NCBI GenBank assembly: GCA_022842205.1
Contig: JALHQA010000005.1
Location: 1-64,000, forward strand
Direction of reading: 5' to 3'
Source: Hyphomicrobiales bacterium
Lineage (GTDB): Bacteria > Pseudomonadota > Alphaproteobacteria > Rhizobiales > Methylopilaceae
Length of the DNA stretch: 64,000 nucleotides
Notes under the pieces: model-generated
What the model saw: the letters and a program-made list of their open reading frames with translations, nothing else
What the model was told of the DNA's origin: nothing
Database searches by the model: none
Program-made: the position numbers and the translations under genes
Shown here: positions 1 to 64,000 of the stretch, one piece after another
Position numbering within the stretch: the stretch's first letter is position 1
How the letters are laid out: every line of letters begins with the position of its first letter

Positions 1-511
1 ACTCGGCAAGCTCGACATCTTGATCAACAACGCCGCAATCGCCGTCCAAGGAAAATTGGTCGACGATCCGACGCTCGATTCCGCTGCGTTCGACAGGCAG
101 TGGATGGTCAATGTGCTTGGGACCGTGGCGATCACGCGCGCGGCGGCCCAGAAAATCTCTGACGGTGGCCGCATTGTCTTCATCGGTTCCGGCCTGGGTA
201 CCCGAGCGATCGTGCCGGGAATTGCCGACTACGCAGGAACCAAGGCAGCGATCACAGGATATGCCCGAGGGGTGCAGCGCGATCTTGGCCCACGCAACAT
301 TACCGTCAATGTGGTCCAACCTGGCATCATGCCGACGGACATGACCGGAGAAGTTGCTGAGAATTTTCCGCAGGCCGTCATCGATATGCATCCCATCCGT
401 CGGATCGCCACGATTGAAGAAGTGGCGGGCGCCGTCAGTTACCTCGTTAGTCCCGCTGCAAGCTACACAGCTGGCGCGGTGATAGATGTGTCAGGGGGCG
501 TCCTGGTCTGA
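1..511 (+). CDS. SDR family oxidoreductase, 5'-truncated by the window edge
   Basis: This is the C-terminal two-thirds of a classical short-chain dehydrogenase/reductase, open in frame from base 2, so the start codon and the GxxxGxG cofactor loop lie outside the window. Visible landmarks in order are the NNAA motif after beta-4, the IGSG strand carrying the catalytic serine, and YAGTK, which supplies the catalytic Tyr and Lys. Family members use NAD(P)H to oxidise or reduce alcohol or carbonyl substrates in the cytoplasm. The substrate cannot be told from sequence. The gene ends with TGA, and 160 bases without a clear gene follow. Family assignment is firm; the function is open. Confidence 0.9.
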   Translation, partial: LGKLDILINNAAIAVQGKLVDDPTLDSAAFDRQWMVNVLGTVAITRAAAQKISDGGRIVFIGSGLGTRAIVPGIADYAGTKAAITGYARGVQRDLGPRNITVNVVQPGIMPTDMTGEVAENFPQAVIDMHPIRRIATIEEVAGAVSYLVSPAASYTAGAVIDVSGGVLV

Positions 512-671
512 AACGATGCGCGACGGGCGTGTCACGCGGATAGCTGAAGGACGATCGCTTCCGCGCCTCAGCGCTCCGTTGAAATCCGGGCAGCAGATCG
601 GCTGATCCTGCAGGGCCCATTATTCTCGAAGCCATAGTGGATAAAGCTTCCGCATTTCAGGAGTTCATAGA

Positions 672-1118
672 GTGCCGAATACAGAGCTAACCCAAGAGCG
701 CATCGCCATCGCCACCGACTATTTCCGGAAAATCGACAGTGGAGATCCCACCATTCTCGATATTCTGACTGACGATGTCGTGACGTACTTCCCGAAGTTC
801 GGAGTTGGATATGGCAAAGCCGAATTCATGGAAGTCGCCAAGGGTCTGTTGGGGTCGCTTCAGCGGATCGAGCACGATTTCGATCGCATGACCTTCCACG
901 TAGCCGGCGACCACGTGATCGTCGAAGGCTTTGAAGGTGGCGTTATGGCTGACGGCACGGCGTGGCCGGTTGAAGGCCGGTCCGAAGGCCGTTTCGCCAA
1001 CGTATTCGAGTTCGACGGCACGCTTATCAAGCGTGTTTTCATCTACGTGGACCCCGACTTCGCTAGCGCTAATGACGCGGGGTTTCTTTGGGGCCGCAAC
1101 GTCAGACTGACGCGATGA
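672..1118 (+). CDS. NTF2-like / SnoaL-like domain protein
   Basis: A 148-residue protein with the alternating helix and curved-sheet pattern of the NTF2-like (SnoaL/ketosteroid-isomerase) fold. An N-terminal helix with a TDYFRKID segment is followed by a DDVVTYFP strand, and strands near the C-terminus carry EGRFANVFEF and IYVDP. Such proteins are small one-domain enzymes or ligand binders; the ligand cannot be predicted. The start is a GTG about eight bases after a CAGGAG ribosome site. It lies 160 bases after the SDR gene on the same strand, so the two could be co-transcribed, but nothing proves this. Confidence 0.7.
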   Translation: MPNTELTQERIAIATDYFRKIDSGDPTILDILTDDVVTYFPKFGVGYGKAEFMEVAKGLLGSLQRIEHDFDRMTFHVAGDHVIVEGFEGGVMADGTAWPVEGRSEGRFANVFEFDGTLIKRVFIYVDPDFASANDAGFLWGRNVRLTR

Positions 1119-1180
1119 CCCCAATCGCATGGCGCGGCGCTCACGTTCGCAGGGCGAAGGCCGATTGGCGGTGATGCAGA

Positions 1181-1447
1181 ATGGACCATCCAGAATTCGA
1201 TACGGCTTTCGAGCGCCTGCCTGAGGGGTATAGCGAAGGCGCTTACGAAGACAGGCGTTTCGGCGTGACGGTTCGTCGGTCGGAGGATGGACGGAGGAAC
1301 AGCCTTTTTGCTCGAGAACTAGCCGGGAACGACATAGTCAGCTTCAATCTGTATCGCGTTGCTTCGGGCAGTGCGTCGCTGAAGCCGTGCGAGATGTCCT
1401 CGGAGAAGGTTATCGCTTTCGTATTGGGCTATCAGCCGAATGCCTGA
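1181..1447 (+). CDS. Small hypothetical protein (88 aa)
   Basis: A short acidic N-terminus (FERLPEGYSEG) leads into a compact, probably beta-rich protein with VTVRRSEDG, FARELAG, VSFNLYR and LKPCEM segments. I recognise the general pattern as a conserved small protein of unknown function in rhizobia-like bacteria, but I cannot name a domain. No signal peptide or membrane segment is visible. It begins with ATG 62 bases after the NTF2-like gene and has only a weak ribosome site. Codon use looks like its neighbours, which supports a real gene. Confidence 0.55.
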   Translation: MDHPEFDTAFERLPEGYSEGAYEDRRFGVTVRRSEDGRRNSLFARELAGNDIVSFNLYRVASGSASLKPCEMSSEKVIAFVLGYQPNA

Positions 1448-1553
1448 TGAGCATGTGGGGTTCACTGCCTTCCTATGCTCCCATGCCGCTCCAAGCGCCC
1501 CTTCTGGTCGCCAGAACTATCGAAACTATAGACACAGGCCATTGGACTTCGAT

Positions 1554-1582
1554 CTGAGGTAAATTCATCTTCTATACCTCAG
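1554..1582. promoter_or_regulatory. Perfect 8-bp inverted repeat upstream of dps
   Basis: CTGAGGTA and TACCTCAG form a perfect inverted repeat with a 13-base spacer, so the half-site centres are 21 bases (two helical turns) apart. It lies about 60 bases before the dps start, where an operator for a dimeric regulator would sit. No T-run follows, so it is not a normal terminator. The regulator is unknown. Confidence 0.4.
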
Positions 1583-1640
1583 CGTGCCAGAGAATCGGCG
1601 CTGATCTTTTGCGCAAGCCCTCATCGAGGAAGTTCACGCG

Positions 1641-2135
1641 ATGACAAATTCCAGTGCTGCAACCGTGCCTTCACCATCTGACCTCGACGAAAACGCGACC
1701 ATGACGGTCGCGGATGCGTTGAAGATCATTTTGGCGAACAGCTATGCGGTCTACCTCAAGACCAAGAACTTTCACTGGCATGTCTCGGGCCCGTACTTCA
1801 GGGACTACCATCTGCTTCTTGATGAGCAAGCTGCGGAGATCCTAGCAGCGACCGATGCGATGGCGGAGCGCGCCCGGAAGACCGGAAATACGACCATACG
1901 ATCGATCGGCGATATCGCCCGCCACCAGACAATCAAGGACAACGACGCGGAATTCGTCACGCCGCAGGACATGCTGGCGGAGCTGCGCGCCGATAATCTT
2001 CACATGGTCGAGTCGCTGCGCCGCGCAAAGGACGTCGCCGACGAGGCGAAGGACAACGCGACCTCCGGCCTGATCGATACCTGGACCGACGAGGCGGAAC
2101 GCCGAGCGTGGTTCCTTTTCGAAGTTAGCCGATAG
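1641..2135 (+). CDS. dps: DNA starvation/stationary phase protection protein Dps
   Basis: A ferritin-like mini-ferritin that oxidises Fe(II) with hydrogen peroxide and stores iron in a dodecamer, protecting DNA in the cytoplasm. The 164-residue length fits the family. The diagnostic ferroxidase region is clear at about residues 41-65: KNFHWHVSG, then a DYHLLLDEQ segment, giving the conserved His, Asp and Glu ligands of the inter-subunit site. ATG follows a GAGGAA ribosome site. An alpha/beta hydrolase and a MsrA-like gene follow at 29 and 2 bases, suggesting an oxidative-stress operon. A palindrome lies upstream and may be the operator. Confidence 0.95.
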   Translation: MTNSSAATVPSPSDLDENATMTVADALKIILANSYAVYLKTKNFHWHVSGPYFRDYHLLLDEQAAEILAATDAMAERARKTGNTTIRSIGDIARHQTIKDNDAEFVTPQDMLAELRADNLHMVESLRRAKDVADEAKDNATSGLIDTWTDEAERRAWFLFEVSR

Positions 2136-2164
2136 GTCTGCTACTCAAAGGATCGGATCGTTTC

Positions 2165-3019
2165 ATGGCACCTAACGATGGGCAGACCCAGTTCCTCCAG
2201 ACAGAGGGCGGTAGGATAGCCTTCGACGATACGGGCGGAACCGGACCTCTCGTCGTAGGCATCCCAGGAATGGGAGACCTGCGCTCCGAGTATCGGCTCA
2301 TCAAGCCCATGCTGCAGCATGCGGGATGCCGAGTGGTGACGATGGACGTCCGCGGGTTCGGCCAATCGTCGCCGGAGTGGTCGGATTACTCCGCGCGAGC
2401 GGTCGGCCGTGACGCCGTCGCCATCCTCCGACAGTTGGCTGCCGGGCCAGCCGTGATCATGGGCAACTCGTTCGCAGCCGGCTCCGCGCTTTGGGCTGCC
2501 AAGGAAGCTCCTAGTCACGTCAACGGGGTGGTGCTGCTCGGTCCGATCGTTCGCGACCTTCCCCTCACGACGATCCAGAAACTTGTCCTTGGGCTCGGAT
2601 TTGCGGGGCCATGGCGAACCTGGTTTTGGACCACTTACTGGAGCAGCCTATTCCCGACGAAACCGGCGCCGGATCACGCTGAGGTAAAAGCGGCGATTGC
2701 TGCAAACCTCAGGGAGCCAAAGCGCATGCAGGCTCTCTTGACGATGCTCTCATTGTCGAAGTCCGACACCGCAGCGATCTTGGACGAGATCTCTGTGCCG
2801 AGCCTCATCGTCATGGGCACAAAGGATCCCGATTTCCCGGACCCCGTCGAAGAAGCCCGGAGCTTGGCTTCCAGGCTCAATGGGGAAACCATGATTGTCG
2901 AGGGTGCCGGGCACTACCCTCATGTCGAAATGGCGAACGATGTCGGACAGCGGATCATCGCGTTCGTGCGCCAGCTCGATAGGTCTGGCCCGGCCGTTGT
3001 GCCTTTGCGCGGGAGTTGA
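2165..3019 (+). CDS. Alpha/beta-fold hydrolase
   Basis: A 284-residue alpha/beta hydrolase. The nucleophile elbow is GNSFAAG (serine at about residue 102), the acid is in the GTKDPDFPD loop, and the catalytic histidine is in GAGHYPH. The family covers esterases, lipases, epoxide hydrolases and haloperoxidase-like perhydrolases, so the substrate is open. There is no signal peptide, so it is probably cytoplasmic. It lies 29 bases after dps, and its stop is followed two bases later by the msrA-like start, so the three are probably one oxidative-stress transcript. Confidence 0.88.
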   Translation: MAPNDGQTQFLQTEGGRIAFDDTGGTGPLVVGIPGMGDLRSEYRLIKPMLQHAGCRVVTMDVRGFGQSSPEWSDYSARAVGRDAVAILRQLAAGPAVIMGNSFAAGSALWAAKEAPSHVNGVVLLGPIVRDLPLTTIQKLVLGLGFAGPWRTWFWTTYWSSLFPTKPAPDHAEVKAAIAANLREPKRMQALLTMLSLSKSDTAAILDEISVPSLIVMGTKDPDFPDPVEEARSLASRLNGETMIVEGAGHYPHVEMANDVGQRIIAFVRQLDRSGPAVVPLRGS

Positions 3020-3021
3020 GT

Positions 3022-3507
3022 ATGGCGAAGGTGGGCTTTGGAGGAGGTTGCCACTGGTGCACCGAGGGCGTTTTCCAAGCGTTGCGCGGCGTCACGCAGG
3101 TCGACCAGGGTTTTCTGCAATCGGCCGCTCCGGCTGACACCTGGGCCGAGGGGGTGATTGTAACGTTCGAACCCTCCGTTATCGGGCTGGGGACACTGTC
3201 CGAGGTGCACCTGCGCACACACTCCGCTACACGTGCCCGCTCACCGCAGAACAAATACCGAAGCGCGATCTATATCTTTGACGAGAGCCAGCGGGTCGAA
3301 GCCGACGAGGCGATACGCGAATTCGCTGAGGAGGCTGGCACGCCCGTCCACACCGTCGTCCTGCCGTTCGCGGGCTTCAAAGCTTCGGACGAGCGCTACC
3401 AGAACTATTATCGCACTGACCCGAACAGACCCTTCTGTCGTCGATACATCGATCCGAAGCTCGACTTCATCCGCAAACATTTTTCGGAGAACGCGTTGCC
3501 TGAGTAG
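3022..3507 (+). CDS. msrA: Peptide-methionine (S)-S-oxide reductase (MsrA), divergent
   Basis: MsrA reduces methionine-S-sulfoxide in proteins using a catalytic cysteine. The N-terminal active-site motif GGGCHWCTE is a variant of the usual GGCFWCxE, with His in place of Phe but the catalytic Cys kept. The downstream QNKYRSAIY segment is the family's Q-x-YRS block. The usual GHAE segment is missing, so this is a divergent member (161 aa). I chose ATG 3022, six bases after GGGAG, over a TTG six bases upstream that would overlap the hydrolase stop. It appears coupled to the dps-hydrolase genes. Confidence 0.85.
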   Translation: MAKVGFGGGCHWCTEGVFQALRGVTQVDQGFLQSAAPADTWAEGVIVTFEPSVIGLGTLSEVHLRTHSATRARSPQNKYRSAIYIFDESQRVEADEAIREFAEEAGTPVHTVVLPFAGFKASDERYQNYYRTDPNRPFCRRYIDPKLDFIRKHFSENALPE

Positions 3508-3696
3508 CCAATGCTGCGCTGGCATTCCTCCCGACACGGACTTCTGCCGCTTCAGGCGCAGCGTTCAATCAAGCTGGCGGATTGGCGTCCGCAGCGTGGT
3601 ACACCCCATAAGAGCCGCTTCGCGATCGCTGCCAAGTCGACGGCCGCAAAAGGTTTGAAGCCGGGCTTTTGAGAACGGCTCGCAACTAGTGATTGT

Positions 3697-4728
3697 CTAG
3701 TCGGCTATCGGTCCAAAACGTCTCCCACTCGCCATTGCCTTGACGTCGTGCAGCCTGTTGCCAAAGGCCGTGAGGAAATCGTCCGCTTCCAATGCCCACA
3801 TCTTGAACCGGTTGCCGCTGCGGCGAAACACAAGAACCTTGCCGTCATAGAGGTCAAAACCATGCGTTTCAGGGATCGGCAGCGTTATCTTCTCCATCAG
3901 ATTATTGCCAAGTCTTAAGTCTCGCGAAACGAGGCCGCCGCTCGGCGGTTCAAATGTAATGGTCCCGATTACCGAGTTGCGCGCAAGATTCGCAGGGGGA
4001 TTAAAGCCAAAGAAACCGCTCATCCCTCTCGGCAAATCGATCTGGTTCCCAGGACGATGCGGTCCACGATTCTGTGTGACGTAGCCAGCCTCAATCCAGA
4101 ACATGTTTGGGGCTGGTTGGCCGGCTTCGTCCTCATCTTCAGCCGTTACCGCAGCGAAATCTGCCTTCCAGCGTTCCTCATATATCTCCAGGATATCGTC
4201 CAGCGGTGTGGCTTGTGCCCAAAGGTCATCGGCCATCGCCTCGATATTGCGGATCCTGCGTTCGTATTCCACTTGAACATCGGTGCAGATCGAGGCTCCC
4301 GCCTCGATACTCTTCCGCAGGCCGTTTGAGGAAAAGTTGCCGGACCCTACGATCATCCCCGCTCGGCCGTTGGTACGGTTTGCCAATATCGATGACTTCG
4401 CATGGAAGTCTCGGCGGGGCAGAAATCCGTTTTGCTCGACAATCCACGCCCCATCGTAGATGCGGACCTCCGCATTGGGTTTGTCGCTGATTATCCGTAG
4501 GGCGTAAGGCTGGGTCCGTCCGTAATCCAGCCCGAACAACCATCGCGATTGCGTTCCGGCCCAAAAGGCAGGCGACATCGCAATGCTGAAGGCGGAAGCG
4601 CCGGACTGAGTGGCGTAGGCGTATACGCCCAAATATTCTTCCGAGCCGATCCAATCGTGAGCCCGTTGTATCTCCGAGAGGGTCGTAGGTGAATTCTGAT
4701 CGCTGTGAAGGAACGTGCGCAGCCTCAT
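3697..4728 (-). CDS. Phospholipase D-like domain protein, last gene of a restriction/defence operon
   Basis: A 343-residue protein with one clear PLD-type half-site: HAKSS (His at about 109, Lys at about 111) followed about 17 residues later by GSGNFS. These are the hallmarks of the HxK...GSxN phosphodiesterase motif of PLD-family nucleases. Only one such motif is visible, so catalysis would need a dimer, as in Nuc or BfiI. The chosen ATG (4728) overlaps the GIY-YIG gene's stop as ATGA; an upstream in-frame extension reads through the neighbour and is rejected. It is probably the nuclease, or one of two nucleases, of the operon. The C-terminal half resembles no domain I know. Confidence 0.75.
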   Translation of the reverse strand: MRLRTFLHSDQNSPTTLSEIQRAHDWIGSEEYLGVYAYATQSGASAFSIAMSPAFWAGTQSRWLFGLDYGRTQPYALRIISDKPNAEVRIYDGAWIVEQNGFLPRRDFHAKSSILANRTNGRAGMIVGSGNFSSNGLRKSIEAGASICTDVQVEYERRIRNIEAMADDLWAQATPLDDILEIYEERWKADFAAVTAEDEDEAGQPAPNMFWIEAGYVTQNRGPHRPGNQIDLPRGMSGFFGFNPPANLARNSVIGTITFEPPSGGLVSRDLRLGNNLMEKITLPIPETHGFDLYDGKVLVFRRSGNRFKMWALEADDFLTAFGNRLHDVKAMASGRRFGPIAD

Positions 4729-5915
4729 GCCTTGTTCCCCGATCGAACGAGGGCGGCTTTGCTTGGGTCGTAAACGAACCCAGTGATCGAGCCGTCTTTG
4801 ATGCGATCGACCGCTTCGTCGATGACGAACAGCGGCACAAGAAACCATTCCTGCGGCACCACAGGATTACCGAAGCGATCGGTAATGGTGATGTCCAGCC
4901 GCGCGGGATCGAAAACGCGGTGGATGAGACGCTCCAGCTTGGCACGATTGATGTTGAAGAGATCGTAGGTCGCGACGATTTCTACGTCGGCCATCATGAA
5001 TGTCGGCTGCAAGCGCGCGCCTGCGATACGCTGTTCGACACTCATGTTCGTTACGCCGATCTTGTGGACCAGATCGCGATTAGCGGCAACGGTTGGATAA
5101 TCGGACTTGCTCCGAAGCACGTAGATCGTGCCGGAAGCCAGATCATCGCCGGCGTGCTCACCGGAAAACAGCGGCCCTGCAACGGGGTCGGTTATACGCC
5201 TTCCGACCTCGTCTTTATGCAGCGCCCGCTGGAGCGAGCGCATGAGCATATTGCTCTCGGTGCCGTTGTCGAAAACCACACGGAGCCGAGCATCGGTCTT
5301 GCCCTGCGCGTTGACGAAGACCTCCTCCATATCGGCAACATAAGCCTTTTGCCCGCTGACGATGAACCATGCGCCGGGGCCGATCTCCGCTTTCATTTCG
5401 AACGGACGCGTTTCGCGCAGACCGGAATCGATCTCGGCCTGAACGGCTTCGAACAAAGGTTCAAACCGCTCAAAATCCTCACACCGCTCACGGTTGGCGA
5501 TTTCCTCCGCTGCACGCTTTTCGGCGGTCGTTCGCACATGACGAAGTTCGGTGATGTCGGCCGATCCTGCCGCGCCTTCTAGCTCGGCGAGTAGCTCATC
5601 CTCGTCCATTTCCTCCACCGACGAGGCGGAAGCGCTCTCCGCACCAGTCAGCAATCCTTGATGGTCGAGCGGCGCTAGAAGGGAGTGGCACTCCTCTAGA
5701 CCACGAAGACGGTCAAGCCGGACGGCATAGAGCCGCTCGAAAACATCCCCTTCTTCGCCGTGCTTCGGGGCGCGGCCATGCTCCTCGGTGAAGCGCTGGA
5801 TTTCCTCAAAACCCGCAATGATGCGCTCCTCACGCTGGGAGCGTCCGGCGTTCTTTTCCGGCTGGGCAAACTCGGCCAGCTCCTCGCGCAGTTCATCGAG
5901 GTTGAGATCACTCAT
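4725..5915 (-). CDS. GIY-YIG nuclease family protein (T5orf172-like)
   Basis: A 396-residue protein with an acidic, helical N-terminal half (rich in EE and DE around residues 100-120). The C-terminal GIY-YIG domain, related to the T5orf172/MUG113 group, starts at about residue 262. GTIYVLRS is the first GIY-type strand, HKIGVT is the YIG-like strand, then QRIAGA carries the conserved Arg and KLERLIH the helix with the metal-binding Glu. Such domains cut one or both DNA strands. The start shares an eight-base ATGAGTGA overlap with the helicase gene, and the stop overlaps the PLD gene, which implies translational coupling and a joint function. Confidence 0.82.
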   Translation of the reverse strand: MSDLNLDELREELAEFAQPEKNAGRSQREERIIAGFEEIQRFTEEHGRAPKHGEEGDVFERLYAVRLDRLRGLEECHSLLAPLDHQGLLTGAESASASSVEEMDEDELLAELEGAAGSADITELRHVRTTAEKRAAEEIANRERCEDFERFEPLFEAVQAEIDSGLRETRPFEMKAEIGPGAWFIVSGQKAYVADMEEVFVNAQGKTDARLRVVFDNGTESNMLMRSLQRALHKDEVGRRITDPVAGPLFSGEHAGDDLASGTIYVLRSKSDYPTVAANRDLVHKIGVTNMSVEQRIAGARLQPTFMMADVEIVATYDLFNINRAKLERLIHRVFDPARLDITITDRFGNPVVPQEWFLVPLFVIDEAVDRIKDGSITGFVYDPSKAALVRSGNKA

Positions 5916-7953
5916 AGCGGCCCTCATCCTTGAAGCGGACAAACGCGGCCGCGCCCTCTGCCATGCGCTTTTCCCACGCATCGGTCGCACTGATGGAAGG
6001 AAGCCGTCCGCGCTCGTTCTTGAACTTCACGGCGCGCACGGCCAGTTCCTTGGCCTCATCGGGCGTGAGGGTCGTGCGTTTGGCTGCGATGGCGGCAGCT
6101 ACCTGTTTGAGGCTTTCCTCGCTCATCGTTTTTGCAAGGATGGCGTATGCTTCGCCGAATGGGTTGATCCGGTCGATAAGATCAATGTCGAGTTCGGTGA
6201 CGCTAAGCGCGAATTTACGCACGCCATCGATCAGGGCAGTGTTAGCGCTCGGCTCGCCATCTGCTTCCTTCTTCGCCTGCTGCGTCAGGGTGAGCGCGGC
6301 GATAGCGTGCTGGCGCACCGCCTCCTGGTCCTCGTCGCTCAGCTCGGGATACTTATCCTTGATGATCTTCCCGAGACGCACTTGCGTAAGCTCCTCTGGC
6401 ACGAGCTCCTCGTCGAACAGACCTCTCTCGATCGCGGTCTTGTCTTGCACGAAGGCCGCGATCACCTCGTTGAGGTCCTCCTGACAGATGCGCGCAGCTT
6501 CGCTGGATTTAGGCTCCACAAGCCCGTTGATTTCGATCTGGAACTGGCCGGTCTGCTCGTTGAAGCCGACATTGCATTTGGTGGGGTCGTATCCGCCTTC
6601 GCCATAGTCGAAGCCAGGCGAAGGGCCGCTCGCCGGATTCTTTGGCTTGAATTCGAAGCGCGGCGCAAGAACCTGCTCCATGAGGAGGCTTGCGGCGATG
6701 GCCTTAAGTGTGTCGTTCACCGCTTCGGTAACAGCCGCCTCCGACGCATCGGGTTCCGCGATCAGATTGGTGAAGCGAGCACGGGTCTTGTTCGGCGCAT
6801 CTCTCGTGGCGCGTCCAATGATCTGGACGATCTCGGTCAGGCTGGAGCGGTATCCGACTGTGAGGGCATGCTCACACCAAATCCAGTCAAAACCCTCCTT
6901 CGCCATCCCGAGCGCGATGATGATGTCCACAAAATCTCGGTTGTTCTTCTGCCTGGGATCCTTGAGCGCCAGCGAGACACGATCCCGCTTGACCGGATCG
7001 TCATCGACGAGATCGGCGATGCGCAGAATTCGCCCCTCGAGCGTTTTGACGAGTTGAAAGCCTGTGAGCGGATCAGCCCCTTGCCACTCGCCCAGCTCGC
7101 CGATGATGTGCTCGACCTCCTTGATCTTGTCCTTCGTGCTCTCGCGCGAGTTGACGTTCGGAATGTGGATGATCGTCTTCTCGGCGGGATCAAGCACCCC
7201 AAGAATGTCGTCGGCATAGGAGCCGGAATAAAAGAAGTATCCGATGTCGAGTTGCTTGAGATACTCGTAGCCGTTGAGCTGCTCGTAATAGGTGTAGGTG
7301 ACGCTCTCGAACTTCGCTTCGTCGTGCGGCGCGAGCACGGCCTCCGCGTCGCCACGGAAATACGAGCCCGTCATCGCCACGATATGCACGCGGTCACGGG
7401 CCATAAACTGGCCGAGATGCTGACCGAGCTTGTTGTCGGGATTGGCCGAGACGTGGTGGAACTCGTCCACCGCGATCAGGCGGCCATCGAATCGCTCCAC
7501 GCCGTATTCGTCCACGGCGAAGCGGAACGTGGCGTGGGTGCAAACCAGCACCTTGTCCTCGCTATCAAGAAAGGCGACGACGGACTTGACCTTACCGCCG
7601 TTGTCCCCGCCAGGCGCATTGCAGAGATTCCACCTCGGCTCGACATGCCAGTCGGCCTCAAAGCCGTACCGGGTGAGCGGCTCGTCATTGAAGCTGGAGC
7701 CGATCGATTTTTCCGGCACGACGATGATAGCCTGCTTCACGTCTTGATGCGCCAGCTTGTCGAGCGCGATGAACATCAGCGCACGGCTTTTCCCGGAGGC
7801 TGGAGGCGACTTGATGAGAAGGTACTGCTCACCGCGCTTTTCGAAGGCGCGCTCCTGCATGGGCCGCATGCCGAGCGCATTGGCTTTGGTCGAAGCGCCG
7901 TTGCGCACATATGAAACCGAAACAGAGGGGACGGATCTCTTTTCGTCGGTCAT
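5908..7953 (-). CDS. DEAD/DEAH-box superfamily 2 helicase of the restriction-like operon
   Basis: A 681-residue SF2 ATPase, probably a DNA translocase acting with the methyltransferase and nucleases. Motif I is SPPASGKS (residues 49-56), motif II is DEFHH (from 163), motif III is MTGSY (194-198) and motif VI is QIIGRATRD (377-385). The last third is helical and lacks any domain I know. The architecture resembles the motor subunits of type III and related restriction systems, but there is no nuclease motif here. ATGA overlap with the methyltransferase at the 5' end and an eight-base overlap with the GIY-YIG gene at the 3' end support one polycistron. Confidence 0.88.
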   Translation of the reverse strand: MTDEKRSVPSVSVSYVRNGASTKANALGMRPMQERAFEKRGEQYLLIKSPPASGKSRALMFIALDKLAHQDVKQAIIVVPEKSIGSSFNDEPLTRYGFEADWHVEPRWNLCNAPGGDNGGKVKSVVAFLDSEDKVLVCTHATFRFAVDEYGVERFDGRLIAVDEFHHVSANPDNKLGQHLGQFMARDRVHIVAMTGSYFRGDAEAVLAPHDEAKFESVTYTYYEQLNGYEYLKQLDIGYFFYSGSYADDILGVLDPAEKTIIHIPNVNSRESTKDKIKEVEHIIGELGEWQGADPLTGFQLVKTLEGRILRIADLVDDDPVKRDRVSLALKDPRQKNNRDFVDIIIALGMAKEGFDWIWCEHALTVGYRSSLTEIVQIIGRATRDAPNKTRARFTNLIAEPDASEAAVTEAVNDTLKAIAASLLMEQVLAPRFEFKPKNPASGPSPGFDYGEGGYDPTKCNVGFNEQTGQFQIEINGLVEPKSSEAARICQEDLNEVIAAFVQDKTAIERGLFDEELVPEELTQVRLGKIIKDKYPELSDEDQEAVRQHAIAALTLTQQAKKEADGEPSANTALIDGVRKFALSVTELDIDLIDRINPFGEAYAILAKTMSEESLKQVAAAIAAKRTTLTPDEAKELAVRAVKFKNERGRLPSISATDAWEKRMAEGAAAFVRFKDEGRYE

Positions 7954-10730
7954 GCGTTTGCCCCCGCCCTGCGTCTTCTGGTTTCGCCCTGCGAAGTGGT
8001 CATCTTCGTGTAAAGATCGAACAGTTTCTCCAGCCGCTCGGTATCATTGCGAAATCTCCGCCCGATATAGATGCGCTCCAGAACCTCGTCGTTGTGCTCG
8101 TGCGCCTGCCGCAGGTCAGACGGCATGTGCTCGGGCTCATAGAGATCTGCAATCGTTGCAGGAAAATGGGCCTCACGGGCGAGGAGAATATCTTCCGCGC
8201 ATCGTGTCAGATCAGCCTTGTTCTTGTCGGTGAGGATTGGAACCGGAAAGGTGTTCCAGCCAATCGTATTCGAGTATCGGAAGTCCGTTTTTAGCTTTCC
8301 GCAGACGGTGGCGACCCAGACCAGATGAAGCCGCGACGCCACGATCGACATATTCCACAACGGTGCATCGTAGAGGGCGAACAACAGATCGCTTACGATC
8401 GTCTCCCGATCGAAAAGATGCACGGGCAGGTAGGGGCGTCTTTCCGACGACACTTTCGCCACGGCCAGTGTGTAGCGCTTGGCAGTGCCCGCGATCTGGA
8501 CGAACCGATAGGGCTTGGAAGCGAAATCCCGAGTCGATGCGGCTGCGCTGCTGGCGCGGAAATCCCGCACGCGGGCTAACAGGGCTCGTAAATATGGGTG
8601 GGCCTCCGCAAACTCGGAGTCCTTGGCCTCGATCCAAACGCACCAGCGGGGCTTTCCCTGAATCATCTGCTCGGAGCCCAGATAGGGCCGGACGAACCGA
8701 CCCAACTCGGGATACTGGTGGAGAACCTGCCTACGCTCATCTGGCGACAAGATGAAATGGCCGCCATCACGCGGCATGTTTCCAAAGAGCATTGGAGATA
8801 GACCTCCGATCGGGCTTCGTGCCGCATCGACGGAAGTGTTGGCGCCGGCCGCAAGGTAGGCGTTGATGTTGCTCACCTGCCGCTCGGTCACCGAACCGTC
8901 ATCGGCGATCGAGAACAGGCGTTTGGAAGCCGGTGCCTCCCGCGAAATGGCGACGATTGCCACAATCACGCCCGCGTTGTGGCTCGCAAGATTGGCCCAT
9001 TTGAATGAGGTATGGGCAAACGAGATCTGGTGGCCGGTGCCGAAAATCAGGGGCCACAGGATCGGAACCTGTTGTCCCTGACAGACCGAATTGGTTGAAA
9101 CGAACGCCGCAGCGGCGTTCGATCTCAAGCCGTAATCCGCAGCCTTCATGAACCAGCCTGCGACATAGTCTAGGGACTTCCATGCGGGCGTGCGACTGTC
9201 AAAAATCGCCCTTAAATCGTCCTTCTGATCCTCGTTCTGCCACTTACTTCCGAGGTAAGGCGGGTTACCACAAATGTACGTTTCGCCACCCTCATTCTCG
9301 AAGTCGATTTGAGCCTGGTCGAGCGGGATGCTGAATAGATCTTCACCTACCAGTTTCACCCCTGTTCCGGTTGGAGGGCAAATGCTTAGCCAATCTAGGC
9401 GCAGGGCGTTGCCTCTAAAAATCCAGTTCTGGGCATCAAGCGGCAGAAGGTCCGCAAGAGCCAGCTTTTGGCCTCGATAGAGCACGTCGCACTGGTACTC
9501 TGCAATTATGAGCGCAAGTCTCGCAATCTCTGCAGGGAAGTCACGCAACTCGATACCGCGGAAGTTCGTCACCGGGATATCAGAAGGTCGATCGGCTTCG
9601 CCACGCCGCGTGTTGATAGTGGCTTCGATATCGCGCATTTCCTTGTAGGCAATGACAAGGAAATTTCCGCTGCCGCAGGCTGGATCGAACACTCTGATTT
9701 TCGATAAGCGTTTGCGCAGATTAAATAGCGTGCGAGCGTTGTCGCCAGCTTCTTCGAGCCGCTGCCGCAAATCATCGAGGAATAGCGGATTCAGTACCTT
9801 CAGAATGTTCGGCACGCTGGTGTAGTGCATCCCGAGCGCACTGCGCTCTTCGTCGTCTGCGACGGCTTGGATCATCGACCCAAAAATATCGGGATTGATC
9901 TGCCTCCAGTCGAGCTTCCCTATATGGATTAAATATGATCGCGCGATCCGGCTGAAGCTCGGTACGTCCGTGTTTCCCGAGAACAGCCCGCCGTTCACGT
10001 AGGGAAACGGCTCGGCCCATCGAGGAAGAGACGCCGAACTTCGATCTTCGCCTTTGGTGTTCATTGCGCGGAAGAGCGTGCCTATGACACTATGGGTGTT
10101 TGACGAGTCTTTCGCGCTCATCTTATCGATTGTGTCGGTAAATAGCCTTGTCTTGCTGAAGATGTCTGTGTCTTCGGCGAAAAAGCAGAAGATCAAGCGC
10201 GCCATGAAATGATTCATGTCGGGCCGCCGCTCTGCCGTGCCCCAATCAGGATTGTCCTTCAAAAGCTCGACATAGAGGCGATTGAGGCGACTAGTCGCTC
10301 TGATGTCGAACGAGTTATCGCGGATTTGCTGAACGGTCGAAATCCCTGCAAGCGGCAGGAAGAAGCCGAAATGATCAGGAAAATCCCCATATGCGGACGC
10401 GACGGTCTCGCCGCTCTCGATATCTTCCGCCTCGAACATATCGCCATCCGTCGCGAGCACGAACTTCGCCTTGGCCCGCGAGGTGGCTGGACTGGCCCTT
10501 AGCGCGAGAAGGGTTTTCGTGACCTCTCCCACGGCGCAGCTAACGATATGGATGTTGTTAGTTTGGAGGACTCCGCCCATGTCCGACTTGTTCGACACGC
10601 CGCTTCGCAGGCGCTTGATAGTGGTTTCCTTGTTGCCGAAGGCCTCTAGAAACGCGAAGGGGAATTCCACTGGGTCGAATGGGCGCTCGGCCAAATCGCT
10701 AACGGCTTGCTCAATTTCAACCGCGTTCAT
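7950..10730 (-). CDS. MmeI-like class I SAM-dependent DNA (adenine-N6) methyltransferase
   Basis: A 926-residue protein of the MmeI-like (type IIL) architecture: an N-terminal region, a helical spacer, the methyltransferase domain, a target-recognition domain, then a C-terminal part. SAM-binding motif I is FDPACGSGNF (from 348) and the catalytic motif IV is NPPY (489-492), typical of gamma-class N6-adenine enzymes. In MmeI itself the N-terminus is a PD-(D/E)xK nuclease. I cannot find a convincing one here, so cutting is probably done by the GIY-YIG or PLD proteins. It should methylate host sites and, through its recognition domain, set the system's specificity. It overlaps the RHH gene (ATGA) and the helicase gene (ATGA). 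Confidence 0.88.
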   Translation of the reverse strand: MNAVEIEQAVSDLAERPFDPVEFPFAFLEAFGNKETTIKRLRSGVSNKSDMGGVLQTNNIHIVSCAVGEVTKTLLALRASPATSRAKAKFVLATDGDMFEAEDIESGETVASAYGDFPDHFGFFLPLAGISTVQQIRDNSFDIRATSRLNRLYVELLKDNPDWGTAERRPDMNHFMARLIFCFFAEDTDIFSKTRLFTDTIDKMSAKDSSNTHSVIGTLFRAMNTKGEDRSSASLPRWAEPFPYVNGGLFSGNTDVPSFSRIARSYLIHIGKLDWRQINPDIFGSMIQAVADDEERSALGMHYTSVPNILKVLNPLFLDDLRQRLEEAGDNARTLFNLRKRLSKIRVFDPACGSGNFLVIAYKEMRDIEATINTRRGEADRPSDIPVTNFRGIELRDFPAEIARLALIIAEYQCDVLYRGQKLALADLLPLDAQNWIFRGNALRLDWLSICPPTGTGVKLVGEDLFSIPLDQAQIDFENEGGETYICGNPPYLGSKWQNEDQKDDLRAIFDSRTPAWKSLDYVAGWFMKAADYGLRSNAAAAFVSTNSVCQGQQVPILWPLIFGTGHQISFAHTSFKWANLASHNAGVIVAIVAISREAPASKRLFSIADDGSVTERQVSNINAYLAAGANTSVDAARSPIGGLSPMLFGNMPRDGGHFILSPDERRQVLHQYPELGRFVRPYLGSEQMIQGKPRWCVWIEAKDSEFAEAHPYLRALLARVRDFRASSAAASTRDFASKPYRFVQIAGTAKRYTLAVAKVSSERRPYLPVHLFDRETIVSDLLFALYDAPLWNMSIVASRLHLVWVATVCGKLKTDFRYSNTIGWNTFPVPILTDKNKADLTRCAEDILLAREAHFPATIADLYEPEHMPSDLRQAHEHNDEVLERIYIGRRFRNDTERLEKLFDLYTKMTTSQGETRRRRAGANA

Positions 10731-10903
10731 TTCTTCTCCGCCCCGACTCTTGAAGCGCCCGCATTACTGGTGTGCAAACTGATGTAATTCTTCATAAATT
10801 CGCGAATGACTTGTGCAGCAGGCCGGTCCTGCTCCCGGCATGCTGCTAGGAATTTCTCCCTTAAATCCCGCTCAATGCGGATGCGAAGCCCTGAGTCCTT
10901 CAT
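10727..10903 (-). CDS. Ribbon-helix-helix (CopG/Arc-like) small DNA-binding protein
   Basis: A 58-residue protein starting LRIRIERDLREKF, the beta-strand followed by helix A of an RHH fold, then a second helix with AAQVIREFM and a basic tail. Related short proteins repress their own operons or act as antitoxins. ATG 10903 was chosen because an in-frame upstream extension would run into a palindrome that looks like its operator (10910-10932). It is the first gene of the restriction-like operon, and its stop overlaps the methyltransferase start as ATGA. Autoregulation of the operon is the likely role. No toxin partner is visible. Confidence 0.7.
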   Translation of the reverse strand: MKDSGLRIRIERDLREKFLAACREQDRPAAQVIREFMKNYISLHTSNAGASRVGAEKK

Positions 10904-10909
10904 GGCCCT

Positions 10910-10932
10910 ATGTGTACCCGGCGGATACACAT
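10910..10932 (-). promoter_or_regulatory. Palindromic operator upstream of the RHH-led restriction operon
   Basis: ATGTGTA and TACACAT are perfect inverted 7-mers separated by nine bases, ending seven bases before the RHH start codon. The position fits an operator covering the promoter or transcript start. Binding by the RHH protein encoded just downstream is inference. Confidence 0.55.
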
Positions 10933-11273
10933 GGCACCATCAATTTCGGGACTGGCGTGTCTTAATAAGCCGAAAATCGGGGGACATCTCGGTGGGGTCG
11001 GCGGCCAGGCTTTGAAAGCAAACGGTTCACAGAACATACACCGCCGCGATGAGGCGCAGGCCTCTGCCGGCCGGGGCTGGCACTGGGCCATACAGGGAAG
11101 GCCGAGTATCGGAGCTCATCGCAGGTGATGTCCGTGCTCCAAGCCCGGCTCAAAGTTGTGGAAACTGGAGTGGGTCTACTCCGCCCCGCCGTCACAGACC
11201 AAACTGTGACGTAAGTCTGAGTAGCTTCGAATGGGGAGCAGTCGCTCGACCCAGAAGTCAATCAAGGCAGGGA
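10933..11273. other. Gene-free stretch between the restriction operon and tRNA-Arg
   Basis: About 340 bases with no ORF I can support. It must contain the promoter for the minus-strand operon and the 3' flank of the tRNA gene. The one clear structure is a perfect inverted repeat, GTCACAG and CTGTGAC with a six-base spacer, at 11191-11210, about 64 bases beyond the tRNA 3' end. It could be a processing hairpin, a weak terminator or an integrase arm site. No T-run follows on either strand. Confidence 0.5.
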
Positions 11274-11350
11274 TGGCGCACCCATCAGGATTCGAACCTG
11301 AGACCTCTACCTTCGGAGGGTAGCGCTCTATCCAGCTGAGCTATGGGTGC
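11274..11350 (-). tRNA. tRNA-Arg (anticodon CCG)
   Basis: The complete 77-nt cloverleaf reads on the minus strand. The acceptor is GCACCCA paired with TGGGTGC, the D arm is GCTC..GAGC, and the anticodon stem CTACC/GGTAG encloses loop CTCCGAA (anticodon CCG). The T arm contains GGTTCGAATCC, the discriminator is G, and CCA is encoded. A 5' half of a related tRNA lies 125 bases upstream of it, suggesting an integration event. Confidence 0.95.
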
Positions 11351-11368
11351 CTATTGCTTACGCCGTGC

Positions 11369-11474
11369 TTACGCGGAAAACCTGTGAGTTGGAAGCTCTA
11401 CTCGCGTTTCTCGCAAACCTTTGTAAACGAACTCCTTTTCGTCATCACTTAAAGACCAGCCGCCCTTGACATCA
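11369..11474 (-). pseudogene. C-terminal coding remnant joined to the tRNA fragment
   Basis: On the minus strand an open frame runs out of the tRNA fragment and ends at TAA (11371-11369). It encodes GWSLSDDEKEF, then YKGLRETRVELP and a short tail. The amino-acid and codon pattern looks like real protein, but there is no start codon or ribosome site. It is therefore probably the truncated 3' end of a gene at an element boundary. I do not recognise the family. Confidence 0.35.
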
Positions 11475-11516
<42 letters not shown>

Positions 11517-11524
11517 GTGCGCGC

Positions 11525-11567
11525 CATCAATAGCGAAAGCTCCCACGCGGGGCAATTCGAGAGTGGC
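11525..11567. repeat. Hairpin-bearing short repeat, copy A
   Basis: It begins with the 16-mer CATCAATAGCGAAAGC, followed by a small hairpin (CCC-ACGC-GGG) and GAGTGGC. A second copy is at 17609-17646, where the stem bases differ but still pair. The two copies flank the RpoE-ChrR module. Confidence 0.6.
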
Positions 11568-11625
11568 GGGGCTGTGGCTGCCGCCATAGCCCGCGCGTCT
11601 TTCTCAGTGCAATCCGGATGGCCGG

Positions 11626-11655
11626 TGATCCAGGCAAGTGCCTCACTCGTTCTGT
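11626..11655 (+). promoter_or_regulatory. Candidate RpoE (ECF11) promoter for the DUF2177 gene
   Basis: TGATCC (11626-11631) matches the -35 element seen upstream of rpoE and the lipid operon. After 18 bases comes TTCTGT, a poor match to the TAA-type -10. The gene starts 19 bases further on. Spacing is right but the -10 is weak. Confidence 0.4.
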
Positions 11656-11674
11656 TCAGGAAAAGGGTCGACGC

Positions 11675-12094
11675 ATGCGCATTCTGATCGCCTATTTCAC
11701 GGTTCTCGCGAGCTTCGCCGTCATCGACACGCTGTGGCTCGGGACGATGGCGTCACGCATCTACCGGCCGCTTCTCGGTGATATCCTCGTCGACAATTTC
11801 CGGGTGGTTCCGGCGGTTGTCTTTTATGCGTTCTATGCGGCGGGGCTTGTCGTCTTCGCCGTGGGGCCAGCGCTCCGGTCGGGCGAATGGACTTCGGCGC
11901 TGCTGTGGGGCGCGCTGTTCGGCCTGTTCGCCTATGGTACGTACGACCTGACCAACTATGCCACGCTGCGTAACTGGGGATTCCAGATCACCGCCATCGA
12001 CATGGCCTGGGGAACCTTCGTCAGCGGAACAGCGAGCGTTGTCGCCTATTTCATGTCGTCCTGGCTGATCCGCCTGTTTGGCGCGGCGGCCTAG
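11675..12094 (+). CDS. DUF2177 family membrane protein
   Basis: A 139-residue integral membrane protein with about four hydrophobic segments. The family signature region is visible: an N-terminal TM helix with VIDTLWLG, a central VFYAFYAAGL segment, then FGLFAYGTYDLTNYATL and IDMAWGT. The biochemical function is unknown, but DUF2177 genes recur beside RpoE/ChrR photo-oxidative stress modules, and a candidate RpoE -35 element lies upstream here. ATG 11675 was chosen over an upstream in-frame start because the hydrophobic N-terminus begins there, after AGGAAAAGG. Its 3' end overlaps the convergent DUF1295 gene by 44 bases. Confidence 0.85.
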   Translation: MRILIAYFTVLASFAVIDTLWLGTMASRIYRPLLGDILVDNFRVVPAVVFYAFYAAGLVVFAVGPALRSGEWTSALLWGALFGLFAYGTYDLTNYATLRNWGFQITAIDMAWGTFVSGTASVVAYFMSSWLIRLFGAAA

Positions 12095-12881
12095 GAAAGA
12101 ACGCCGGGACGCGCTTCTGGTAATCGGCGAACGCCCTGCCGCGCGAGCGCAGCATATGGGCTTCGAGCGGCGGGATTCCGGAGACATGGACCAGAAGCCA
12201 GTACATGAAGGCCGGGCCCGTCAGGGCAAGCCATCCCCACGGATAATCGCCCGACAGGTCGATGGCGAACAGCGCGTAGGCGAACCAGCCGGTCCATTCG
12301 AAAAAATAGTTCGGATGCCGTGACCAGGCCCAGAGGCCCTCATCGCAAACCTTGCCGCGGTTTTGCGGATTGCGGGCGAACGCGCGGAGTTGCCGGTCCG
12401 CGATGCCTTCGCCGATGACCGCAACGGCAAGAACCGCGATGGCCGCCCAGTCCTGGATACGGAACTCCGGTTGCGGGTTCTGTGCGGCGACAAGCATGGA
12501 CAGCGCAAGAAAAGCTCCCGCGCCCGCTTGAATCTGGAGGAACGTAAAAAGGCGGCGCTGGAAATTCGCACCCCATTCCTTGCGGAACTGGGCATAGCGC
12601 GCGTCCTCCGGTCCGCTCAGCGAACGCTGCGCGATATGCCCGCCGAGACGAAGGCCCCAGACGGCGACGAGCGCGGCGACGACGAGCTGCCGCGTGGTCG
12701 GATAGTCCGCTCCGGCGACCGGAACCAAAGCGAGCGCAGATCCCGAGAGGCCGAGGCCGAGCGACCAGAACGCGTCCGACCATCCGGCATTGCCGGTGAC
12801 GCGCTGCATCAGCCATGCGCCGGACATCACGGCGGCGAGAAATACGCACGCGGCTATGACAGCAAAGACCGGGAGCATCAT
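12051..12881 (-). CDS. DUF1295 family protein (steroid 5-alpha-reductase-like membrane protein)
   Basis: A 276-residue polytopic membrane protein with about six or seven TM segments. The DUF1295 pattern is clear: LGGHIAQR after the first helices, a YAQFRKEWG loop, then the C-terminal LWAWSRHPNYFFEW block and RGRAFADYQKRVPAFFP at the end. These relate it to steroid 5-alpha-reductase and isoprenylcysteine methyltransferase folds that act on lipids with NADPH or SAM. The substrate is unknown. It starts 13 bases after chrR and so belongs to the rpoE-chrR transcript, suggesting a membrane-lipid role in the oxidative response. Confidence 0.88.
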   Translation of the reverse strand: MMLPVFAVIAACVFLAAVMSGAWLMQRVTGNAGWSDAFWSLGLGLSGSALALVPVAGADYPTTRQLVVAALVAVWGLRLGGHIAQRSLSGPEDARYAQFRKEWGANFQRRLFTFLQIQAGAGAFLALSMLVAAQNPQPEFRIQDWAAIAVLAVAVIGEGIADRQLRAFARNPQNRGKVCDEGLWAWSRHPNYFFEWTGWFAYALFAIDLSGDYPWGWLALTGPAFMYWLLVHVSGIPPLEAHMLRSRGRAFADYQKRVPAFFPRPPRQTGGSARTT

Positions 12882-12894
12882 CGCCCGCCCGGCG

Positions 12895-13533
12895 CTAGAG
12901 ACGCACGAAAGGCTGCAGCAGCCGCCCGACGACGCCTTCGAGCCTCACCTTGCCCATCAGCGAGACGACACAGATACACGGCACATCCGAATCGATGACC
13001 GGGCGATGGCTTATGTCGGAGTCGGCCTCTTCGAAATCGCCGGGACCGTAGCGGCCGCTCTCGTCCGAGTAGGAGCCGGAGATGACGCAGGTCAGCTCGA
13101 CGCCGGAATGCGTATGCTGCGGCATCTTCCGGCCAGGATCGATCTTGAACATGATGACCCGGTGATCGCCGTCCTCGGGCGTCAGTACGCGGCGAATCTG
13201 CGTGCCGCGGCCCGCCGTGCGCCAGGGAGTCATCTGGTAACGCCGCAGCGGCTCGGGGAAAGCCGCAATTTCCGGATCCGGCATCGGTGCGTTGCCGTAT
13301 CCCGGCACGGCGTCGATCCGCGCAAGGGTGCGCGCGAGAGCATCGGTGTGGAGTGCTGCCGGCGGAAGGCGGTCGAGCAGCGCGCCGCCGGCATGTTCGA
13401 GCGCCTCGACGAGGCTGCGCGACCGCGGGCACAGCGCAAGATGCGTTTCGATGACGAGCGCTTGCGCCTCCGTCAATACGCCGGTCGCGTAGGCAATCAT
13501 GATGTCGTCGCTGGGGAGATGCCGCACGGTCAT
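12895..13533 (-). CDS. chrR: ChrR family anti-sigma factor (ZAS domain plus cupin)
   Basis: ChrR holds RpoE inactive until singlet oxygen or organic peroxides release it. The N-terminal zinc-binding anti-sigma domain has His5, His31 and Cys35 in the HxxxC pattern. The fourth ligand, Cys38 in the Rhodobacter protein, is Ser here (CPRS). The C-terminal cupin domain has the HTHSGVE metal motif and a downstream His in ISHRP, matching the sensory domain. The gene overlaps rpoE by ATGA. The missing cysteine may weaken zinc binding or be offset by another residue. Confidence 0.92.
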   Translation of the reverse strand: MTVRHLPSDDIMIAYATGVLTEAQALVIETHLALCPRSRSLVEALEHAGGALLDRLPPAALHTDALARTLARIDAVPGYGNAPMPDPEIAAFPEPLRRYQMTPWRTAGRGTQIRRVLTPEDGDHRVIMFKIDPGRKMPQHTHSGVELTCVISGSYSDESGRYGPGDFEEADSDISHRPVIDSDVPCICVVSLMGKVRLEGVVGRLLQPFVRL

Positions 13534-14138
13534 TGCATGTCTCCCAGCGTTTCACGCAGGCGTGCTACGGCGAGGCGCAGGCGTGATTTCACGGTGCCGA
13601 GGGGCAGCCCGAGACGGCGGGAAATCTCGCCGTGGGCGAGATCGTGGAAGTACGAAAGCTGCAGCACCTTTCTCTGCTCCTCGGGCAAAGCCGACAGGGC
13701 CTCGTTGACCCGGCGGGCGTTCTCGCTCTCGTCGAATGCAGCGTCCGGCAATATGGGATCGTCGGGGAGTTCGCTCGGGTCGGGCTCGCGGAAAGCGAGC
13801 CGGTTCCGGCGCAGGGCATCAATACGCAGATTGCGCGCGATGGTGAAAATCCAGGAGGAGGCCGCGGCACGTTCGGGATTGTAGAAGGCCGCCTTGTGCC
13901 AGACGATCAGCATTGCCTCCTGGGCAAAATCCTCCGCCGTCACGGCATCGGCGCCGGAGCGCATCAGGAACGCTTTGAGGCGTGGCGCGAAATGCGCAAA
14001 CAGGCGCGCGAACGCCTCGCGGTCGCGCGAGGAGGCGACCGCCACGATCATTTGGCCGAAGTCCGGCCCGCTCACAGGTTGCCGCATCGGCCACGGCGGC
14101 GAACGAGCCCAGGAAGTCTGAACAGCACCATGCATCAT
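13530..14138 (-). CDS. rpoE: RpoE-type ECF sigma factor (ECF11)
   Basis: A sigma-70-family ECF factor of about 200 residues. Region 2 has FARLFAHFAPRLKAFL and DFAQEAMLIVW, with ASSWIFTIARNLRID after it. Region 4 has LPEEQRKVLQLSYF, GEISRRLGLPLGTVKSRL and the closing helix. Coupling to chrR places it in the ECF11 singlet-oxygen group. The start is uncertain: the predicted RpoE promoter puts transcription start at about 14135, so an ATG at 14135 would be leaderless, and Met at 14087 is the alternative. No good ribosome site precedes either. It probably autoregulates and drives the divergent lipid operon. Confidence 0.92.
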   Translation of the reverse strand: MMHGAVQTSWARSPPWPMRQPVSGPDFGQMIVAVASSRDREAFARLFAHFAPRLKAFLMRSGADAVTAEDFAQEAMLIVWHKAAFYNPERAAASSWIFTIARNLRIDALRRNRLAFREPDPSELPDDPILPDAAFDESENARRVNEALSALPEEQRKVLQLSYFHDLAHGEISRRLGLPLGTVKSRLRLAVARLRETLGDMQ

Positions 14139-14141
14139 GCC

Positions 14142-14171
14142 CTGTTACGCAAAGGGGGACATTCCGGATCA
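14142..14171 (-). promoter_or_regulatory. RpoE-dependent promoter of rpoE-chrR (predicted)
   Basis: On the minus strand TGATCC (14171-14166) is followed after exactly 18 bases by TAACAG (14147-14142). TGATCC is the known -35 of ECF11 RpoE in Rhodobacter. This implies autoregulation, with a transcript start near 14135, right at the annotated start codon. Confidence 0.7.
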
Positions 14172-14176
14172 GTCGC

Positions 14177-14206
14177 TGATCCAAAATATCCCGTGCCCCG
14201 TAATAG
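14177..14206 (+). promoter_or_regulatory. RpoE-dependent promoter of the FAD oxidoreductase/lipid operon (predicted)
   Basis: TGATCC (14177-14182), an 18-base spacer and TAATAG (14201-14206) mirror the rpoE promoter. The two -35 elements point away from each other and are separated by only five bases. Transcription would start about 46 bases before the oxidoreductase ATG. Confidence 0.7.
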
Positions 14207-14259
14207 GCTAAGCAGCGCGCAGTGTCAGGCCACGGCTGCCGGGGTGAGCCGGAGGGTTT

Positions 14260-15603
14260 ATGGAGGTTGTCAACGCGCGGCCGGACCGGCCGCTGGAAAT
14301 CGCGGTCATCGGCTCGGGCATATCCGGGCTGAGCTGCGCATGGCTGTTGTCGAGCCGCCACCGCGTCACGCTCTATGAACGAGCGGACCGGCTGGGAGGC
14401 CATTCGAACACGGCCGAGGCCGGCGTACCCGGCGCGCCGCTGCCGGTCGATACCGGCTTCATTGTCTATAATGAACGCACCTACCCGAACCTGACTGCGC
14501 TGTTCGAGCACATGGGCGTGCCGACAAAGCCATCCGATATGTCGTTCGCGGTCTCGCTCGGCGACGGCGGGTGCGAATATTCCGGCACCGGTCTTGGCGG
14601 GCTGTTCGCCCAGGCCTCCAATCTCGCGCGTCCGCGCTTCTGGTCGATGTTGCGCGATTTGAGGCGGCTCTACAGCAATGCGCCGCGCGATCTGCGCTGG
14701 CTTTCAGGGTCCGGCATGACGCTGGGGACCTATCTCGATCTCGGCGGCTATGGCGAAGCGGTGCGCGACGATCACATCCTGCCGATGGCGGCGGCGATCT
14801 GGTCGACGCCGGCGCGGGATGTCCTCGACTACCCGGCCGAAAGCTTCATCCGCTTCTGTTGCAATCATGGCCTTCTCCAGGTGCGCGACCGCCCGGTCTG
14901 GCGCACGGTGGACGGCGGCAGCCGGGTCTATGTCGAAAAACTCGCGCGGCGGATCAGCAATGGCGTGCGTACGGGAGCCGCGGCGGTGCGGCTGCGTCGC
15001 GGGCCGGACGGTGTCGTCGTTGAGGACGGTCATGGCCGCGAAACACGATTCGACCAGGTCGTCGTCGCGACGCACGCCGATCAGGCGCTTGCGCTGCTCG
15101 ACGATCCCTCGCCGGATGAGCGCCGTCTGCTGGGTGCATTCCGCTATTCCAGCAATATCGCGGTTCTCCATTCCGACGACAGGCTGATGCCCCGGCGCCG
15201 CGTGGTGTGGTCGAGCTGGAACTATCTCGACCGCGGCGACGGGCTTTGCGTCACCTACTGGATGAATCGTCTCCAGGGTTTCGGCGGCCGCGATCTTTTC
15301 GTCACCCTTAATCCGGGTCATGCGCCGCGACAGGGTTCGATTGTCATGAGCGAGGTCTACGAGCACCCCTTGTTCGATGCCGCGGCTGCGCAGGCGCAGA
15401 AGGAGATCTGGTCGCTCCAGGGCAAACGCGGGACCTGGTTCTGCGGCGCGCATTTCGGTGCGGGTTTTCACGAGGATGGGCTGCAGGCCGGGCTCGCCGT
15501 GGCCGAACAGCTCGGCCATGTGCGGCGGCCATGGCGTGTGGCGGACGAAAGCGGCCGTATCCATGTGCGACCGGCCGCGAGCGCGGAGAAGGCGCTGTCA
15601 TGA
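14260..15603 (+). CDS. NAD(P)/FAD-dependent oxidoreductase (amine-oxidase/desaturase-like)
   Basis: A 447-residue flavoprotein with the dinucleotide-binding loop IGSGISGLS at residues 17-25, an ERADRLGGH second motif and a C-terminal FCGAHFGAGFHEDG FAD motif. It belongs to the phytoene-desaturase/amine-oxidase-like group. In Rhodobacter sphaeroides a similar gene in an RpoE-controlled cluster takes part in furan fatty acid synthesis as a fatty-acyl desaturase; this one may do the same. ATG follows GGAGGG. Its stop overlaps the DUF1365 start (ATGA), and the promoter upstream is RpoE-type. Confidence 0.9.
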   Translation: MEVVNARPDRPLEIAVIGSGISGLSCAWLLSSRHRVTLYERADRLGGHSNTAEAGVPGAPLPVDTGFIVYNERTYPNLTALFEHMGVPTKPSDMSFAVSLGDGGCEYSGTGLGGLFAQASNLARPRFWSMLRDLRRLYSNAPRDLRWLSGSGMTLGTYLDLGGYGEAVRDDHILPMAAAIWSTPARDVLDYPAESFIRFCCNHGLLQVRDRPVWRTVDGGSRVYVEKLARRISNGVRTGAAAVRLRRGPDGVVVEDGHGRETRFDQVVVATHADQALALLDDPSPDERRLLGAFRYSSNIAVLHSDDRLMPRRRVVWSSWNYLDRGDGLCVTYWMNRLQGFGGRDLFVTLNPGHAPRQGSIVMSEVYEHPLFDAAAAQAQKEIWSLQGKRGTWFCGAHFGAGFHEDGLQAGLAVAEQLGHVRRPWRVADESGRIHVRPAASAEKALS

Positions 15604-16406
15604 CACTCGCCTCGGGCCTCTATACGGGTTCGGTCACCCATGTCCGCGCGCGCCCGCGTCACCACCGGCTGGCCTATCGCGCGTTCTGGTTTCTGCTTGA
15701 TCTCGACGAGATCGACAGCCTTTCAAAATCGCTGCGCTTCTTCAGCCGGGACCGCTTCAACCTGTTTTCCTTCCACGACGCCGACCACGCCCACGCGCCC
15801 GGCGTGCCGCTGCGCCGGCAGATCGAAACCACGCTGCGCGATGCGGGCATCGATCTTCACGGCGGAGCGATCCGGCTTTTGTGCATGCCGCGTGTGCTCG
15901 GCTATGTATTCAATCCGATCAGCGTCTACTTCTGTCATGACGCCGGTGGCGAACTCTCCGCGATCATCTACGAAGTAACGAACACATTTTCCCAGCGGCA
16001 TTCCTATCTGATCCCGGTCGACCGCGACGAGGCGGTGCGGCGCCGGACGATCCGGCAGTCCGCACGCAAGATGCTGTATGTGTCGCCCTTCGTCGGCATG
16101 GATATCACCTATGATTTCCGCGTGATGGAGCCGGCGGAGGTGGTGTCGCTCACCATTCGCGGCTCCGATCCCGAAGGTCTCCTCATCACCGCCTCGATGA
16201 TCGGCGTGCGCTCCGAATTCTCCGATCGCGCTCTTCTGCGAGCCGCTCTCACGCATCCGTTTCTGACGATCAAGGTGATCGGCGCAATCCACTGGGAAGC
16301 GCTGAAGCTCTGGATCAAAGGCGTCAAGCTTACCCACCGTCCCGCGCCCCCGCGCGCGCCCGTTACTCTCGTTACGTCGAAGGCAGTCCCAGATGTCGGT
16401 GCATGA
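15600..16406 (+). CDS. DUF1365 domain-containing protein
   Basis: A 268-residue protein of family DUF1365, which nearly always sits between an FAD oxidoreductase and a cyclopropane-synthase-like gene. Landmarks are an N-terminal RHHRLAYRAFWFLLDLDE, the central RVLGYVFNPISVYFC block with SAIIYEVTNTF, and a K(M)YVSPF-type motif in RKMLYVSPFVGMD. The function is unproven, but context places it in lipid modification. ATG 15600 overlaps the previous stop as ATGA, and its 3' end overlaps the next gene by 14 bases, so the three products are probably made together. Confidence 0.93.
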   Translation: MTLASGLYTGSVTHVRARPRHHRLAYRAFWFLLDLDEIDSLSKSLRFFSRDRFNLFSFHDADHAHAPGVPLRRQIETTLRDAGIDLHGGAIRLLCMPRVLGYVFNPISVYFCHDAGGELSAIIYEVTNTFSQRHSYLIPVDRDEAVRRRTIRQSARKMLYVSPFVGMDITYDFRVMEPAEVVSLTIRGSDPEGLLITASMIGVRSEFSDRALLRAALTHPFLTIKVIGAIHWEALKLWIKGVKLTHRPAPPRAPVTLVTSKAVPDVGA

Positions 16407-17592
16407 CCATACAGCCTACGCCGTGCCGGACAGGCTTCCCTCCCGGTTCGCCGCCCGGCTGCTGCGGGCCGTGATTGGAAGCGTGCGCTGCGGGACGGTC
16501 CGCATATGCCTGCCGTCGGGCGAAACGATCGATGCGCGGGGCGTTGAGGCGGGCCCTTCGGCCACGCTCGTTATTCATGACTGGCGCGCCTTGCGCCGCA
16601 TGGCCTTGTCGGGCGATCTCGGCTTCGCCGCCGCGTATATCGAAGGCGAATGGACGAGCCCAAACCTGCCGGATACGATCGAATTCTTCGCACGCAATGC
16701 GAAAGCAATCGCGGCGGCGCCTCGGCCCTTCGGCGTGCGGCTCGCAAGCCGGTTGTGGCACATGGCGCATCCCAATTCCCGCGAGGGAAGCCGCAGGAAC
16801 ATCAGCTTCCACTACGATCTCGGCAATGAATTCTACCGCCACTGGCTCGATGCCGGGATGCAGTATTCTTCCGCGATCTATGCCCCGGGCGACACGCTGG
16901 AGCAGGCGCAAGCCCGCAAGCTCGAGCGAATCCTTGCTCTTCTTGATGTGAAGGGCGGCCAGCGCGTGCTTGAAATCGGCTGCGGATGGGGTGCTCTCGC
17001 CGAGCGCGTGCTCGAGGCCGGATGTTCGGTCGCCGGTCTCACCCTGTCGCAGGAGCAGGCCGCCTTTGCCCGTGCGCGCCTTGCGCCCTACGGGGATCGG
17101 GCGGATGTCCGCCTGCAGGACTACCGCGACGTCGATGGCAGGTTCGACCGCATCGTGTCGGTCGAGATGATCGAGGCGGTCGGCGAAAAATATTGGCCGT
17201 GCTATTTCAAGGCGCTGAGGGAGCGGCTCGCCCATGGCGGGCTCGCCGTCGTGCAGGCCATCACCATCCGTGACGACAGGTTCGAGCGCTATCGCCGCAA
17301 CCCCGATTTCATACAGCGTTACATCTTTCCGGGCGGCATGCTGCCGACCGCTTCAATCATTCGCGGCCGCGCAGAAGCCGCCGGGTTTGAGACCGTGCAT
17401 ACGGAAATGTTCGGCGCCAGCTATGCGAAGACGCTCGCCGATTGGCGTCGGCGCTTCCACGCCGCACGCCACGACATCGAGGCTCAGGGTTTCGACCGGC
17501 GCTTCATGCGGATGTGGGACTATTATCTGTCCTATTGCGAAGCAGGTTTCCGTTCCGGAACGATTGACGTGGGCTTTTACGTTTTTCGTTGA
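16393..17592 (+). CDS. Cyclopropane-fatty-acyl-phospholipid synthase family methyltransferase
   Basis: A 399-residue SAM-dependent enzyme that methylates or cyclopropanates double bonds of acyl chains in membrane phospholipids. Family blocks are the N-terminal GDLGFAAAYIEGEW, the substrate-site FHYDLGNEFY..W and MQYSSAIY, SAM motif I LEIGCGWGAL, the VEMIEAVG segment, and FPGGMLPT near the C-terminus. Length is typical. It ends the RpoE-driven operon, followed by a terminator at 17652-17680. By analogy with Rhodobacter it could make a methylated acyl chain leading to furan fatty acids rather than a cyclopropane. Which product cannot be seen. Confidence 0.93.
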   Translation: MSVHDHTAYAVPDRLPSRFAARLLRAVIGSVRCGTVRICLPSGETIDARGVEAGPSATLVIHDWRALRRMALSGDLGFAAAYIEGEWTSPNLPDTIEFFARNAKAIAAAPRPFGVRLASRLWHMAHPNSREGSRRNISFHYDLGNEFYRHWLDAGMQYSSAIYAPGDTLEQAQARKLERILALLDVKGGQRVLEIGCGWGALAERVLEAGCSVAGLTLSQEQAAFARARLAPYGDRADVRLQDYRDVDGRFDRIVSVEMIEAVGEKYWPCYFKALRERLAHGGLAVVQAITIRDDRFERYRRNPDFIQRYIFPGGMLPTASIIRGRAEAAGFETVHTEMFGASYAKTLADWRRRFHAARHDIEAQGFDRRFMRMWDYYLSYCEAGFRSGTIDVGFYVFR

Positions 17593-17608
17593 GCCCTCGG
17601 GGCGCGCG

Positions 17609-17646
17609 CATCAATAGCGAAAGCCCTCTCGCGAGGTACGAGTGGC
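17609..17646. repeat. Hairpin-bearing short repeat, copy B
   Basis: It has the same 16-mer CATCAATAGCGAAAGC as copy A at 11525, then a 4-bp stem with a TCGC loop (CCTC/GAGG), then GAGTGGC. The stem sequence differs from copy A but pairing is kept, which suggests a structured repeat family. Confidence 0.6.
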
Positions 17647-17651
17647 CACGC

Positions 17652-17680
17652 GCGTCACAACCGGGTTGACGCCCTTTTTT
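17652..17680 (+). terminator. Rho-independent terminator of the lipid operon
   Basis: A GCGTCA/TGACGC stem with a nine-base loop is followed by CC and six T residues. It lies 60 bases after the cyclopropane-synthase-like gene and 200 before the NAGGN operon, separating the two transcripts. Confidence 0.7.
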
Positions 17681-17876
17681 CAAGGAAACGCCCTGCGGCC
17701 GCGGCTCTAGTCCCAGCGAAATATGGCTTTTCGGAACAAAAGCCTGACTTTGAGGTTAAGGTCCCGTAGGCTTATGCGGTGCTTCGTCGGGGCACGATGG
17801 TGCATGCCTTCCATTCTTCACGGAGAAATCTTTTCGCGACGGCAATCGCGATGTCGGACCTAAGGAGTTTAAGCCT

Positions 17877-19649
17877 ATGTGTGGCCTTTGCGGCGAAATC
17901 AATTTCAGCACCAAGCCAGTGTCGTCCGCGGCGACATCCGCCATGACGGCCGTTCTCGCGCCGCGGGGGCCTGATTCAGAAGGCCTTCTGATGCGCGGCC
18001 GCTGGGCCCTCGGCCACCGGCGTCTCAAGATCATCGATCTGTCGACCAGGTCCGAACAGCCGATGACCGATCCCGATATCGGCATCAGCGGTGTCTTCAA
18101 TGGGTGTATTTACAACTATCGGGAGCTTCGCCGCGAACTGGAAGCCAAGGGCTATCGCTTCTTTTCGGAGGGCGATACCGAGATCGTGCTGAAAGCCTAC
18201 CACGCTTGGGGCGTGGACTTCGCCAAGCATCTGACCGGCATGTTCGCGATTGCTCTCGTCGAGCGCGATTCAGGCCGGTTGATTCTGGCGCGCGACCGGC
18301 TCGGCATCAAACCGCTCTATCTTGCCGAAACGGCCGACGGCCTGCGCTTCGCCTCGTCCTTGCCGGCGCTGCTCGCTCCGGGGGGCGTCGATACCGCCAT
18401 CGATCCGCTCGCATTCCAGTTCTACATGACATTCCATGCCGTCGTGCCGCCGCCCTACACGATCCTCAAGGGCGTTCGCAAACTGCCGCCGGCGACCGTG
18501 CGCGTCATCGAGGCGGACGGAGCGAGCCGCGATCACGTCTACTGGTCCGTTTCCTACGAGCGTTCCAGTACGGACGCCCGGCGTTCGGCTGAAGAGTGGC
18601 GCGAGATGCTGGGGGCGTCCCTCACGGAGGCCGTCCGCCGCCGCATGATCGCCGATGTTCCGGTCGGGGTGCTTCTGTCGGGCGGCGTGGATTCCAGCCT
18701 CATCGTCGGTCTGCTCGATCGGCTCGGGCAGGAGGGTCTGAAGACATTCTCCATCGGCTTTGAGGCCGCCAATCAGGAGTCCGGCGACGAGTTCGTCTAT
18801 TCCGACCTGATCGCCCGTCACTTCGGCACCGATCACACCAAGATATTCATTCCGTCCGAGCGGCTGCTCGACGCGCTTCCGGGCGCGATCGGCGCCATGT
18901 CCGAGCCGATGGTATCCTATGACAATGTCGCGTTCTTCCTTCTGTCGCAGGAAGTGTCGCGGCATGTGAAGGTTGTCCAGAGCGGCCAGGGCGCGGACGA
19001 GGTGTTCGGCGGCTACCACTGGTATCCCCCTCTCGCCAGTTCCAACGACCCGGCGTCGGACTATGCGCGGGCGTTCTTCGATCGCGACCACGCGCGGTTC
19101 ACGAGCCATGTCGCGCCGGGTCTTGCGAACGGTGATGCCGCGCGCGCATTCGTCGAGGAGCATTTCGCGCTTCCCGGCGCCGACGATCCCGTCGACAAGG
19201 CGCTTCGTCTCGACACCGGCGTCATGCTGGTCGACGATCCCGTGAAGCGCGTCGACAACATGACGATGGCGTTCGGCCTTGAGGCGCGCGTTCCGTTCCT
19301 CGACCACGACCTCGTCGAACTTGCGGCACGCATTCCTTCAACGGAAAAACTGCGCGACGGCGGAAAGGGCATTCTGAAGGATGTCGCGCGGCAGGTCATT
19401 CCCGCCGAAGTGATCGACCGGCCGAAGGGCTACTTCCCGGTGCCCGCCCTCAAATATCTCGAGGGCCCATACCTTGAGATGGCGCGCGACGCGCTGAACT
19501 CGCAAGCGGCACGCGAGCGAGGGCTGTTCCGTAAGGACTATATCGACGCGCTGTTCGCCAGCCCACACGACCACATAACGCCGCTTCGCGGATCTGAGCT
19601 CTGGCAAGTTGCATTGCTCGAGCTTTGGCTGCAGAGCAACAGGATATGA
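17877..19649 (+). CDS. asnO: N-acetylglutaminylglutamine amidotransferase (asparagine synthetase-like)
   Basis: Makes the terminal amide of the osmolyte N-acetylglutaminylglutamine amide (NAGGN). The mature N-terminus begins MCGLCGE, exposing Cys2, the nucleophile of class II glutamine amidotransferases, with the family's RGPDSEG and FNGCIYNYRELR segments. The synthetase half has the pyrophosphate loop LSGGVDSS (about residue 264), and a GQGADEVFGGYHWY block later. The 590-residue length fits the TIGR03104 group. An AAGGAG ribosome site precedes ATG. It is first of a three-gene operon with the synthetase and peptidase. Confidence 0.95.
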   Translation: MCGLCGEINFSTKPVSSAATSAMTAVLAPRGPDSEGLLMRGRWALGHRRLKIIDLSTRSEQPMTDPDIGISGVFNGCIYNYRELRRELEAKGYRFFSEGDTEIVLKAYHAWGVDFAKHLTGMFAIALVERDSGRLILARDRLGIKPLYLAETADGLRFASSLPALLAPGGVDTAIDPLAFQFYMTFHAVVPPPYTILKGVRKLPPATVRVIEADGASRDHVYWSVSYERSSTDARRSAEEWREMLGASLTEAVRRRMIADVPVGVLLSGGVDSSLIVGLLDRLGQEGLKTFSIGFEAANQESGDEFVYSDLIARHFGTDHTKIFIPSERLLDALPGAIGAMSEPMVSYDNVAFFLLSQEVSRHVKVVQSGQGADEVFGGYHWYPPLASSNDPASDYARAFFDRDHARFTSHVAPGLANGDAARAFVEEHFALPGADDPVDKALRLDTGVMLVDDPVKRVDNMTMAFGLEARVPFLDHDLVELAARIPSTEKLRDGGKGILKDVARQVIPAEVIDRPKGYFPVPALKYLEGPYLEMARDALNSQAARERGLFRKDYIDALFASPHDHITPLRGSELWQVALLELWLQSNRI

Positions 19650-19665
19650 TCAGGGGGACCGTCTG

Positions 19666-21420
19666 ATGGCATCAGGTTCGACGACACCACGTGATCCGCG
19701 CAGCCGCACGCGCGCGATGCTCGCCCATCGTGTCAGCCGGCATCACCGCCAGAGTCCGTCCGGGACGTTTTCGAGCGCGACGCTCGACTGCGGATGGGGG
19801 CGGGTTCTGTTCGCGTCGACTTTCGAATCGCCGGCGGCGCTCATCGAGGCGATGCGCGAGGAAACTCCGGATCGCCGTGATATCGCGATCTATATCAGCG
19901 ATCCGCATGTCATAATCGCGGCGGCGCCGCAGGAGTTGTTTCTCGATCCGTCCCATACTTACCGCCTGGATCTGGCGCTGCACCGGCAGGCGCGCGACGC
20001 CCCGAAAGGATTTGTGGTGCGCCGGCTGGCTTCCGCCGATGACGCCGATGCGGTAAACCGTATTTACATGTGCCGCAGGATGGTGCCGGTCGATCCCGAA
20101 TTCTTCCTGTCGCCGGAACGCAATTCGCGCGCCCTGATCCACCTCGTCGCGGAAGATCTCGATACGGGCCGCATACTTGGCACCGTAACCGGCATAGACC
20201 ATTCGCATGTCGATGGAGTTGAGCCGGGGTCCTCGCTGTGGTGTCTCGCCGTCGATCCGCAGGCGACCCGGCCCGGCATTGGCGAAATGCTCGTCCGCCA
20301 TCTGGCGGGCTATTTCCAGGCCAAGGGCACGCCGTGGCTGGATTTGTCGGTGCTCCACGACAACGATCGCGCGATCGCGCTTTATGAAAAACTGGGGTTC
20401 GTCCGCGTGCCGTATTTTGCCGTCAAGCGCAAGAATCCGATCAACGAGCCGCTCTTTGTTGGGCCGGCCGCGGAGGACGAGGGCCTCAATCCGTACGCAC
20501 GTCTGATTGTGGAGGAAGCGCGCAGGCGAGGCATTCTGGTAGAGATCACCTATCCTGAAGCCGGTTTCTTCCGTCTCAGCCACGGTGGCCGCTCGATCCG
20601 GTGCCGTGAGAGTCTCAGCGAGCTCACCTCGGCTGTCGCAATGTCGATTTGCGACGACAAGAGCCTGACCCGCGCCGTGGTGTCGAAGGCGGGAGTGCGT
20701 GTACCGGCGCAGACCGACGCATCGGATATGGGTGAACTCGAAACGTTTCTCGCGCTTCATGAGAAGGTCGTCGTCAAGCCCGCCCGCGGCGAGCAGGGTA
20801 CCGGCGTGTCGGTCGGGCTTGAAGGTTTCGACGATGTTTCGGCCGCGATCGCGCGTGCGCGCACGATCAGCGACCGCGTATTGATCGAAGAGCATGTCGA
20901 GGGCGATGACCTGCGGCTTGTGGTCATCGACTACAAGCTCGTCGCGGCCGCGGTGCGCCGTCCCGCGCAGGTGATCGGCGACGGCGCCTTGACCCTACGC
21001 GACCTGATCGAAAAACAGAGCCGCCGTCGCGCGGCGGAGACCGGCGGCGAATCCCGCATTCCGATGGACAGCGAGACGGAACGCTGCATCGCCGATGCCG
21101 GGCTGACGCTCGACGATGTCCTCGAGCCGGGACGGGAACTGCGGGTTCGCCGCACCGCCAATCTCCACACCGGCGGGACGATCCACGATGTCACGGGCGT
21201 GGTGCATCCGACGCTGGTGGAGGCCGCGGTCAGGGTGGCGCGCGCGATCGAAATCCCTGTCACGGGCGTCGATTTCATCGTGTCGAGTCCGGAACAGCCC
21301 GATTATGCCTTCATCGAGGCCAACGAACGGCCCGGTCTCGCCAACCACGAACCGCAGCCCACGGCGCAACGGTTCATAGATCTTCTCTTCCCCAGAACCC
21401 GGCGTCTGGAGCGCGTGTAG
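19666..21420 (+). CDS. ngg: N-acetylglutaminylglutamine synthetase (GNAT/ATP-grasp fusion)
   Basis: A 584-residue two-domain enzyme that builds N-acetylglutaminylglutamine. The N-terminal half is a GNAT acetyltransferase with LWCLAVDPQATRPGIGEML, matching the acetyl-CoA Q/RxxGxG/A loop, followed by NDRAIALYEKLGF. The C-terminal half is an ATP-grasp ligase with KVVVKPARGEQGTGV, LIEEHVEGDDLR and FIEANERPGL. ATG 19666 follows a GGGGGA ribosome site; an in-frame extension into asnO is rejected. It lies 16 bases after asnO and seven before the peptidase gene. Confidence 0.95.
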   Translation: MASGSTTPRDPRSRTRAMLAHRVSRHHRQSPSGTFSSATLDCGWGRVLFASTFESPAALIEAMREETPDRRDIAIYISDPHVIIAAAPQELFLDPSHTYRLDLALHRQARDAPKGFVVRRLASADDADAVNRIYMCRRMVPVDPEFFLSPERNSRALIHLVAEDLDTGRILGTVTGIDHSHVDGVEPGSSLWCLAVDPQATRPGIGEMLVRHLAGYFQAKGTPWLDLSVLHDNDRAIALYEKLGFVRVPYFAVKRKNPINEPLFVGPAAEDEGLNPYARLIVEEARRRGILVEITYPEAGFFRLSHGGRSIRCRESLSELTSAVAMSICDDKSLTRAVVSKAGVRVPAQTDASDMGELETFLALHEKVVVKPARGEQGTGVSVGLEGFDDVSAAIARARTISDRVLIEEHVEGDDLRLVVIDYKLVAAAVRRPAQVIGDGALTLRDLIEKQSRRRAAETGGESRIPMDSETERCIADAGLTLDDVLEPGRELRVRRTANLHTGGTIHDVTGVVHPTLVEAAVRVARAIEIPVTGVDFIVSSPEQPDYAFIEANERPGLANHEPQPTAQRFIDLLFPRTRRLERV

Positions 21421-21426
21421 GAGCAC

Positions 21427-22587
21427 ATGCAGTCAATCTCGATCGACGTCGACTATCTGTCCGAAGTCCTGAAGCGACTGCTCGCGATTCCAAGCCCCAC
21501 CGGGTACACCGACAGCATCGTGCGTGCCTGCTGCGACGAACTCGATGCGCTGGGCGTGCCGTTCGAGATCACCCGCCGCGGCGCGATCCGCGCGCTCGTG
21601 CGCGGCGGGCGCCGCAAGCCGGCGCGAGCGCTCGTCTCGCATCTCGATACGCTTGGCGCGCAGGTGCGCGAATTGAAGGAGAATGGCCGCCTCGCGCTTG
21701 TGCCGATCGGCACCTGGTCGGCGCGGTTTGCCGAAGGCGCCCGCTGCACGCTCTTTACCAGTCGAGGCAATTACCGCGGCACCATCCTGCCATTGAAAGC
21801 CTCAGGACATACATACGGCGACGAGGTCGATACGCAGCCGGTCGGCTGGCAGCAGGTCGAACTGCGCGTCGATGCCTTTGCGCGAGACAATGCCGAGATC
21901 GAGAAGCTCGGCATCATGGTCGGAGACATCGTCGCCATAGACCCGCAGCCGGAATTTCTCGAGAATGGATTCATCTCGTCGCGTCATCTCGACGACAAGG
22001 CGGGTGTCGCGATCAGTCTCGCCGCGTTGAAGGCGATCCGCGACAAGGGTCTGATCCTGCCGGTCGATACCTATTTCGTGTTCTCAATAACGGAGGAGGT
22101 GGGTGTCGGGGCGGCTGCGGTACTGACCGGAGACGTCGCATCGATGATTTCCATCGACAACGGAACCACCGCCCCCGGCCAGAACAGTCGCGAGTCGGGC
22201 GTTACCATAGCAATGGCCGACATGAGCGGTCCATTCGACTACCATCTGACCCGCAAGCTCATTCGTCTGTGCGAAGATAACGACATCCGACACCAGTTGG
22301 ATATCTTCAAGCATTACCGGTCCGACAGTGCGGCGGCCGTTGCCGCCGGTCACGATGTACGTACGGCACTTATCGCGTTCGGGGTTGACGCCAGCCATGG
22401 ATATGAGCGCATTCACATGCATGCGCTGCGCTCCTGCGCCGAACTTGTCGTCGTTTACTGTGGGAGTGCCGTCGAGATTGAGCGCGACGCCGTGGATCTT
22501 GGCCCGCTTACGGGGTTCACCCGCCAGCCGACCGACGAGATAGAGAACGTCGAAACCGGCCTCGAGGATCATGATCCGCCGGACTGA
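21427..22587 (+). CDS. M42-family peptidase of the NAGGN osmolyte operon
   Basis: A 386-residue metallopeptidase-like protein of the M42/M20 class found with the NAGGN genes (TIGR03106). Metal-site segments are SHLDTLG, HLDDKAG and ITEEVGVG, giving the His, Asp and Glu ligands of a dinuclear zinc site, then a SHGYER segment with a C-terminal His. It may degrade the dipeptide or process a precursor; this is not settled. A TAGGAG ribosome site overlaps the previous stop, giving tight coupling with ngg. Its 3' end faces the GntR gene. Confidence 0.9.
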   Translation: MQSISIDVDYLSEVLKRLLAIPSPTGYTDSIVRACCDELDALGVPFEITRRGAIRALVRGGRRKPARALVSHLDTLGAQVRELKENGRLALVPIGTWSARFAEGARCTLFTSRGNYRGTILPLKASGHTYGDEVDTQPVGWQQVELRVDAFARDNAEIEKLGIMVGDIVAIDPQPEFLENGFISSRHLDDKAGVAISLAALKAIRDKGLILPVDTYFVFSITEEVGVGAAAVLTGDVASMISIDNGTTAPGQNSRESGVTIAMADMSGPFDYHLTRKLIRLCEDNDIRHQLDIFKHYRSDSAAAVAAGHDVRTALIAFGVDASHGYERIHMHALRSCAELVVVYCGSAVEIERDAVDLGPLTGFTRQPTDEIENVETGLEDHDPPD

Positions 22588-22601
22588 GTGCGCAGGAGCG
22601 A

Positions 22602-23309
22602 TCAGCCTCTTTCCGCCGCACGCCGCTGCAGTTTGCGCTCGACGCTTTCGAGATGCTTGCGCATCGCGCGCTCCGCTTCCTCGACATCGCGCATTTCTAT
22701 GGCGCCGCAGATCGCCTCGTGTTCGGCGAAGCTGTGATGATCCGGCTCCGGTGCTTTCGCATTGAGGCGGAGCCGGCCCCAGACGACGGCGCGGCGCACC
22801 GCGTTCAGAGTGTCGAACAGGCCGACCATCAGCGTGTTGCGCGCCGCCTGCGCAACTGCGCGGTGAAAACGGTTGTCCCAGCTCTCGTATTGACGCCAGT
22901 TCTCCGCCTGGCGTGATTGCTTCAGGCACAGCCGCATTTCCGCGATGTCGGCCGCCGTCGCGTTCAGCGCGGCTTCGCGGGCGAGGATCGGCTCGAGCAG
23001 GATGCGGGCCCGCATGACCTCGCCGGGATTGGTGCGGCTGGTCAGAGTGCCGATATCGTTCTCGTCGACCGGGCGCTGGCCGATGAATGTTCCGCGCCCG
23101 ACATGGCGCCAGAGATGCCCTTCGGATTCGAGGATCGCCAGCGCCTTGCGCAGCTCCCCGCGCGACACGCCGAGGCTGTCGCTCAGTTCGCGCTCGGGCG
23201 GCAGGCGCGTGTCGCCGTCCGGATCCTGCTGGGCGATGAAGGCCCGAAGCTGGGTCAGGGCGGCGTGATAGCTCTGCTTTTCCGCCAAGCGGTCGACGGG
23301 CTGGTCCAT
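22602..23309 (-). CDS. FadR-subfamily GntR transcriptional regulator
   Basis: A cytoplasmic metabolite-responsive repressor. The N-terminal winged helix has RLPPERELSDSLGVSRGELRKAL and GHLWRHVGRGTFI, the GntR HTH. The C-terminal FCD domain shows DNRFHRAVAQAARNT and the final HHSFAEHEAICGAI region, with His residues that often bind metal. I chose ATG 23309; an in-frame GTG at 23345 is possible but neither has a convincing ribosome site. It diverges from the ABC importer, and PdhR-like ATTGGT/ACCAAT sites lie in the shared region, so it probably represses both sides in response to the imported compound. Confidence 0.9.
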   Translation of the reverse strand: MDQPVDRLAEKQSYHAALTQLRAFIAQQDPDGDTRLPPERELSDSLGVSRGELRKALAILESEGHLWRHVGRGTFIGQRPVDENDIGTLTSRTNPGEVMRARILLEPILAREAALNATAADIAEMRLCLKQSRQAENWRQYESWDNRFHRAVAQAARNTLMVGLFDTLNAVRRAVVWGRLRLNAKAPEPDHHSFAEHEAICGAIEMRDVEEAERAMRKHLESVERKLQRRAAERG

Positions 23310-23322
23310 TGATTTAACCAAT
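23308..23322. promoter_or_regulatory. Candidate FadR/PdhR-type operator next to the GntR start
   Basis: ATTGAT-TTA-ACCAAT differs at one base from the ATTGGT-N3-ACCAAT operator of FadR-subfamily regulators. It abuts the regulator start codon, which suggests autoregulation. Confidence 0.5.
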
Positions 23323-23502
23323 CTCGAATTGGATGGGATATTCACCCTCGGCTCGAAAAGGTCAAGAGCTCACGAAGCAGCGAGCCGCGCCCTTCCACGG
23401 CATTATTCTCAAGGCGGATACGCTGCCGGCCGTGCTCTCGGCGGCCAGACTCCGTTTGACGGGTTCCTGGTCCTCTGCTAACCAATCAAGTTAATTCTGC
23501 CG

Positions 23503-23517
23503 ATTGGTCAAAACAAG
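23503..23517. promoter_or_regulatory. Candidate FadR-type operator upstream of the ABC substrate-binding gene
   Basis: ATTGGT followed by CAAAACAAG gives a strong left half-site and a weak right one. ACCAATC at 23481-23487 pairs with GATTGGT here as a perfect inverted 7-mer with a 14-base spacer. It lies about 25 bases before the substrate-binding gene start. Confidence 0.4.
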
Positions 23518-23540
23518 AAACGGTAGATGGGGAGGACGCC

Positions 23541-24536
23541 ATGAGCAAAACAGGTCTTGTTCGGTTTGGTGCAAGGCTCGCCGCCGCAGCTGCGGTGGTG
23601 CTGGCCGTTTCCGGCGTCGCCGAAGCGGCGACGAAGGTGCGGGTTGCGTTCGGCGACATCGCCAGCACGGAAAGCCTCAATCTTCTGATCGCCTTCGAAC
23701 GCGCCAAGGAGCGCGGCGTCGAGGTCGAGGGAACATTCTTCAAATCCGAGGATCTTGCGGCCCAGGCCGTGGTCGGCGGCCAGGCCGATATCGGGATCGG
23801 CACGCCCTACGCGCTGCTGCAGAAAGTGAAGGCGCCGATCCGCCTGTTCTACCAGATCAGCAATCTGCGCTTCTATCCGGTCGTCAATACCGAGTTCTAC
23901 AAGGACTGGAAGGATCTCGACGGCCAGGAATTCGCCGTTCATTCCCGCGGTTCGGGCACCGAGGCCATCATGAACCTGATGGCGCAGCGCAACGGCATCA
24001 AGTTCTCCAACTTCTCCTATGTGCCGGGCTCCGAAGTGCGCGCCGGCGCGTTGCTGCAGGGCAATGTCAAAGCCACGATCGTCGATTCGGCCGGCAAGCG
24101 GCTGATCGAGGAGAAGGGCGGCGGCAAGTTCACGTTCCTCGACATGGCGGGCGTCAACGCCACCGACGAAGCGCTTTATGCCAACACCAATTTCCTCGAG
24201 AAGAACGCCGAGGCGGTGAACATCCTCGTCGAGGAACTGCTGAAGACGACGCGCGAGATCAACAAGGATCCGAAGGTCGTCGTCAAATTGCGCGAGCAGT
24301 ACAAGCTGCTCCCCGACCTGCCGAAGGATCTGGAATCCGAGGTCGAGCCCTATTTCACCGACGCGGTCAGCGCAGACCTCTATCCGAACGATGGCGGCGG
24401 CGCGGAAGCGGTGAAGGCCGACTTCGAGTTCTACACGCTCGCCGGCCAGCTCCAGGGCGATGCCGGTTCGCTGAAGGCCGAGGACTTCTGGGTGTTCGAG
24501 CCTCTCGAAAAAGCCCGCAAGGCCCTCGGTTCCTGA
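23541..24536 (+). CDS. ABC transporter substrate-binding protein (TauA/SsuA-type)
   Basis: A 331-residue periplasmic binding protein of the nitrate/sulfonate/taurine fold. The signal peptide has a hydrophobic core ending GVAEA (residues 1-29). The mature protein has the typical LLIAFERAKERGVEVE start, GGQADIGIGTPYALLQ in the first lobe and EFAVHSRGSGTEA in the second. The ligand may be an aromatic or sulfonate-like acid; this is inferred from neighbours only. ATG follows GGGGAGGA. It is first of an operon with two permeases, an ATPase and a hydrolase. Confidence 0.9.
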   Translation: MSKTGLVRFGARLAAAAAVVLAVSGVAEAATKVRVAFGDIASTESLNLLIAFERAKERGVEVEGTFFKSEDLAAQAVVGGQADIGIGTPYALLQKVKAPIRLFYQISNLRFYPVVNTEFYKDWKDLDGQEFAVHSRGSGTEAIMNLMAQRNGIKFSNFSYVPGSEVRAGALLQGNVKATIVDSAGKRLIEEKGGGKFTFLDMAGVNATDEALYANTNFLEKNAEAVNILVEELLKTTREINKDPKVVVKLREQYKLLPDLPKDLESEVEPYFTDAVSADLYPNDGGGAEAVKADFEFYTLAGQLQGDAGSLKAEDFWVFEPLEKARKALGS

Positions 24537-24567
24537 GCCTAAGCAAGCAGCAACGAGGCGAGCCGAT

Positions 24568-25398
24568 ATGAGCGTACAGACGAATTCGCAGATCGCGGGT
24601 GGCGTGGATGCCGCCCGCGAGGGAGCGGCCACCACCGCGACGTCGGGCGAATCCATACTGCTCTGGCGGCTCGCCTCGATCGTCTTGTTCTGTCTGGCGT
24701 GGGAAATCGCCGGGCGCATTCCGATCAATGTTGCGTTCCCGCCATTCTCGGAGGTCGTCATGGCGTTCGGGCGCATCGTGGCCGACGGCACGCTGCCCGC
24801 GGCCTTCCTCGACACGCTGCAGCCCCTCGTCATCGGCGTCTTTCTGGCGACGGCGGTCGGCATCGTGATGGGCGTTGGAATGGGCCTGCGCGAAGAGCTC
24901 GAATGGGCCGGTGTTCCGGTCTTCGTCGTCATGCAGGCGGCGCCGATGGCGGCCCTCATCCCGCTCATCACCTTCATCTACGGCATCGGGCTGACGGCGA
25001 AAGTCCTGTCCGTCATCATCCTCGCGCTGCCGGTCATCGCGCTGAACGGCTACAAGGCCGTGCGCAATGTTTCGCCGTCGTTGCGCGCGATGTGCCGCTC
25101 CTTTCTCGGCTCGCGTCGCCAGGAGATATTCAAGGTCATTCTGCCCGATGCCAGCCCGATGATCTTCGCGGGTCTGCGTCTCGGCATCTCGGCCGGCTTT
25201 GTCGGCGTCATTCTCGCCGAACTTTTGATCACGCCGACCGGCATCGGCGATCTCATCACCTATCACCGCTCGATCGCCAACTATTCCGAAATGTACGCCG
25301 CGATCGCCACCATCATCCTGTTCGCCGCAATAACCGTCGGCTTGCTCGAGCGCATCGAGATCGCGCTGTTCAGGCCCGAGAAGAAGGAGCACGCCTGA
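24568..25398 (+). CDS. ABC transporter permease (TauC/SsuC-type) 1
   Basis: A 276-residue inner-membrane permease with about six TM segments and the EAA loop, seen as SPSLRAMCRSFLGSRRQEIFKVILPDASP before the last helices. It couples with the ATPase encoded next (overlap TGATG). A second permease follows the ATPase, so the channel is probably a heterodimer of the two. Confidence 0.92.
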   Translation: MSVQTNSQIAGGVDAAREGAATTATSGESILLWRLASIVLFCLAWEIAGRIPINVAFPPFSEVVMAFGRIVADGTLPAAFLDTLQPLVIGVFLATAVGIVMGVGMGLREELEWAGVPVFVVMQAAPMAALIPLITFIYGIGLTAKVLSVIILALPVIALNGYKAVRNVSPSLRAMCRSFLGSRRQEIFKVILPDASPMIFAGLRLGISAGFVGVILAELLITPTGIGDLITYHRSIANYSEMYAAIATIILFAAITVGLLERIEIALFRPEKKEHA

Positions 25399-26204
25399 TG
25401 ACCGCCGCAGCCCGCGCCGTGCGCGCGATATCCTCCGCCGATGCTGCGAAGCCGGTCGTTGAGGTCCGCAATCTCGGCAAGCGCTATGGCTCGCAGGTCG
25501 AGGCATTGCGCGACATCAACCTCGATTTTCCCGCGGGTCAGCTCACCAGCCTTCTCGGTCCGTCCGGCTGCGGAAAGACGACGCTGCTGAAGATCATCGC
25601 CGGGCTTTTGCCGGCGACGAACGGCGAGGTCTTCGTCAACGGCCAGAAGGTGACGGGCCCCGGCCCGGAGCGTGCGTTCGTGTTCCAGGATTTCGCGCTG
25701 CTGCCCTGGGCCACCGTGGTGCGCAACGCCGCCTTCGGCCTTGAACTGCGGGGCGTGCCGGTCGCCGAGCGCGAGAAGACCGCACGTCATTACATCGATC
25801 AGGTTGGCCTGTCCGGCTTCGAAAACCGCTACCCGCACGAACTCTCGGGCGGCATGCGCCAGCGCGTCGGTCTCGCGCGCGCCCTCGCGGTCAATGCCGA
25901 CGTGCTGCTGCTCGACGAGCCGTTCAGCGCCGTCGACGAACAGAACCGCCGCAAGTTCCAGGAAGATCTCCTGAAGCTCCGCCAGGTCGAGAACAAGACG
26001 CTGATCTTCGTCACCCACTCCATCGAGGAGGCGGTCTATCTGTCCGACCGCATCGTCCTTCTGTCGCCGCGGCCCGGCCGCGTTTCGGAAGTGATCGAAC
26101 CCCGGATCTCGCGCGACCGTTCGCCGGATCAGATCCGGCGTGATTCCGCATACCTCGATACGGTGGAAACCATCTGGCGCGGCCTGCGCGATTACGCGGA
26201 TTGA
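25398..26204 (+). CDS. ABC transporter ATP-binding protein
   Basis: A 268-residue ABC ATPase of the nitrate/sulfonate/bicarbonate group. Walker A is GPSGCGKTT, the signature is LSGGMRQR, Walker B is VLLLDEPFSAVD and the switch is VTHSIEEA. An N-terminal extension of about 20 residues precedes the fold. ATG 25398 overlaps the permease stop by one base; a longer frame in the permease is a shadow. It powers the flanking permeases. Confidence 0.95.
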   Translation: MTAAARAVRAISSADAAKPVVEVRNLGKRYGSQVEALRDINLDFPAGQLTSLLGPSGCGKTTLLKIIAGLLPATNGEVFVNGQKVTGPGPERAFVFQDFALLPWATVVRNAAFGLELRGVPVAEREKTARHYIDQVGLSGFENRYPHELSGGMRQRVGLARALAVNADVLLLDEPFSAVDEQNRRKFQEDLLKLRQVENKTLIFVTHSIEEAVYLSDRIVLLSPRPGRVSEVIEPRISRDRSPDQIRRDSAYLDTVETIWRGLRDYAD

Positions 26205-26208
26205 TGCC

Positions 26209-26967
26209 ATGACAATCGCCGGCTACCGCATTCCGCCGATGTTCTCGCTGATCTTCTGGGCAATCGTCTGGGAGATCGTCGGGCGCCTCGGCCTCGTTTT
26301 CCTTTTCCCGCCGCTCAGCCATGTCGTCATGGAGCTCGGGCAGGTGCTCGGCTCCGGCCAGTTTCTGGGCGCAGCGCTTCTCACGCTGAAGTGCTTCTTC
26401 ATCGGCATCGGGATCGCGATCGCCGTGGGCGTGCCGCTCGGCTATCTGATGGGGCGCTCCGATACCGCCGACAAGCTGCTCGGCATCTGGGTCAATCTGT
26501 TCGTCAGCGCGCCGTTGTCGGCGCTCGTGCCGGTCATCATGATCCTGTTCGGCATGGGCGAAGCCACGATCATCGTCACGGTCGTCCTGTTCGCTGTCTG
26601 GATCATCGCGCTCGACACACGCGCCGGCGTGCGCGACGTCTCCCCGTCGCTGCTTGCCATGGCGCAGTCCTTCGGCGCCACGCGCTGGCAGACGACGACG
26701 AAGATCATCTTCTTCGCAGCGCTGCCCGAGATTCTCGCCGGCATCCGGCTCGGCGTCATTCGCGGCGTCAAGGGCGTCGTCATCGGCCAGCTGCTGGTGT
26801 CGATCCTCGGCCTCGGTGAACTCTTCGAACTCTATTCCCGGAACTTCCTGATGGAAGAATTCTGGGCGCTCACCCTGATCGTGTTCGGTTTCGCGCTCGG
26901 CGCCGCCGAGCTGATCGCCATCCTCGAACGCAAGATCGATTTCTACGCTGGAGTAAGACACGGATGA
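26209..26967 (+). CDS. ABC transporter permease (TauC/SsuC-type) 2
   Basis: A 252-residue permease with about six TM segments and an EAA-type loop, SPSLLAMAQSFGATRWQTT. It is similar in kind to the permease at 24568 but clearly different in sequence, suggesting a heterodimeric pore. ATG 26209 was chosen because the upstream frame lies in the ATPase gene. Its stop overlaps the hydrolase start (ATGA). Confidence 0.92.
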   Translation: MTIAGYRIPPMFSLIFWAIVWEIVGRLGLVFLFPPLSHVVMELGQVLGSGQFLGAALLTLKCFFIGIGIAIAVGVPLGYLMGRSDTADKLLGIWVNLFVSAPLSALVPVIMILFGMGEATIIVTVVLFAVWIIALDTRAGVRDVSPSLLAMAQSFGATRWQTTTKIIFFAALPEILAGIRLGVIRGVKGVVIGQLLVSILGLGELFELYSRNFLMEEFWALTLIVFGFALGAAELIAILERKIDFYAGVRHG

Positions 26968-27683
26968 CAAACGCTGCCACCAAGACCGCCGCCGCCGGCG
27001 AATTCGTCATCGCGCCGCCGCCGCTCGCCTCCCTGCCGGTGCGCGGCATCTCGGCCCGTTTCCCGGTGCGCCGCGTCTATTGCGTCGGCCGCAACTACGC
27101 CGCCCACGCCATCGAGATGGGGCACGATCCGAACAAGGAGCCGCCGTTTTTCTTCCAGAAAAATCCGGACAACATCATCCAGAACGGCGAGGCGTTTCCC
27201 TATCCGTCGAAAACCCAGGACGTGCATTTCGAAATCGAGATGGTCGTCGCGCTCGGCAAGGGCGGCACCAACATCCCGGTCGAGAAGGCGCTCGACCATG
27301 TGTATGGCTATGGCGTCGGGCTCGACATGACGCGCCGCGACCTCCAGGGCGAGGCCAAGGATCTTCGTCGCCCGTGGGAGGTCGGAAAGGCGTTCGAGGC
27401 GTCCGCGCCGTGCAGCGAGCTCGTCCCCGCCAGCGAGATCGGCCATCCCGACCACGGCGCCATCTGGCTCGATGTCAACGGCGAGCGCAAGCAGACCGGC
27501 GATCTCAACCAGCTCATCTGGAAAGTGCCGGAGATGATTTCCTATCTCTCCGGCCTGTTCACGCTCGCGCCGGGCGACATCATCATGTCCGGCACGCCGG
27601 CGGGCGTCGGCGCCATCAAGAAGGGCGATGTGATGCACGGCTTCGTGGAAGGTGTCGGCGAGCTTCGTACGCCGGTCGTCTGA
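26964..27683 (+). CDS. FAH-family hydrolase, fumarylpyruvate-hydrolase-like
   Basis: A 239-residue fumarylacetoacetate hydrolase-family enzyme. The block VYCVGRNYAAHAIEMGHD and HFEIEMVVALG carry the acidic metal ligands. GLDMTRRDLQ and GDIIMSGTPAGVG finish the fold. The pattern is closest in my knowledge to fumarylpyruvate hydrolase of gentisate breakdown, which splits a ring-cleavage product to fumarate and pyruvate. Coupling to an ABC importer (ATGA overlap) suggests the imported compound yields such a diketo acid. No ring-cleavage dioxygenase is visible here. Confidence 0.85.
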   Translation: MTNAATKTAAAGEFVIAPPPLASLPVRGISARFPVRRVYCVGRNYAAHAIEMGHDPNKEPPFFFQKNPDNIIQNGEAFPYPSKTQDVHFEIEMVVALGKGGTNIPVEKALDHVYGYGVGLDMTRRDLQGEAKDLRRPWEVGKAFEASAPCSELVPASEIGHPDHGAIWLDVNGERKQTGDLNQLIWKVPEMISYLSGLFTLAPGDIIMSGTPAGVGAIKKGDVMHGFVEGVGELRTPVV

Positions 27684-27743
27684 ACGGAAAGAACGGGCGG
27701 GAGGCGCAGGACGCCTCTCGCCGTACGGGCAAAAGGGGTGCCG

Positions 27744-28745
27744 ATGACCAGTGCCGGAGAGGCCAAGGTATCGCTCGCGTCGTGGGATCACGACCGGATG
27801 CAGGCGATTCTCGACGGGACGGTGTCGATCCCGGGCTTCGACCTGGAAACGCATGTCCTGCCGACAAGCAAGCTGTTTCCGCTCGCGGTCCAGGAAGCCC
27901 GCTTCGACATCACCGAACTTTCCCTGTCGAGCTATATATTTCAGCTTTCCCGCGGCGAGAGTGCGTACACTGCGATTCCGGCCTTTATCGCGCGCTCGTT
28001 CCGCCACAACGGCTTCTTCCGCCGCGCCGGCTCCGGAATTGCGACACTTGCGGATCTGCGCGGCCGTACGGTTGGCGTGCCGGAATACCAGATGACGGCC
28101 GCTCTGTGGATGCGCGGCATCATGCAGGACGACTACGGAGTCGGCGCGACCGATGTCCGCTGGCGCACCGGCGCTCTCGATGAGGGCGTGCGCCGCGAAC
28201 GGCTGCAGCTGCCGCCGGTCCCCGGCCTGTCGATCGAGCCGATCGAGGATGGCAGGACGCTTCAGGACATGCTGATCGACGGCGCACTCGACGCCATCCT
28301 TGCGCCTGCGCCGCCGAAGAAATTTCTCGCCGGCGACCCGCGCATCGAGCGGATATTCCCGGACTTCGAGGCCGCCGAGCGCGACTATCACGCGCGGACG
28401 GGATTCTTCCCGATCATGCATGTCGCCGCCGTCAGGAAGAGCCTTGTCGAGAAGCATCCGGCCCTGCCGCGGCTTCTCTTCGACGCGCTCGTCAGCTCGC
28501 GCGACATCGCGCTTGGCCGGTTGCGCGAGGTCTGGCTCGGCTCCGCCAATCGTCTCAGCCTGCCGTGGCTGAACGCCACGATGGAAAATACCCGCGCCGC
28601 GCTCGGCGACGCCTACTGGCCGTATGGCTTCTCATCGGCCCGCGCGGAGCTTGCCGCCGCCTGCCGATACTCCGCCGAGCAGCACCTCGCCGTCCGCGAA
28701 CTCGCGCCGGAAGACCTTTTCGATCACTCGGTTCTCGATACGTGA
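27744..28745 (+). CDS. 4,5-dihydroxyphthalate decarboxylase-like / substrate-binding-fold protein
   Basis: A 333-residue protein of the periplasmic-binding-like fold without a signal peptide. Landmarks are SWDHDRMQAILDG, the FDITELSLSSYI block, IPAFIARSFRHNGFF, LRGRTVGVPEYQMTAALW and FPIMHVAAVRKSL, which match the Pht5/4,5-dihydroxyphthalate decarboxylase group. Members remove a carboxylate from a dihydroxylated phthalate, but homologs are often labelled ABC substrate-binding proteins. The lack of a signal peptide favours an enzyme. ATG 27744 sits six bases after AAGGGG; the GTG at 27738 is less likely. Confidence 0.75.
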   Translation: MTSAGEAKVSLASWDHDRMQAILDGTVSIPGFDLETHVLPTSKLFPLAVQEARFDITELSLSSYIFQLSRGESAYTAIPAFIARSFRHNGFFRRAGSGIATLADLRGRTVGVPEYQMTAALWMRGIMQDDYGVGATDVRWRTGALDEGVRRERLQLPPVPGLSIEPIEDGRTLQDMLIDGALDAILAPAPPKKFLAGDPRIERIFPDFEAAERDYHARTGFFPIMHVAAVRKSLVEKHPALPRLLFDALVSSRDIALGRLREVWLGSANRLSLPWLNATMENTRAALGDAYWPYGFSSARAELAAACRYSAEQHLAVRELAPEDLFDHSVLDT

Positions 28746-28808
28746 AAGGAGGATTGTCGTACGTACCGTAACCAGAATGAAGAACAACTGACTTGGGAGG
28801 AACCAAAA

Positions 28809-29798
28809 ATGAATATATCCGTAAATCGCCGAAGCGCCCTTGTCGCCGGCGGCATGCTTGGAATTGCGCTGTGCCTTCCGGCGATGGCGCAGGACATGAA
28901 GGCGCCTACAGGGCCTGTCGAGATCACGGTCGGCTCGGGCGCCGGCGGATCGCCCGATGTCATCATGCGGACGATCGCCAAGATCATGAACGAGGAGAAG
29001 ATCGTCGAGAATCCGATCGTCGTGCAAAATCGCACCGGCGGCGGCCACTCGAACGCCTATAATTACGTTCTCGGCAAGCCCGGCGACGAAAACCTGCTGC
29101 TGACGCTCGCGTCGCCCGTGTTCACGACGCCCATCGTGCAGGGCACGCCCTCGGTCATCGACCAGGCGACGCCCATCGCCGGTTTCGTCCAGTCTGAACT
29201 CATTCTTCTGACGCCGAAGAACAGCCCGTACCAGACCCTTGCCGACTTCATCAAGGCGGCCAAGGAGCAGCCCGGACGCATCCGCATCGCGGGCGGCGCA
29301 TCGGGCGGCAACGACCATCTGGTCACCGCGCTGCTCGAGCAGAAAGCCGGCATCAAGCTGACCTACATTCCGCATGAAAGCGGCGGCGCCGCGCGCGCGA
29401 CGTTCCTCGGCGGCAATGTCGAAGGCCATTTCGGTACCGTCGCGGAGGCCATGGCGGTCATCGAATCGGGCGAGGCCCGCGGTCTTGCGATCCTGTCCGA
29501 AAATCGCCGTGCCGAAGACATCGCGAAGGATGTACCGACGGCGAAGGAACAGGGTGTCGATGTCGTCTACACCCAGTTCTGGGGTGTGGCCGGCCCGCCG
29601 AAGATGGACCCGGCCCTCGCCGCGTGGTGGGCCGACAAGTTCAAGAAGGCGTCCGAAACGGCGGCCTGGAAGGACTCGCTCGCCAAGAACATGCAGCTCG
29701 GCAATTTCTACGGCCTTGAGGAGGCGGGCGCCTACTTCAAGAAGGAGCAGGACACGTTCCGTGAGCTCCTGACGACCGTCGGCCTGGCGAAAAAGTAA
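28809..29798 (+). CDS. Tripartite tricarboxylate transporter substrate-binding protein (TctC/Bug) 1
   Basis: A 329-residue periplasmic Bug-family receptor. A signal peptide ends near PAMAQD. The mature part has EITVGSGAGGSPDVIMR, NRTGGGHSNAYNY, the FVQSELILLT strand and IRIAGGASGGNDHL, typical of the two lobes that grip carboxylate groups. An unusually good ribosome site (GGGAGGA) precedes ATG, fitting high receptor expression. It is first of a TctC-TctB-TctA set. Confidence 0.93.
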   Translation: MNISVNRRSALVAGGMLGIALCLPAMAQDMKAPTGPVEITVGSGAGGSPDVIMRTIAKIMNEEKIVENPIVVQNRTGGGHSNAYNYVLGKPGDENLLLTLASPVFTTPIVQGTPSVIDQATPIAGFVQSELILLTPKNSPYQTLADFIKAAKEQPGRIRIAGGASGGNDHLVTALLEQKAGIKLTYIPHESGGAARATFLGGNVEGHFGTVAEAMAVIESGEARGLAILSENRRAEDIAKDVPTAKEQGVDVVYTQFWGVAGPPKMDPALAAWWADKFKKASETAAWKDSLAKNMQLGNFYGLEEAGAYFKKEQDTFRELLTTVGLAKK

Positions 29799-29817
29799 AA
29801 GCGAAAGGCTGACAGCG

Positions 29818-30270
29818 ATGAGACTGATCGACGCCACTCCGGCCTTGTTCATGATCGCGCTGTCGGCTGCGATCGTCGCAGGTACGGGTGATTTGCCATA
29901 TTGGGCCGATATCACTCCGGGTGCCCGTTTCTTCCCGGTGTGGCTCGCCGGCACCGGCATCTTGCTCGCCCTGCTTCTGCTCGCAAACCTGTACAGCGAT
30001 CCGGCCGGCGGCCGGGTCGAGATTCCCGATGCCCGCGCGGTGGTCAGGGTCGGCCTGACCACCGGCGGGATGATCGGTTTCATCGTATTGACACCGTTCG
30101 TCGGAATGGTGCTGGCAGGCGCGCTCTTCATGGCGTTCCTGCTGCTCGTTGTGCTGCGCCAGCCGCTGATGCCGAGCCTTTTGACCGTCGCGATTGTCGC
30201 GCTTGGCGTCGAGGGCATTTTTGTCCGTTGGCTCGGCGTTGCCCTGCCGGCTTTTCCGTTTTCAATCTAG
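29818..30270 (+). CDS. Tripartite tricarboxylate transporter TctB 1
   Basis: A 150-residue four-TM small membrane subunit. An N-terminal helix is followed by GARFFPVWLAGTGILLALLLL, then two more helices near the C-terminus. TctB partners TctA and TctC; its exact role is unclear. It lies 19 bases after TctC and 15 before TctA. Confidence 0.88.
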   Translation: MRLIDATPALFMIALSAAIVAGTGDLPYWADITPGARFFPVWLAGTGILLALLLLANLYSDPAGGRVEIPDARAVVRVGLTTGGMIGFIVLTPFVGMVLAGALFMAFLLLVVLRQPLMPSLLTVAIVALGVEGIFVRWLGVALPAFPFSI

Positions 30271-30285
30271 CGCACGGAGAGCGGC

Positions 30286-31791
30286 GTGGACTCATTGAAT
30301 CTGCTTCTCGAAGGTTTCGCGACGTGCTTCACGCCGGGAAACCTCGCCTTCATTCTGCTTGGGGTGTTGATTGGCCAGATCGTCGGCGCTCTGCCCGGCG
30401 TCGGCCCGGCCGCCGGCATGGCGCTCCTGCTGCCGCTCACATTCGGCATCGAACCCGTGACGGCGGTCATGATGCTTGCCGGCATCATGTATGGGGGTCA
30501 GTACGGCGGAACACTGACGTCGGTTCTGATCAATGTTCCCGGCGAGGCATCGGGTGTCATGACGGCGGTCGATGGGCATCAGATGGCGCGGGCCGGGCGC
30601 GGGGGCGCGGCCTTGAGCATCGCTGCCATCGGCTCCTTCCTTGCGGGCATCGGGGCATGTCTGGCCGTCGCGTTCGTAACGCCGCTGCTCAGCAGCTTCG
30701 CGTTGCGGTTCAATGCTCCGGAATATTTCCTGCTTGGCGTTCTCGGGCTGATCGCGGCGGCCAGCCTCGGCTCCTCCCCGGTGCGTGCGCTGATCGCGGC
30801 GGTGCTCGGCCTGATGATCGCTCTGGTGGGTACCGATCCCGTCACGGGCGCGCCACGGCTGACATTCGATCAGGCGGCGCTGTTCGAGGGCATCGATTTC
30901 ATTCCGGTGGCGATCGGCGTGTTCGGCATCGCCGAAGTTCTTTCCTCACTCGAGCGATCGGAAGACGTACAGCCGATCCGCACCCGGCTGCGCGATATGT
31001 GGTTGACGGCGGAAGAATGGTCGCAAAGCCGGTTTGCCATTCTTCGCGGCGGCATCATCGGGTTGTTCGTGGGGCTCATGCCCGGGGCCGGCGCGTCCGT
31101 TGCCTCAATGCTGTCCTATCTCAACGAGCGCAAGTTCAGCCGCCACCCGGAACGGTTCGGTCATGGAGCGATCGACGGCGTCGCCGCCGCGGAGGCGGCG
31201 AACAACTCCGCCTCGCACGGAGCGATCATCCCGATGCTTGCGCTCGGGATACCCGGATCGGCCAGCACGGCGGTGTTGCTGGCCGCACTCATTCTTCATG
31301 GCATCCAGCCGGGGCCGAGCTTGATGACTCAGGAGTCCGCACTCGTTTGGGGGCTGATCGCGAGCATGTTCGTCGGCAACATCCTGCTGCTCGTCATAAA
31401 TCTTCCGCTGGCTCCGATGTTCGCCGCCCTGCTGCGGGTGCCGTACGTATATCTTGCGCCTGGTATTCTCGCGCTGTCGCTCGTCGGCGCGTATTCCGCC
31501 ACGCTGGACATGGGCACGGTCTGGAAGAGCCTGTTCTTTGGCGTTTTCGGATGGCTGATGATCAAGTTCGATATTCCGCGCCCGCCGCTCGTTCTCGCTC
31601 TGGTGCTTGCCCAGCTCGTTGAGACGTCGCTGCGCCAGTCTCTGCTGCTGTCGTTCGGAAGCCTCGGAATCTTCATCGAGCGGCCCATTTCGATCGTTCT
31701 GCTCATTCTCGTCGCAACAATGATCGCGCTGCCTGTCTGGAACGCGATCAGGAGCCGCCGCTCACCATCACGGGCGCCGGCCGCCGAATAG
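30286..31791 (+). CDS. Tripartite tricarboxylate transporter TctA 1
   Basis: A 501-residue large permease with about 11-12 TM segments. The TctA signatures are GALPGVGPAAGMALLLPLTF with MYGGQYGGTLTSVLINVPGEA near the N-terminus and the second copy GLMPGAGASVASMLSY with EAANNSASHGAIIPMLALGIPGSA. These two repeats form the substrate pathway, driven by an ion gradient. GTG start after GGAGAGCGG. Confidence 0.94.
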   Translation: MDSLNLLLEGFATCFTPGNLAFILLGVLIGQIVGALPGVGPAAGMALLLPLTFGIEPVTAVMMLAGIMYGGQYGGTLTSVLINVPGEASGVMTAVDGHQMARAGRGGAALSIAAIGSFLAGIGACLAVAFVTPLLSSFALRFNAPEYFLLGVLGLIAAASLGSSPVRALIAAVLGLMIALVGTDPVTGAPRLTFDQAALFEGIDFIPVAIGVFGIAEVLSSLERSEDVQPIRTRLRDMWLTAEEWSQSRFAILRGGIIGLFVGLMPGAGASVASMLSYLNERKFSRHPERFGHGAIDGVAAAEAANNSASHGAIIPMLALGIPGSASTAVLLAALILHGIQPGPSLMTQESALVWGLIASMFVGNILLLVINLPLAPMFAALLRVPYVYLAPGILALSLVGAYSATLDMGTVWKSLFFGVFGWLMIKFDIPRPPLVLALVLAQLVETSLRQSLLLSFGSLGIFIERPISIVLLILVATMIALPVWNAIRSRRSPSRAPAAE

Positions 31792-31832
31792 TAACCAAGG
31801 CCGGGAGAGCCGGCACACAAGGGAGTGAAACC

Positions 31833-32840
31833 ATGCTCAAGAAAGACATGACCCGGCGCGGTTTTGTTGCGACCGGCGCTGCGGCTTTGGCGGTTCTCGG
31901 CGTTCCGCGCGTGGCGGGTGCACAGGCGGCGTTTCCGTCGGAAACGATGCAGGTTCTTATCCCGACCGGCGAAGGCGGCGGCGTCGATCAGGCGGCGCGC
32001 GCTTTCGCGCGCGTATGGGCCAAGCATCTCGGACAGAATTTCGAATATGCCTACTTCCCCGGTGCTTCCGGTCAGGTCGGCTATGAGGTGTTCGTCGGCA
32101 AGCGCGAGCCGAATGCCTACAATCTTCTGTTCGGGAATATCGGGCCCGAAATGATCATGTATGCGACGCAGAACCCGAGTTACAAATATCCCGACGACAT
32201 CATGTATTTCGGCGCGATCGACTCCGATGACAGCGTCATCTGGGTCGGCGGCAACAGCAAGTTCAAGACGATCAACGACCTCGTGGAAGAGGGCAAGAAG
32301 CGCGAGATCACGCTGTCGACGAGCCGCCTGCCGCATCCGTCGACGATCGGCGCTCTCGCTCTGGCCGATGCGACCGGCATGAAGGTCCGCATGGTTCCGT
32401 ATGGCGGCGGCGGGCCGGCCCGCGCCGCGGCGATCACCGGCGAAGTCGATGGTTGCGCGACCTTCCTGTCGTCCTCGCTCGGCCTTGCGGAGCAGGCGCG
32501 TTTCCTCGGCGTGTTCAACAACGAGAACCGGGCGCCGGAGCTGACCAACAATGCGCCGGCGATCAACAAGGCGCTCGGGACGAAACTGCCTGTCCTGTCC
32601 GGACAGCGAGCCTGGGCGATTCATCGCTCGGTCGCGGAGAAATTTCCGGACCGGCTGGAAAAGCTGACGTCCACCATGAAGCAGGTGTTCGACGATCCGG
32701 AATACAAGGAAGTTGCCGAGAAAGCCGGCACGCCGTGGGAGTTCATCCAGTATGCGGACGCCGCGGCCTGCGACGCTTCCGCCAAGGAATTCGCCGCGCT
32801 CGCCGCGCAGTACAAGAGCCTGCTGTCGGCGAGCAAATGA
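31833..32840 (+). CDS. Tripartite tricarboxylate transporter substrate-binding protein (TctC/Bug) 2
   Basis: A 335-residue Bug-family receptor. The N-terminus TRRGFV followed by a hydrophobic stretch ending GAQAAF looks like a twin-arginine signal, so it may be exported folded. Lobe motifs include MQVLIPTGEGGGVDQAARAF, YAYFPGASGQVGYE and MVPYGGGGPARAAAITGEV. It opens a second, complete TctC-TctB-TctA set. Its stop overlaps the next start as ATGA, and a strong hairpin lies 27 bases after the stop. Confidence 0.9.
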   Translation: MLKKDMTRRGFVATGAAALAVLGVPRVAGAQAAFPSETMQVLIPTGEGGGVDQAARAFARVWAKHLGQNFEYAYFPGASGQVGYEVFVGKREPNAYNLLFGNIGPEMIMYATQNPSYKYPDDIMYFGAIDSDDSVIWVGGNSKFKTINDLVEEGKKREITLSTSRLPHPSTIGALALADATGMKVRMVPYGGGGPARAAAITGEVDGCATFLSSSLGLAEQARFLGVFNNENRAPELTNNAPAINKALGTKLPVLSGQRAWAIHRSVAEKFPDRLEKLTSTMKQVFDDPEYKEVAEKAGTPWEFIQYADAAACDASAKEFAALAAQYKSLLSASK

Positions 32841-33379
32841 GCGCGACATCCGATCGGCCCGAACCGCCTGACCCCGCTCTGCGGGGTCAGGATACCCGTG
32901 AGCCGACGGGCGGCGATTGGGTCATTCCCGTCATCGCTCTCGCTTTCACCACCTACTATCTGGTTTCGATCAAGGATCTCGTCTGGGAAGCGAAGATCGC
33001 GGCGGTGTTCGTCGCGGTCATGCTCTATCTCCTGATCGGCATCTTCGCCGTGAAGACCGTGTTCGGCCTGAAGCGTGGCAGCCTGAAAATCGACTTCAGC
33101 CCGCTTTGGGAAAACTGGCCGCTGTTCCGCACCCGCGCGCTGCTGTTCGGGCTCGCGACAGCGTCGGTGGCCTTTCTTCCCTGGCTCGGTTTCACGCTGT
33201 CGACCTTCGGCTTTCTTCTCGCTGCCTTCCTCTGGCTCGAGCGCATGCCGGTGAAGACGGCGGTCATTACAGCCGGCGCGCTTGCCCTGTCGGGCTATGT
33301 TCTCTTCATCGCGATACTCCGTACCGCATTTCCCCCCGGACCGTTCGAGCTTGCAGTGCGAGCCCTGACCGGCATCTAA
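32837..33379 (+). CDS. Tripartite tricarboxylate transporter TctB 2
   Basis: A 180-residue small membrane subunit with a polar N-terminal extension of about 25 residues and then four TM helices (WVIPVIALAFTTYYLV, AVFVAVMLYLLIGIFAV, and a paired C-terminal hairpin with WLGFTLSTFGFLL). The first codons form a perfect RNA hairpin with a potential effect on expression. ATG 32837 overlaps the receptor stop; the longer upstream frame runs inside that gene. Confidence 0.8.
   Translation: MSATSDRPEPPDPALRGQDTREPTGGDWVIPVIALAFTTYYLVSIKDLVWEAKIAAVFVAVMLYLLIGIFAVKTVFGLKRGSLKIDFSPLWENWPLFRTRALLFGLATASVAFLPWLGFTLSTFGFLLAAFLWLERMPVKTAVITAGALALSGYVLFIAILRTAFPPGPFELAVRALTGI
32867..32891 (+). promoter_or_regulatory. 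Perfect 11-bp intercistronic hairpin inside the TctB 2 start region
   Basis: CCTGACCCCGC and GCGGGGTCAGG pair perfectly around TCT, 27 bases after the receptor stop and inside the first codons of the next gene. With no T-run, it could stabilise the receptor mRNA end or slow downstream transcription and translation, giving more receptor than membrane subunits. Confidence 0.55.
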
Positions 33380-33392
33380 CGGACGTTACCCG

Positions 33393-34922
33393 ATGGAACC
33401 CAGTCTTGGCTTCGTTGCCGAACTTTTCGCGCACGCCTTTTCATACTGGTGGCTGATCCTGATCGCGACGACGATCGGCATCATCATCGGTGCGATGCCG
33501 GGTTTCGGGTCGGCCAACACGATCATCATGCTGCTGCCGTTCACGCTGGCCGTGGACGTGGATGTCGCGATGATCTTCATGGTGTCGCTGTTCTGCGCAT
33601 CCCAGTCGGGCGGCGGCATCACATCGATCCTGCTGAATATTCCCGGCAACGGCGGATCGGCAGCGACCTGTATCGACGGCTATCCCATGGCCAAGAAAGG
33701 GCTCGGGCAGCAGGCGCTGGTCCTGTCCTTCGTCGCCTCGCAGGTCGGCGGCATGGTCACGGCCGGCATGTCGATCTTCCTGCTGCCGTATATGGCCAAG
33801 CTCGCCTATTACCTTCACAGCGTCGAAATGGTCGTCATCGTGCTGTTCGGCATCACGCTGATCGCCTCCATTGCGTCCGAGAACATGCTCAAGGGTCTGA
33901 TCGCCGGTGGCCTCGGGCTTCTGATCGGCGCGATCGGCGCGGACCATATCTATTCCACCCCGCGTGCGACCTTCGGTTTTCTCGAGCTCTATGACGGCGT
34001 GCCGCTCATTCCCGTCCTGATCGGCGTGTTCGCGATTTCCGAAGCGCTGATGATGATCGAAAGCCGTTCGGTGCTGTCCGACGAGGGGCTCGAAGTCGCA
34101 AAACGCGCCGGCTGGAAGGAAACTCTCGAAGGCATCAAATGGGCCTTCCAGCGGACCTGGCTCATGATCTGGACCGCCATCGTCGGTCTTATCATCGGCA
34201 TCGTGCCCGGCGCGGGTGCGTCGATCGCCGCGTTTGTCGCCTATCAGCAGGCGCGGCTTTATTCGAAGACGCCGGAGAAGTTCGGCACCGGCATTCCGGA
34301 AGGAGTCATCGCGCCGGAAAGCGCCAACAATGGTTGCTCGTCCGGCGATCTTATTCCGCTTCTCGTCATCGGCGTGCCGGGCGGCACCACCGCTGCCGTC
34401 ATGATGATCGTCATGACCTATCACGGCGTGCAGCTCGGGCCGCGCCTGTTCATCCAGTCGCCGGAAATCGGCTATGGCGTCTTCGTGACGATGCTCGTCG
34501 CCTATTGCGTGATGCTGTTCACGACCCTGCCGCTGACGCGCTATATTTCGCGGCTGATCCTTATACCGACTGCGGTTCTGGCGCCGATCATCATCGCCTT
34601 TACGCTGGTCGGCGCCTTCGCGCCGCGTGGTTACATGTTCGATCTCTGGCTGACGCTGTTCTTCGGTGTCATCGGCTATCTCTGCCGCCGCACCGGCTAC
34701 AATGTCGTTGCGATGCTGATCGGCGTGATTCTCGGCCCGCTGCTGGAAGCCAATGTGATGCGGGCGCTCCGCATCAGCGGCGGAGACCCCTGGACGTTCT
34801 TCTCGTCACCGCTTGCGAACATCTTGTGGGTTCTGCTGATCATCTCGCTGCTGATTCCGAGTCTCGTGCAGTGGAACAAGAATCGTCAGGCCGCGCTCAA
34901 TCCGGCCGTGGAGAACCAATGA
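33393..34922 (+). CDS. Tripartite tricarboxylate transporter TctA 2
   Basis: A 509-residue large permease with about 11-12 TM segments. The TctA repeats are GAMPGFGSANTIIMLLPFTL and SGGGITSILLNIPGNGGSAAT near the N-terminus, and GIVPGAGASIAAFVAYQQ with ESANNGCSSGDLIPLLVIGVPGGT in the second half. It is clearly different from the TctA at 30286, so the two sets probably carry different substrates. Its stop overlaps the LVIVD gene start (ATGA). Confidence 0.94.
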   Translation: MEPSLGFVAELFAHAFSYWWLILIATTIGIIIGAMPGFGSANTIIMLLPFTLAVDVDVAMIFMVSLFCASQSGGGITSILLNIPGNGGSAATCIDGYPMAKKGLGQQALVLSFVASQVGGMVTAGMSIFLLPYMAKLAYYLHSVEMVVIVLFGITLIASIASENMLKGLIAGGLGLLIGAIGADHIYSTPRATFGFLELYDGVPLIPVLIGVFAISEALMMIESRSVLSDEGLEVAKRAGWKETLEGIKWAFQRTWLMIWTAIVGLIIGIVPGAGASIAAFVAYQQARLYSKTPEKFGTGIPEGVIAPESANNGCSSGDLIPLLVIGVPGGTTAAVMMIVMTYHGVQLGPRLFIQSPEIGYGVFVTMLVAYCVMLFTTLPLTRYISRLILIPTAVLAPIIIAFTLVGAFAPRGYMFDLWLTLFFGVIGYLCRRTGYNVVAMLIGVILGPLLEANVMRALRISGGDPWTFFSSPLANILWVLLIISLLIPSLVQWNKNRQAALNPAVENQ

Positions 34923-36199
34923 CAGTATCGATGAACGAAGGACGCATGACATCAGGTGCCCGGCAGGTCGCGCGCATGAACATTGCCGGCGGCGGCCAGG
35001 TCGTGGTCCGCGACGGCTATCTGTTTGTCGGCCATATGTCGCCTCCCGAGGGCACATCCATCATCGATGTGCGCGATCCGGCAAGTCCGAAAGTCGTCGT
35101 GAAGATCGCGCCTCCCGATCACTACTCGCACACGCACAAGGTCCGTGTGGCGGGTGACCTTATGATCACCAATGTCGAGCGGCACCGGCGTCATTTCTAC
35201 CGCAAGGGCGAGATGCTGGAGCGCGGTATGGCCGATCTCGCGAAGAAGCTCGGGCGGGCACCGTCGGACGCGGAACTGGCCGAAGCCGTCGGCGTTGCGG
35301 CGTCAGATCTTGCCGATCTTCGTGAGGGTCACGCGCGCGGCTATGGCGATGGCGGGTTTCGCGTCTGGAACATCGCCGATCCCGCCAGTCCGAAGCTGCT
35401 GTCCTATGTAAGGACGGGCGGCATCGGCGTGCATCGTTTCGACATGGACGAGAACTATGCCTACATCTCGACCGAGATGGACGGCTTCATCGGCAACATC
35501 CTCGTCATCTACGATCTCGCCGACCCCACCAACCCGCGGGAGGTTTCCCGCTGGTGGATTCCCGGCCAGAACCTTGCTGCGGGCGAAAAGCCGGACTGGA
35601 AAGGCCAGCGTCACCGTCTGCATCATGCGCTGCGCGTCGGCGACAAGATGTGGGCGGCCTGCTGGTATGCCGGCGGCTATGTCATCGATATTTCGGACAT
35701 TACGAAGCCGAAGACGCTTGGCAGCTACAATTACCATCCGCCGTTTCCCGAACCGACGCACACGCTGATGCCGCTTCCCGAACCGATCGCCGGCCGGCAG
35801 ATCGCGCTCATGGTCGACGAGGAGCACGATCATGTTCCCGGGCAGCCGCACGGCTTCATCTGGATCATGGATGCGCGCGATCCGGCCAATCTCAAGCCGA
35901 TCTCGACCTTCCAGGTCAGCGAGATGGATTCACCCTATGCCCGCGCCGGCGGGCGGTTCGGCGCGCATCAGTTTCAGGAAAAGCAGATCGGCAGCCTGAT
36001 CTACGCCGCCTGGTTCGCCGGCGGCCTGCGGGTTATCGATATTGCCGACCCGGAAAAGCCGAAGGAAATCGCGTTCTATGTGCCGGAGCCTTTCCCCGGC
36101 CACAAGGCGCCGCAGAGCAATGATGTTGATGTTGATGAGCGGGGCCTGGTCTATCTGCTCGACCGCGACCACGGCCTGGAAATCATCGAAATGATCTGA
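34919..36199 (+). CDS. LVIVD-repeat beta-propeller protein
   Basis: A 426-residue protein built from repeats of the type GLxVIDIxDPxxP: TSIIDVRDPASPK, FRVWNIADPASPK, LVIYDLADPTNPR, YVIDISDITKPK, WIMDARDPANLK and LRVIDIADPEKPK. These fold as a beta-propeller. No signal peptide is visible. Function in the family is unknown. It is coupled to TctA, so it probably acts in the same uptake and metabolism pathway. A charged insert at about residues 88-142 interrupts the propeller and resembles a sigma-region helix pair (KKLGRAPSDAELAEAVGV). Confidence 0.8.
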   Translation: MTVSMNEGRMTSGARQVARMNIAGGGQVVVRDGYLFVGHMSPPEGTSIIDVRDPASPKVVVKIAPPDHYSHTHKVRVAGDLMITNVERHRRHFYRKGEMLERGMADLAKKLGRAPSDAELAEAVGVAASDLADLREGHARGYGDGGFRVWNIADPASPKLLSYVRTGGIGVHRFDMDENYAYISTEMDGFIGNILVIYDLADPTNPREVSRWWIPGQNLAAGEKPDWKGQRHRLHHALRVGDKMWAACWYAGGYVIDISDITKPKTLGSYNYHPPFPEPTHTLMPLPEPIAGRQIALMVDEEHDHVPGQPHGFIWIMDARDPANLKPISTFQVSEMDSPYARAGGRFGAHQFQEKQIGSLIYAAWFAGGLRVIDIADPEKPKEIAFYVPEPFPGHKAPQSNDVDVDERGLVYLLDRDHGLEIIEMI

Positions 36200-36201
36200 C
36201 G

Positions 36202-36215
36202 GCCGCTTCCGCGGC
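36202..36215. terminator. Candidate bidirectional hairpin between convergent operons
   Basis: GCCGC-TTCC-GCGGC is a small stable hairpin three bases after the LVIVD stop and 11 before the converging PuuE stop. There is no clear T-run, so it may act as a weak or Rho-assisted terminator. Confidence 0.35.
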
Positions 36216-36225
36216 TTGGCCGGTG

Positions 36226-37140
36226 TTAGCGCTGCGGCGGGTGATGTTCGTGCCAGTGGCGGGCGATGTCAATGCGGCGCGGGATCCAGACCTGTTCGTG
36301 CGATTGGATATGGTCAAGAAAGCGCAGCAGCCCCGCCGCGCGACCCGGACGCCCGGCGAGGCGGCAGTGCAGGCCGACGGTCATCATTTTCGGCGCGTGC
36401 TCCCCTTCAACATAAAGCTGGTCGAAGCTGTCCTTCAGATACTGGAAAAAATCCTCACCATGCGCGAAGCCCTGCGCGTTGGTGAAGCGCATGTCATTGG
36501 CGTCGAGCGTGTAGGGAATCACCAGGTGAGCGCCATTTTGCCCGCCCACCCAATAGGGCAGATCATCGGCATAGGAATCCGATGAATAGAGAAAACCGCC
36601 GTCCTGCATAACGAGATTGAGCGTATGGACGGACGAGCGCCCCGTGTACCAGCCAAGCGGCCGTTCGCCCGTGACCTCGGTGTGGATGCGGATGGCTTCC
36701 TTGAGATGACTCTGCTCCTGGTCCTCGGGGATACTGCGGTAATCGATCCATTTCAGGCCGTGGCAGGCGATTTCCCAGCCTGCTTCCTGCATTGCGGCGG
36801 TTTGTTCCGGGCTGCGCTGCAGCGCCGTCGCTACACCAAAGACCGTAGCCGGCAGGCCGCGTTCAGTGAACATTCGCCACAGCCGCCAAAAGCCAACGCG
36901 GGCGCCGTACTCATACATGCTCTCGACATTCATGTGCCGCTGTCCGGGCCATGGCACCGCGCCAAGCACGTCCGACAGAAAAGCCTCCGAGGCAGCGTCG
37001 CCATGCAGGATGCAGTTCTCGCCGCCCTCTTCATAGTTGACGACGAACTGGACGGCGACGCGCGCATCTCCCGGCCAGTGCGGATTGGGCGGCGTGCGGC
37101 CATAGCCGCGAAGATCGCGCGGATAGGCCGTTTCAGTCAT
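36226..37140 (-). CDS. puuE: PuuE-type allantoinase / polysaccharide deacetylase-fold amidohydrolase
   Basis: A 304-residue protein of the NodB-like (polysaccharide deacetylase) fold in the group of metal-independent allantoinases. Landmarks are the N-terminal YPRDLRGYGRTPPNPHWPG, VAVQFVVNYEEGGE, ESMYEYGARVGFWRLWRMF, GWEIACHGLKWIDY and SSDSYADDLPYWV. The family's first step opens allantoin to allantoate. The start shares eight bases with the neighbouring amidohydrolase stop, so the two act in series. Related enzymes act on other ureides, so the substrate is not certain. Confidence 0.87.
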   Translation of the reverse strand: MTETAYPRDLRGYGRTPPNPHWPGDARVAVQFVVNYEEGGENCILHGDAASEAFLSDVLGAVPWPGQRHMNVESMYEYGARVGFWRLWRMFTERGLPATVFGVATALQRSPEQTAAMQEAGWEIACHGLKWIDYRSIPEDQEQSHLKEAIRIHTEVTGERPLGWYTGRSSVHTLNLVMQDGGFLYSSDSYADDLPYWVGGQNGAHLVIPYTLDANDMRFTNAQGFAHGEDFFQYLKDSFDQLYVEGEHAPKMMTVGLHCRLAGRPGRAAGLLRFLDHIQSHEQVWIPRRIDIARHWHEHHPPQR

Positions 37141-38389
37141 GGCCGTGGACTCCCGAAAGGCCGAGAACGCTGTGCAGGAGCACGTTGGCCCCCGCGGTGC
37201 AATCTCGCGGCGTGGCGTTTTCGGCTTCGTTGTGGCTGATGCCGTCCTTGCACGGCACGAAGATCATCGCAGTGGGCACGACGCTGGCGACCGCGACCGC
37301 ATCATGTCCGGCGCCGGAGGTCATGCGCAGCGTCTGATGACCGAGCCGTTTGGCCGCGGCGTCGATGATCTCGACGATCTGGGGCGCAAACGCGACCGGA
37401 GCCTTCTGCCATATGCGTTCGATGCGGACCGAGACCCCGCGTCCGGCAGAAATGCGTTCGGCGGCGGCCGCCGCTGCATCATGCATCGCGGCAAGCCGTT
37501 CGCCGTTCGAGTGGCGAAACTCGAGGCTGAACTCGACGCTTCCGGGAATCGTGTTACGTGCCCCGGGGCCTATTGTGGCGACGCCGATTGTACCGACGCC
37601 AGCAGGGGCCTCTGACCGCGCGATACGTTCGATCTCAAGGCTGAACTCGGAAAACGCTGTAAAGGCATCGCGGCGAAGGTCCATCGGCGTCGTGCCGGCG
37701 TGACTCTCGCGGCCGAGGACCGAACCATTATACCACATCTGTCCCTTGGCGGCATCGACCACGCCAATGACAAGATTTTGTGATTCGAGCACGGGGCCCT
37801 GTTCAATATGCAGCTCGATCATCGCCGCGAAACGGCGCTCACCTGCGCGCTCGTTGCCGCCATAGCCGATGCGCTGTAGGGCCTCCGCGACGCTGATGCC
37901 GTCCGCGTCCTTGCGGCTCAGGGCAAATTCGTGCGTGACATCTCCGGCAAACACTTCCGAGCCCATTTCGCCCGGGGCGAAACGCGCACCTTCTTCGTTC
38001 GTCCAGTTGACCAGGCAGATCGGCGCGTCGGTTTCGATCTTCGCGTCATCGAGTGTGCGCAGCACTTCCAGTCCGGCAAGGACGCCGAGAACGCCGTCGA
38101 ACTTGCCGCCGGTCGGCTGCGTGTCGAGATGCGAACCCATGGCGATGGGATCCCGGGTTTGGTCGCGCCCAGGACGCTGCACATACATGTTGCCGAGATC
38201 GTCAACGCCGAACGTGTATCCGGCACTCTTTGCCTGATCTGCAAGCCAGTTTCGCACCTGGCGGTCTTCGTCCGAGAGGGCGAGGCGGCGGACGCCGCCC
38301 TTCGGCGTGCCTCCGAAACGGGCAGTGTCCATCAGGGTCTGCCAAAGACGCTCGCCGTCGACTGACAAATTGGACAGCCTGCTTGCCAC
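37133..38389 (-). CDS. Allantoate amidohydrolase / N-carbamoyl amino acid hydrolase family (M20)
   Basis: A 418-residue zinc-dependent amidohydrolase. The metal-site segments are GSHLDTQPTGGKFDG, NWTNEEGARF (Glu pair) and ELHIEQGPVLE, with HDAVAVAS near the C-terminus. These are typical of AllC and carbamoyl-amino-acid hydrolases that release ammonia and carbon dioxide from ureido groups. A GTG start at 38389 was chosen because AAGGA lies eight bases upstream; the frame further upstream runs back into the DUF3830 gene. It overlaps the PuuE gene, so it probably takes the allantoate formed there. Confidence 0.9.
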   Translation of the reverse strand: MASRLSNLSVDGERLWQTLMDTARFGGTPKGGVRRLALSDEDRQVRNWLADQAKSAGYTFGVDDLGNMYVQRPGRDQTRDPIAMGSHLDTQPTGGKFDGVLGVLAGLEVLRTLDDAKIETDAPICLVNWTNEEGARFAPGEMGSEVFAGDVTHEFALSRKDADGISVAEALQRIGYGGNERAGERRFAAMIELHIEQGPVLESQNLVIGVVDAAKGQMWYNGSVLGRESHAGTTPMDLRRDAFTAFSEFSLEIERIARSEAPAGVGTIGVATIGPGARNTIPGSVEFSLEFRHSNGERLAAMHDAAAAAAERISAGRGVSVRIERIWQKAPVAFAPQIVEIIDAAAKRLGHQTLRMTSGAGHDAVAVASVVPTAMIFVPCKDGISHNEAENATPRDCTAGANVLLHSVLGLSGVHGHD

Positions 38390-38400
38390 CTTATCTGTCC

Positions 38401-38814
38401 TTACAGGCGCTCGAACAGGATATCCTGCGCGCCGTCCCACAGTGTCTTCTTGCCGAGGGCAACGAGATTCTCTTGGCCCTTCGTGATTGTCAGGAAGTGG
38501 TTGCCGGCGAGCTGGCCCATTTTTGAGGCAAAGCAGACGCCCCCGTAGGCAAGAAGAAGCTCGGTCTCGCTGTAACCGCCGGGATAGAGGATGAACTGGC
38601 CGGGCGCTGGGAAGCTCGTTGCATTCTCGAAGGGCAATCCGAAATCGGTTTCTCCGAGCGGAATCCAGCAGCCCTCGCCGCTCCAGCGCACATGAATGAT
38701 GCGCTCCTTATAAGGCAGCAAGCTGAGGAACTTCGCGCAGGTCTTGGGGGCGGCTTCTCGTTCGAGCTTCGCCTCAAAAACATAAGGGCCTGCGGTCACG
38801 CGGATGTCGGTCAT
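38401..38814 (-). CDS. DUF3830 family protein
   Basis: A 137-residue protein of the DUF3830 family, thought to have a cyclophilin-like barrel. Segments are YVFEAKLEREAAPKTC, FLSLLPYKERIIHVRWSGE, PLGETDFGLPFENATS and PGQFILYPGG. Members occur in ureide and amide catabolic clusters, but the role is unknown. ATG 38814 is preceded by GAGGATCG; a longer in-frame start is weaker. It is the first gene of the minus-strand operon with the two amidohydrolases, diverging from the ABC importer across 221 bases. Confidence 0.85.
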   Translation of the reverse strand: MTDIRVTAGPYVFEAKLEREAAPKTCAKFLSLLPYKERIIHVRWSGEGCWIPLGETDFGLPFENATSFPAPGQFILYPGGYSETELLLAYGGVCFASKMGQLAGNHFLTITKGQENLVALGKKTLWDGAQDILFERL

Positions 38815-38918
38815 TTTCGATCCTCGGCATGCTGGGAATTCTAGCGGCACAGCCTTTGCTTCGTGTGCACAGGTGTTTGCGATCCATGTCGGTCGTGCGC
38901 ATCATTTTGTTGGAGCGT

Positions 38919-38930
38919 ATTGTATACATT
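38919..38930. promoter_or_regulatory. Candidate GntR operator in the divergent catabolic promoter
   Basis: The core TGTATACA (38921-38928) is palindromic and matches the TNGT-ACNA consensus of FCD-type GntR regulators. It lies between the DUF3830 and substrate-binding genes. The GntR gene at 44373 in the same cluster is the natural candidate regulator. Confidence 0.5.
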
Positions 38931-39035
38931 CTTGTCGGTCAACGTTGACAATTCGAGCGAACCGTACTTCGATCAGGGCGTCACGCGATAGGTCAAGAAC
39001 AAAACAATGCGCGATGTTAAGCGGAGGAACCAGTC

Positions 39036-40235
39036 ATGATCAGCAGACGCACAACTCTGAAATCCATAGCGCTCGCCGCTTTTGCCGGCGTCGCCGTTTC
39101 CGCGGCCGGCCTGTCCTCGGCCGAGGCGCAGGACAAGGAACTCAAGATCGGGTTTGTCGGCGTGACCAGCGGTCCCGCGGCCGCCTGGGGCACTTCGAAC
39201 GTGCGCTCCATGCAGACCCGCGCCGAATGGCTAAATGAAAAGGGTGGGGTCAAGATCGGCGACGATACCTACAAGATCACAATCGTGACCTTCGACGACC
39301 AGAAGGATCCCAAGCGGGCCATCGCCGGCATGGAAAAGATGGCCCAGGAAGGCATCCATTATGTCGTCGGGCCGAATGTGGACGACGGCGCCGCCGCGGT
39401 CCGCCCAGTCGCCGAGTCGAAGGGGATCATCTATTTTCCCTACGCCTTCCCGAAGGAGCTCTACACTCCGCCAGCCTCCAACGCCGTTCTCGGCATGGTA
39501 GCGAACTATCAGTCGGCGCCCGCGATCTATAAATATCTGAAAGAGAACAAGGGCATCAAGAAGGTCGCGTTCATCGCCGCCAACGAATCCGATCCGTTGA
39601 GCCAGCGCGATGGCGGTGTCGCTGCGGCGAAGGCGCTCGGCCTTGAGATCGTCGCCCAGAACGACACATACCCGAACGATACCCGCGACTTCACGCCGGT
39701 ATTGACCCCGATCGTACGCCAGAAGCCGGACCTTCTTGTTCTATCCGGGGTGTCGCCAGGCAACGCGCCGTTGCTGATCCGGGCGGCGCGCGAGCTTGGC
39801 TATGAAGGCCTGATCTCCGCGGAAACCGCGCAGGACGCCACCGTTCTGCAGGAAGGCGCCGGTGACCTGGCAAACGGCTTCATTTCAGTCGGCGGCGCTT
39901 CGACGCCCGAAATCCGCTCCGCCGAGATGGACGAGTTCATCGAGCGCTACACCAAGAAGTTCGGCGAATATAACGACGAGTCGAACACGAAGGTTTATGC
40001 GCTCGACTACATCGTCGAAACGCTGAAGGCCAACCCGAAGGCGGTCGAGGACGTCGAGGAATTCAAAAAGACCATGGACACGTTCTCGGCACCCAATCCT
40101 TACGTCAAGGACGGCACGCTGAAATATGTCGGCCAGACTTCGTTCGGCCAAAAGCGTCAGCTTTCGGTTCCGATGGTCGTGACCGAATTCAAGGATGGCA
40201 AGTTCGAGACGTTGTTCGTCGGCGAGGTCGACTAA
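39036..40235 (+). CDS. Branched-chain/amide-type ABC substrate-binding protein
   Basis: A 399-residue periplasmic receptor of the Leu/Ile/Val-urea type. SRRTTLKS at the N-terminus followed by a hydrophobic run ending SSAEAQ is a twin-arginine-like signal. The mature part has KIGFVGVTSGPAAAWG, TIVTFDDQKDPKRAIAGMEKM, VVGPNVDDGAAAVRPVAE and FIAANESDPLSQRDG. Its partner genes and the amidohydrolase neighbours suggest a ureide or hydantoin ligand, which is inference. A hairpin after the stop may set the receptor excess. Confidence 0.9.
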   Translation: MISRRTTLKSIALAAFAGVAVSAAGLSSAEAQDKELKIGFVGVTSGPAAAWGTSNVRSMQTRAEWLNEKGGVKIGDDTYKITIVTFDDQKDPKRAIAGMEKMAQEGIHYVVGPNVDDGAAAVRPVAESKGIIYFPYAFPKELYTPPASNAVLGMVANYQSAPAIYKYLKENKGIKKVAFIAANESDPLSQRDGGVAAAKALGLEIVAQNDTYPNDTRDFTPVLTPIVRQKPDLLVLSGVSPGNAPLLIRAARELGYEGLISAETAQDATVLQEGAGDLANGFISVGGASTPEIRSAEMDEFIERYTKKFGEYNDESNTKVYALDYIVETLKANPKAVEDVEEFKKTMDTFSAPNPYVKDGTLKYVGQTSFGQKRQLSVPMVVTEFKDGKFETLFVGEVD

Positions 40236-40259
40236 CAGTTACGATATCCCTGAACCCAG

Positions 40260-40281
40260 CCTGGGGCGCCTGCGCCCCAGG
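40260..40281 (+). promoter_or_regulatory. Perfect 10-bp hairpin after the substrate-binding gene
   Basis: CCTGGGGCGC and GCGCCCCAGG pair around CT, 24 bases after the receptor stop and 22 before the permease start. With no T-run, it is a likely mRNA-stabilising or attenuating element that keeps receptor levels above permease levels. Confidence 0.6.
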
Positions 40282-40302
40282 CGTCCAACACGGGCTGCCG
40301 CC

Positions 40303-41169
40303 ATGGAACAGGTAATCGTCAACGGCCTTTATCTTGGCGCGCAGTACGCGCTGATCGCGCTCGGCCTCACGCTGATCTTCGCGCTGATGAACGTGCTGAA
40401 CTTCGCGCACGGGCAAATGTACGTTCTCGGCGGGTTCGTGACCTATGCGGTCTATGGGCAGCTCGGACTTCCGTTTCCCATTGCGCTGCTGTGCTCGGGT
40501 GTGACATTGGCTGTGGTCGGCGCTCTTATCGAAAAGTTCCTCTTTCGGCCCGTCATCAAACGCAGCGCGCGCGATGAAAGCACGATGCTTCTCGCCGCTG
40601 CGTTGGCGTTCTTCTTCGATGCCGTCATCCTTCTTATCTTCGGTGAAAAACAGCGCGGCGTGCCGAAGATCATCAACGGCGTTTTCCTCTCCGATACGAT
40701 CGTCATGCCTTACGACCGCATAGTGGTCGGCGTTCTGGCCATCATTCTGATAGCGGCTTTCATGCTGTACATGCAGTACAGCCGGCCCGGCCGTGCCATG
40801 CGTGCATTGGCGCAGGACCGCGTCGCGGCGCAATTGATGGGCGTCAAGGTCGATCGTTACTCCATGATAGGCTTCGCGCTCGGCGCCATGCTCGCCGGGG
40901 TGGTGGGGGGGCTTCTTGTCACCATCACCGGCGTCAATTCGGGCATTGGCGGTCCGATCTCCATCAAAGCCTTTCTGATGGTGATGATCGGCGGCGCCGG
41001 CGTGGTCGGTGGCGCGATTGCCGGCGGTTTCATTCTCGGGATGATGGAATCGGTCGGCCTGACCGTGCTGCGCGATTTCGGCGACGTTACCTATCTCGTC
41101 ATTTTCGTCCTCCTCATGATCTTCCTCAGCATCCGTCCCAACGGGCTGATGGGCAAACCCTGGGGCTGA
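40303..41169 (+). CDS. LivH-type ABC permease
   Basis: A 288-residue inner-membrane permease with about eight TM segments. LivH features are ALIALGLTLIFALMNVLNFAHG at the N-terminus and GYMMIGGAGVVGGA-like glycines in the second half. ATG 40303 was chosen over an upstream in-frame start that lies inside the receptor gene. It forms a heterodimer with the LivM-type protein encoded four bases on. Confidence 0.92.
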   Translation: MEQVIVNGLYLGAQYALIALGLTLIFALMNVLNFAHGQMYVLGGFVTYAVYGQLGLPFPIALLCSGVTLAVVGALIEKFLFRPVIKRSARDESTMLLAAALAFFFDAVILLIFGEKQRGVPKIINGVFLSDTIVMPYDRIVVGVLAIILIAAFMLYMQYSRPGRAMRALAQDRVAAQLMGVKVDRYSMIGFALGAMLAGVVGGLLVTITGVNSGIGGPISIKAFLMVMIGGAGVVGGAIAGGFILGMMESVGLTVLRDFGDVTYLVIFVLLMIFLSIRPNGLMGKPWG

Positions 41170-41173
41170 TCCG

Positions 41174-42148
41174 ATGAGCAAGGCACTAAAAGCTGTTCTC
41201 GCCGTCGCGTTTCTCGCCGTCGTGTTCGTTGGCGTGCCGATGCTCATCGCCGCGACCGGGCGCAGCGATCTGTATTATACGCTGACATCAGTGGCGCTGC
41301 TCAGCATCATCAGCGCTGGCGTCTGGATCACGTTCTATATCGGACGCATCAATATCGGACAGGGCGCGTTTGCGCTGCTCGGCGGCTATGTGTCGGCGAT
41401 CCTCGTAATGACATATGGCGTCTCGTTCTGGTTGACCCTGCCGCTCGCTGGAATTTTCTGTGCACTGGTCAGCGTGCTGATCGGCTTGCCTATTCTCCGG
41501 TTGCGCGGCGTCTACTTCGCCATGGTCACACTGACACTGACCGAGGTTGCTCGGCTGCTGGCCCTTGCAGTGCCGATAACGAATGGCGCGCGCGGGATTG
41601 TCAGCATTCCGTTACCGGGTTCTGTCACCATATTTGGCGTGACCGTAATTCCGGATTTCGCGACGCTCTCAAATCCACGTCTGGCATTCTACTTTACGGC
41701 TGTCACTCTGATGGTGATCTGCTTCGCGGGCCTCTACCGGCTCGTGCATTCGCGGATCGGCCATATCTGCCAATCGCTGCAGCAGAACGAGGAACTCGCG
41801 TCCTCGATCGGCGTCGACATCGCCTATATGCGCATCCTTGCCTACGCACTTTCGTCTTTCCTCGGCGGCATCGGCGGTGCGATGTTCGCCGCGATCTCGC
41901 AATCGATCTATCCATCGAGCTTCACGATCGCGGATTCCGTCAACTTCATGCTGAACTGCTTCCTCGGCGGGCTAGGTTATGTCCTGGGACCGATGCTCGG
42001 CACGTTCGTACTGTATTTCGGCTGGGATCTCCTGTTCCAGACCGGCAGCTTTCAGCTCCTCATCTTCTCGTCCATCCTGATTGCATTGATGCTCGTCCTG
42101 CCGAACGGGCTTTTGAGCATTCGGTTGCGCAGCCAGAGTCAGGGGTAG
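41174..42148 (+). CDS. LivM-type ABC permease
   Basis: A 324-residue permease with about ten TM segments. GRINIGQGAFALLGGYVSA is the LivM N-terminal block and LRGVYFAMVTLTLTEVARLL the second. SSIGVDIAYMRILAYALSSFLGGIGGAMFA is the region that meets the ATPase. It partners LivH and the two ATPases. It lies four bases after LivH. Confidence 0.92.
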   Translation: MSKALKAVLAVAFLAVVFVGVPMLIAATGRSDLYYTLTSVALLSIISAGVWITFYIGRINIGQGAFALLGGYVSAILVMTYGVSFWLTLPLAGIFCALVSVLIGLPILRLRGVYFAMVTLTLTEVARLLALAVPITNGARGIVSIPLPGSVTIFGVTVIPDFATLSNPRLAFYFTAVTLMVICFAGLYRLVHSRIGHICQSLQQNEELASSIGVDIAYMRILAYALSSFLGGIGGAMFAAISQSIYPSSFTIADSVNFMLNCFLGGLGYVLGPMLGTFVLYFGWDLLFQTGSFQLLIFSSILIALMLVLPNGLLSIRLRSQSQG

Positions 42149-42151
42149 CGG

Positions 42152-42931
42152 ATGGCCGACATTCTTGAAGTCTCAGCGTTGACCAAGCGTTTTGGTGGCC
42201 TTGTCGCCAACAACGACATCTCGTTCAACGTACGCGAAAACGAGATATTGTCGGTGATCGGGCCCAACGGTGCAGGCAAATCCACTCTGTTCAAGCTGAT
42301 TGCGTCGTTCCTGTCGCCGACGTCCGGTGAGGTCCGCTTCCGCGGAAAAAGGATTTCCGGCCTCGCGCCTCACACAGTTGCCCGTATGGGGATTGTGCGG
42401 ACATTCCAGGAAACGACCATCTTCAAGACAATGACGGTACGCGATAATGTCATAATTGCGCATCATCTGCGTTCGCGTGCCAATCTCCTCGGGTTCTTCT
42501 TCGCAACAAAAACGGCTCAGGAAGATGAGAAAGAGTTCGCGCGTTCGGCGGACGAGATCATCGACTTTCTGGGACTGGGCCATCAGCGGAACGAGATTGC
42601 CAGCAATCTTCCGCATGGCCATCTGCGCGCACTTGGTATCGCGATCGGACTCGCGACCAATCCCACCGTCCTTTTGCTCGACGAGCCCTTCGCCGGCATG
42701 AACCATGATGAGACCCGCCGGGCACTCGATATCGTGCGCGGCGTGCGCGACCGCGGCGTCACCGTGCTCCTTGTCGAACACGACATGCCGGCCGTGATGA
42801 AAATCTCCGACCGCATCGTCGTGATCAATTTCGGCCAAAAGATCGCCGAAGGTACGCCGAAGGAAATTCAGGAAAACCCGCAGGTCATCGAGGCCTATCT
42901 CGGTGCCGAAGATGCGTCGATCGGAATGTAG
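42152..42931 (+). CDS. LivG-type ABC ATP-binding protein
   Basis: A 259-residue ATPase. Walker A is GPNGAGKST, the switch region holds RTFQETTIFKTMTV, and Walker B is VLLLDEPFAGM followed by VLLVEHDM. The signature motif is degenerate: the region before Walker B reads SNLPHGHLRALGIA instead of LSGGQQ. This is odd for LivG, which usually has a canonical signature. It lies three bases after LivM. Confidence 0.9.
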   Translation: MADILEVSALTKRFGGLVANNDISFNVRENEILSVIGPNGAGKSTLFKLIASFLSPTSGEVRFRGKRISGLAPHTVARMGIVRTFQETTIFKTMTVRDNVIIAHHLRSRANLLGFFFATKTAQEDEKEFARSADEIIDFLGLGHQRNEIASNLPHGHLRALGIAIGLATNPTVLLLDEPFAGMNHDETRRALDIVRGVRDRGVTVLLVEHDMPAVMKISDRIVVINFGQKIAEGTPKEIQENPQVIEAYLGAEDASIGM

Positions 42932-42932
42932 C

Positions 42933-43655
42933 ATGATGCAACTTCTCTCCTTCGACGACGTCCACCTCTACTACGATCACGTATACGCCTTGAAAGGCGT
43001 TTCCCTTTCGGTCAACGAAGGCGAGACGGTGGCGTTGATCGGCGCCAACGGAGCGGGCAAGTCCTCGATTCTGCGGGCAATTACCGGTCTTCGGAAAATT
43101 CGCCAGGGGCAGATTCATTTCGGCGGCAAGCGCATCGACGGCACGCCCTCCGACGAGGTGGTGCGCCTCGGCATCTCAATGGTGCCGGAAGGCCGCCGCG
43201 TTTTTTCCTATATGTCGGTACGAGATAATCTGTTGATGGGGGCCTTCACCCGCAGCGACAAGGCGGAGATACGCCAATCGCTCGATATGGTGCTTACGCG
43301 TTTTCCGCGACTTAAGGAGCGCTATTCCCAAGCGGCCGGGACGATGAGCGGAGGTGAGCAGCAGATGCTGGTCATTGGCCGCGCTCTCATGGCGCGTCCG
43401 AAACTGCTCCTGCTCGACGAGCCGTCGCTCGGTATCGCACCTAAGCTGGTCCAGGATATCGCGCGCTCGATCGTTGCGATCAATCGGGACGATAAGGTCA
43501 GTGTTCTCCTTGTGGAACAGAACTCGCGTATGGCCCTGCGAATCTCGCAACGCGCTTATGCGCTGACGACGGGCAGCGTGGCTCTCAGCGGAGAATCCGC
43601 CAATCTGCTGAACGACGAGCGCGTCAAAAAGCTTTATCTGGGCGGCGAAGTGTAG
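42933..43655 (+). CDS. LivF-type ABC ATP-binding protein
   Basis: A 240-residue ATPase with Walker A GANGAGKSS, signature MSGGEQQM and Walker B LLLLDEPSLGIAP, plus VLLVEQNSRMAL. It pairs with the LivG-type subunit, whose own signature is degenerate, so this subunit's canonical signature may matter more for activity. The start is one of two adjacent ATG codons (42933 or 42936), just after the LivG stop. A longer in-frame start inside LivG is rejected. Confidence 0.92.
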   Translation: MMQLLSFDDVHLYYDHVYALKGVSLSVNEGETVALIGANGAGKSSILRAITGLRKIRQGQIHFGGKRIDGTPSDEVVRLGISMVPEGRRVFSYMSVRDNLLMGAFTRSDKAEIRQSLDMVLTRFPRLKERYSQAAGTMSGGEQQMLVIGRALMARPKLLLLDEPSLGIAPKLVQDIARSIVAINRDDKVSVLLVEQNSRMALRISQRAYALTTGSVALSGESANLLNDERVKKLYLGGEV

Positions 43656-43666
43656 GTTTTCGTTTT

Positions 43667-44407
43667 ATGCAGATTCTTGTTGTCAATCCGAATACGACGG
43701 CCTCCATGACCGAAAAGATCGGCATGGCGGCCCGGGTGGTAGCCGCGCCGGGAACCGTGGTTACAGCCGTCAATCCGCCGGACGGTCCGCCGAGCATCGA
43801 GGGTTATTTCGACGAGGTTTTCTCGGTGCCCGGATTGATCGGTGAAATGCGCAAGCGGCCGGACGCCGATGCCTATATCATTGCCTGTTTCGACGACACG
43901 GGGCTGGACGCGGCGCGCTGCGCGGTTTCGGCGCCGGTGATCGGGATCGGGGAGGCCGCGTTTCATGCGGCGAGTTTCGTCTCCGGGAAGTTCAGCGTGG
44001 TGACAACTCTTGCCCGGTCGATCCCGGCGATCGAACACAATCTTGCGAAATATGGGCTTGCAAGCCGCTGTGCGCGGGTGCGTGCGTCGGAAATCCCGGT
44101 GTTGGATCTCGAAGTGCCCGGCTCGAATGCGAGCGAGAAGATTTCTGCGGAAATAAAGCGGGCGCTCGACGAAGACGGCGCGGAAGCCATCGTCCTGGGG
44201 TGCGCCGGGATGGCCGACCTCGCCGGACGACTCTCCGAGCGGCATGGCGTTCCAGTGCTCGACGGTGTCGCCTGCGCCGTGAAATTTGCCGAAGCCCTGG
44301 GCGGGCTTGGCCTGCAGACGTCAAAGGTCGGCGGATATGCGCCCCCGAGGGGCAAGCCATATGCCGGAATCTATGCCGATCTCTCACCAATCCAAGGGGA
44401 GGATTGA
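43667..44407 (+). CDS. Aspartate/glutamate racemase-superfamily allantoin/hydantoin racemase
   Basis: A 246-residue enzyme. N-terminal LVVNPNTTASMTEKI is the hydantoin-racemase signature. The two catalytic cysteines are in ACFDDTGLD (about residue 75) and LGCAGMADL (about residue 183). Allantoin racemase interconverts allantoin enantiomers so that the stereospecific allantoinase can use both. Its position beside PuuE-like and AllC-like genes supports that role, though hydantoin racemase is equally possible. It lies 11 bases after livF and overlaps the GntR gene. Confidence 0.85.
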   Translation: MQILVVNPNTTASMTEKIGMAARVVAAPGTVVTAVNPPDGPPSIEGYFDEVFSVPGLIGEMRKRPDADAYIIACFDDTGLDAARCAVSAPVIGIGEAAFHAASFVSGKFSVVTTLARSIPAIEHNLAKYGLASRCARVRASEIPVLDLEVPGSNASEKISAEIKRALDEDGAEAIVLGCAGMADLAGRLSERHGVPVLDGVACAVKFAEALGGLGLQTSKVGGYAPPRGKPYAGIYADLSPIQGED

Positions 44408-45200
44408 CCTGCACGCATCCGATGTGACACCTCGTTCGCATCCCGTGGTGCCGGCCGGGCAACGATTCTCCCTACGGCGTGCACGCCTCCTTGTGAATGC
44501 CATGCTCGACGATCCGAAGGCCTCGAACGCAAAACCCACCGCCCGCTGGCTGCCGGTCTACAGGGGCCTGCGCGACGCCATTATCAGCCGGCGTCTCGCC
44601 CCGGGCACCAAACTGCCCGAAGACGAACTGGGATCTATCTATTCTGTCAGCCGGACGGCGGTACGTGCGGCCCTGCAGGCGCTTGCCCATGATCGTCTGG
44701 CGCGTCTTGAGCCGAATCGCGGGGCGTTCGTTGCCCAGCCGTCGCGCAAGGAGGCGCGCGAGGTTTTCGAGGCCCGCACCCTGATCGAAACCAAGCTCGC
44801 CGGTCTTGCGGCAAAGAATGCCACGCCAGCCGATATCGGGCGGTTGCGTCAGCATCTCGTCAGCGAAAAGCAGGCGAGAAAGGATGACGAGGACGGCGAT
44901 GCGATCGCCCTCTCGGCACATTTCCATGTCGAGATCGCCGAAATTGCGGGTCATTCGGTTCTGACGGAAATTGTGCGCGATCTTGTTTCCCACTCGTCGC
45001 TGATCATCGCTCTTTACTGGGCGAACCGCGAGACGACATGTAAGTGCGATGCCCACAGCGCGCTCGTCGAGGCGATCGCCAAGGGCAATGCCAGCGAGGC
45101 CTCATCACTGATGAAGAGTCATATTGCGGATCTTCTGGCCGGCCTCGATCTTTCGCGTCATGACACGAAGCCGGAGAAGCTCGCAGATATTCTGCGCTAG
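44373..45200 (+). CDS. GntR family (FCD domain) transcriptional regulator
   Basis: A regulator with a long N-terminal extension before the winged helix. The HTH is RLAPGTKLPEDELGSIYSVSRTAVRAALQAL, then NRGAFVAQPSRKEAREVFE. The FCD ligand domain shows HFHVEIAEIAGHSVLTEIVRDL and an acidic-His pattern near DAHSALVEAI. The start is unsure: Met at 44373 overlaps the racemase end, and Met at 44502 or GTG at 44493 would drop the extension. It is probably the repressor of the ureide-type locus, through the TGTATACA site at 38921. Confidence 0.85.
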   Translation: MPISHQSKGRIDLHASDVTPRSHPVVPAGQRFSLRRARLLVNAMLDDPKASNAKPTARWLPVYRGLRDAIISRRLAPGTKLPEDELGSIYSVSRTAVRAALQALAHDRLARLEPNRGAFVAQPSRKEAREVFEARTLIETKLAGLAAKNATPADIGRLRQHLVSEKQARKDDEDGDAIALSAHFHVEIAEIAGHSVLTEIVRDLVSHSSLIIALYWANRETTCKCDAHSALVEAIAKGNASEASSLMKSHIADLLAGLDLSRHDTKPEKLADILR

Positions 45201-45205
45201 ATGTA

Positions 45206-45949
45206 TTAGGCAGGCTCGCTCGCGCCTTCGACGGTCTTGTGGAGATGCTGGACGAGCGCGTCGTCGAGATGGAGGCGGGCGGCGAGCAGGGCGAGGTAGC
45301 CGCGCTCAGCCGGATTGTCCACGTCAATTGCCAGGAGAGAGGCCGTATATATCTCGGCACCTTCCTCCGGAGTACGTGCAGCCCGCGCGACTGAATCGAC
45401 ATCGAGCGGCGCGCGCAGTTCGTCAATGACAAAGGCTTTTGCTTCGCTGTCGAGCGCAAGGCGGTCAAGCTGGGCAAAAATATTCGCCTGTTCCTCGGCA
45501 TCTACATGACCGTCGGCTTTCGCCGCGGCGATCATGGCGCGCAAAAGGCTCTGCCCGAGAAGTTGCTGATCGGTCTCGGTGGCCGGATTGAACGGCGTGC
45601 CTTCCGGTGCAGGCAGGGAGGGTGTTCCGTTTGCCGAAACCGCCGGGGGGCGGCCCGCCTGGTAATTCTGATAGGCTCGATAGGCCAGAGCGCCGACGAC
45701 GGCCATGCCGCCGAGCTGCAATGCCTTGCCGCCGAGTTTGCGGCCCTTCTTCGAGGTCAGGAGGATCGTTGCAAGGCCGCCGGCGAGAGCGCCACCACCG
45801 AGCCCTCCCAGGCCGCCCAGTTGATTGCCAAGCTGAGAGAGATCAAAGCCGCCGCCGCCAGGTGTCTGCTGGCTGGGCCGTCCGGGACCGCCATGCGGAG
45901 AATTACCGCCGCCGAGAAACTGGTCGAGCAGGCTTTTGGCGTCAAACAT
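45206..45949 (-). CDS. DUF533 (TerB-like) domain protein
   Basis: A 247-residue protein. The N-terminus is low-complexity, rich in Gly and Gln (SQLGNQLGGLGGLGGG), with one short hydrophobic stretch ending MAVVGALAYRAYQNYQAG, so it may be membrane- or surface-associated. The C-terminal DUF533 domain has LRAMIAAAKADGHVDAEEQ and the TerB-like Asp/Glu-rich helices. Function is unknown. ATG 45949 is preceded by AGGAG; a longer upstream frame is a shadow. It converges on the GntR gene with five bases between. Confidence 0.8.
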   Translation of the reverse strand: MFDAKSLLDQFLGGGNSPHGGPGRPSQQTPGGGGFDLSQLGNQLGGLGGLGGGALAGGLATILLTSKKGRKLGGKALQLGGMAVVGALAYRAYQNYQAGRPPAVSANGTPSLPAPEGTPFNPATETDQQLLGQSLLRAMIAAAKADGHVDAEEQANIFAQLDRLALDSEAKAFVIDELRAPLDVDSVARAARTPEEGAEIYTASLLAIDVDNPAERGYLALLAARLHLDDALVQHLHKTVEGASEPA

Positions 45950-46106
45950 CTTTGATGGGCTCCTGTGGAGGAAAACGCGGCGCAAGACAATGCCGAATTG
46001 TGGAATGCGTGAGGCGATGCGGGAACGATTTGCTCCACGTAATACACGTTTTGGTGTTCGCCGCGCGCGGCTGATTGACCGTATGCACGCGAGTCGCGGG
46101 GATGCT

Positions 46107-49100
46107 TTAATGAAAGTCTCTTGATTTTGGAATAATACGCGCATTCCGAGGATGACCGGAGTTTCGGTGGTACTGTGGTAGTTCTCCGGTGTGGTGCATA
46201 TCCCGATCAGGTCCAGTCATTTCGGGCAAATGACGAAGATCGGCGCTGCGGTCGATGAGATGAGTCGCCATGATATGGACGACTCCTTCCTCGCTCCTCT
46301 GGATCTTGCCGCGAACTTCGAGCAGGCGCGATGCCATGACCTCACGCCGGAACTTCTGGAACTGGCTTTGCCACAGTACAACATTGACGATCCCGGTCTC
46401 GTCCTCGAGGGTCATGAAGATTGCCTTGCCTTCACCCGGGCGCTGACGCACGAGAACGATGCCTGCCGTCCTGCAGAGTGCGCCGTCCTTGAGCGCCGCA
46501 CTGTCCGCACAGCTTCTTATGTTTTCCGCGCAATAGCGACCACGCAGAAATGACAAAGGATGCGCTTTTAGCGACAGGCGCATGGTCTGGTAGTCGGTCA
46601 CGACGTGCTCCGCGAGGTGCATCGTGGGCAGATGTGCATCAGGTTCCGGTGCGAGTTCGGCGGTGTCGGCATGAGCGAAGAGCGGCAGCGCCTCTTTGCC
46701 CGGCAGGCGGCGCACGGCCCACAGCGCCTCGCGGCGGTCGAGGCCGACCGAACGGCAGGCATCGGCATCGGCCAGAAGCTCAAGCGCGCGGCTTGGCAAG
46801 CCGGTCTTTCGTGCAAAGGTGTCGATGTCCGGATAGGGCGAGCCGCGATCTGCCGCAGCAGCTTCGGCCCAGTCCTCGCGGAAGCCATCGATCTGCCGCA
46901 GGCCAAGCCGCAGCGCGGGCGCATCGTCATCGGCGCGCTCCAGCGTGTTGTCCCAGAAGCTGTGATTGAGATCTGCGGGGCGCACCTCGACCCCGTGTTC
47001 CTGCGCATCACGCACGATCTGTGCCGGAGCATAAAAGCCCATCGGCTGCGAATTGAGCAGCGCCGCGGCGAACACTGCCGGATGATGGCATTTGATCCAT
47101 GACGAAACATAGACGAGGTGGGCGAAAGCAGCGGCGTGGCTTTCCGGAAATCCGTAGGAGCCGAAGCCTTCGATTTGTTTGAAGCAACGCTCGGCGAATG
47201 CGCGCTCATAGCCGCGCCGCACCATGCCATCGACCATCTTCTTCTCGAAGTTCTGGATTGTGCCGACATGGCGGAACGTCGCCATCGCGCGGCGCAGCTC
47301 GTTGGCCTCGTCCGGCGTGAAATCGGCAGCGACGATGGCCAGCCGCATCGCCTGTTCCTGGAACAGCGGCACGCCGAGCGTCTTGCCGAGCACCTCGCGC
47401 AGTTCGTCGGGATCGTGCGGCGGCGAGGGTGACGGAAACTCGACTTTCTCCTTCTTGCTCCTCCGCCGTAAATACGGATGAACCATATCGCCCTGGATCG
47501 GACCGGGGCGAACGATGGCGACCTGGATGGCGAGATCGTAAAAAGTCCGCGGCTTCAGCCGCGGCAGCATGTTGATCTGCGCCCGGCTCTCGACCTGGAA
47601 CACGCCGATGGAATCGCCCTTGCACAGCATGTCGTAGACGGCGATGTCGTCGCGCGGGATCGAGGCCAGGCTGTGCTCCACGCCTTCGTGATCGCGCAGC
47701 ATGTCGAGTGCCTTCTTCAGGCACGTCAGCATGCCGAGCGCGAGCACATCGACCTTCATCAGACCGAGCACGGCGATGTCGTCGCGGTCCCATTCGATGA
47801 AGGTTCGGTTTTCCATGGCCGCATTGCCGATAGGCACGATTTCGTCGAGCCGTCCGCGCGTCAGGATGAAACCCCCGACATGTTGCGAGAGATGGCGGGG
47901 AAACCCGATCAGTTGATTGGCGAAGTGGACGGCGCGCGCGATCTCGGGGTTTGACGGTACGAGGCCGGCCTGGCGGACATGGCCGTCGGGGAGTTCGTCG
48001 CCCCACGAGCCCCAGACGGTAGAGGCGATCGCGGAGGTCACGTCCTCGGTAAGGCCCAGCACCTTTCCGACTTCGCGAATGGCGCTGCGCGGGCGATAGG
48101 AAATTACCGTCGCCGCGATCGCAGCACGCTCCCGGCCATAGCGTTCGTACATATATTGGATGACTTCCTCGCGCCGCTCGTGTTCGAAATCGACGTCGAT
48201 GTCCGGCGGCTCCTCGCGTTCCTTGGAGAGGAAGCGCGCGAACAGAACATCGATCTCTTCCGGATCAACATTGGTGATGGAGAGAATGAAGCAGACGACG
48301 GAGTTCGCGGCAGAGCCGCGTCCCTGACAAAGGATACCCCTGTTTTCAGCGAAACGGACGATGTCGTGGATCGTCAGGAAGTAGCGCGCGTAATCGGTTT
48401 CGGCGATGAATTTCAGTTCCTCGCGCAACAGCCGTTCGGTTTTCGGGGGAACCCCGTCGGGGTAGCGCATACAGGCACGGCGCCAGCACAAATCCTCAAG
48501 ATGGCTTTGCGCGGTCTTGCCGGGTGGCACGGGTTCGTCGGGATAATCGGGCTTGAGTTCGGCAAGCGAGAAGTTCATCCGTGCAAGGAAGTGCTGCGTT
48601 TCCACAAGCGCTTCCGGAGCGTCGCGGAACAGGCGCTGCATCTCCGCGGGCGGCTTCATATGCCGCTCGGCATTGGCTTCGAGCAGCCGCCCCGCATTCT
48701 CGATCTTCAGGCCTTCGCGGATGCAGGTGATAATGTCCTGCAAAGGCCGTTTGGCAGGCGTGTCATAGATGACGTCATTGGTCGCGATCAGCGGCACGCC
48801 ATATTGGTGCGCCATCGCGGCCATGTCGGCGAGACGGCGGCGGTCATTGCCGCTGCGCTGCATTATGGCGCCGAGCCAGAGCGAGCCTGCAGCAGTCCCG
48901 GCCAGCTTCGCCAGAGCATCAGCGCAGCCGCGCGGTTCGCGTGGCGGCATGAGAATAAGAAGAAGATTGCGCGTATCGGCTATGAGATCGTCCAAGCCAA
49001 GAATGCACTCACCCTTTTCAGCGCGCCGGTTTCCGGTTGTGAGCAGCCGGCACAGCCGGGCCCAGCCGGCCTTGTTTTCGGGATAGACGACGATATCGGG

Positions 49101-49355
49101 CGTCCCGTCACACAAGGAGAGGCGGGCGCCGACCATGAGTTTAAAAGGATGTTCCCGGCCAAGCTCCTCGCGCGTCCGACATTGCGCGGTCTTCAGCGCG
49201 GAATAGACGCGAACCACGCCCGCGACCGTGTTGCGATCGGCGATCCCCATGCCGCTGTAGCCGAGATCCAGTGCGCGGATGAGGAGATCTTCCGCGCAGG
49301 ACGCGCCGCGCAAAAAGGAAAAATTCGAAGCAACGACCGGTTCGGCATATCTCAT
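46107..49355 (-). CDS. dnaE2: Error-prone DNA polymerase DnaE2
   Basis: A 1082-residue C-family polymerase that copies damaged DNA in the SOS response. The N-terminal PHP domain starts SNFSFLRGASCAEDLLIRAL. The palm has the catalytic aspartates in PDIDVDFEHERR. The fingers contain SWIKCHHPAVFAAALLNSQPMGFY, and a C-terminal OB-fold has VNVVLWQSQFQKFR. Typical of the dnaE2 group, it lacks the long tau-binding tail of DnaE1. ATG overlaps the imuB stop as ATGA. It is the last gene of the imuA-imuB-dnaE2 cassette. Confidence 0.96.
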   Translation of the reverse strand: MRYAEPVVASNFSFLRGASCAEDLLIRALDLGYSGMGIADRNTVAGVVRVYSALKTAQCRTREELGREHPFKLMVGARLSLCDGTPDIVVYPENKAGWARLCRLLTTGNRRAEKGECILGLDDLIADTRNLLLILMPPREPRGCADALAKLAGTAAGSLWLGAIMQRSGNDRRRLADMAAMAHQYGVPLIATNDVIYDTPAKRPLQDIITCIREGLKIENAGRLLEANAERHMKPPAEMQRLFRDAPEALVETQHFLARMNFSLAELKPDYPDEPVPPGKTAQSHLEDLCWRRACMRYPDGVPPKTERLLREELKFIAETDYARYFLTIHDIVRFAENRGILCQGRGSAANSVVCFILSITNVDPEEIDVLFARFLSKEREEPPDIDVDFEHERREEVIQYMYERYGRERAAIAATVISYRPRSAIREVGKVLGLTEDVTSAIASTVWGSWGDELPDGHVRQAGLVPSNPEIARAVHFANQLIGFPRHLSQHVGGFILTRGRLDEIVPIGNAAMENRTFIEWDRDDIAVLGLMKVDVLALGMLTCLKKALDMLRDHEGVEHSLASIPRDDIAVYDMLCKGDSIGVFQVESRAQINMLPRLKPRTFYDLAIQVAIVRPGPIQGDMVHPYLRRRSKKEKVEFPSPSPPHDPDELREVLGKTLGVPLFQEQAMRLAIVAADFTPDEANELRRAMATFRHVGTIQNFEKKMVDGMVRRGYERAFAERCFKQIEGFGSYGFPESHAAAFAHLVYVSSWIKCHHPAVFAAALLNSQPMGFYAPAQIVRDAQEHGVEVRPADLNHSFWDNTLERADDDAPALRLGLRQIDGFREDWAEAAAADRGSPYPDIDTFARKTGLPSRALELLADADACRSVGLDRREALWAVRRLPGKEALPLFAHADTAELAPEPDAHLPTMHLAEHVVTDYQTMRLSLKAHPLSFLRGRYCAENIRSCADSAALKDGALCRTAGIVLVRQRPGEGKAIFMTLEDETGIVNVVLWQSQFQKFRREVMASRLLEVRGKIQRSEEGVVHIMATHLIDRSADLRHLPEMTGPDRDMHHTGELPQYHRNSGHPRNARIIPKSRDFH

Positions 49356-50908
49356 GCGAATAATCCGTGCACAAACCAGCGGGGATGTTCGGAATCATGT
49401 CCGTACATTCCACCGCGGTAAAGCCAGAAGCGGCGGCCTTCGCTGTCCTCGACGCGGAAATAGTCGCGTGTCAGCCCCTTTGTGCAGCGCCACCATTCCG
49501 GCGCGATGCGTTCGGGGCCTTCGGCATGCGTGACGTCATGCATGACACGCCGCCAGAGAAAGCGTATGGGCGGACCGTCCGGAACCTCGGCCACGGTCTC
49601 CACGGGTTCGGGCGGCTCGAACAGGCTGATAGGGCGTATTGGCGGCTCGCCGGGCTGCGCACGCCACGGGGCCGTCCTTCCGGCCGGTGCAATGGCCGGC
49701 GCCGTGCATGCCGCACGTTCAGGGACGTGGCTATCCCGGATAACAAGCCTTTGTACATGCGCTGTGCCGAAACGGACACCGAGGCGGTCGATCAGTTCGG
49801 CAACTTCCTCGCCATTATCCGTCCCGCCGCCGAAATCGGATTGCACGGATAGAAAAGCTTCCGTAGCCGTGACCGACAGCCGGATGAGATCGAAACCGAA
49901 GCCGGGGTCGAGAGGGTCCGTGAGTGCATCGAGCTTCTCGGAAAAAAGCTTTGCCAGTGTCTTTGCATTCCGCAAGGGGTGGCCGGACAGGATCGAGATG
50001 CGGCGCACGGCACCGTCGGCGCGGAAAAAGCTCGCCTCGAAATGCCGCCCGCCTGTTCCCCGTTCTTCGAGATGCGGCGTGAGTTCATGAGCGAGACCCT
50101 GCAGTGCAGCGGCGATCTGGTCCGCGAGCGAAACCGGCTCGGCAAAACGCCGCTCAGCGGCAAGATCGGGCAGAGGGCGCCGCGGCGAGACGGGATGATC
50201 GATTTCTCCGAGCGTACGTAGCAGGCGGTCGAGAAGAGTGGTGCCGAAGCGAGCGGCCAGGGGCGCGCGCGGGCGGATGGCAAGATCGTGTATGGTCTTC
50301 AGGCCGGCACGGGCGAGCGCGGTCACGATTTCGTCTTCAACGCCGAGGGCCGCGACGGGAAGAGACTTGATGGCTTCATAGTCCGCACCGGGCGGGCATA
50401 TACCGCCTCCGGTGAAACGGGCCAGCGCACGCGCCGCGTCGGGCGTCGCCGCGACGGCGCTTTGGGCGGTGAAACCAAGGCGCATGAGCCGTTCCATGAG
50501 ATCCGTACGCAGCGCGGCCTCGCCGCCGAGCAGATGCGCGCAACCCGTGATGTCGAGGATGAGGCCGTCCGCGCCATCCATGCCCACGAGAGGTGTATAG
50601 CGGTCGCACCAGTCGGCGATGCGATCGAGCATCGCCACGTCAGCCGCCGCGTCCTCGTCGGCGATCTTCAGGTCGGGGATACGTGCCCGTGCGTCTGCCA
50701 GGGTGAGACCGGGCGAAAGCCCGAGTTCGCGCGCGCGCCAGTCTGTATGGACGACACGGAGCGCGCCCTTGACCTTGGCGACAATGACAAGCGGCCGTTC
50801 ATCCGGCTTTTCGCTGCGCCTCTGCCACATCCGGCGCAGCCGGTCTGCGGGCAATAGAGGGAGCCAAAGCGCGAGATAGCGGCGTTTCCCGGAATATGCG
50901 GAGGTCAC
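49352..50908 (-). CDS. imuB: Y-family polymerase-like protein ImuB
   Basis: A 518-residue inactive Y-family polymerase relative that links DnaE2 to the beta clamp. It starts RRYLALWLPLLPADRL and keeps the fold through PLVIVAKVKGALRV, the DITGCAHLLGG segment and the little-finger region. Active-site acidic residues typical of DinB are not evident. GTG 50908 was chosen because homologs begin just before this block and an in-frame extension would overlap imuA further. It overlaps imuA by 110 bases, so the two are read in different frames over that stretch. Confidence 0.93.
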   Translation of the reverse strand: MTSAYSGKRRYLALWLPLLPADRLRRMWQRRSEKPDERPLVIVAKVKGALRVVHTDWRARELGLSPGLTLADARARIPDLKIADEDAAADVAMLDRIADWCDRYTPLVGMDGADGLILDITGCAHLLGGEAALRTDLMERLMRLGFTAQSAVAATPDAARALARFTGGGICPPGADYEAIKSLPVAALGVEDEIVTALARAGLKTIHDLAIRPRAPLAARFGTTLLDRLLRTLGEIDHPVSPRRPLPDLAAERRFAEPVSLADQIAAALQGLAHELTPHLEERGTGGRHFEASFFRADGAVRRISILSGHPLRNAKTLAKLFSEKLDALTDPLDPGFGFDLIRLSVTATEAFLSVQSDFGGGTDNGEEVAELIDRLGVRFGTAHVQRLVIRDSHVPERAACTAPAIAPAGRTAPWRAQPGEPPIRPISLFEPPEPVETVAEVPDGPPIRFLWRRVMHDVTHAEGPERIAPEWWRCTKGLTRDYFRVEDSEGRRFWLYRGGMYGHDSEHPRWFVHGLFA

Positions 50909-51575
50909 AATCCCATTCCATGCGAAAACGCTGGGGAGGGACGCCCCCCCGATGACGCAACAAAGAAATCTCGAAAGCCGGATGGCCCGGGGCATTTGCG
51001 GCCATCGCGCGGGAGGCGGCTGCACGAACGCGCCACCGGCTGAAGGCAGCGTTCGGCGCCGGCTCGCCCGACATACGCATAAGGAAACAGGGCGTCTGCG
51101 AAAGCGTGGCGCGATGGAGGAGCCGCCGCGTTGCCGTCAGATCGAGCACCTTCGGGCCGCCCCAGATCTCAAGCGCCACCGCGCCGAGAGCAGAACACTG
51201 CAGGGCCTCATGCGCGGCCCGCACCGCGGAGAGTGAATCCGAAACCCGCACCTGGATGATCGACGACGGATCGGCGCCGAATGCGGCAAGGCCCGGCGCG
51301 TAGAGCGCGCCATATTCATGCGCAACCATATCCTGCCGGACCCAGACGATCGTTTGCCCCCGCTCCTGGGCACGCAGCATCAGTGCGAGCGCAAAGCCCG
51401 TTACCGCCGCCCCATCTTGGCTCTGCGCTGGAAAAAATTCATGCAACGCGGATTTCGGCAATCCGCCGACACGCCGGTCGGCCTCCGGAAAACCGAAGGT
51501 TATGCAATCCTTGGCGGCTTTCGGGTTGAAAGCGCCTTTATCCCGCCGCGACAATGGCAATGCCATGTTGTTCAT
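50799..51575 (-). CDS. imuA: ImuA family protein
   Basis: A 258-residue RecA-like protein of the damage-inducible mutasome, which is thought to interact with ImuB and RecA. RecA-fold features are ITFGFPEADRRVGGLPKSALHEFF near residues 25-50 and QTIVWVRQDM. ATG 51575 lies inside a LexA box, so translation may be leaderless, or may begin at Met4 (51566). Regulation is by LexA through GTTC-N7-GTTC, overlapping the promoter -10. It begins the imuA-imuB-dnaE2 transcript. Confidence 0.9.
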   Translation of the reverse strand: MNNMALPLSRRDKGAFNPKAAKDCITFGFPEADRRVGGLPKSALHEFFPAQSQDGAAVTGFALALMLRAQERGQTIVWVRQDMVAHEYGALYAPGLAAFGADPSSIIQVRVSDSLSAVRAAHEALQCSALGAVALEIWGGPKVLDLTATRRLLHRATLSQTPCFLMRMSGEPAPNAAFSRWRVRAAASRAMAANAPGHPAFEISLLRHRGGVPPQRFRMEWDCDLRIFRETPLSRALAPSIARRPAAPDVAEAQRKAG

Positions 51576-51609
51576 GTTTTGTTCTATCTTGAGACCAAGT
51601 AAGAGTCAA
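51570..51609 (-). promoter_or_regulatory. SOS (LexA) box and promoter of imuA-imuB-dnaE2
   Basis: On the minus strand, TTGACT (51609-51604), 17 bases, then TAGAAC (51586-51581) forms a promoter. GAAC-N7-GAAC (51584-51570) is the exact alphaproteobacterial LexA site and overlaps the -10 and the start codon. Repression would be direct. Confidence 0.85.
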
Positions 51610-51656
51610 GGCCGCGGCACGCGAGTTGCGACGATTGGAAGGGGATTGCTGGAGCG

Positions 51657-53948
51657 TCAGGCGACGCGAGCGCTCGGCTGATCGAGGCCGTGAAGATCAA
51701 TAATATTCGCGACCGGCATCGGGCGGCCGAACAGGAAGCCCTGCACATTGGTGAAGCTGCCTTCCTTGACGAGGACCGCTAGCTGCTCATTGGTCTCGAC
51801 GCCTTCCATGACAACCGACATGCCGAGCTCTGCGCTCAGCCGGGCCACGCCGCGCAACAGCGTCAGCGCTTTCTTGTCCGTATCGATGTCTTCAAGGAAC
51901 GAGCGATCGATCTTGATCTTGTCGAGCGGGAAGGCGTGAAGGTAGCTCAGGCTCGAATAGCCCGTACCGAAATCGTCGAGCGCTGTCGTTACGCCGAGAT
52001 CGCGCAGTTTCTGCAAAGCTATGCCCGCGGCTTCCGTATCGTCCATAAGTACGGACTCGGTGATTTCAAGCTCAAGACGGTGGGGGGCAAGGCCGGTTTC
52101 CTTGAGCGTATCCGCCACCACCGCGACCACGTTGGCGCGGCGGAACTGCAGCGGCGAGAGGTTGACCGCCACCCGGATGTCCGAGGGCCAGATCGTGCAG
52201 TCGCTGCACGCCTTGCGCAGAACCCAGTTTCCGATGTCGACGATGAGGCCCATCTCCTCGGCGACCGGGATGAACTCGCCCGGCGAGACCATGCCGCGCT
52301 GAGGGTGACGCCAGCGCAACAGCGCCTCGTAGGAGGCTGGCTTGCCGGTCTTGATGTCGATGATCGGCTGATAGAATACCTCGAATTCCTCCCGCGCCAG
52401 AGCTTCGCGCAGTTCGAGTTCCAGAATACGCCGCGCACGCGCCGTCTCGTCCATCTCGGGTTCGAAGAACCGGTAGACGCCCCGGCCGTCAGCCTTTGCG
52501 CGGTACAGGGCGATGTCGGCGTTCTTCAACAACTGGCCCGTGCTGTTGCCATCGCCGGGCGACAGCGCAATGCCGATGCTAGCGCCGATCATGATCTGAT
52601 GGCCGTCGATATTGAAGCTCTGCTCGATCGCCTGGATGATGCGCCGGGCGAGGAGCGCCGCGCTTTCGGTTCCGTCCGACGGATTCTGCAGGACGACGAA
52701 TTCGTCGCCGCCGAAGCGCGCGACGACATCGCCCCGACGCACGACCGAGCGCAGCCGGTCGGCGACTTCGCACAGGAGGGCGTCGCCGCAAGGATGGCCG
52801 AGCGTGTCATTGACCTGTTTGAACTGGTCGAGATCGACAAACAGAACGGCGAGCGCGCTGTTGCGGGACGACAGTTCGTATTCGAATCGCTCGGTAAAGG
52901 TCATGCGGTTCGGAAGCCCGGTCAGCGTGTCGAACCGCGCCAGGCGCTCGATCTTGGCTTCGGCGCGCCGCCGCTCGGTGATATCTTCGACAAGCATGAC
53001 GCTGCCGCCGTCGGCCATCGGCTGGAAAGTCAGCTGCAGGGTCTTGCGCCCCTGCAGCGGCAGTGAAACGGATTTGCGCTTGGGATTGGCCAAGGCCTCC
53101 ATGAATCGCGATGTAAAACGTTCGCTGCGTGCCGGAGGGATCATGCCATTGGCAATGCAAGCCGCACATAGTTCGTCAGCATGCATGCCGCGCACATCAA
53201 TATCGGCGGAGAGCCCGAGGAGTTCGTTGAAACGTCCATTTGTAACAACGACAATTTTCTGCCCATCAAACATGCACAAGCCGTGCGGCATGTTGGTGAG
53301 CGCCGTGTCGAAGCGGTTGGCGAGCGACTCGATGTCATGTTTCGCAATGACGGCGTCGAAAAGAACGTTCCGCAGCCGCGTGGCGATTATGCGGATGCTG
53401 ATGAAGAACGGGACAAACAGCAGCGCCAGGAAATGGTAATAGATGCTGTTCTGATAGAGCAGGCCGCCGATCATCAGGACCGCCGCGCAGGAGGTCTGGA
53501 TGACGACCAGGCGGTCGCTGCTGAAATTGCGGCCGGCGATGCCGAGCAGATAGGCCAGCACCATCGAAAAGCTGATGAGATGGATCGCGGCGTCCTGCGT
53601 CAGGGCGAAGCACAGGAAGCACCAGACGCCGAGAACGAGGACATTGGCCCCCGACATCCTGATGTAGCGGGCCTCCCAGCGGCGCGCGTCCTCGATCGTG
53701 TCCGGACGCGAGCCCGCATATCTGCGCATTTCGGCTATTCGCAGAACGCCGAGCGCAACTGTGGCGAGCGCGCAGGCTAAAAGCGCCGGCTCGCCGCTCT
53801 TCCAATAGGTCACGAGCGCAGCAACAATTGCGCTCAGCGAGCCCACAAAGAGAGATCTGCCGTCCGAATACAAAGCATCTACTGTCGAGATATAGATTTT
53901 CTCGGGTAGATTCTCTGATTTACGGCTGTTGGTGCCGGCGGCCTGCAT
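51657..53948 (-). CDS. Membrane GGDEF-EAL protein with PAS domain
   Basis: A 763-residue c-di-GMP enzyme. About five TM helices lie in residues 33-190, a PAS-like sensor in 210-325, a GGDEF domain with RRGD I-site and GGDEF (413-417), then EAL starting at 541 (EALLRW) with ELEITES and DDFGTGYSSL. Both active-site motifs look intact, so it could make and degrade c-di-GMP, with the I-site allowing product inhibition. The membrane part and PAS suggest a signal input. It lies 81 bases downstream of the SOS promoter region on the same strand but reads away as a separate gene. Confidence 0.93.
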   Translation of the reverse strand: MQAAGTNSRKSENLPEKIYISTVDALYSDGRSLFVGSLSAIVAALVTYWKSGEPALLACALATVALGVLRIAEMRRYAGSRPDTIEDARRWEARYIRMSGANVLVLGVWCFLCFALTQDAAIHLISFSMVLAYLLGIAGRNFSSDRLVVIQTSCAAVLMIGGLLYQNSIYYHFLALLFVPFFISIRIIATRLRNVLFDAVIAKHDIESLANRFDTALTNMPHGLCMFDGQKIVVVTNGRFNELLGLSADIDVRGMHADELCAACIANGMIPPARSERFTSRFMEALANPKRKSVSLPLQGRKTLQLTFQPMADGGSVMLVEDITERRRAEAKIERLARFDTLTGLPNRMTFTERFEYELSSRNSALAVLFVDLDQFKQVNDTLGHPCGDALLCEVADRLRSVVRRGDVVARFGGDEFVVLQNPSDGTESAALLARRIIQAIEQSFNIDGHQIMIGASIGIALSPGDGNSTGQLLKNADIALYRAKADGRGVYRFFEPEMDETARARRILELELREALAREEFEVFYQPIIDIKTGKPASYEALLRWRHPQRGMVSPGEFIPVAEEMGLIVDIGNWVLRKACSDCTIWPSDIRVAVNLSPLQFRRANVVAVVADTLKETGLAPHRLELEITESVLMDDTEAAGIALQKLRDLGVTTALDDFGTGYSSLSYLHAFPLDKIKIDRSFLEDIDTDKKALTLLRGVARLSAELGMSVVMEGVETNEQLAVLVKEGSFTNVQGFLFGRPMPVANIIDLHGLDQPSARVA

Positions 53949-54063
53949 GGAATTACGGGTGTCCTCGCAATTCCAATAAAGCTATACTAAAGGGACTAAC
54001 ATCCGTTGTACTTTACCCGTCAAATTTTATCTGTCTCCGGACATCGATCTGAGCGGGCATGAC

Positions 54064-54085
54064 ATTCCTGCGCTTGAGCAGGAAT
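54064..54085. promoter_or_regulatory. Perfect 8-bp inverted repeat in the FeeM-like promoter region
   Basis: ATTCCTGC and GCAGGAAT pair across six bases, 118 bases before the N-acyl amino acid synthase start. The half-sites resemble a dimeric operator. The CTG-N8-CAG spacing is too short for a classical lux-type box. It also lies upstream of the divergent GGDEF gene. Confidence 0.4.
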
Positions 54086-54144
54086 TAGTCGCTTTGTCTC
54101 AACGAGGTAGCTCCCGAGCGCCTACAACTTCGGCTTTCATTTAG

Positions 54145-54159
54145 TTAACAAATAGTTAA
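54145..54159. promoter_or_regulatory. CtrA-type box (TTAA-N7-TTAA)
   Basis: TTAA-CAAATAG-TTAA matches the full alphaproteobacterial CtrA consensus, 43 bases before the FeeM-like gene. The position fits activation of that gene by CtrA. Confidence 0.6.
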
Positions 54160-54202
54160 GATATTCCCTCGGGCAGGGTGGTGTAGCCCTTGGGAGCAGG
54201 TA

Positions 54203-54961
54203 ATGGTTGCTGTCGCGGAAGCGGGGCGCGGTTTCTCCGAGCGTCTGGTCGATTTTCAGGACATTCTCGATTGCCGCCGCCTGGTCACAGGGCGCGATCT
54301 CGAGACTGCTTACAGGCTCCGCTATGACGCCTATGTTCGCGAAGGTGCCATTTCCCGCAATTTCACCAAGCGCTTTGCCGACTCCTACGACGAGAGCCCG
54401 AATGTCTGGATTCTCGGGACGTTCATCGATGGCGAGATGGCCAGTTCGATCCGCATCCATGTATTGAGCCCGGAGCATCCGGAAGGGCCTGGAATGCCTG
54501 TTTTCTCGGACCTCCTGAGACCCGAGATCGAGCGCGGCCTGACGATCATCGATCCGACCCGTTTCGTGGCAAACGAGACGCTGGCCCGCCGCTATCCCGA
54601 GCTTCCCTATGCAACGGTCCGGTTGTGCTTTCTGGCGTCGGAGTTTTTCGAAGCCGATATCGCGCTGGCAACGGTCCGCGCCGAGCACCAGGCTTTCTAC
54701 CGGCGAGTCTTCGGTTTCAAGGCGCTATGCCCGCCGAGGGAATATCCCAGCCTCGCGAAACCCATCAGCTTGATGGCGATTCACTGCCCGACATTCCGCG
54801 GGAGCGTGCTGGAGCGTAATCCGTTCCTGCATTCTTCCGCGGCGGAACGCTCGAAACTGTTTGGAGCGGAAAGCACACTGCCGACCCATGCGCCGCCCAT
54901 GCAGCCGGCGCTCAACGTCCTGGGCGGGCGAGGCGTCTCTCCGGAGCAGACCGCCGGGTGA
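54203..54961 (+). CDS. FeeM-like N-acyl amino acid synthase (GNAT/autoinducer-synthase fold)
   Basis: A 252-residue protein in the family that includes FeeM and resembles acyl-homoserine lactone synthases. Landmarks are the YRLRYDAYVREG block near residue 40, IRIHVLSPEH strand, the DLLRPEIERG and IDPTRFVANE segment, and EHQAFYRRVFGFKAL, the end of the fold. FeeM joins an acyl-ACP fatty acid to an amino acid such as tyrosine. The actual amino acid is unknown. GGGAG precedes ATG. A CtrA box lies just upstream. Its 3' end overlaps the convergent hydrolase by 50 bases. Confidence 0.8.
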   Translation: MVAVAEAGRGFSERLVDFQDILDCRRLVTGRDLETAYRLRYDAYVREGAISRNFTKRFADSYDESPNVWILGTFIDGEMASSIRIHVLSPEHPEGPGMPVFSDLLRPEIERGLTIIDPTRFVANETLARRYPELPYATVRLCFLASEFFEADIALATVRAEHQAFYRRVFGFKALCPPREYPSLAKPISLMAIHCPTFRGSVLERNPFLHSSAAERSKLFGAESTLPTHAPPMQPALNVLGGRGVSPEQTAG

Positions 54962-55787
54962 CGGTTGCTTTTTCGGTGATCTGCCGGAGATAGCGAAGCA
55001 GCAGCCGGTCGAAGGCCTCGGGCTGTTCAAGGAATGGGGCGTGCCCGCAATCATCAATAATATGGCAGCAGCCATCCCAGAGATTATCGTAGTCGAGGCT
55101 CTCCAGATACTCGATCCGCGCAAAGGGTTCGTGAGCGCCATTGATGATCGCCAGCGGCACGGGACTCTGCTCCGCCGCCTCCCTTTGATTGACGCCGCGG
55201 CCTTGGATGAGGCTGCGGAACAGCGCGCGCCGCGCTTTGGGGTCGGTGCGGGCGATCATCGCGGTCAGATGGGGATCGGCGCCGCCGCCGAAACAAATGC
55301 GGGCCAGTTGCTCGATTTCACCCCGGTCGAGTCTGGCGCGGGTCGCCAGCAGAAGCGCCGGGTTCAAATGGAAGGCGCGGAGCATTCCTGTCAGTCCGCG
55401 GCCGAATGGCGGCGCCCCGACAAGGATCACTCCCTTGATGCCGGCGCGGCGCTGCAGCAACTCCAGTGCGACATGCCCGCCAAGCGACCATCCGAGCAGG
55501 ATGACATCGTCGATCTTCATGTCATCGAGTACGGCGGCAACGGTATCGGCATAGCCTGGGATGGAATAGGTCGCGGCCGAAGGGGCGTTGCCGGACTCGC
55601 CGTGGCCCGGCAGGTCGATGGCGATCAGACGGGCGGTGCGGCCGACCTCGCCCTCGATCTGCGCCCGGAACACTTCCTTGCAGGTGGAGTTCCCGTGCAG
55701 CAACAGAACCGGGGTTCCGGATCCATGGGTCTCCAGAACGGCAATATCGGCGAATGCCGTATGGATGGTCTTGCGGGCCGGGCGCAT
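54912..55787 (-). CDS. Alpha/beta-fold hydrolase
   Basis: A 291-residue alpha/beta hydrolase. The oxyanion region is LLLHGNSTCKE, the nucleophile elbow is LGWSLGGH, a later NGAHEPF loop should hold the acid, and DCGHAPFLEQPEAF has the catalytic His. Members are esterases or lipases. ATG 55787 is the first plausible start; a much longer upstream frame crosses the promoter of the next gene. It converges on the FeeM-like gene with a 50-base overlap and diverges from the methyltransferase. Confidence 0.88.
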   Translation of the reverse strand: MRPARKTIHTAFADIAVLETHGSGTPVLLLHGNSTCKEVFRAQIEGEVGRTARLIAIDLPGHGESGNAPSAATYSIPGYADTVAAVLDDMKIDDVILLGWSLGGHVALELLQRRAGIKGVILVGAPPFGRGLTGMLRAFHLNPALLLATRARLDRGEIEQLARICFGGGADPHLTAMIARTDPKARRALFRSLIQGRGVNQREAAEQSPVPLAIINGAHEPFARIEYLESLDYDNLWDGCCHIIDDCGHAPFLEQPEAFDRLLLRYLRQITEKATVTRRSAPERRLARPGR

Positions 55788-55919
55788 GACATTGATCTCT
55801 CTACCCGCAGTCTTGCATTCAAAGATGTACGGGCTCTTTAGGAGAAGACCCGTGCATCTCATACAAAAGGCGTATAAAAGAAGCGAGCTGGCGTGCGGCC
55901 GGCACCGGGGGTTGCGTAC

Positions 55920-56753
55920 ATGTCGGTAAATCCTGCTCCAGAGTATGTGCTTGGCCATTCCGATCGCGAGTTGCTGCGGCTTGAACAGCAGGCGGCGTTC
56001 TTTTCCGACGCAACATCGGACGTACTCACAAGGTGCGGCCTTGCTCGCGGACAGAAGGTTCTGGATCTTGGGTGCGGCGTCGGCGACGTATCCTCGATCG
56101 CGGCCGAACTCGTCGGCGAAACAGGCCGCGTCGTCGGCATCGACATCTCGCCCGATGCAATTGCGCTTGCCTCGGCCCGGCTAAAAGCTCTCGGCAAGGC
56201 GCAAGCGAGTTTCAAGGTTTCCTCGATCGAGGCCTATGACGGCTATGCCGGCTTTGACGCCGTGATTGGCCGCTTCATTCTCGTCCACAACGCCGAGCCG
56301 CGGGATCTTATCCGCCCGCTTCTGGCGAAACTGCGTCCGGGCGCCATCGTCTCGTTCATCGAGATGGATATGAGCTCCGCTGCGGCCGTGCCGCCGCTGC
56401 CGCTGCTTGGCCGCTGTGTCGGCTGGATCGTCGAAGCTTATCGCCGGGCTGGCCGTAACAGCGACACGGGATCGAGTCTTTACGCGATCTTCCGGGATTG
56501 CGGCCTCGAGCCGAAGCTCGCGGGCTACACGCGGATCGCCGGCAGCGGAGAACTCGCGGGAATAGGTTTTGTGGTCGAATCCTTGCGCAGTCTGACGCCC
56601 CTGATCGTCAAGCTCGGTGTAGCAACGGCCGAGGAGATTGGAATCGAGACGCTGGGCCAGAGGCTGCTGGCCGAAGCCGGCGACGGCGGCCACTGCGTCT
56701 TTTACCCGCGCCTTGTCGGTGCCTGGGCGACCGTAGGTTCTCCAAAAGGATAA
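55920..56753 (+). CDS. Class I SAM-dependent methyltransferase
   Basis: A 277-residue methyltransferase with motif I VLDLGCGVGDVSS, motif II VVGIDISPDAI and motif IV FDAVIGRFILVHN. It resembles UbiE/COQ5-like enzymes that methylate lipids, quinones or small molecules. No membrane or signal segments are visible. ATG 55920 was chosen; an in-frame start 27 bases upstream is possible. Position between the hydrolase and FadL-type porin hints at lipid chemistry, but this is weak. Confidence 0.87.
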   Translation: MSVNPAPEYVLGHSDRELLRLEQQAAFFSDATSDVLTRCGLARGQKVLDLGCGVGDVSSIAAELVGETGRVVGIDISPDAIALASARLKALGKAQASFKVSSIEAYDGYAGFDAVIGRFILVHNAEPRDLIRPLLAKLRPGAIVSFIEMDMSSAAAVPPLPLLGRCVGWIVEAYRRAGRNSDTGSSLYAIFRDCGLEPKLAGYTRIAGSGELAGIGFVVESLRSLTPLIVKLGVATAEEIGIETLGQRLLAEAGDGGHCVFYPRLVGAWATVGSPKG

Positions 56754-56839
56754 CCTCTAAACACGTCAGATAGTTAGCCTATTAATAAGATTTGAATGGC
56801 ACTCTTCCGGAGATGTTCACCATCATCGGATGACCTTAC

Positions 56840-58072
56840 ATGCCGACGTTCCGCTGCACGGCTCTGTTCTGCCTTACGTTCGCCGGCAGCCTTGCTTTGT
56901 TGATGCAGTCCGCGCACGCCGGCGGCTTTCTTGTCCGGAGCCACAGCGCCGCGGGCTTCGGCACCTCGCTCGCCGGCGTCGCCGCGGGCGATCAGCTTTC
57001 CTACAGCTATTGGAACCCGGCGGTGCTGTCGCATGTACAGGGATTCGAGATCGAAGCCGACGCAGCGCTGATCCTGCCGTCAATCGACATCGATCCTGAT
57101 ACCGGTAGCAGTGTGGATATCGGCGAGATCGCGCTGGTGCCATCTACTTTTGTGGGCGTCCGGCTGACCGAAGACATTGTGATGGGTCTTGCGATCTCAA
57201 GCCCGTTCGGCCTGTCAACCGAAGCGCCCGACGATTGGGCGGGGCAGATCTATTCGCGCTCTTCGGAGATGTTCTCGATCAACATCAATCCTATGCTGTC
57301 CTACCGCTTCTCCGACTATTTCGCGGTTGGCGCGGGCATTCAGGCGCAGTATTTCAGCGCCGATCTGACAAGCGCATACCCCCTTGCGCCCGCCAGTGAC
57401 GTCGAACTCGACGCCAGCGATGTCGGGTTCGGCTTCAATCTCGGGTTCCAGCTGACGCCTTGGCAGGGGACGGATATCGGCGTCGGATTCCGCTCGTCCA
57501 TACGTCATGATGTTGACGGCGACTTCGTCGTTGCAGGCACAGCCATTCCGGCCGGCACCACGCTCGATACGCCCGAGGTTGTGAGTGTCGGGATCAACCA
57601 GGCGGTCACGGACCGCTTCCGCGCGCTGGGTACGGTCGAGTGGAGCAACTGGAGCCGTCTTGGCGATCTTGCGGTTGTCGATAATTCGGGATCGACGCTG
57701 ACGACGCTTTATCTGCGCTACAATGATGGCTGGCTGTTCTCGCTCGGCGGCGAATACGATGTCAGCGACCGTCTGACGCTGCGCGCGGGCCTCGGTTATG
57801 AAATATCGCCGCTCGATGACGACAACCGCGACACGCGCTTTCCGGAAACCGACCAGTTCATGGTCTCTGCCGGCCTTTCTTATAAGTACAGCGATTACAC
57901 CACGCTTTCGGCGAGCTATCTGTACTCTATGGGACTGGGTGACGGGGACATCAGCATCGACGCCAGCGATCCGGGTTATCTTGGCGCGCCTTTCTCCGGC
58001 ACGTCCGACCTTGGCATCAGCATCGTGTCGGTCGGAATCAACATGAAGCTCGGCGGCGGCCCGTCCAAATAG
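56840..58072 (+). CDS. OmpP1/FadL family outer membrane transport protein
   Basis: A 410-residue outer-membrane beta-barrel for hydrophobic compounds such as fatty acids. A signal peptide ends near QSAHAGG. The N-terminal hatch has AAGFGTSLAGVAAG and YWNPAVLSHV, then alternating strands with aromatic girdles such as LSYKYSDYTTLSASYLYS. The C-terminal strand ISIVSVGINMKL suits assembly by BamA. It is near lipid-related genes, so fatty-acid or lipoamino-acid passage is plausible. It converges on the NRPS gene with a seven-base gap. Confidence 0.92.
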   Translation: MPTFRCTALFCLTFAGSLALLMQSAHAGGFLVRSHSAAGFGTSLAGVAAGDQLSYSYWNPAVLSHVQGFEIEADAALILPSIDIDPDTGSSVDIGEIALVPSTFVGVRLTEDIVMGLAISSPFGLSTEAPDDWAGQIYSRSSEMFSININPMLSYRFSDYFAVGAGIQAQYFSADLTSAYPLAPASDVELDASDVGFGFNLGFQLTPWQGTDIGVGFRSSIRHDVDGDFVVAGTAIPAGTTLDTPEVVSVGINQAVTDRFRALGTVEWSNWSRLGDLAVVDNSGSTLTTLYLRYNDGWLFSLGGEYDVSDRLTLRAGLGYEISPLDDDNRDTRFPETDQFMVSAGLSYKYSDYTTLSASYLYSMGLGDGDISIDASDPGYLGAPFSGTSDLGISIVSVGINMKLGGGPSK

Positions 58073-58079
58073 TGCCGGA

Positions 58080-61000
58080 TCAGGCGCTGATCTGCGTGGC
58101 CGGGTTGCCCCGCCAGTAGGTCTTGTCCGGCAGCGTCTCGCCCTTCATGACGAAGCAGTCGGAATCGATGATGACCTGTTCGCCGGTCGTGACGCCGTAA
58201 TGAACGAGGGTGTTCGAGCCGACAGTCGTGCCGGCACCGAGCCGCACCATGTCGGACTTGAAGATGCCGTCTTCCATCGAGTGCGACTGCAGAATCGAGA
58301 ATTCGTTCAGCGTGCAGTAATCGCCGACTTCGACAAGGGTCCGTTCGGTGGCGACGGAGCCGTCGTCGTAGACGCATTTGCCCGTCTTCGTGCCCAGGAG
58401 GCGGCTGACCACGTTCTTGAACGGCGTGCCGGCGAACAGGAACATCAGGAAGGTTTCCGACATCTTCCAGTGATGCTCGATCTTCCAGTAATACGGATAC
58501 ATGATCGAACAGCGTGTCGGCTGCAGACGGCGGAAACCGATGCTCCACCACTCCATCAGCGCAAGGAAGAGGATGGAGAAGATGAGCATCGCCGTCACCG
58601 AGCCAGCCAAGGCCGCAATCCCGTAGACCGGGAACAGCTTGAACGTCCAATAGAGAGCGAACAGGCCGACAAGGCCGAGAATCCAGTGCGCCCCCATCAC
58701 GGAGAGCATGCTCGCGGTGTTGGCCGCGAGCTTCCAGCGCAGCAGGCGGCGCTTCTGTTCCGGCTTCAACTCGGCGGCGAAATTGCGGTCCGTACCGACT
58801 GTGCGCGGAATCTCGAAGGCAGGCGACCCGAGGAGCCCGACATCGCTGCGCACCTTGCCGTCGATCGGCAGCATGACCTTGGTCGCGAGAAGGCAGTTGT
58901 CGCCCGCTTTCGAACCCGGTGGCACGAGGATGATATTGCCGAGGAAGTTCTCGGCGCCGACCGATGATCGTTCGAGCCGGAACGACGTGCCCGAATAGTT
59001 CGCGTTGATCATGATCAGCGTGCTCGACACCATCGTTCCGGTGCCCACCTTGCACAGGAACGGTGAGTCGAACTGTTGATCAGTGCCGAAATTCGATCCC
59101 GACTGAATGATCTTTGACAGATCGACGCCGATGAGCCGCAAATAATGCACGATATAGGCGCTGTCGCCGAACAGCATGTTGAAGAAGGGCAGGTTCACGG
59201 CCGTCGTCATCATGCGGAAGACGAAGTAGTGGAATCCATACAGCGGGTAATCTGTCTTCTCGTTCAGGAAAAGGTTGAGGACACGCGGGACCGCCCAGAC
59301 GCGGATCAGCGCGAGGACGAAAAGCGCGCCGATGATGCCAGCTGATCCCAGCGCGATCATCGACAGGATGAAGGGGGTGAACGCGGGCAGACGGTCGGCG
59401 ACAGCAAGCAGGCTTTGGCCGAACAGGTCGGGATAGAAGAAGTAAAGGAACACCGGCACCGCCGGAAAAACCCAGAACAGGGCCGAGCCCATGTGAAACG
59501 CCGAATACAGAATCTTGCGGCGCGCCGTGACGCTCTGCGAGCCGGCTTCCGGAATCGTGAACGAGGCCTCGCGCGCCGGCGAGCCGTGATAAGTCTTTCC
59601 GGCAGGTACGGACGCGCCAGACGGCAGGCAGGAGGCATGCGCCAGGCGGCTGCCGTCACCCATCGTCGCGCCGCAATCGACCGTGCTGTTCTCGCCGATA
59701 ATGGCGCGGCTGCCGATCTTGACGTCGGCGGTGACGATATAGCCGGCTTCGGCTTTGAACCCGGTGACGAGCGAGCCATTGCGCAGGACCGAGCCGTCGC
59801 CAATCGAAATAATATCCGTACAAAGTGGGAACGCCTGCGACATGACGAGGACGTCCTTGCCGATCTTCGCGCCGAGCAGCCGTAGATAGACATTGAAGAT
59901 CGGGGTGTTCACGAACAGCAGCATCGGGCTGTAGCGCAGGAGCGTCTTGACGACCCAGAAGCGATAGAATTTCAGGCCCCAGATCGGGAATCGGTCGGCC
60001 TTCCAGCGTCCGACAAGCAGCCATTTCGCCAGAACCGGAATCGCCGAGAAGCTGAAGAATACGCTGATATTAAGTGTGACGGCGCGGATATAGAGATCGG
60101 CCAGGCCGGTTGCGCCGAGAATGTAGTTGAAGGCAAAGACGATGACGTGCAGGGCGAGATACCCGTACGCGGCATAAAAGCCAAACTGGGAAGCGCCGCA
60201 GATATAGTAGCTGAATAGCGACGGCACATGGCAGAGGGAGATCGCCGCGTCGGCGGTCGCCCGATTCTCGCGGATGTGGGTGGCGAGCTTCCTGACGGTC
60301 GGGTTTAGATACATGTCGCGCATCGATACCGACGCGCCGGGAATTTTGGCGCGGATGTCGGCGGACACTTGCGCCATCAGCAGCGAGTGAGCACCAAGCG
60401 CGTTGAAGAAGTGATCCTCAACCGATACGCGGCTGATTTCGAGCACGCGGGCCATGGCCTCCGCGATTACGGTCTCCACCTCGTCCTTCGGCGCGACATA
60501 GTCACCGTCACCGCCAGCGACGAAGCGCGGCCCTTTGGGAGGCGGGAGTTTCTTCCGATCCGCCTTGTTGCTCGGCAACATCGGCATTTCATCGAGAACC
60601 TCGACATAGGCCGGGATCATATAGCGCGGCAGGCGGGCCTTGAGGAATTCAGCCGCCTTTTCGTGCGGGAACGTCTTTACGCCCTTCTTCAGGGTGCAAT
60701 AAGCGACCAGTTCGAGCGGCGCGCCATCGCGCGAATACGTGTTGACGACGGCCTGGGCGATGCCCGGGACCTCCATCAGGACGGATTCGATTTCCGTCAT
60801 CTCGATGCGGTAACCGCGAATCTTCACCTGCGTGTCGATGCGCCCGAGATACTCAATCTCGCCCTGCTCGATGATGCGGCCGAGATCGCCGGTACGGTAG
60901 ATACGCTTCGACGGATTGTTGCCGATGTCCAGAAAATCGGGGATGAACGCCTTGCTCGTCAGATCCTCGCGGTTCACATATCCCTGCGCCAGACCGATGC

Positions 61001-62102
61001 CGGCGATGCAGATTTCGCCCAAAGCGCCGCTCGGAACCAGCTTGTTTTCGTGTTCGTCGAGAATGACCACGGAATAGGTGGGCAGGGGCACGCCGATCGT
61101 GACTCTCTTGTCCGGGCGCAGTTCCGTCCAGGTCGCCGTCACCGTCGCCTCGGTCGGTCCGTACACGTTCAGGATCGTGCGGTTCGCACGGTGCCAACGT
61201 GTCACGAGGTCCTGCGGGCAGGCTTCGCCGCTGAGAAGAAGAAGCCGGAGCTCCGGGAGATCGCGGTTGATGGTCGCCAGCAAGGTCGGAACGCAGCACA
61301 TGGCGGTGACGCGGTTGCCCTGCAGGAAGTCGGCAAGGTCGTCGCCCGCGAGAGCTACATTGGCAATGCCCGGCACCAGCGTGGCGCCGGCCAGAAGCGG
61401 CACCCAGATCTCCTCGACCGAGAAGTCGAAGGCAATCGTCATCCCCTGATAGACCCGGTCGGCGTGCGTATAGCCGTACACTTCGGCCGCGACCTTAACG
61501 AAATTGCAGATGCTTGGATGATCGACGGCGACGCCCTTGGGATTGCCGGTGGAACCCGACGTATAGACGATGTAGCAGAGCTCTTCGGTCGGCCGGCCCT
61601 TCTCGGCCTTGGTCAGCCGTTTGCCGTCCTGCTTCGCGATTTTTGCGGCGTCTTCGTCCAGAAACAGCTTGGCGAGTTTGAGATCGTCGATGATGCCGCG
61701 GTTCTCGGAAATCGAGATCAGCAGACGCACGTCTGCGTCCTTGGCAATGAAGGCGATGCGGTCCTTGGGGAAGCTGGCGTCAAGCGGCACATAGGCCGCA
61801 TTGAGCTTCAGGATCGCCAGCAGCGTGACATAGGTTTCGGGTGTCTGCTTCAGCATCACCCCGACGCGGGAGCCAGAGCAGACGCCCTTTTTCAGCAGAT
61901 GGCGGGCGAGGCGATTGGCCGCCTCGTCGAGTTCGCCATAGGAAATCAAAGTATCCGCGACCGCGACTGCGGGGTGCGCGTCGCCATATTTTGCCGAAAT
62001 CTCGTCGCAGCGCGCCTCAAAAATATGATCGAGCCGCTCGCCCTTCTTCCAGCGAATGGTATTGTCGTAATTCTCGCAGAGAAGAATACTGTCTTTATGC
62101 AC
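58080..62102 (-). CDS. Pls/PosA-family nonribosomal peptide synthetase (single A-T module with membrane C-terminus)
   Basis: A 1340-residue protein of the family that includes epsilon-poly-lysine synthetase. The adenylation domain (about 40-520) has A3 YTSGSTGNPKG, A4 FDFSVEEIW, A5 NVYGPTEATV, A7 YRTGDLGR, A8 KIRGYRIE and A10 LPSNKADRK. The carrier (about 540-610) has GAHSL with the phosphopantetheine serine at 573. From about residue 628 TM helices alternate with three hexapeptide-type beta-helix domains, the family's tandem condensing regions. GTG start after GAGG. The glutamate at the pocket position equivalent to 239 suggests a basic substrate. The divergent neighbour makes diaminobutyrate, so a Dab polymer is likely. 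Confidence 0.93.
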   Translation of the reverse strand: MHKDSILLCENYDNTIRWKKGERLDHIFEARCDEISAKYGDAHPAVAVADTLISYGELDEAANRLARHLLKKGVCSGSRVGVMLKQTPETYVTLLAILKLNAAYVPLDASFPKDRIAFIAKDADVRLLISISENRGIIDDLKLAKLFLDEDAAKIAKQDGKRLTKAEKGRPTEELCYIVYTSGSTGNPKGVAVDHPSICNFVKVAAEVYGYTHADRVYQGMTIAFDFSVEEIWVPLLAGATLVPGIANVALAGDDLADFLQGNRVTAMCCVPTLLATINRDLPELRLLLLSGEACPQDLVTRWHRANRTILNVYGPTEATVTATWTELRPDKRVTIGVPLPTYSVVILDEHENKLVPSGALGEICIAGIGLAQGYVNREDLTSKAFIPDFLDIGNNPSKRIYRTGDLGRIIEQGEIEYLGRIDTQVKIRGYRIEMTEIESVLMEVPGIAQAVVNTYSRDGAPLELVAYCTLKKGVKTFPHEKAAEFLKARLPRYMIPAYVEVLDEMPMLPSNKADRKKLPPPKGPRFVAGGDGDYVAPKDEVETVIAEAMARVLEISRVSVEDHFFNALGAHSLLMAQVSADIRAKIPGASVSMRDMYLNPTVRKLATHIRENRATADAAISLCHVPSLFSYYICGASQFGFYAAYGYLALHVIVFAFNYILGATGLADLYIRAVTLNISVFFSFSAIPVLAKWLLVGRWKADRFPIWGLKFYRFWVVKTLLRYSPMLLFVNTPIFNVYLRLLGAKIGKDVLVMSQAFPLCTDIISIGDGSVLRNGSLVTGFKAEAGYIVTADVKIGSRAIIGENSTVDCGATMGDGSRLAHASCLPSGASVPAGKTYHGSPAREASFTIPEAGSQSVTARRKILYSAFHMGSALFWVFPAVPVFLYFFYPDLFGQSLLAVADRLPAFTPFILSMIALGSAGIIGALFVLALIRVWAVPRVLNLFLNEKTDYPLYGFHYFVFRMMTTAVNLPFFNMLFGDSAYIVHYLRLIGVDLSKIIQSGSNFGTDQQFDSPFLCKVGTGTMVSSTLIMINANYSGTSFRLERSSVGAENFLGNIILVPPGSKAGDNCLLATKVMLPIDGKVRSDVGLLGSPAFEIPRTVGTDRNFAAELKPEQKRRLLRWKLAANTASMLSVMGAHWILGLVGLFALYWTFKLFPVYGIAALAGSVTAMLIFSILFLALMEWWSIGFRRLQPTRCSIMYPYYWKIEHHWKMSETFLMFLFAGTPFKNVVSRLLGTKTGKCVYDDGSVATERTLVEVGDYCTLNEFSILQSHSMEDGIFKSDMVRLGAGTTVGSNTLVHYGVTTGEQVIIDSDCFVMKGETLPDKTYWRGNPATQISA

Positions 62103-62419
62103 GCGGCACGCCTCAAATACTACTACTCTACAAGAGATACCGGCCCGTTTGGGAGTATCTGCGCACGCAATCAGCGGTCTTAACCAAGATCAGCTTCCCA
62201 AGTTAACCAGCTTCTTATTTGGGCGCTGTCATCAACATTTAGCTCTTGCGCGCCATAGTTGTTGGAGTACAAATTATGTCAAGGTATAGGCATCGGTACT
62301 GGTTAAAAGTAAGGATTAACAACCGACTAACAGGAGCGCGGCGGAACACATCAGGTCGCTTGGCGGATTTGGGCAGAATTGAGGCGCTGCTCCTTCCCTG
62401 AAGCTGGGGAGTGCGTACT
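62103..62419. other. Divergent intergenic region between the NRPS and aminotransferase genes
   Basis: These 317 bases hold no gene I can support, but must contain two divergent promoters. Three TTAACCA-type half-sites occur: TTAACCAA at 62180, TTAACCAG at 62203, and its inverted copy at 62306-62299. They resemble half a CtrA site, but no full TTAA-N7-TTAA is present. The region is visibly AT-rich compared with its flanks. Confidence 0.5.
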
Positions 62420-63901
62420 ATGCTCAGAAGGAAAATCTTCGATCTTCTGGAATCAGAGGTTCGTTCCTACGCGCGGACGTTTCCCGCGCTGTTCGACAAG
62501 GCTCGCGGAACCGAGCTCGTCGATTCCTCCGGGCGCCGCTATCTGGATTTCCTCGCGGGCGCCGGCTCGCTGAATTACGGTCACAACAATCCCGTTCTGA
62601 AATCGGCGCTGCTCGACTACATCGCCGATGACGGCATTACACACAGCCTCGACCTGCATACAGGAGCCAAGGAGCGCTTCATCGAGGCGATGTGGGACAT
62701 CATCCTCAAGCCGCGCCACCTCGACTACGTCATCCAGTTCACGGGCCCGACCGGCACCAACGCCGTCGAAGCGGCGATGAAGCTGGCGCGCAAGGTCACC
62801 GGCCGTACCAACATCATCACCTTCACCAACGGCTTCCACGGCGTTTCGCTGGGCGCGCTCGCCGCGACCGGCAACAGCCACAACCGTGCGGCAGCGGGCA
62901 TTCCGCTCCAGGGCACGACTGTAATGCCCTATGACGGCTACTTCGGCGAGGAGATCGACACGATCACCTATATCGAAAAGATGCTGTGCGACCCCTCGAG
63001 CGGCATCGACCTGCCGGCGGCGATGATCCTCGAATGCGTACAGGGCGAGGGCGGTATCAACATGGCTCGCCCGGGATGGCTGCGCCGCCTGCGCAAGCTG
63101 TGCGACGAGAAGGAGATCCTCCTCATCGTCGACGACATCCAGGCCGGCTGCGGTCGCACCGGAACGTTCTTCAGCTTCGAGGAAGCGGGCATTCAGCCTG
63201 ACATCGTGACGCTGTCGAAATCGCTGTCGGGCTATGGCCTGCCGTTCTCGGTCGTCCTGATCAAGCGTGAATACGATGTCTGGCGGCCGGGCGAACACAA
63301 CGGCACATTCCGCGGCAACAATCACGCCTTCATAACCGCAGCCGCGGCGCTGGAGCACTATTGGCGGACGCCGGACTTCAGCAACGCCATCCTTACAAAA
63401 GGCGAGTTCCTCCGCCGTCGGCTGCAGAAGCTCGCGGCGCGTTTCGCTCCTGACGTTGTCGCGGTCCGCGGGCGCGGCATGATGCGTGGTCTGGTTTGCG
63501 CCGATCCTGCGCGCGCTGCGGAAGTGACCGCGCATGCCTACGGGAATGGTCTCATCATCGAGCGCTGTGGCCCGGAGGACGAGGTCATCAAGTTCCTGAT
63601 GCCTCTCACGACGACAGAAGACGAACTCGACGAAGCGCTCGATATTCTCGAGCAGTCGCTCGGCCACGTGTATGGCCGCTCGCTGCGCCGTATCGCGCCG
63701 TCGCGGCCGCTTGAAGCGCCGCTGCAACTCGTTCCTCCGGCATCGATTCAGCCGGCCAAAAAGCGAGTCGCCGCGATGGCGCGCCGGACGAATGACACCG
63801 GCGCCAAAAAGGCCGGGCCGATCACCGCGGTAAAGAATGGCCCCTCGCCGGGCAACGGCAAGGGCCGCACGAACGGGAGCGGAAGTCGGTTAACGGCATA
63901 G
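62420..63901 (+). CDS. Diaminobutyrate--2-oxoglutarate aminotransferase (EctB-like) with basic C-terminal tail
   Basis: A 493-residue class III aminotransferase. FTGPTGTNAVEAAMKLAR, GFHGVSLGALAATGN, VDDIQAGCGRTGTFFSFE and the PLP lysine in LSKSLSGYGLPFSVV match EctB. It should make L-2,4-diaminobutyrate from aspartate semialdehyde with glutamate. EctB is about 420-430 residues; the extra tail (from about residue 425) is rich in Lys, Arg, Gly and Asn. No ectA or ectC is visible, so the Dab is probably not for ectoine. ATG 62420 lies nine bases after GGGGA; a GTG at 62411 is too close to it. Confidence 0.9.
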   Translation: MLRRKIFDLLESEVRSYARTFPALFDKARGTELVDSSGRRYLDFLAGAGSLNYGHNNPVLKSALLDYIADDGITHSLDLHTGAKERFIEAMWDIILKPRHLDYVIQFTGPTGTNAVEAAMKLARKVTGRTNIITFTNGFHGVSLGALAATGNSHNRAAAGIPLQGTTVMPYDGYFGEEIDTITYIEKMLCDPSSGIDLPAAMILECVQGEGGINMARPGWLRRLRKLCDEKEILLIVDDIQAGCGRTGTFFSFEEAGIQPDIVTLSKSLSGYGLPFSVVLIKREYDVWRPGEHNGTFRGNNHAFITAAAALEHYWRTPDFSNAILTKGEFLRRRLQKLAARFAPDVVAVRGRGMMRGLVCADPARAAEVTAHAYGNGLIIERCGPEDEVIKFLMPLTTTEDELDEALDILEQSLGHVYGRSLRRIAPSRPLEAPLQLVPPASIQPAKKRVAAMARRTNDTGAKKAGPITAVKNGPSPGNGKGRTNGSGSRLTA

Positions 63902-63913
63902 TGACGCGCGGCC

Positions 63914-64000
63914 ATGACGGCTGTCCCGCACTCCATCACGGCGGCGTCGGCGCTGCCGGCCGGGCCGCAGGTCTGGCTGGCGCCGAGGCTGGATGAAAGC
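63914..64000 (+). CDS. Start of a gene, possibly a Sfp-type phosphopantetheinyl transferase (truncated)
   Basis: Only 29 codons are visible, open to the window edge, 12 bases after the aminotransferase stop. After a variable N-terminus the segment QVWLAPRLDES resembles the start of Sfp-type 4'-phosphopantetheinyl transferases. Such an enzyme would activate the carrier domain of the NRPS nearby, which would fit, but so short a stretch cannot prove it. Confidence 0.35.
   Translation, partial: MTAVPHSITAASALPAGPQVWLAPRLDES

Follow-up and report, generated by a model that had tools for sequence, protein, structure and literature searches.

The window analysed here, a 64,000-nucleotide stretch of DNA from a Hyphomicrobiales bacterium, carries an rpoE gene and a divergent operon separated by a short region in which two promoter-like sequences stand back to back. 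This arrangement raises the question of whether the region is a single compact switch, as an earlier note on this DNA proposed, or two promoters of one kind, and where the messages they direct would begin. The reading favored here, to which we give a probability of roughly 0.85, is that the region controls an ECF11 RpoE-ChrR system of the singlet-oxygen/peroxide type, that both operons would be driven by RpoE, and that the leftward message would be leaderless or nearly so.

The genes and associated features on the two sides of the region are as follows.

13530 to 14138, minus strand: rpoE, encoding an ECF sigma factor with Sigma70_r2 and Sigma70_r4_2 domains (202 amino acids from the ATG at 14138, 201 from that at 14135)
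12895 to 13533, minus strand: chrR, encoding a zinc/cupin anti-sigma factor with a Cupin_7 domain; adjoins rpoE
13420 to 13422, minus strand: ChrR residue 38, serine in place of cysteine
12051 to 12881, minus strand: DUF1295 gene, 3' of chrR
14251 to 14256, plus strand: Shine-Dalgarno sequence GGAGGG of the oxidase gene
14260 to 15603, plus strand: flavin amine-oxidase-like gene (RSP_1091 type), first gene of the divergent operon
15531 to 16406, plus strand: DUF1365 gene (RSP_1090 type), given from its ORF-finder start; the true start is probably later
16393 to 17592, plus strand: cyclopropane/mycolic-acid-synthase-like (CMAS) methyltransferase gene, 3' of the DUF1365 gene

The best solved-structure match of the window RpoE is R. 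sphaeroides RpoE (2q1z, E 1.4e-44), and the nearest named protein among the matches returned is the RpoE of Aquabacter, an alphaproteobacterium of the Hyphomicrobiales, at 60% identity. ChrR scores 197.3 bits against TIGR02451, above the cut-off of 124.5, and 281.5 bits against NF051881, slightly below the cut-off of 300. Its cupin ligands (HTHSGVE) are present, and its HxxxCxxC zinc motif is incomplete, reading HLALCPRS with the last cysteine replaced by serine. The same serine occurs in six of 93 ChrR rows: the window, its congeners L005 and L006, Aquabacter (L034) and two Phyllobacterium loci (L056 and L109). HxxxC was not seen in the stretch searched in 11 of the 93, including two from Brevundimonas. 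Judged by sequence, the window protein is a variant ChrR that still passes TIGR02451. The DUF1295 gene is probably the third member of an rpoE-chrR operon, given its short distance from chrR, and it follows chrR in several relatives as well (for example, L034, L040 and L041). An MmeI-type restriction-methylation gene (926 amino acids, 7950 to 10730, minus strand, with Pfam MmeI domains) and a tRNA-Arg(CCG) gene (11274 to 11350, minus strand) also lie near the rpoE region, and it is possible that they mark an integration boundary.

Between the two operons are the following elements.

14146 to 14171, minus strand: putative RpoE-type (ECF11) promoter of rpoE, with -35 TGATCC at 14171 to 14166, a 16-base spacer and -10 CGTA at 14149 to 14146
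14177 to 14202, plus strand: putative RpoE-type promoter of the oxidase-DUF1365-CMAS operon, with -35 TGATCC at 14177 to 14182, a 16-base spacer and -10 CGTA at 14199 to 14202
14172 to 14176, no strand: gap GTCGC between the -35 elements, center of a 17-bp inverted repeat

The earlier note had described these promoters as TGATCC-N18-TAACAG reading left and TGATCC-N18-TAATAG reading right, nearly symmetric and five bases apart. Both sequences are present, at 14171 to 14142 on the minus strand and 14177 to 14206 on the plus strand, the five bases are those of the gap, and the symmetry extends to a perfect 17-bp inverted repeat, GGATCA-GTCGC-TGATCC, at 14166 to 14182. The pattern TGATCCN17-19TAANAG has two matches in the window compared to 0.01 expected from 100 dinucleotide shuffles, and three in the 2.78-Mb genome: the window pair, at N18, and one N17 match elsewhere. 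TGATCC also stands as the -35 element of ECF11 RpoE, but TAANAG does not stand as the -10 element. Relatives keep CGTA at N16 instead, and the bases of -ANAG are only weakly conserved. The first -10 model, TAANAG at N17-19, was replaced because it missed most relatives. Its successor comes from aligning the TGATC[CT] sites that relatives have between rpoE and the adjacent divergent gene, where the C, G, T and A at N16 are found in 119, 118, 114 and 111 of 139 sites, with little conservation 3' of CGTA. Both window promoters are exact fits to TGATCC-N16-CGTA. This is the ChIP-seq consensus reported from Pseudomonas syringae (PMC5507510), and one RpoE promoter of R. sphaeroides is given as TGATCC(N15)GCGTA (PMC5036791).

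The double promoter is conserved. A set of 110 rpoE-like loci was assembled from 30 in the window's own genome and its relatives, the window included, and 80 in named genomes; a ChrR match is present in 93, and the oxidase gene and rpoE diverge in 68. Among these 68, TGATC[CT]N16CGT[AT] is directed towards rpoE in 64, towards the oxidase in 42 and both ways in 39, where dinucleotide shuffles predict 0.09, 0.09 and 0.0 loci, respectively. The 42 loci without a divergent oxidase have the motif towards rpoE in 19 cases and away from it in two. A separate draw, which covered 385 genomes of the class, gave 16 with two such sites back to back and no more than 30 bp between them; a reversed-pattern control gave none. 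Of these 16 close pairs, 11 separate rpoE from the oxidase gene, the window's own among them, one lies between rpoE and a DUF1365 gene (2 bp) and one between the oxidase and DUF2177 genes (3 bp). The other three (L146, L148 and L149) have no window protein within about 1.5 kb, and each is near a short-chain dehydrogenase gene. One locus outside the class, L176, has a 2-bp pair at rpoE, and a search of viral contigs found no relative. Other gene pairs, too, can have RpoE-type sites diverging between them, with gaps of 2, 3, 14 or 23 bp (L142, L143, L146, L148, L149 and L176).

Close spacing is recurrent and exact geometry is not maintained. The gap between -35 elements is 5 bp in the window, 7 and 3 bp in its two congeners (L005 and L006) and 3 to 179 bp across the 39 loci with both motifs, so that a fixed 'switch' is unsupported. 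The earlier proposal of one compact switch for autoregulation and the lipid operon therefore survives in part. Motifs, gene identities, conservation and the published R. sphaeroides work give good support to RpoE as the driver of both operons, but the variation of the gap even within the genus speaks against a coupled unit. A related idea is that the adjacent promoters are mutually exclusive, such that an RpoE-polymerase must choose between self-amplification and output. Their predicted starts are about 74 bp apart, with the -35 elements separated by only the five bases of the gap; 21 of 54 gaps collected are 16 bp or less, and gaps of 2 to 3 bp recur at L142, L143 and L176. A conserved gap length is nevertheless not seen, with a median of 23.5 bp and a maximum of 179 bp for the same 54, nor is there convincing helical phasing among the 50 gaps of 62 bp or less (Rayleigh p 0.63, 0.17 and 0.04 for periods of 10.0, 10.5 and 11.0). 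Competition of this kind, as judged from the layout of the sites, is the alternative that survives best, and we regard it as a tentative proposal with the odds somewhat against it.

Sites of the same type are found elsewhere in the genome. The looser pattern TGATCYN16CGTW has 21 matches, compared to none for the reversed-pattern control. Five matches have strict TGATCC and CGTA. Two of these fall within other reading frames, and the other three immediately precede rpoE, the oxidase operon and a gene that Pfam identifies as a photolyase. Most of the remaining looser matches are located in long reading frames. Two sites outside the divergent region merit listing.

11626 to 11651, plus strand: third RpoE-type site in the window, TGATCC-N16-CGTT, before the DUF2177 gene
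75057 to 75082 of contig C10 of the window's genome (G000:C10:75057-75082, locus L133): RpoE-type site of the photolyase gene, assigned by motif and Pfam

The third site, absent from the earlier note, is 23 nt 5' of the likely DUF2177 ATG at 11675; the ORF-finder start of this gene (11618) is upstream of the site. The 3' ends of the DUF2177 gene (plus strand) and the DUF1295 gene (minus strand) overlap tail to tail by 44 bases (12051 to 12094). The photolyase ATG begins only 10 nt past CGTA, right after a tRNA-like sequence recognized by eye. Photolyase and oxidase/DUF1365 genes are among the reported RpoE targets (PMC5507510, PMC3818230), and a review puts the conserved core regulon at about eight genes (PMC6852236). 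The window and its genome present several features of an ECF11 system: sigma regions 2 and 4, an adjacent ChrR-type gene, and TGATCC-N16-CGTA before rpoE, the oxidase operon and the photolyase gene, with CGTT in place of CGTA before the DUF2177 gene.

The most informative part of this locus, which the earlier note did not include, is the presence of the rpoE AUG at the expected first base of its transcript.

14133 to 14138, minus strand: tandem ATG ATG, predicted rpoE start codon or codons, beginning 7 and 10 nt after CGTA

A promoter before rpoE was recognized at 94 loci, 83 of the 110 and 11 from the class draw. In 37 of them an ATG begins 8 nt past CGTA and in 28 the distance is 9 nt, for a total of 65. 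All 37 of the former and 27 of the latter, or 64 of the 65, are in frame with rpoE. ATG counts at most other offsets up to 60 nt range from 0 to 6, with a lesser rise (5 to 13) at 10 to 14 nt that is due to tandem ATGs. An in-frame ATG is found within 14 nt in 70 of the 94 loci and is missing from 24. The three Burkholderiales genera in the named set (L059, L066 and L112) each have the ATG. In the window, the offsets of 7 and 10 nt differ from the modal 8 or 9. Positions 8 to 9 nt after CGTA correspond here to 14137 to 14136, which places them inside the first ATG, with the second beginning one or two bases later. Therefore, either the first ATG would be +1 or the second would have a leader of a base or two.

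Two held-out samples show the same arrangement. A phylum-wide draw gave 26 loci, of which 23 were kept and 15 have the promoter. The ATG is at 8 to 9 nt in ten of the 15, nine of them in frame, and five are without it; of the four promoter-bearing loci in this draw that lie outside the class, one has the ATG and three do not. The second sample consists of 30 Rhodobacteraceae-like loci, those most like R. sphaeroides from 195 matching genomes in 394, with the family inferred from the query. The promoter is present in 29 of these loci and an ATG begins at exactly 8 nt in 27 of the 29. All 27 ATGs are in frame, and 26 frames are open to the sigma domain; the exception (L210) has a stop within the extension. 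Oxidase and photolyase promoters serve as controls. An ATG is found 8 nt after CGTA in only one of 42 oxidase promoters, out of frame, and at 9 nt in none. The 30 photolyase loci read gave 18 promoters, all of them without an in-frame start at 8 to 9 nt. An in-frame photolyase start at 10 nt is seen in this genome and at one of the promoters of 17 relatives. Between the rpoE ATG and the sigma domain, stops are present in frames 0, +1 and +2 in 0, 55 and 40 of 57 loci, respectively, and in 1, 26 and 15 of the 27 held-out loci.

The position of +1 can be estimated from another ECF factor. The Caulobacter SigT motif GGAAC-N16-CGTT is reported about 35 bases upstream of mapped starts, with one variant site at -34 (PMC4287350). 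If the first base of this motif is at about -35, then +1 falls about 9 nt past the -10 core, which is the place of the AUG. The available text of the R. sphaeroides Pos19 paper gives no usable start-site distance. Messages of this kind have been reported in Sinorhizobium meliloti, with 171 leaderless mRNAs that begin with AUG (PMC3616915). By analogy with SigT, the rpoE mRNA is probably leaderless or nearly so, and the frame data indicate that RpoE is probably longer than annotated.

The additional N-terminal residues are variable in sequence and length across relatives. In a codon-based comparison of the extension, dN is lower than dS in ten of 12 related pairs, higher in one (L008/L082) and paired with an undefined dS in one (L004/L005); the pairs overlap and the effect is modest. 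Annotated starts are usually further in. Eight plasmid-borne annotated copies were examined from 25 matching records, and seven carry the motif. All seven have an in-frame ATG 8 to 10 nt past CGTA, and in no case does the annotation begin at this codon: six annotated starts are 19 to 34 codons later without an intervening stop and one is 45 codons earlier. The solved R. sphaeroides RpoE is a short form with 11 residues before the matching domain. R. sphaeroides itself is not among the genomes drawn, in which its best match has 78% identity. In the window, a shorter protein could start at the next in-frame ATG.

14085 to 14087, minus strand: next in-frame ATG, candidate start of a shorter RpoE, with no Shine-Dalgarno-like match found

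The 30 Rhodobacteraceae-like loci also show a second cluster of candidate start codons, GTG for the most part, 7 to 10 codons ahead of the domain. An ATG or GTG lies 5 to 15 codons before the domain in 25 of them, 15 having a Shine-Dalgarno-like 4-mer. In an earlier Rhodobacterales set, the equivalent figure for 8 to 18 codons is 19 of 22, eight with such a 4-mer, where the background is 94 of 792 codons. Because of this second cluster and its Shine-Dalgarno-like 4-mers, two RpoE forms are plausible on sequence grounds in Rhodobacteraceae. Over 61 loci, internal starts show little Shine-Dalgarno excess (53 of 176 start codons versus 601 of 2447 control codons).

These annotations have another interpretation, in which the AUG at 8 to 9 nt is a promoter or initiator element and RpoE starts internally, as annotated. 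The six plasmid copies with later starts and the short form of the solved protein are consistent with it. So is the precedent of Bradyrhizobium japonicum ecfF (ECF16), where the mapped start overlapped the annotated ATG and the authors moved the start codon downstream (PMC3420878). The oxidase and photolyase controls are without the ATG, and this interpretation is rejected for that reason. It also does not account for an AUG in frame at 64 of 65 and 27 of 27 loci, followed by a frame that is nearly stop-free when the other two are not. We consider it improbable, though it deserves more weight than the two doubts that concern the promoter pair itself.

The first of these is that only one promoter is active and the other is a chance match. 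The 26 of 68 loci that lack a motif towards the oxidase at the threshold TGATC[CT]N16CGT[AT] could be taken in this way. Chance nevertheless supplies only 0.01 matches per window and, in shuffled sequence, 0.09 of the 68 loci on each side, and both promoters are retained in congeners L005 and L006, which makes this explanation very unlikely. A site for a dimeric regulator requires fixed spacing. The weakest alternative, that the perfect inverted repeat is the operator of a dimeric repressor or activator and its promoter likeness is secondary, does not fit the 39 two-motif loci and is rejected: their gaps span 3 to 179 bp, and each half keeps its own CGT[AT] at N16.

The preferred reading, an RpoE-ChrR control region with two RpoE promoters, suggests the following circuit. 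Once freed from ChrR, presumably by a singlet-oxygen or peroxide signal, RpoE would bind RNA polymerase and direct transcription leftward into rpoE-chrR, probably with the DUF1295 gene, and rightward into the oxidase-DUF1365-CMAS operon. If R. sphaeroides is a guide, ChrR would then be broken down with the help of the oxidase and DUF1365 proteins, which makes the loop a positive one, and membrane lipids would be modified by the methyltransferase. The leftward message would begin at or near the AUG at 14138 or 14135. The rightward message is predicted to start at about 14211 and would have an ordinary leader of about 49 nt with a Shine-Dalgarno sequence.

The promoter pair confirms a known circuit in another genome. 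If the leaderless start is real, the consequences are wider: databases place the start of this well-studied stress sigma factor wrongly, studies on short RpoE may have used a truncated form, and the extension becomes a testable candidate for the switch-off of the RpoE-ChrR loop. A more speculative scheme, which we think is rather less likely to hold than to fail, covers much of the Alphaproteobacteria and some Burkholderiales. A leaderless autoregulated mRNA would yield an unannotated extended ECF11 RpoE, and Rhodobacteraceae at least would also make a short RpoE by starting translation internally. A difference between the long and short proteins in their stability or their binding to ChrR would then provide a built-in brake on the loop, convergent with Streptomyces SigR/SigR'.

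The circuit proposed in the earlier note is already known in kind from published work on R. sphaeroides and Shewanella. In R. sphaeroides, both operons are described as having an RpoE-dependent promoter, with a positive loop through ChrR proteolysis (PMC3818230), and the gene neighborhood is reported to be well conserved in Alphaproteobacteria. Compared by published description, the window resembles the ECF11 locus rpoE-chrR/RSP_1091-1087 of that organism in having RSP_1091- and RSP_1090-type genes upstream of rpoE-chrR (PMC3818230, PMC6852236). It differs in that the CMAS gene directly follows the DUF1365 gene and the DUF2177 gene has its own putative promoter. Promoters of this type are also listed for Shewanella oneidensis rpoE2 and its neighbor SO_1987; expressing RpoE2 increased the transcripts of chrR and of SO_1987 (PMC4336711). 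That locus, rpoE2-chrR (SO_1986-1985) with SO_1987, thus shares the promoter type at the sigma gene and its neighbor, but SO_1987 is a Lon-domain gene whereas the neighbor in the window is the oxidase.

The rpoE AUG at the predicted start of its own transcript looks to be new. The accessible portions of the R. sphaeroides accounts make no mention of a leaderless start or an RpoE extension, and no description of a leaderless or extended ECF11 RpoE was found in the accessible parts of the open-licence literature searched. The nearest precedent found for an extended RpoE is Streptomyces SigR', a longer and unstable sigma factor described as made from an upstream ATG on an autoregulated transcript, with short SigR coming from a separate downstream promoter (PMC5472188, PMC4921905). 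The SigR/SigR' and RsrA system and the window appear alike in combining an autoregulated ECF promoter, a zinc anti-sigma factor and an in-frame upstream ATG. Unlike that of SigR', the rpoE AUG in the window is predicted to be leaderless.
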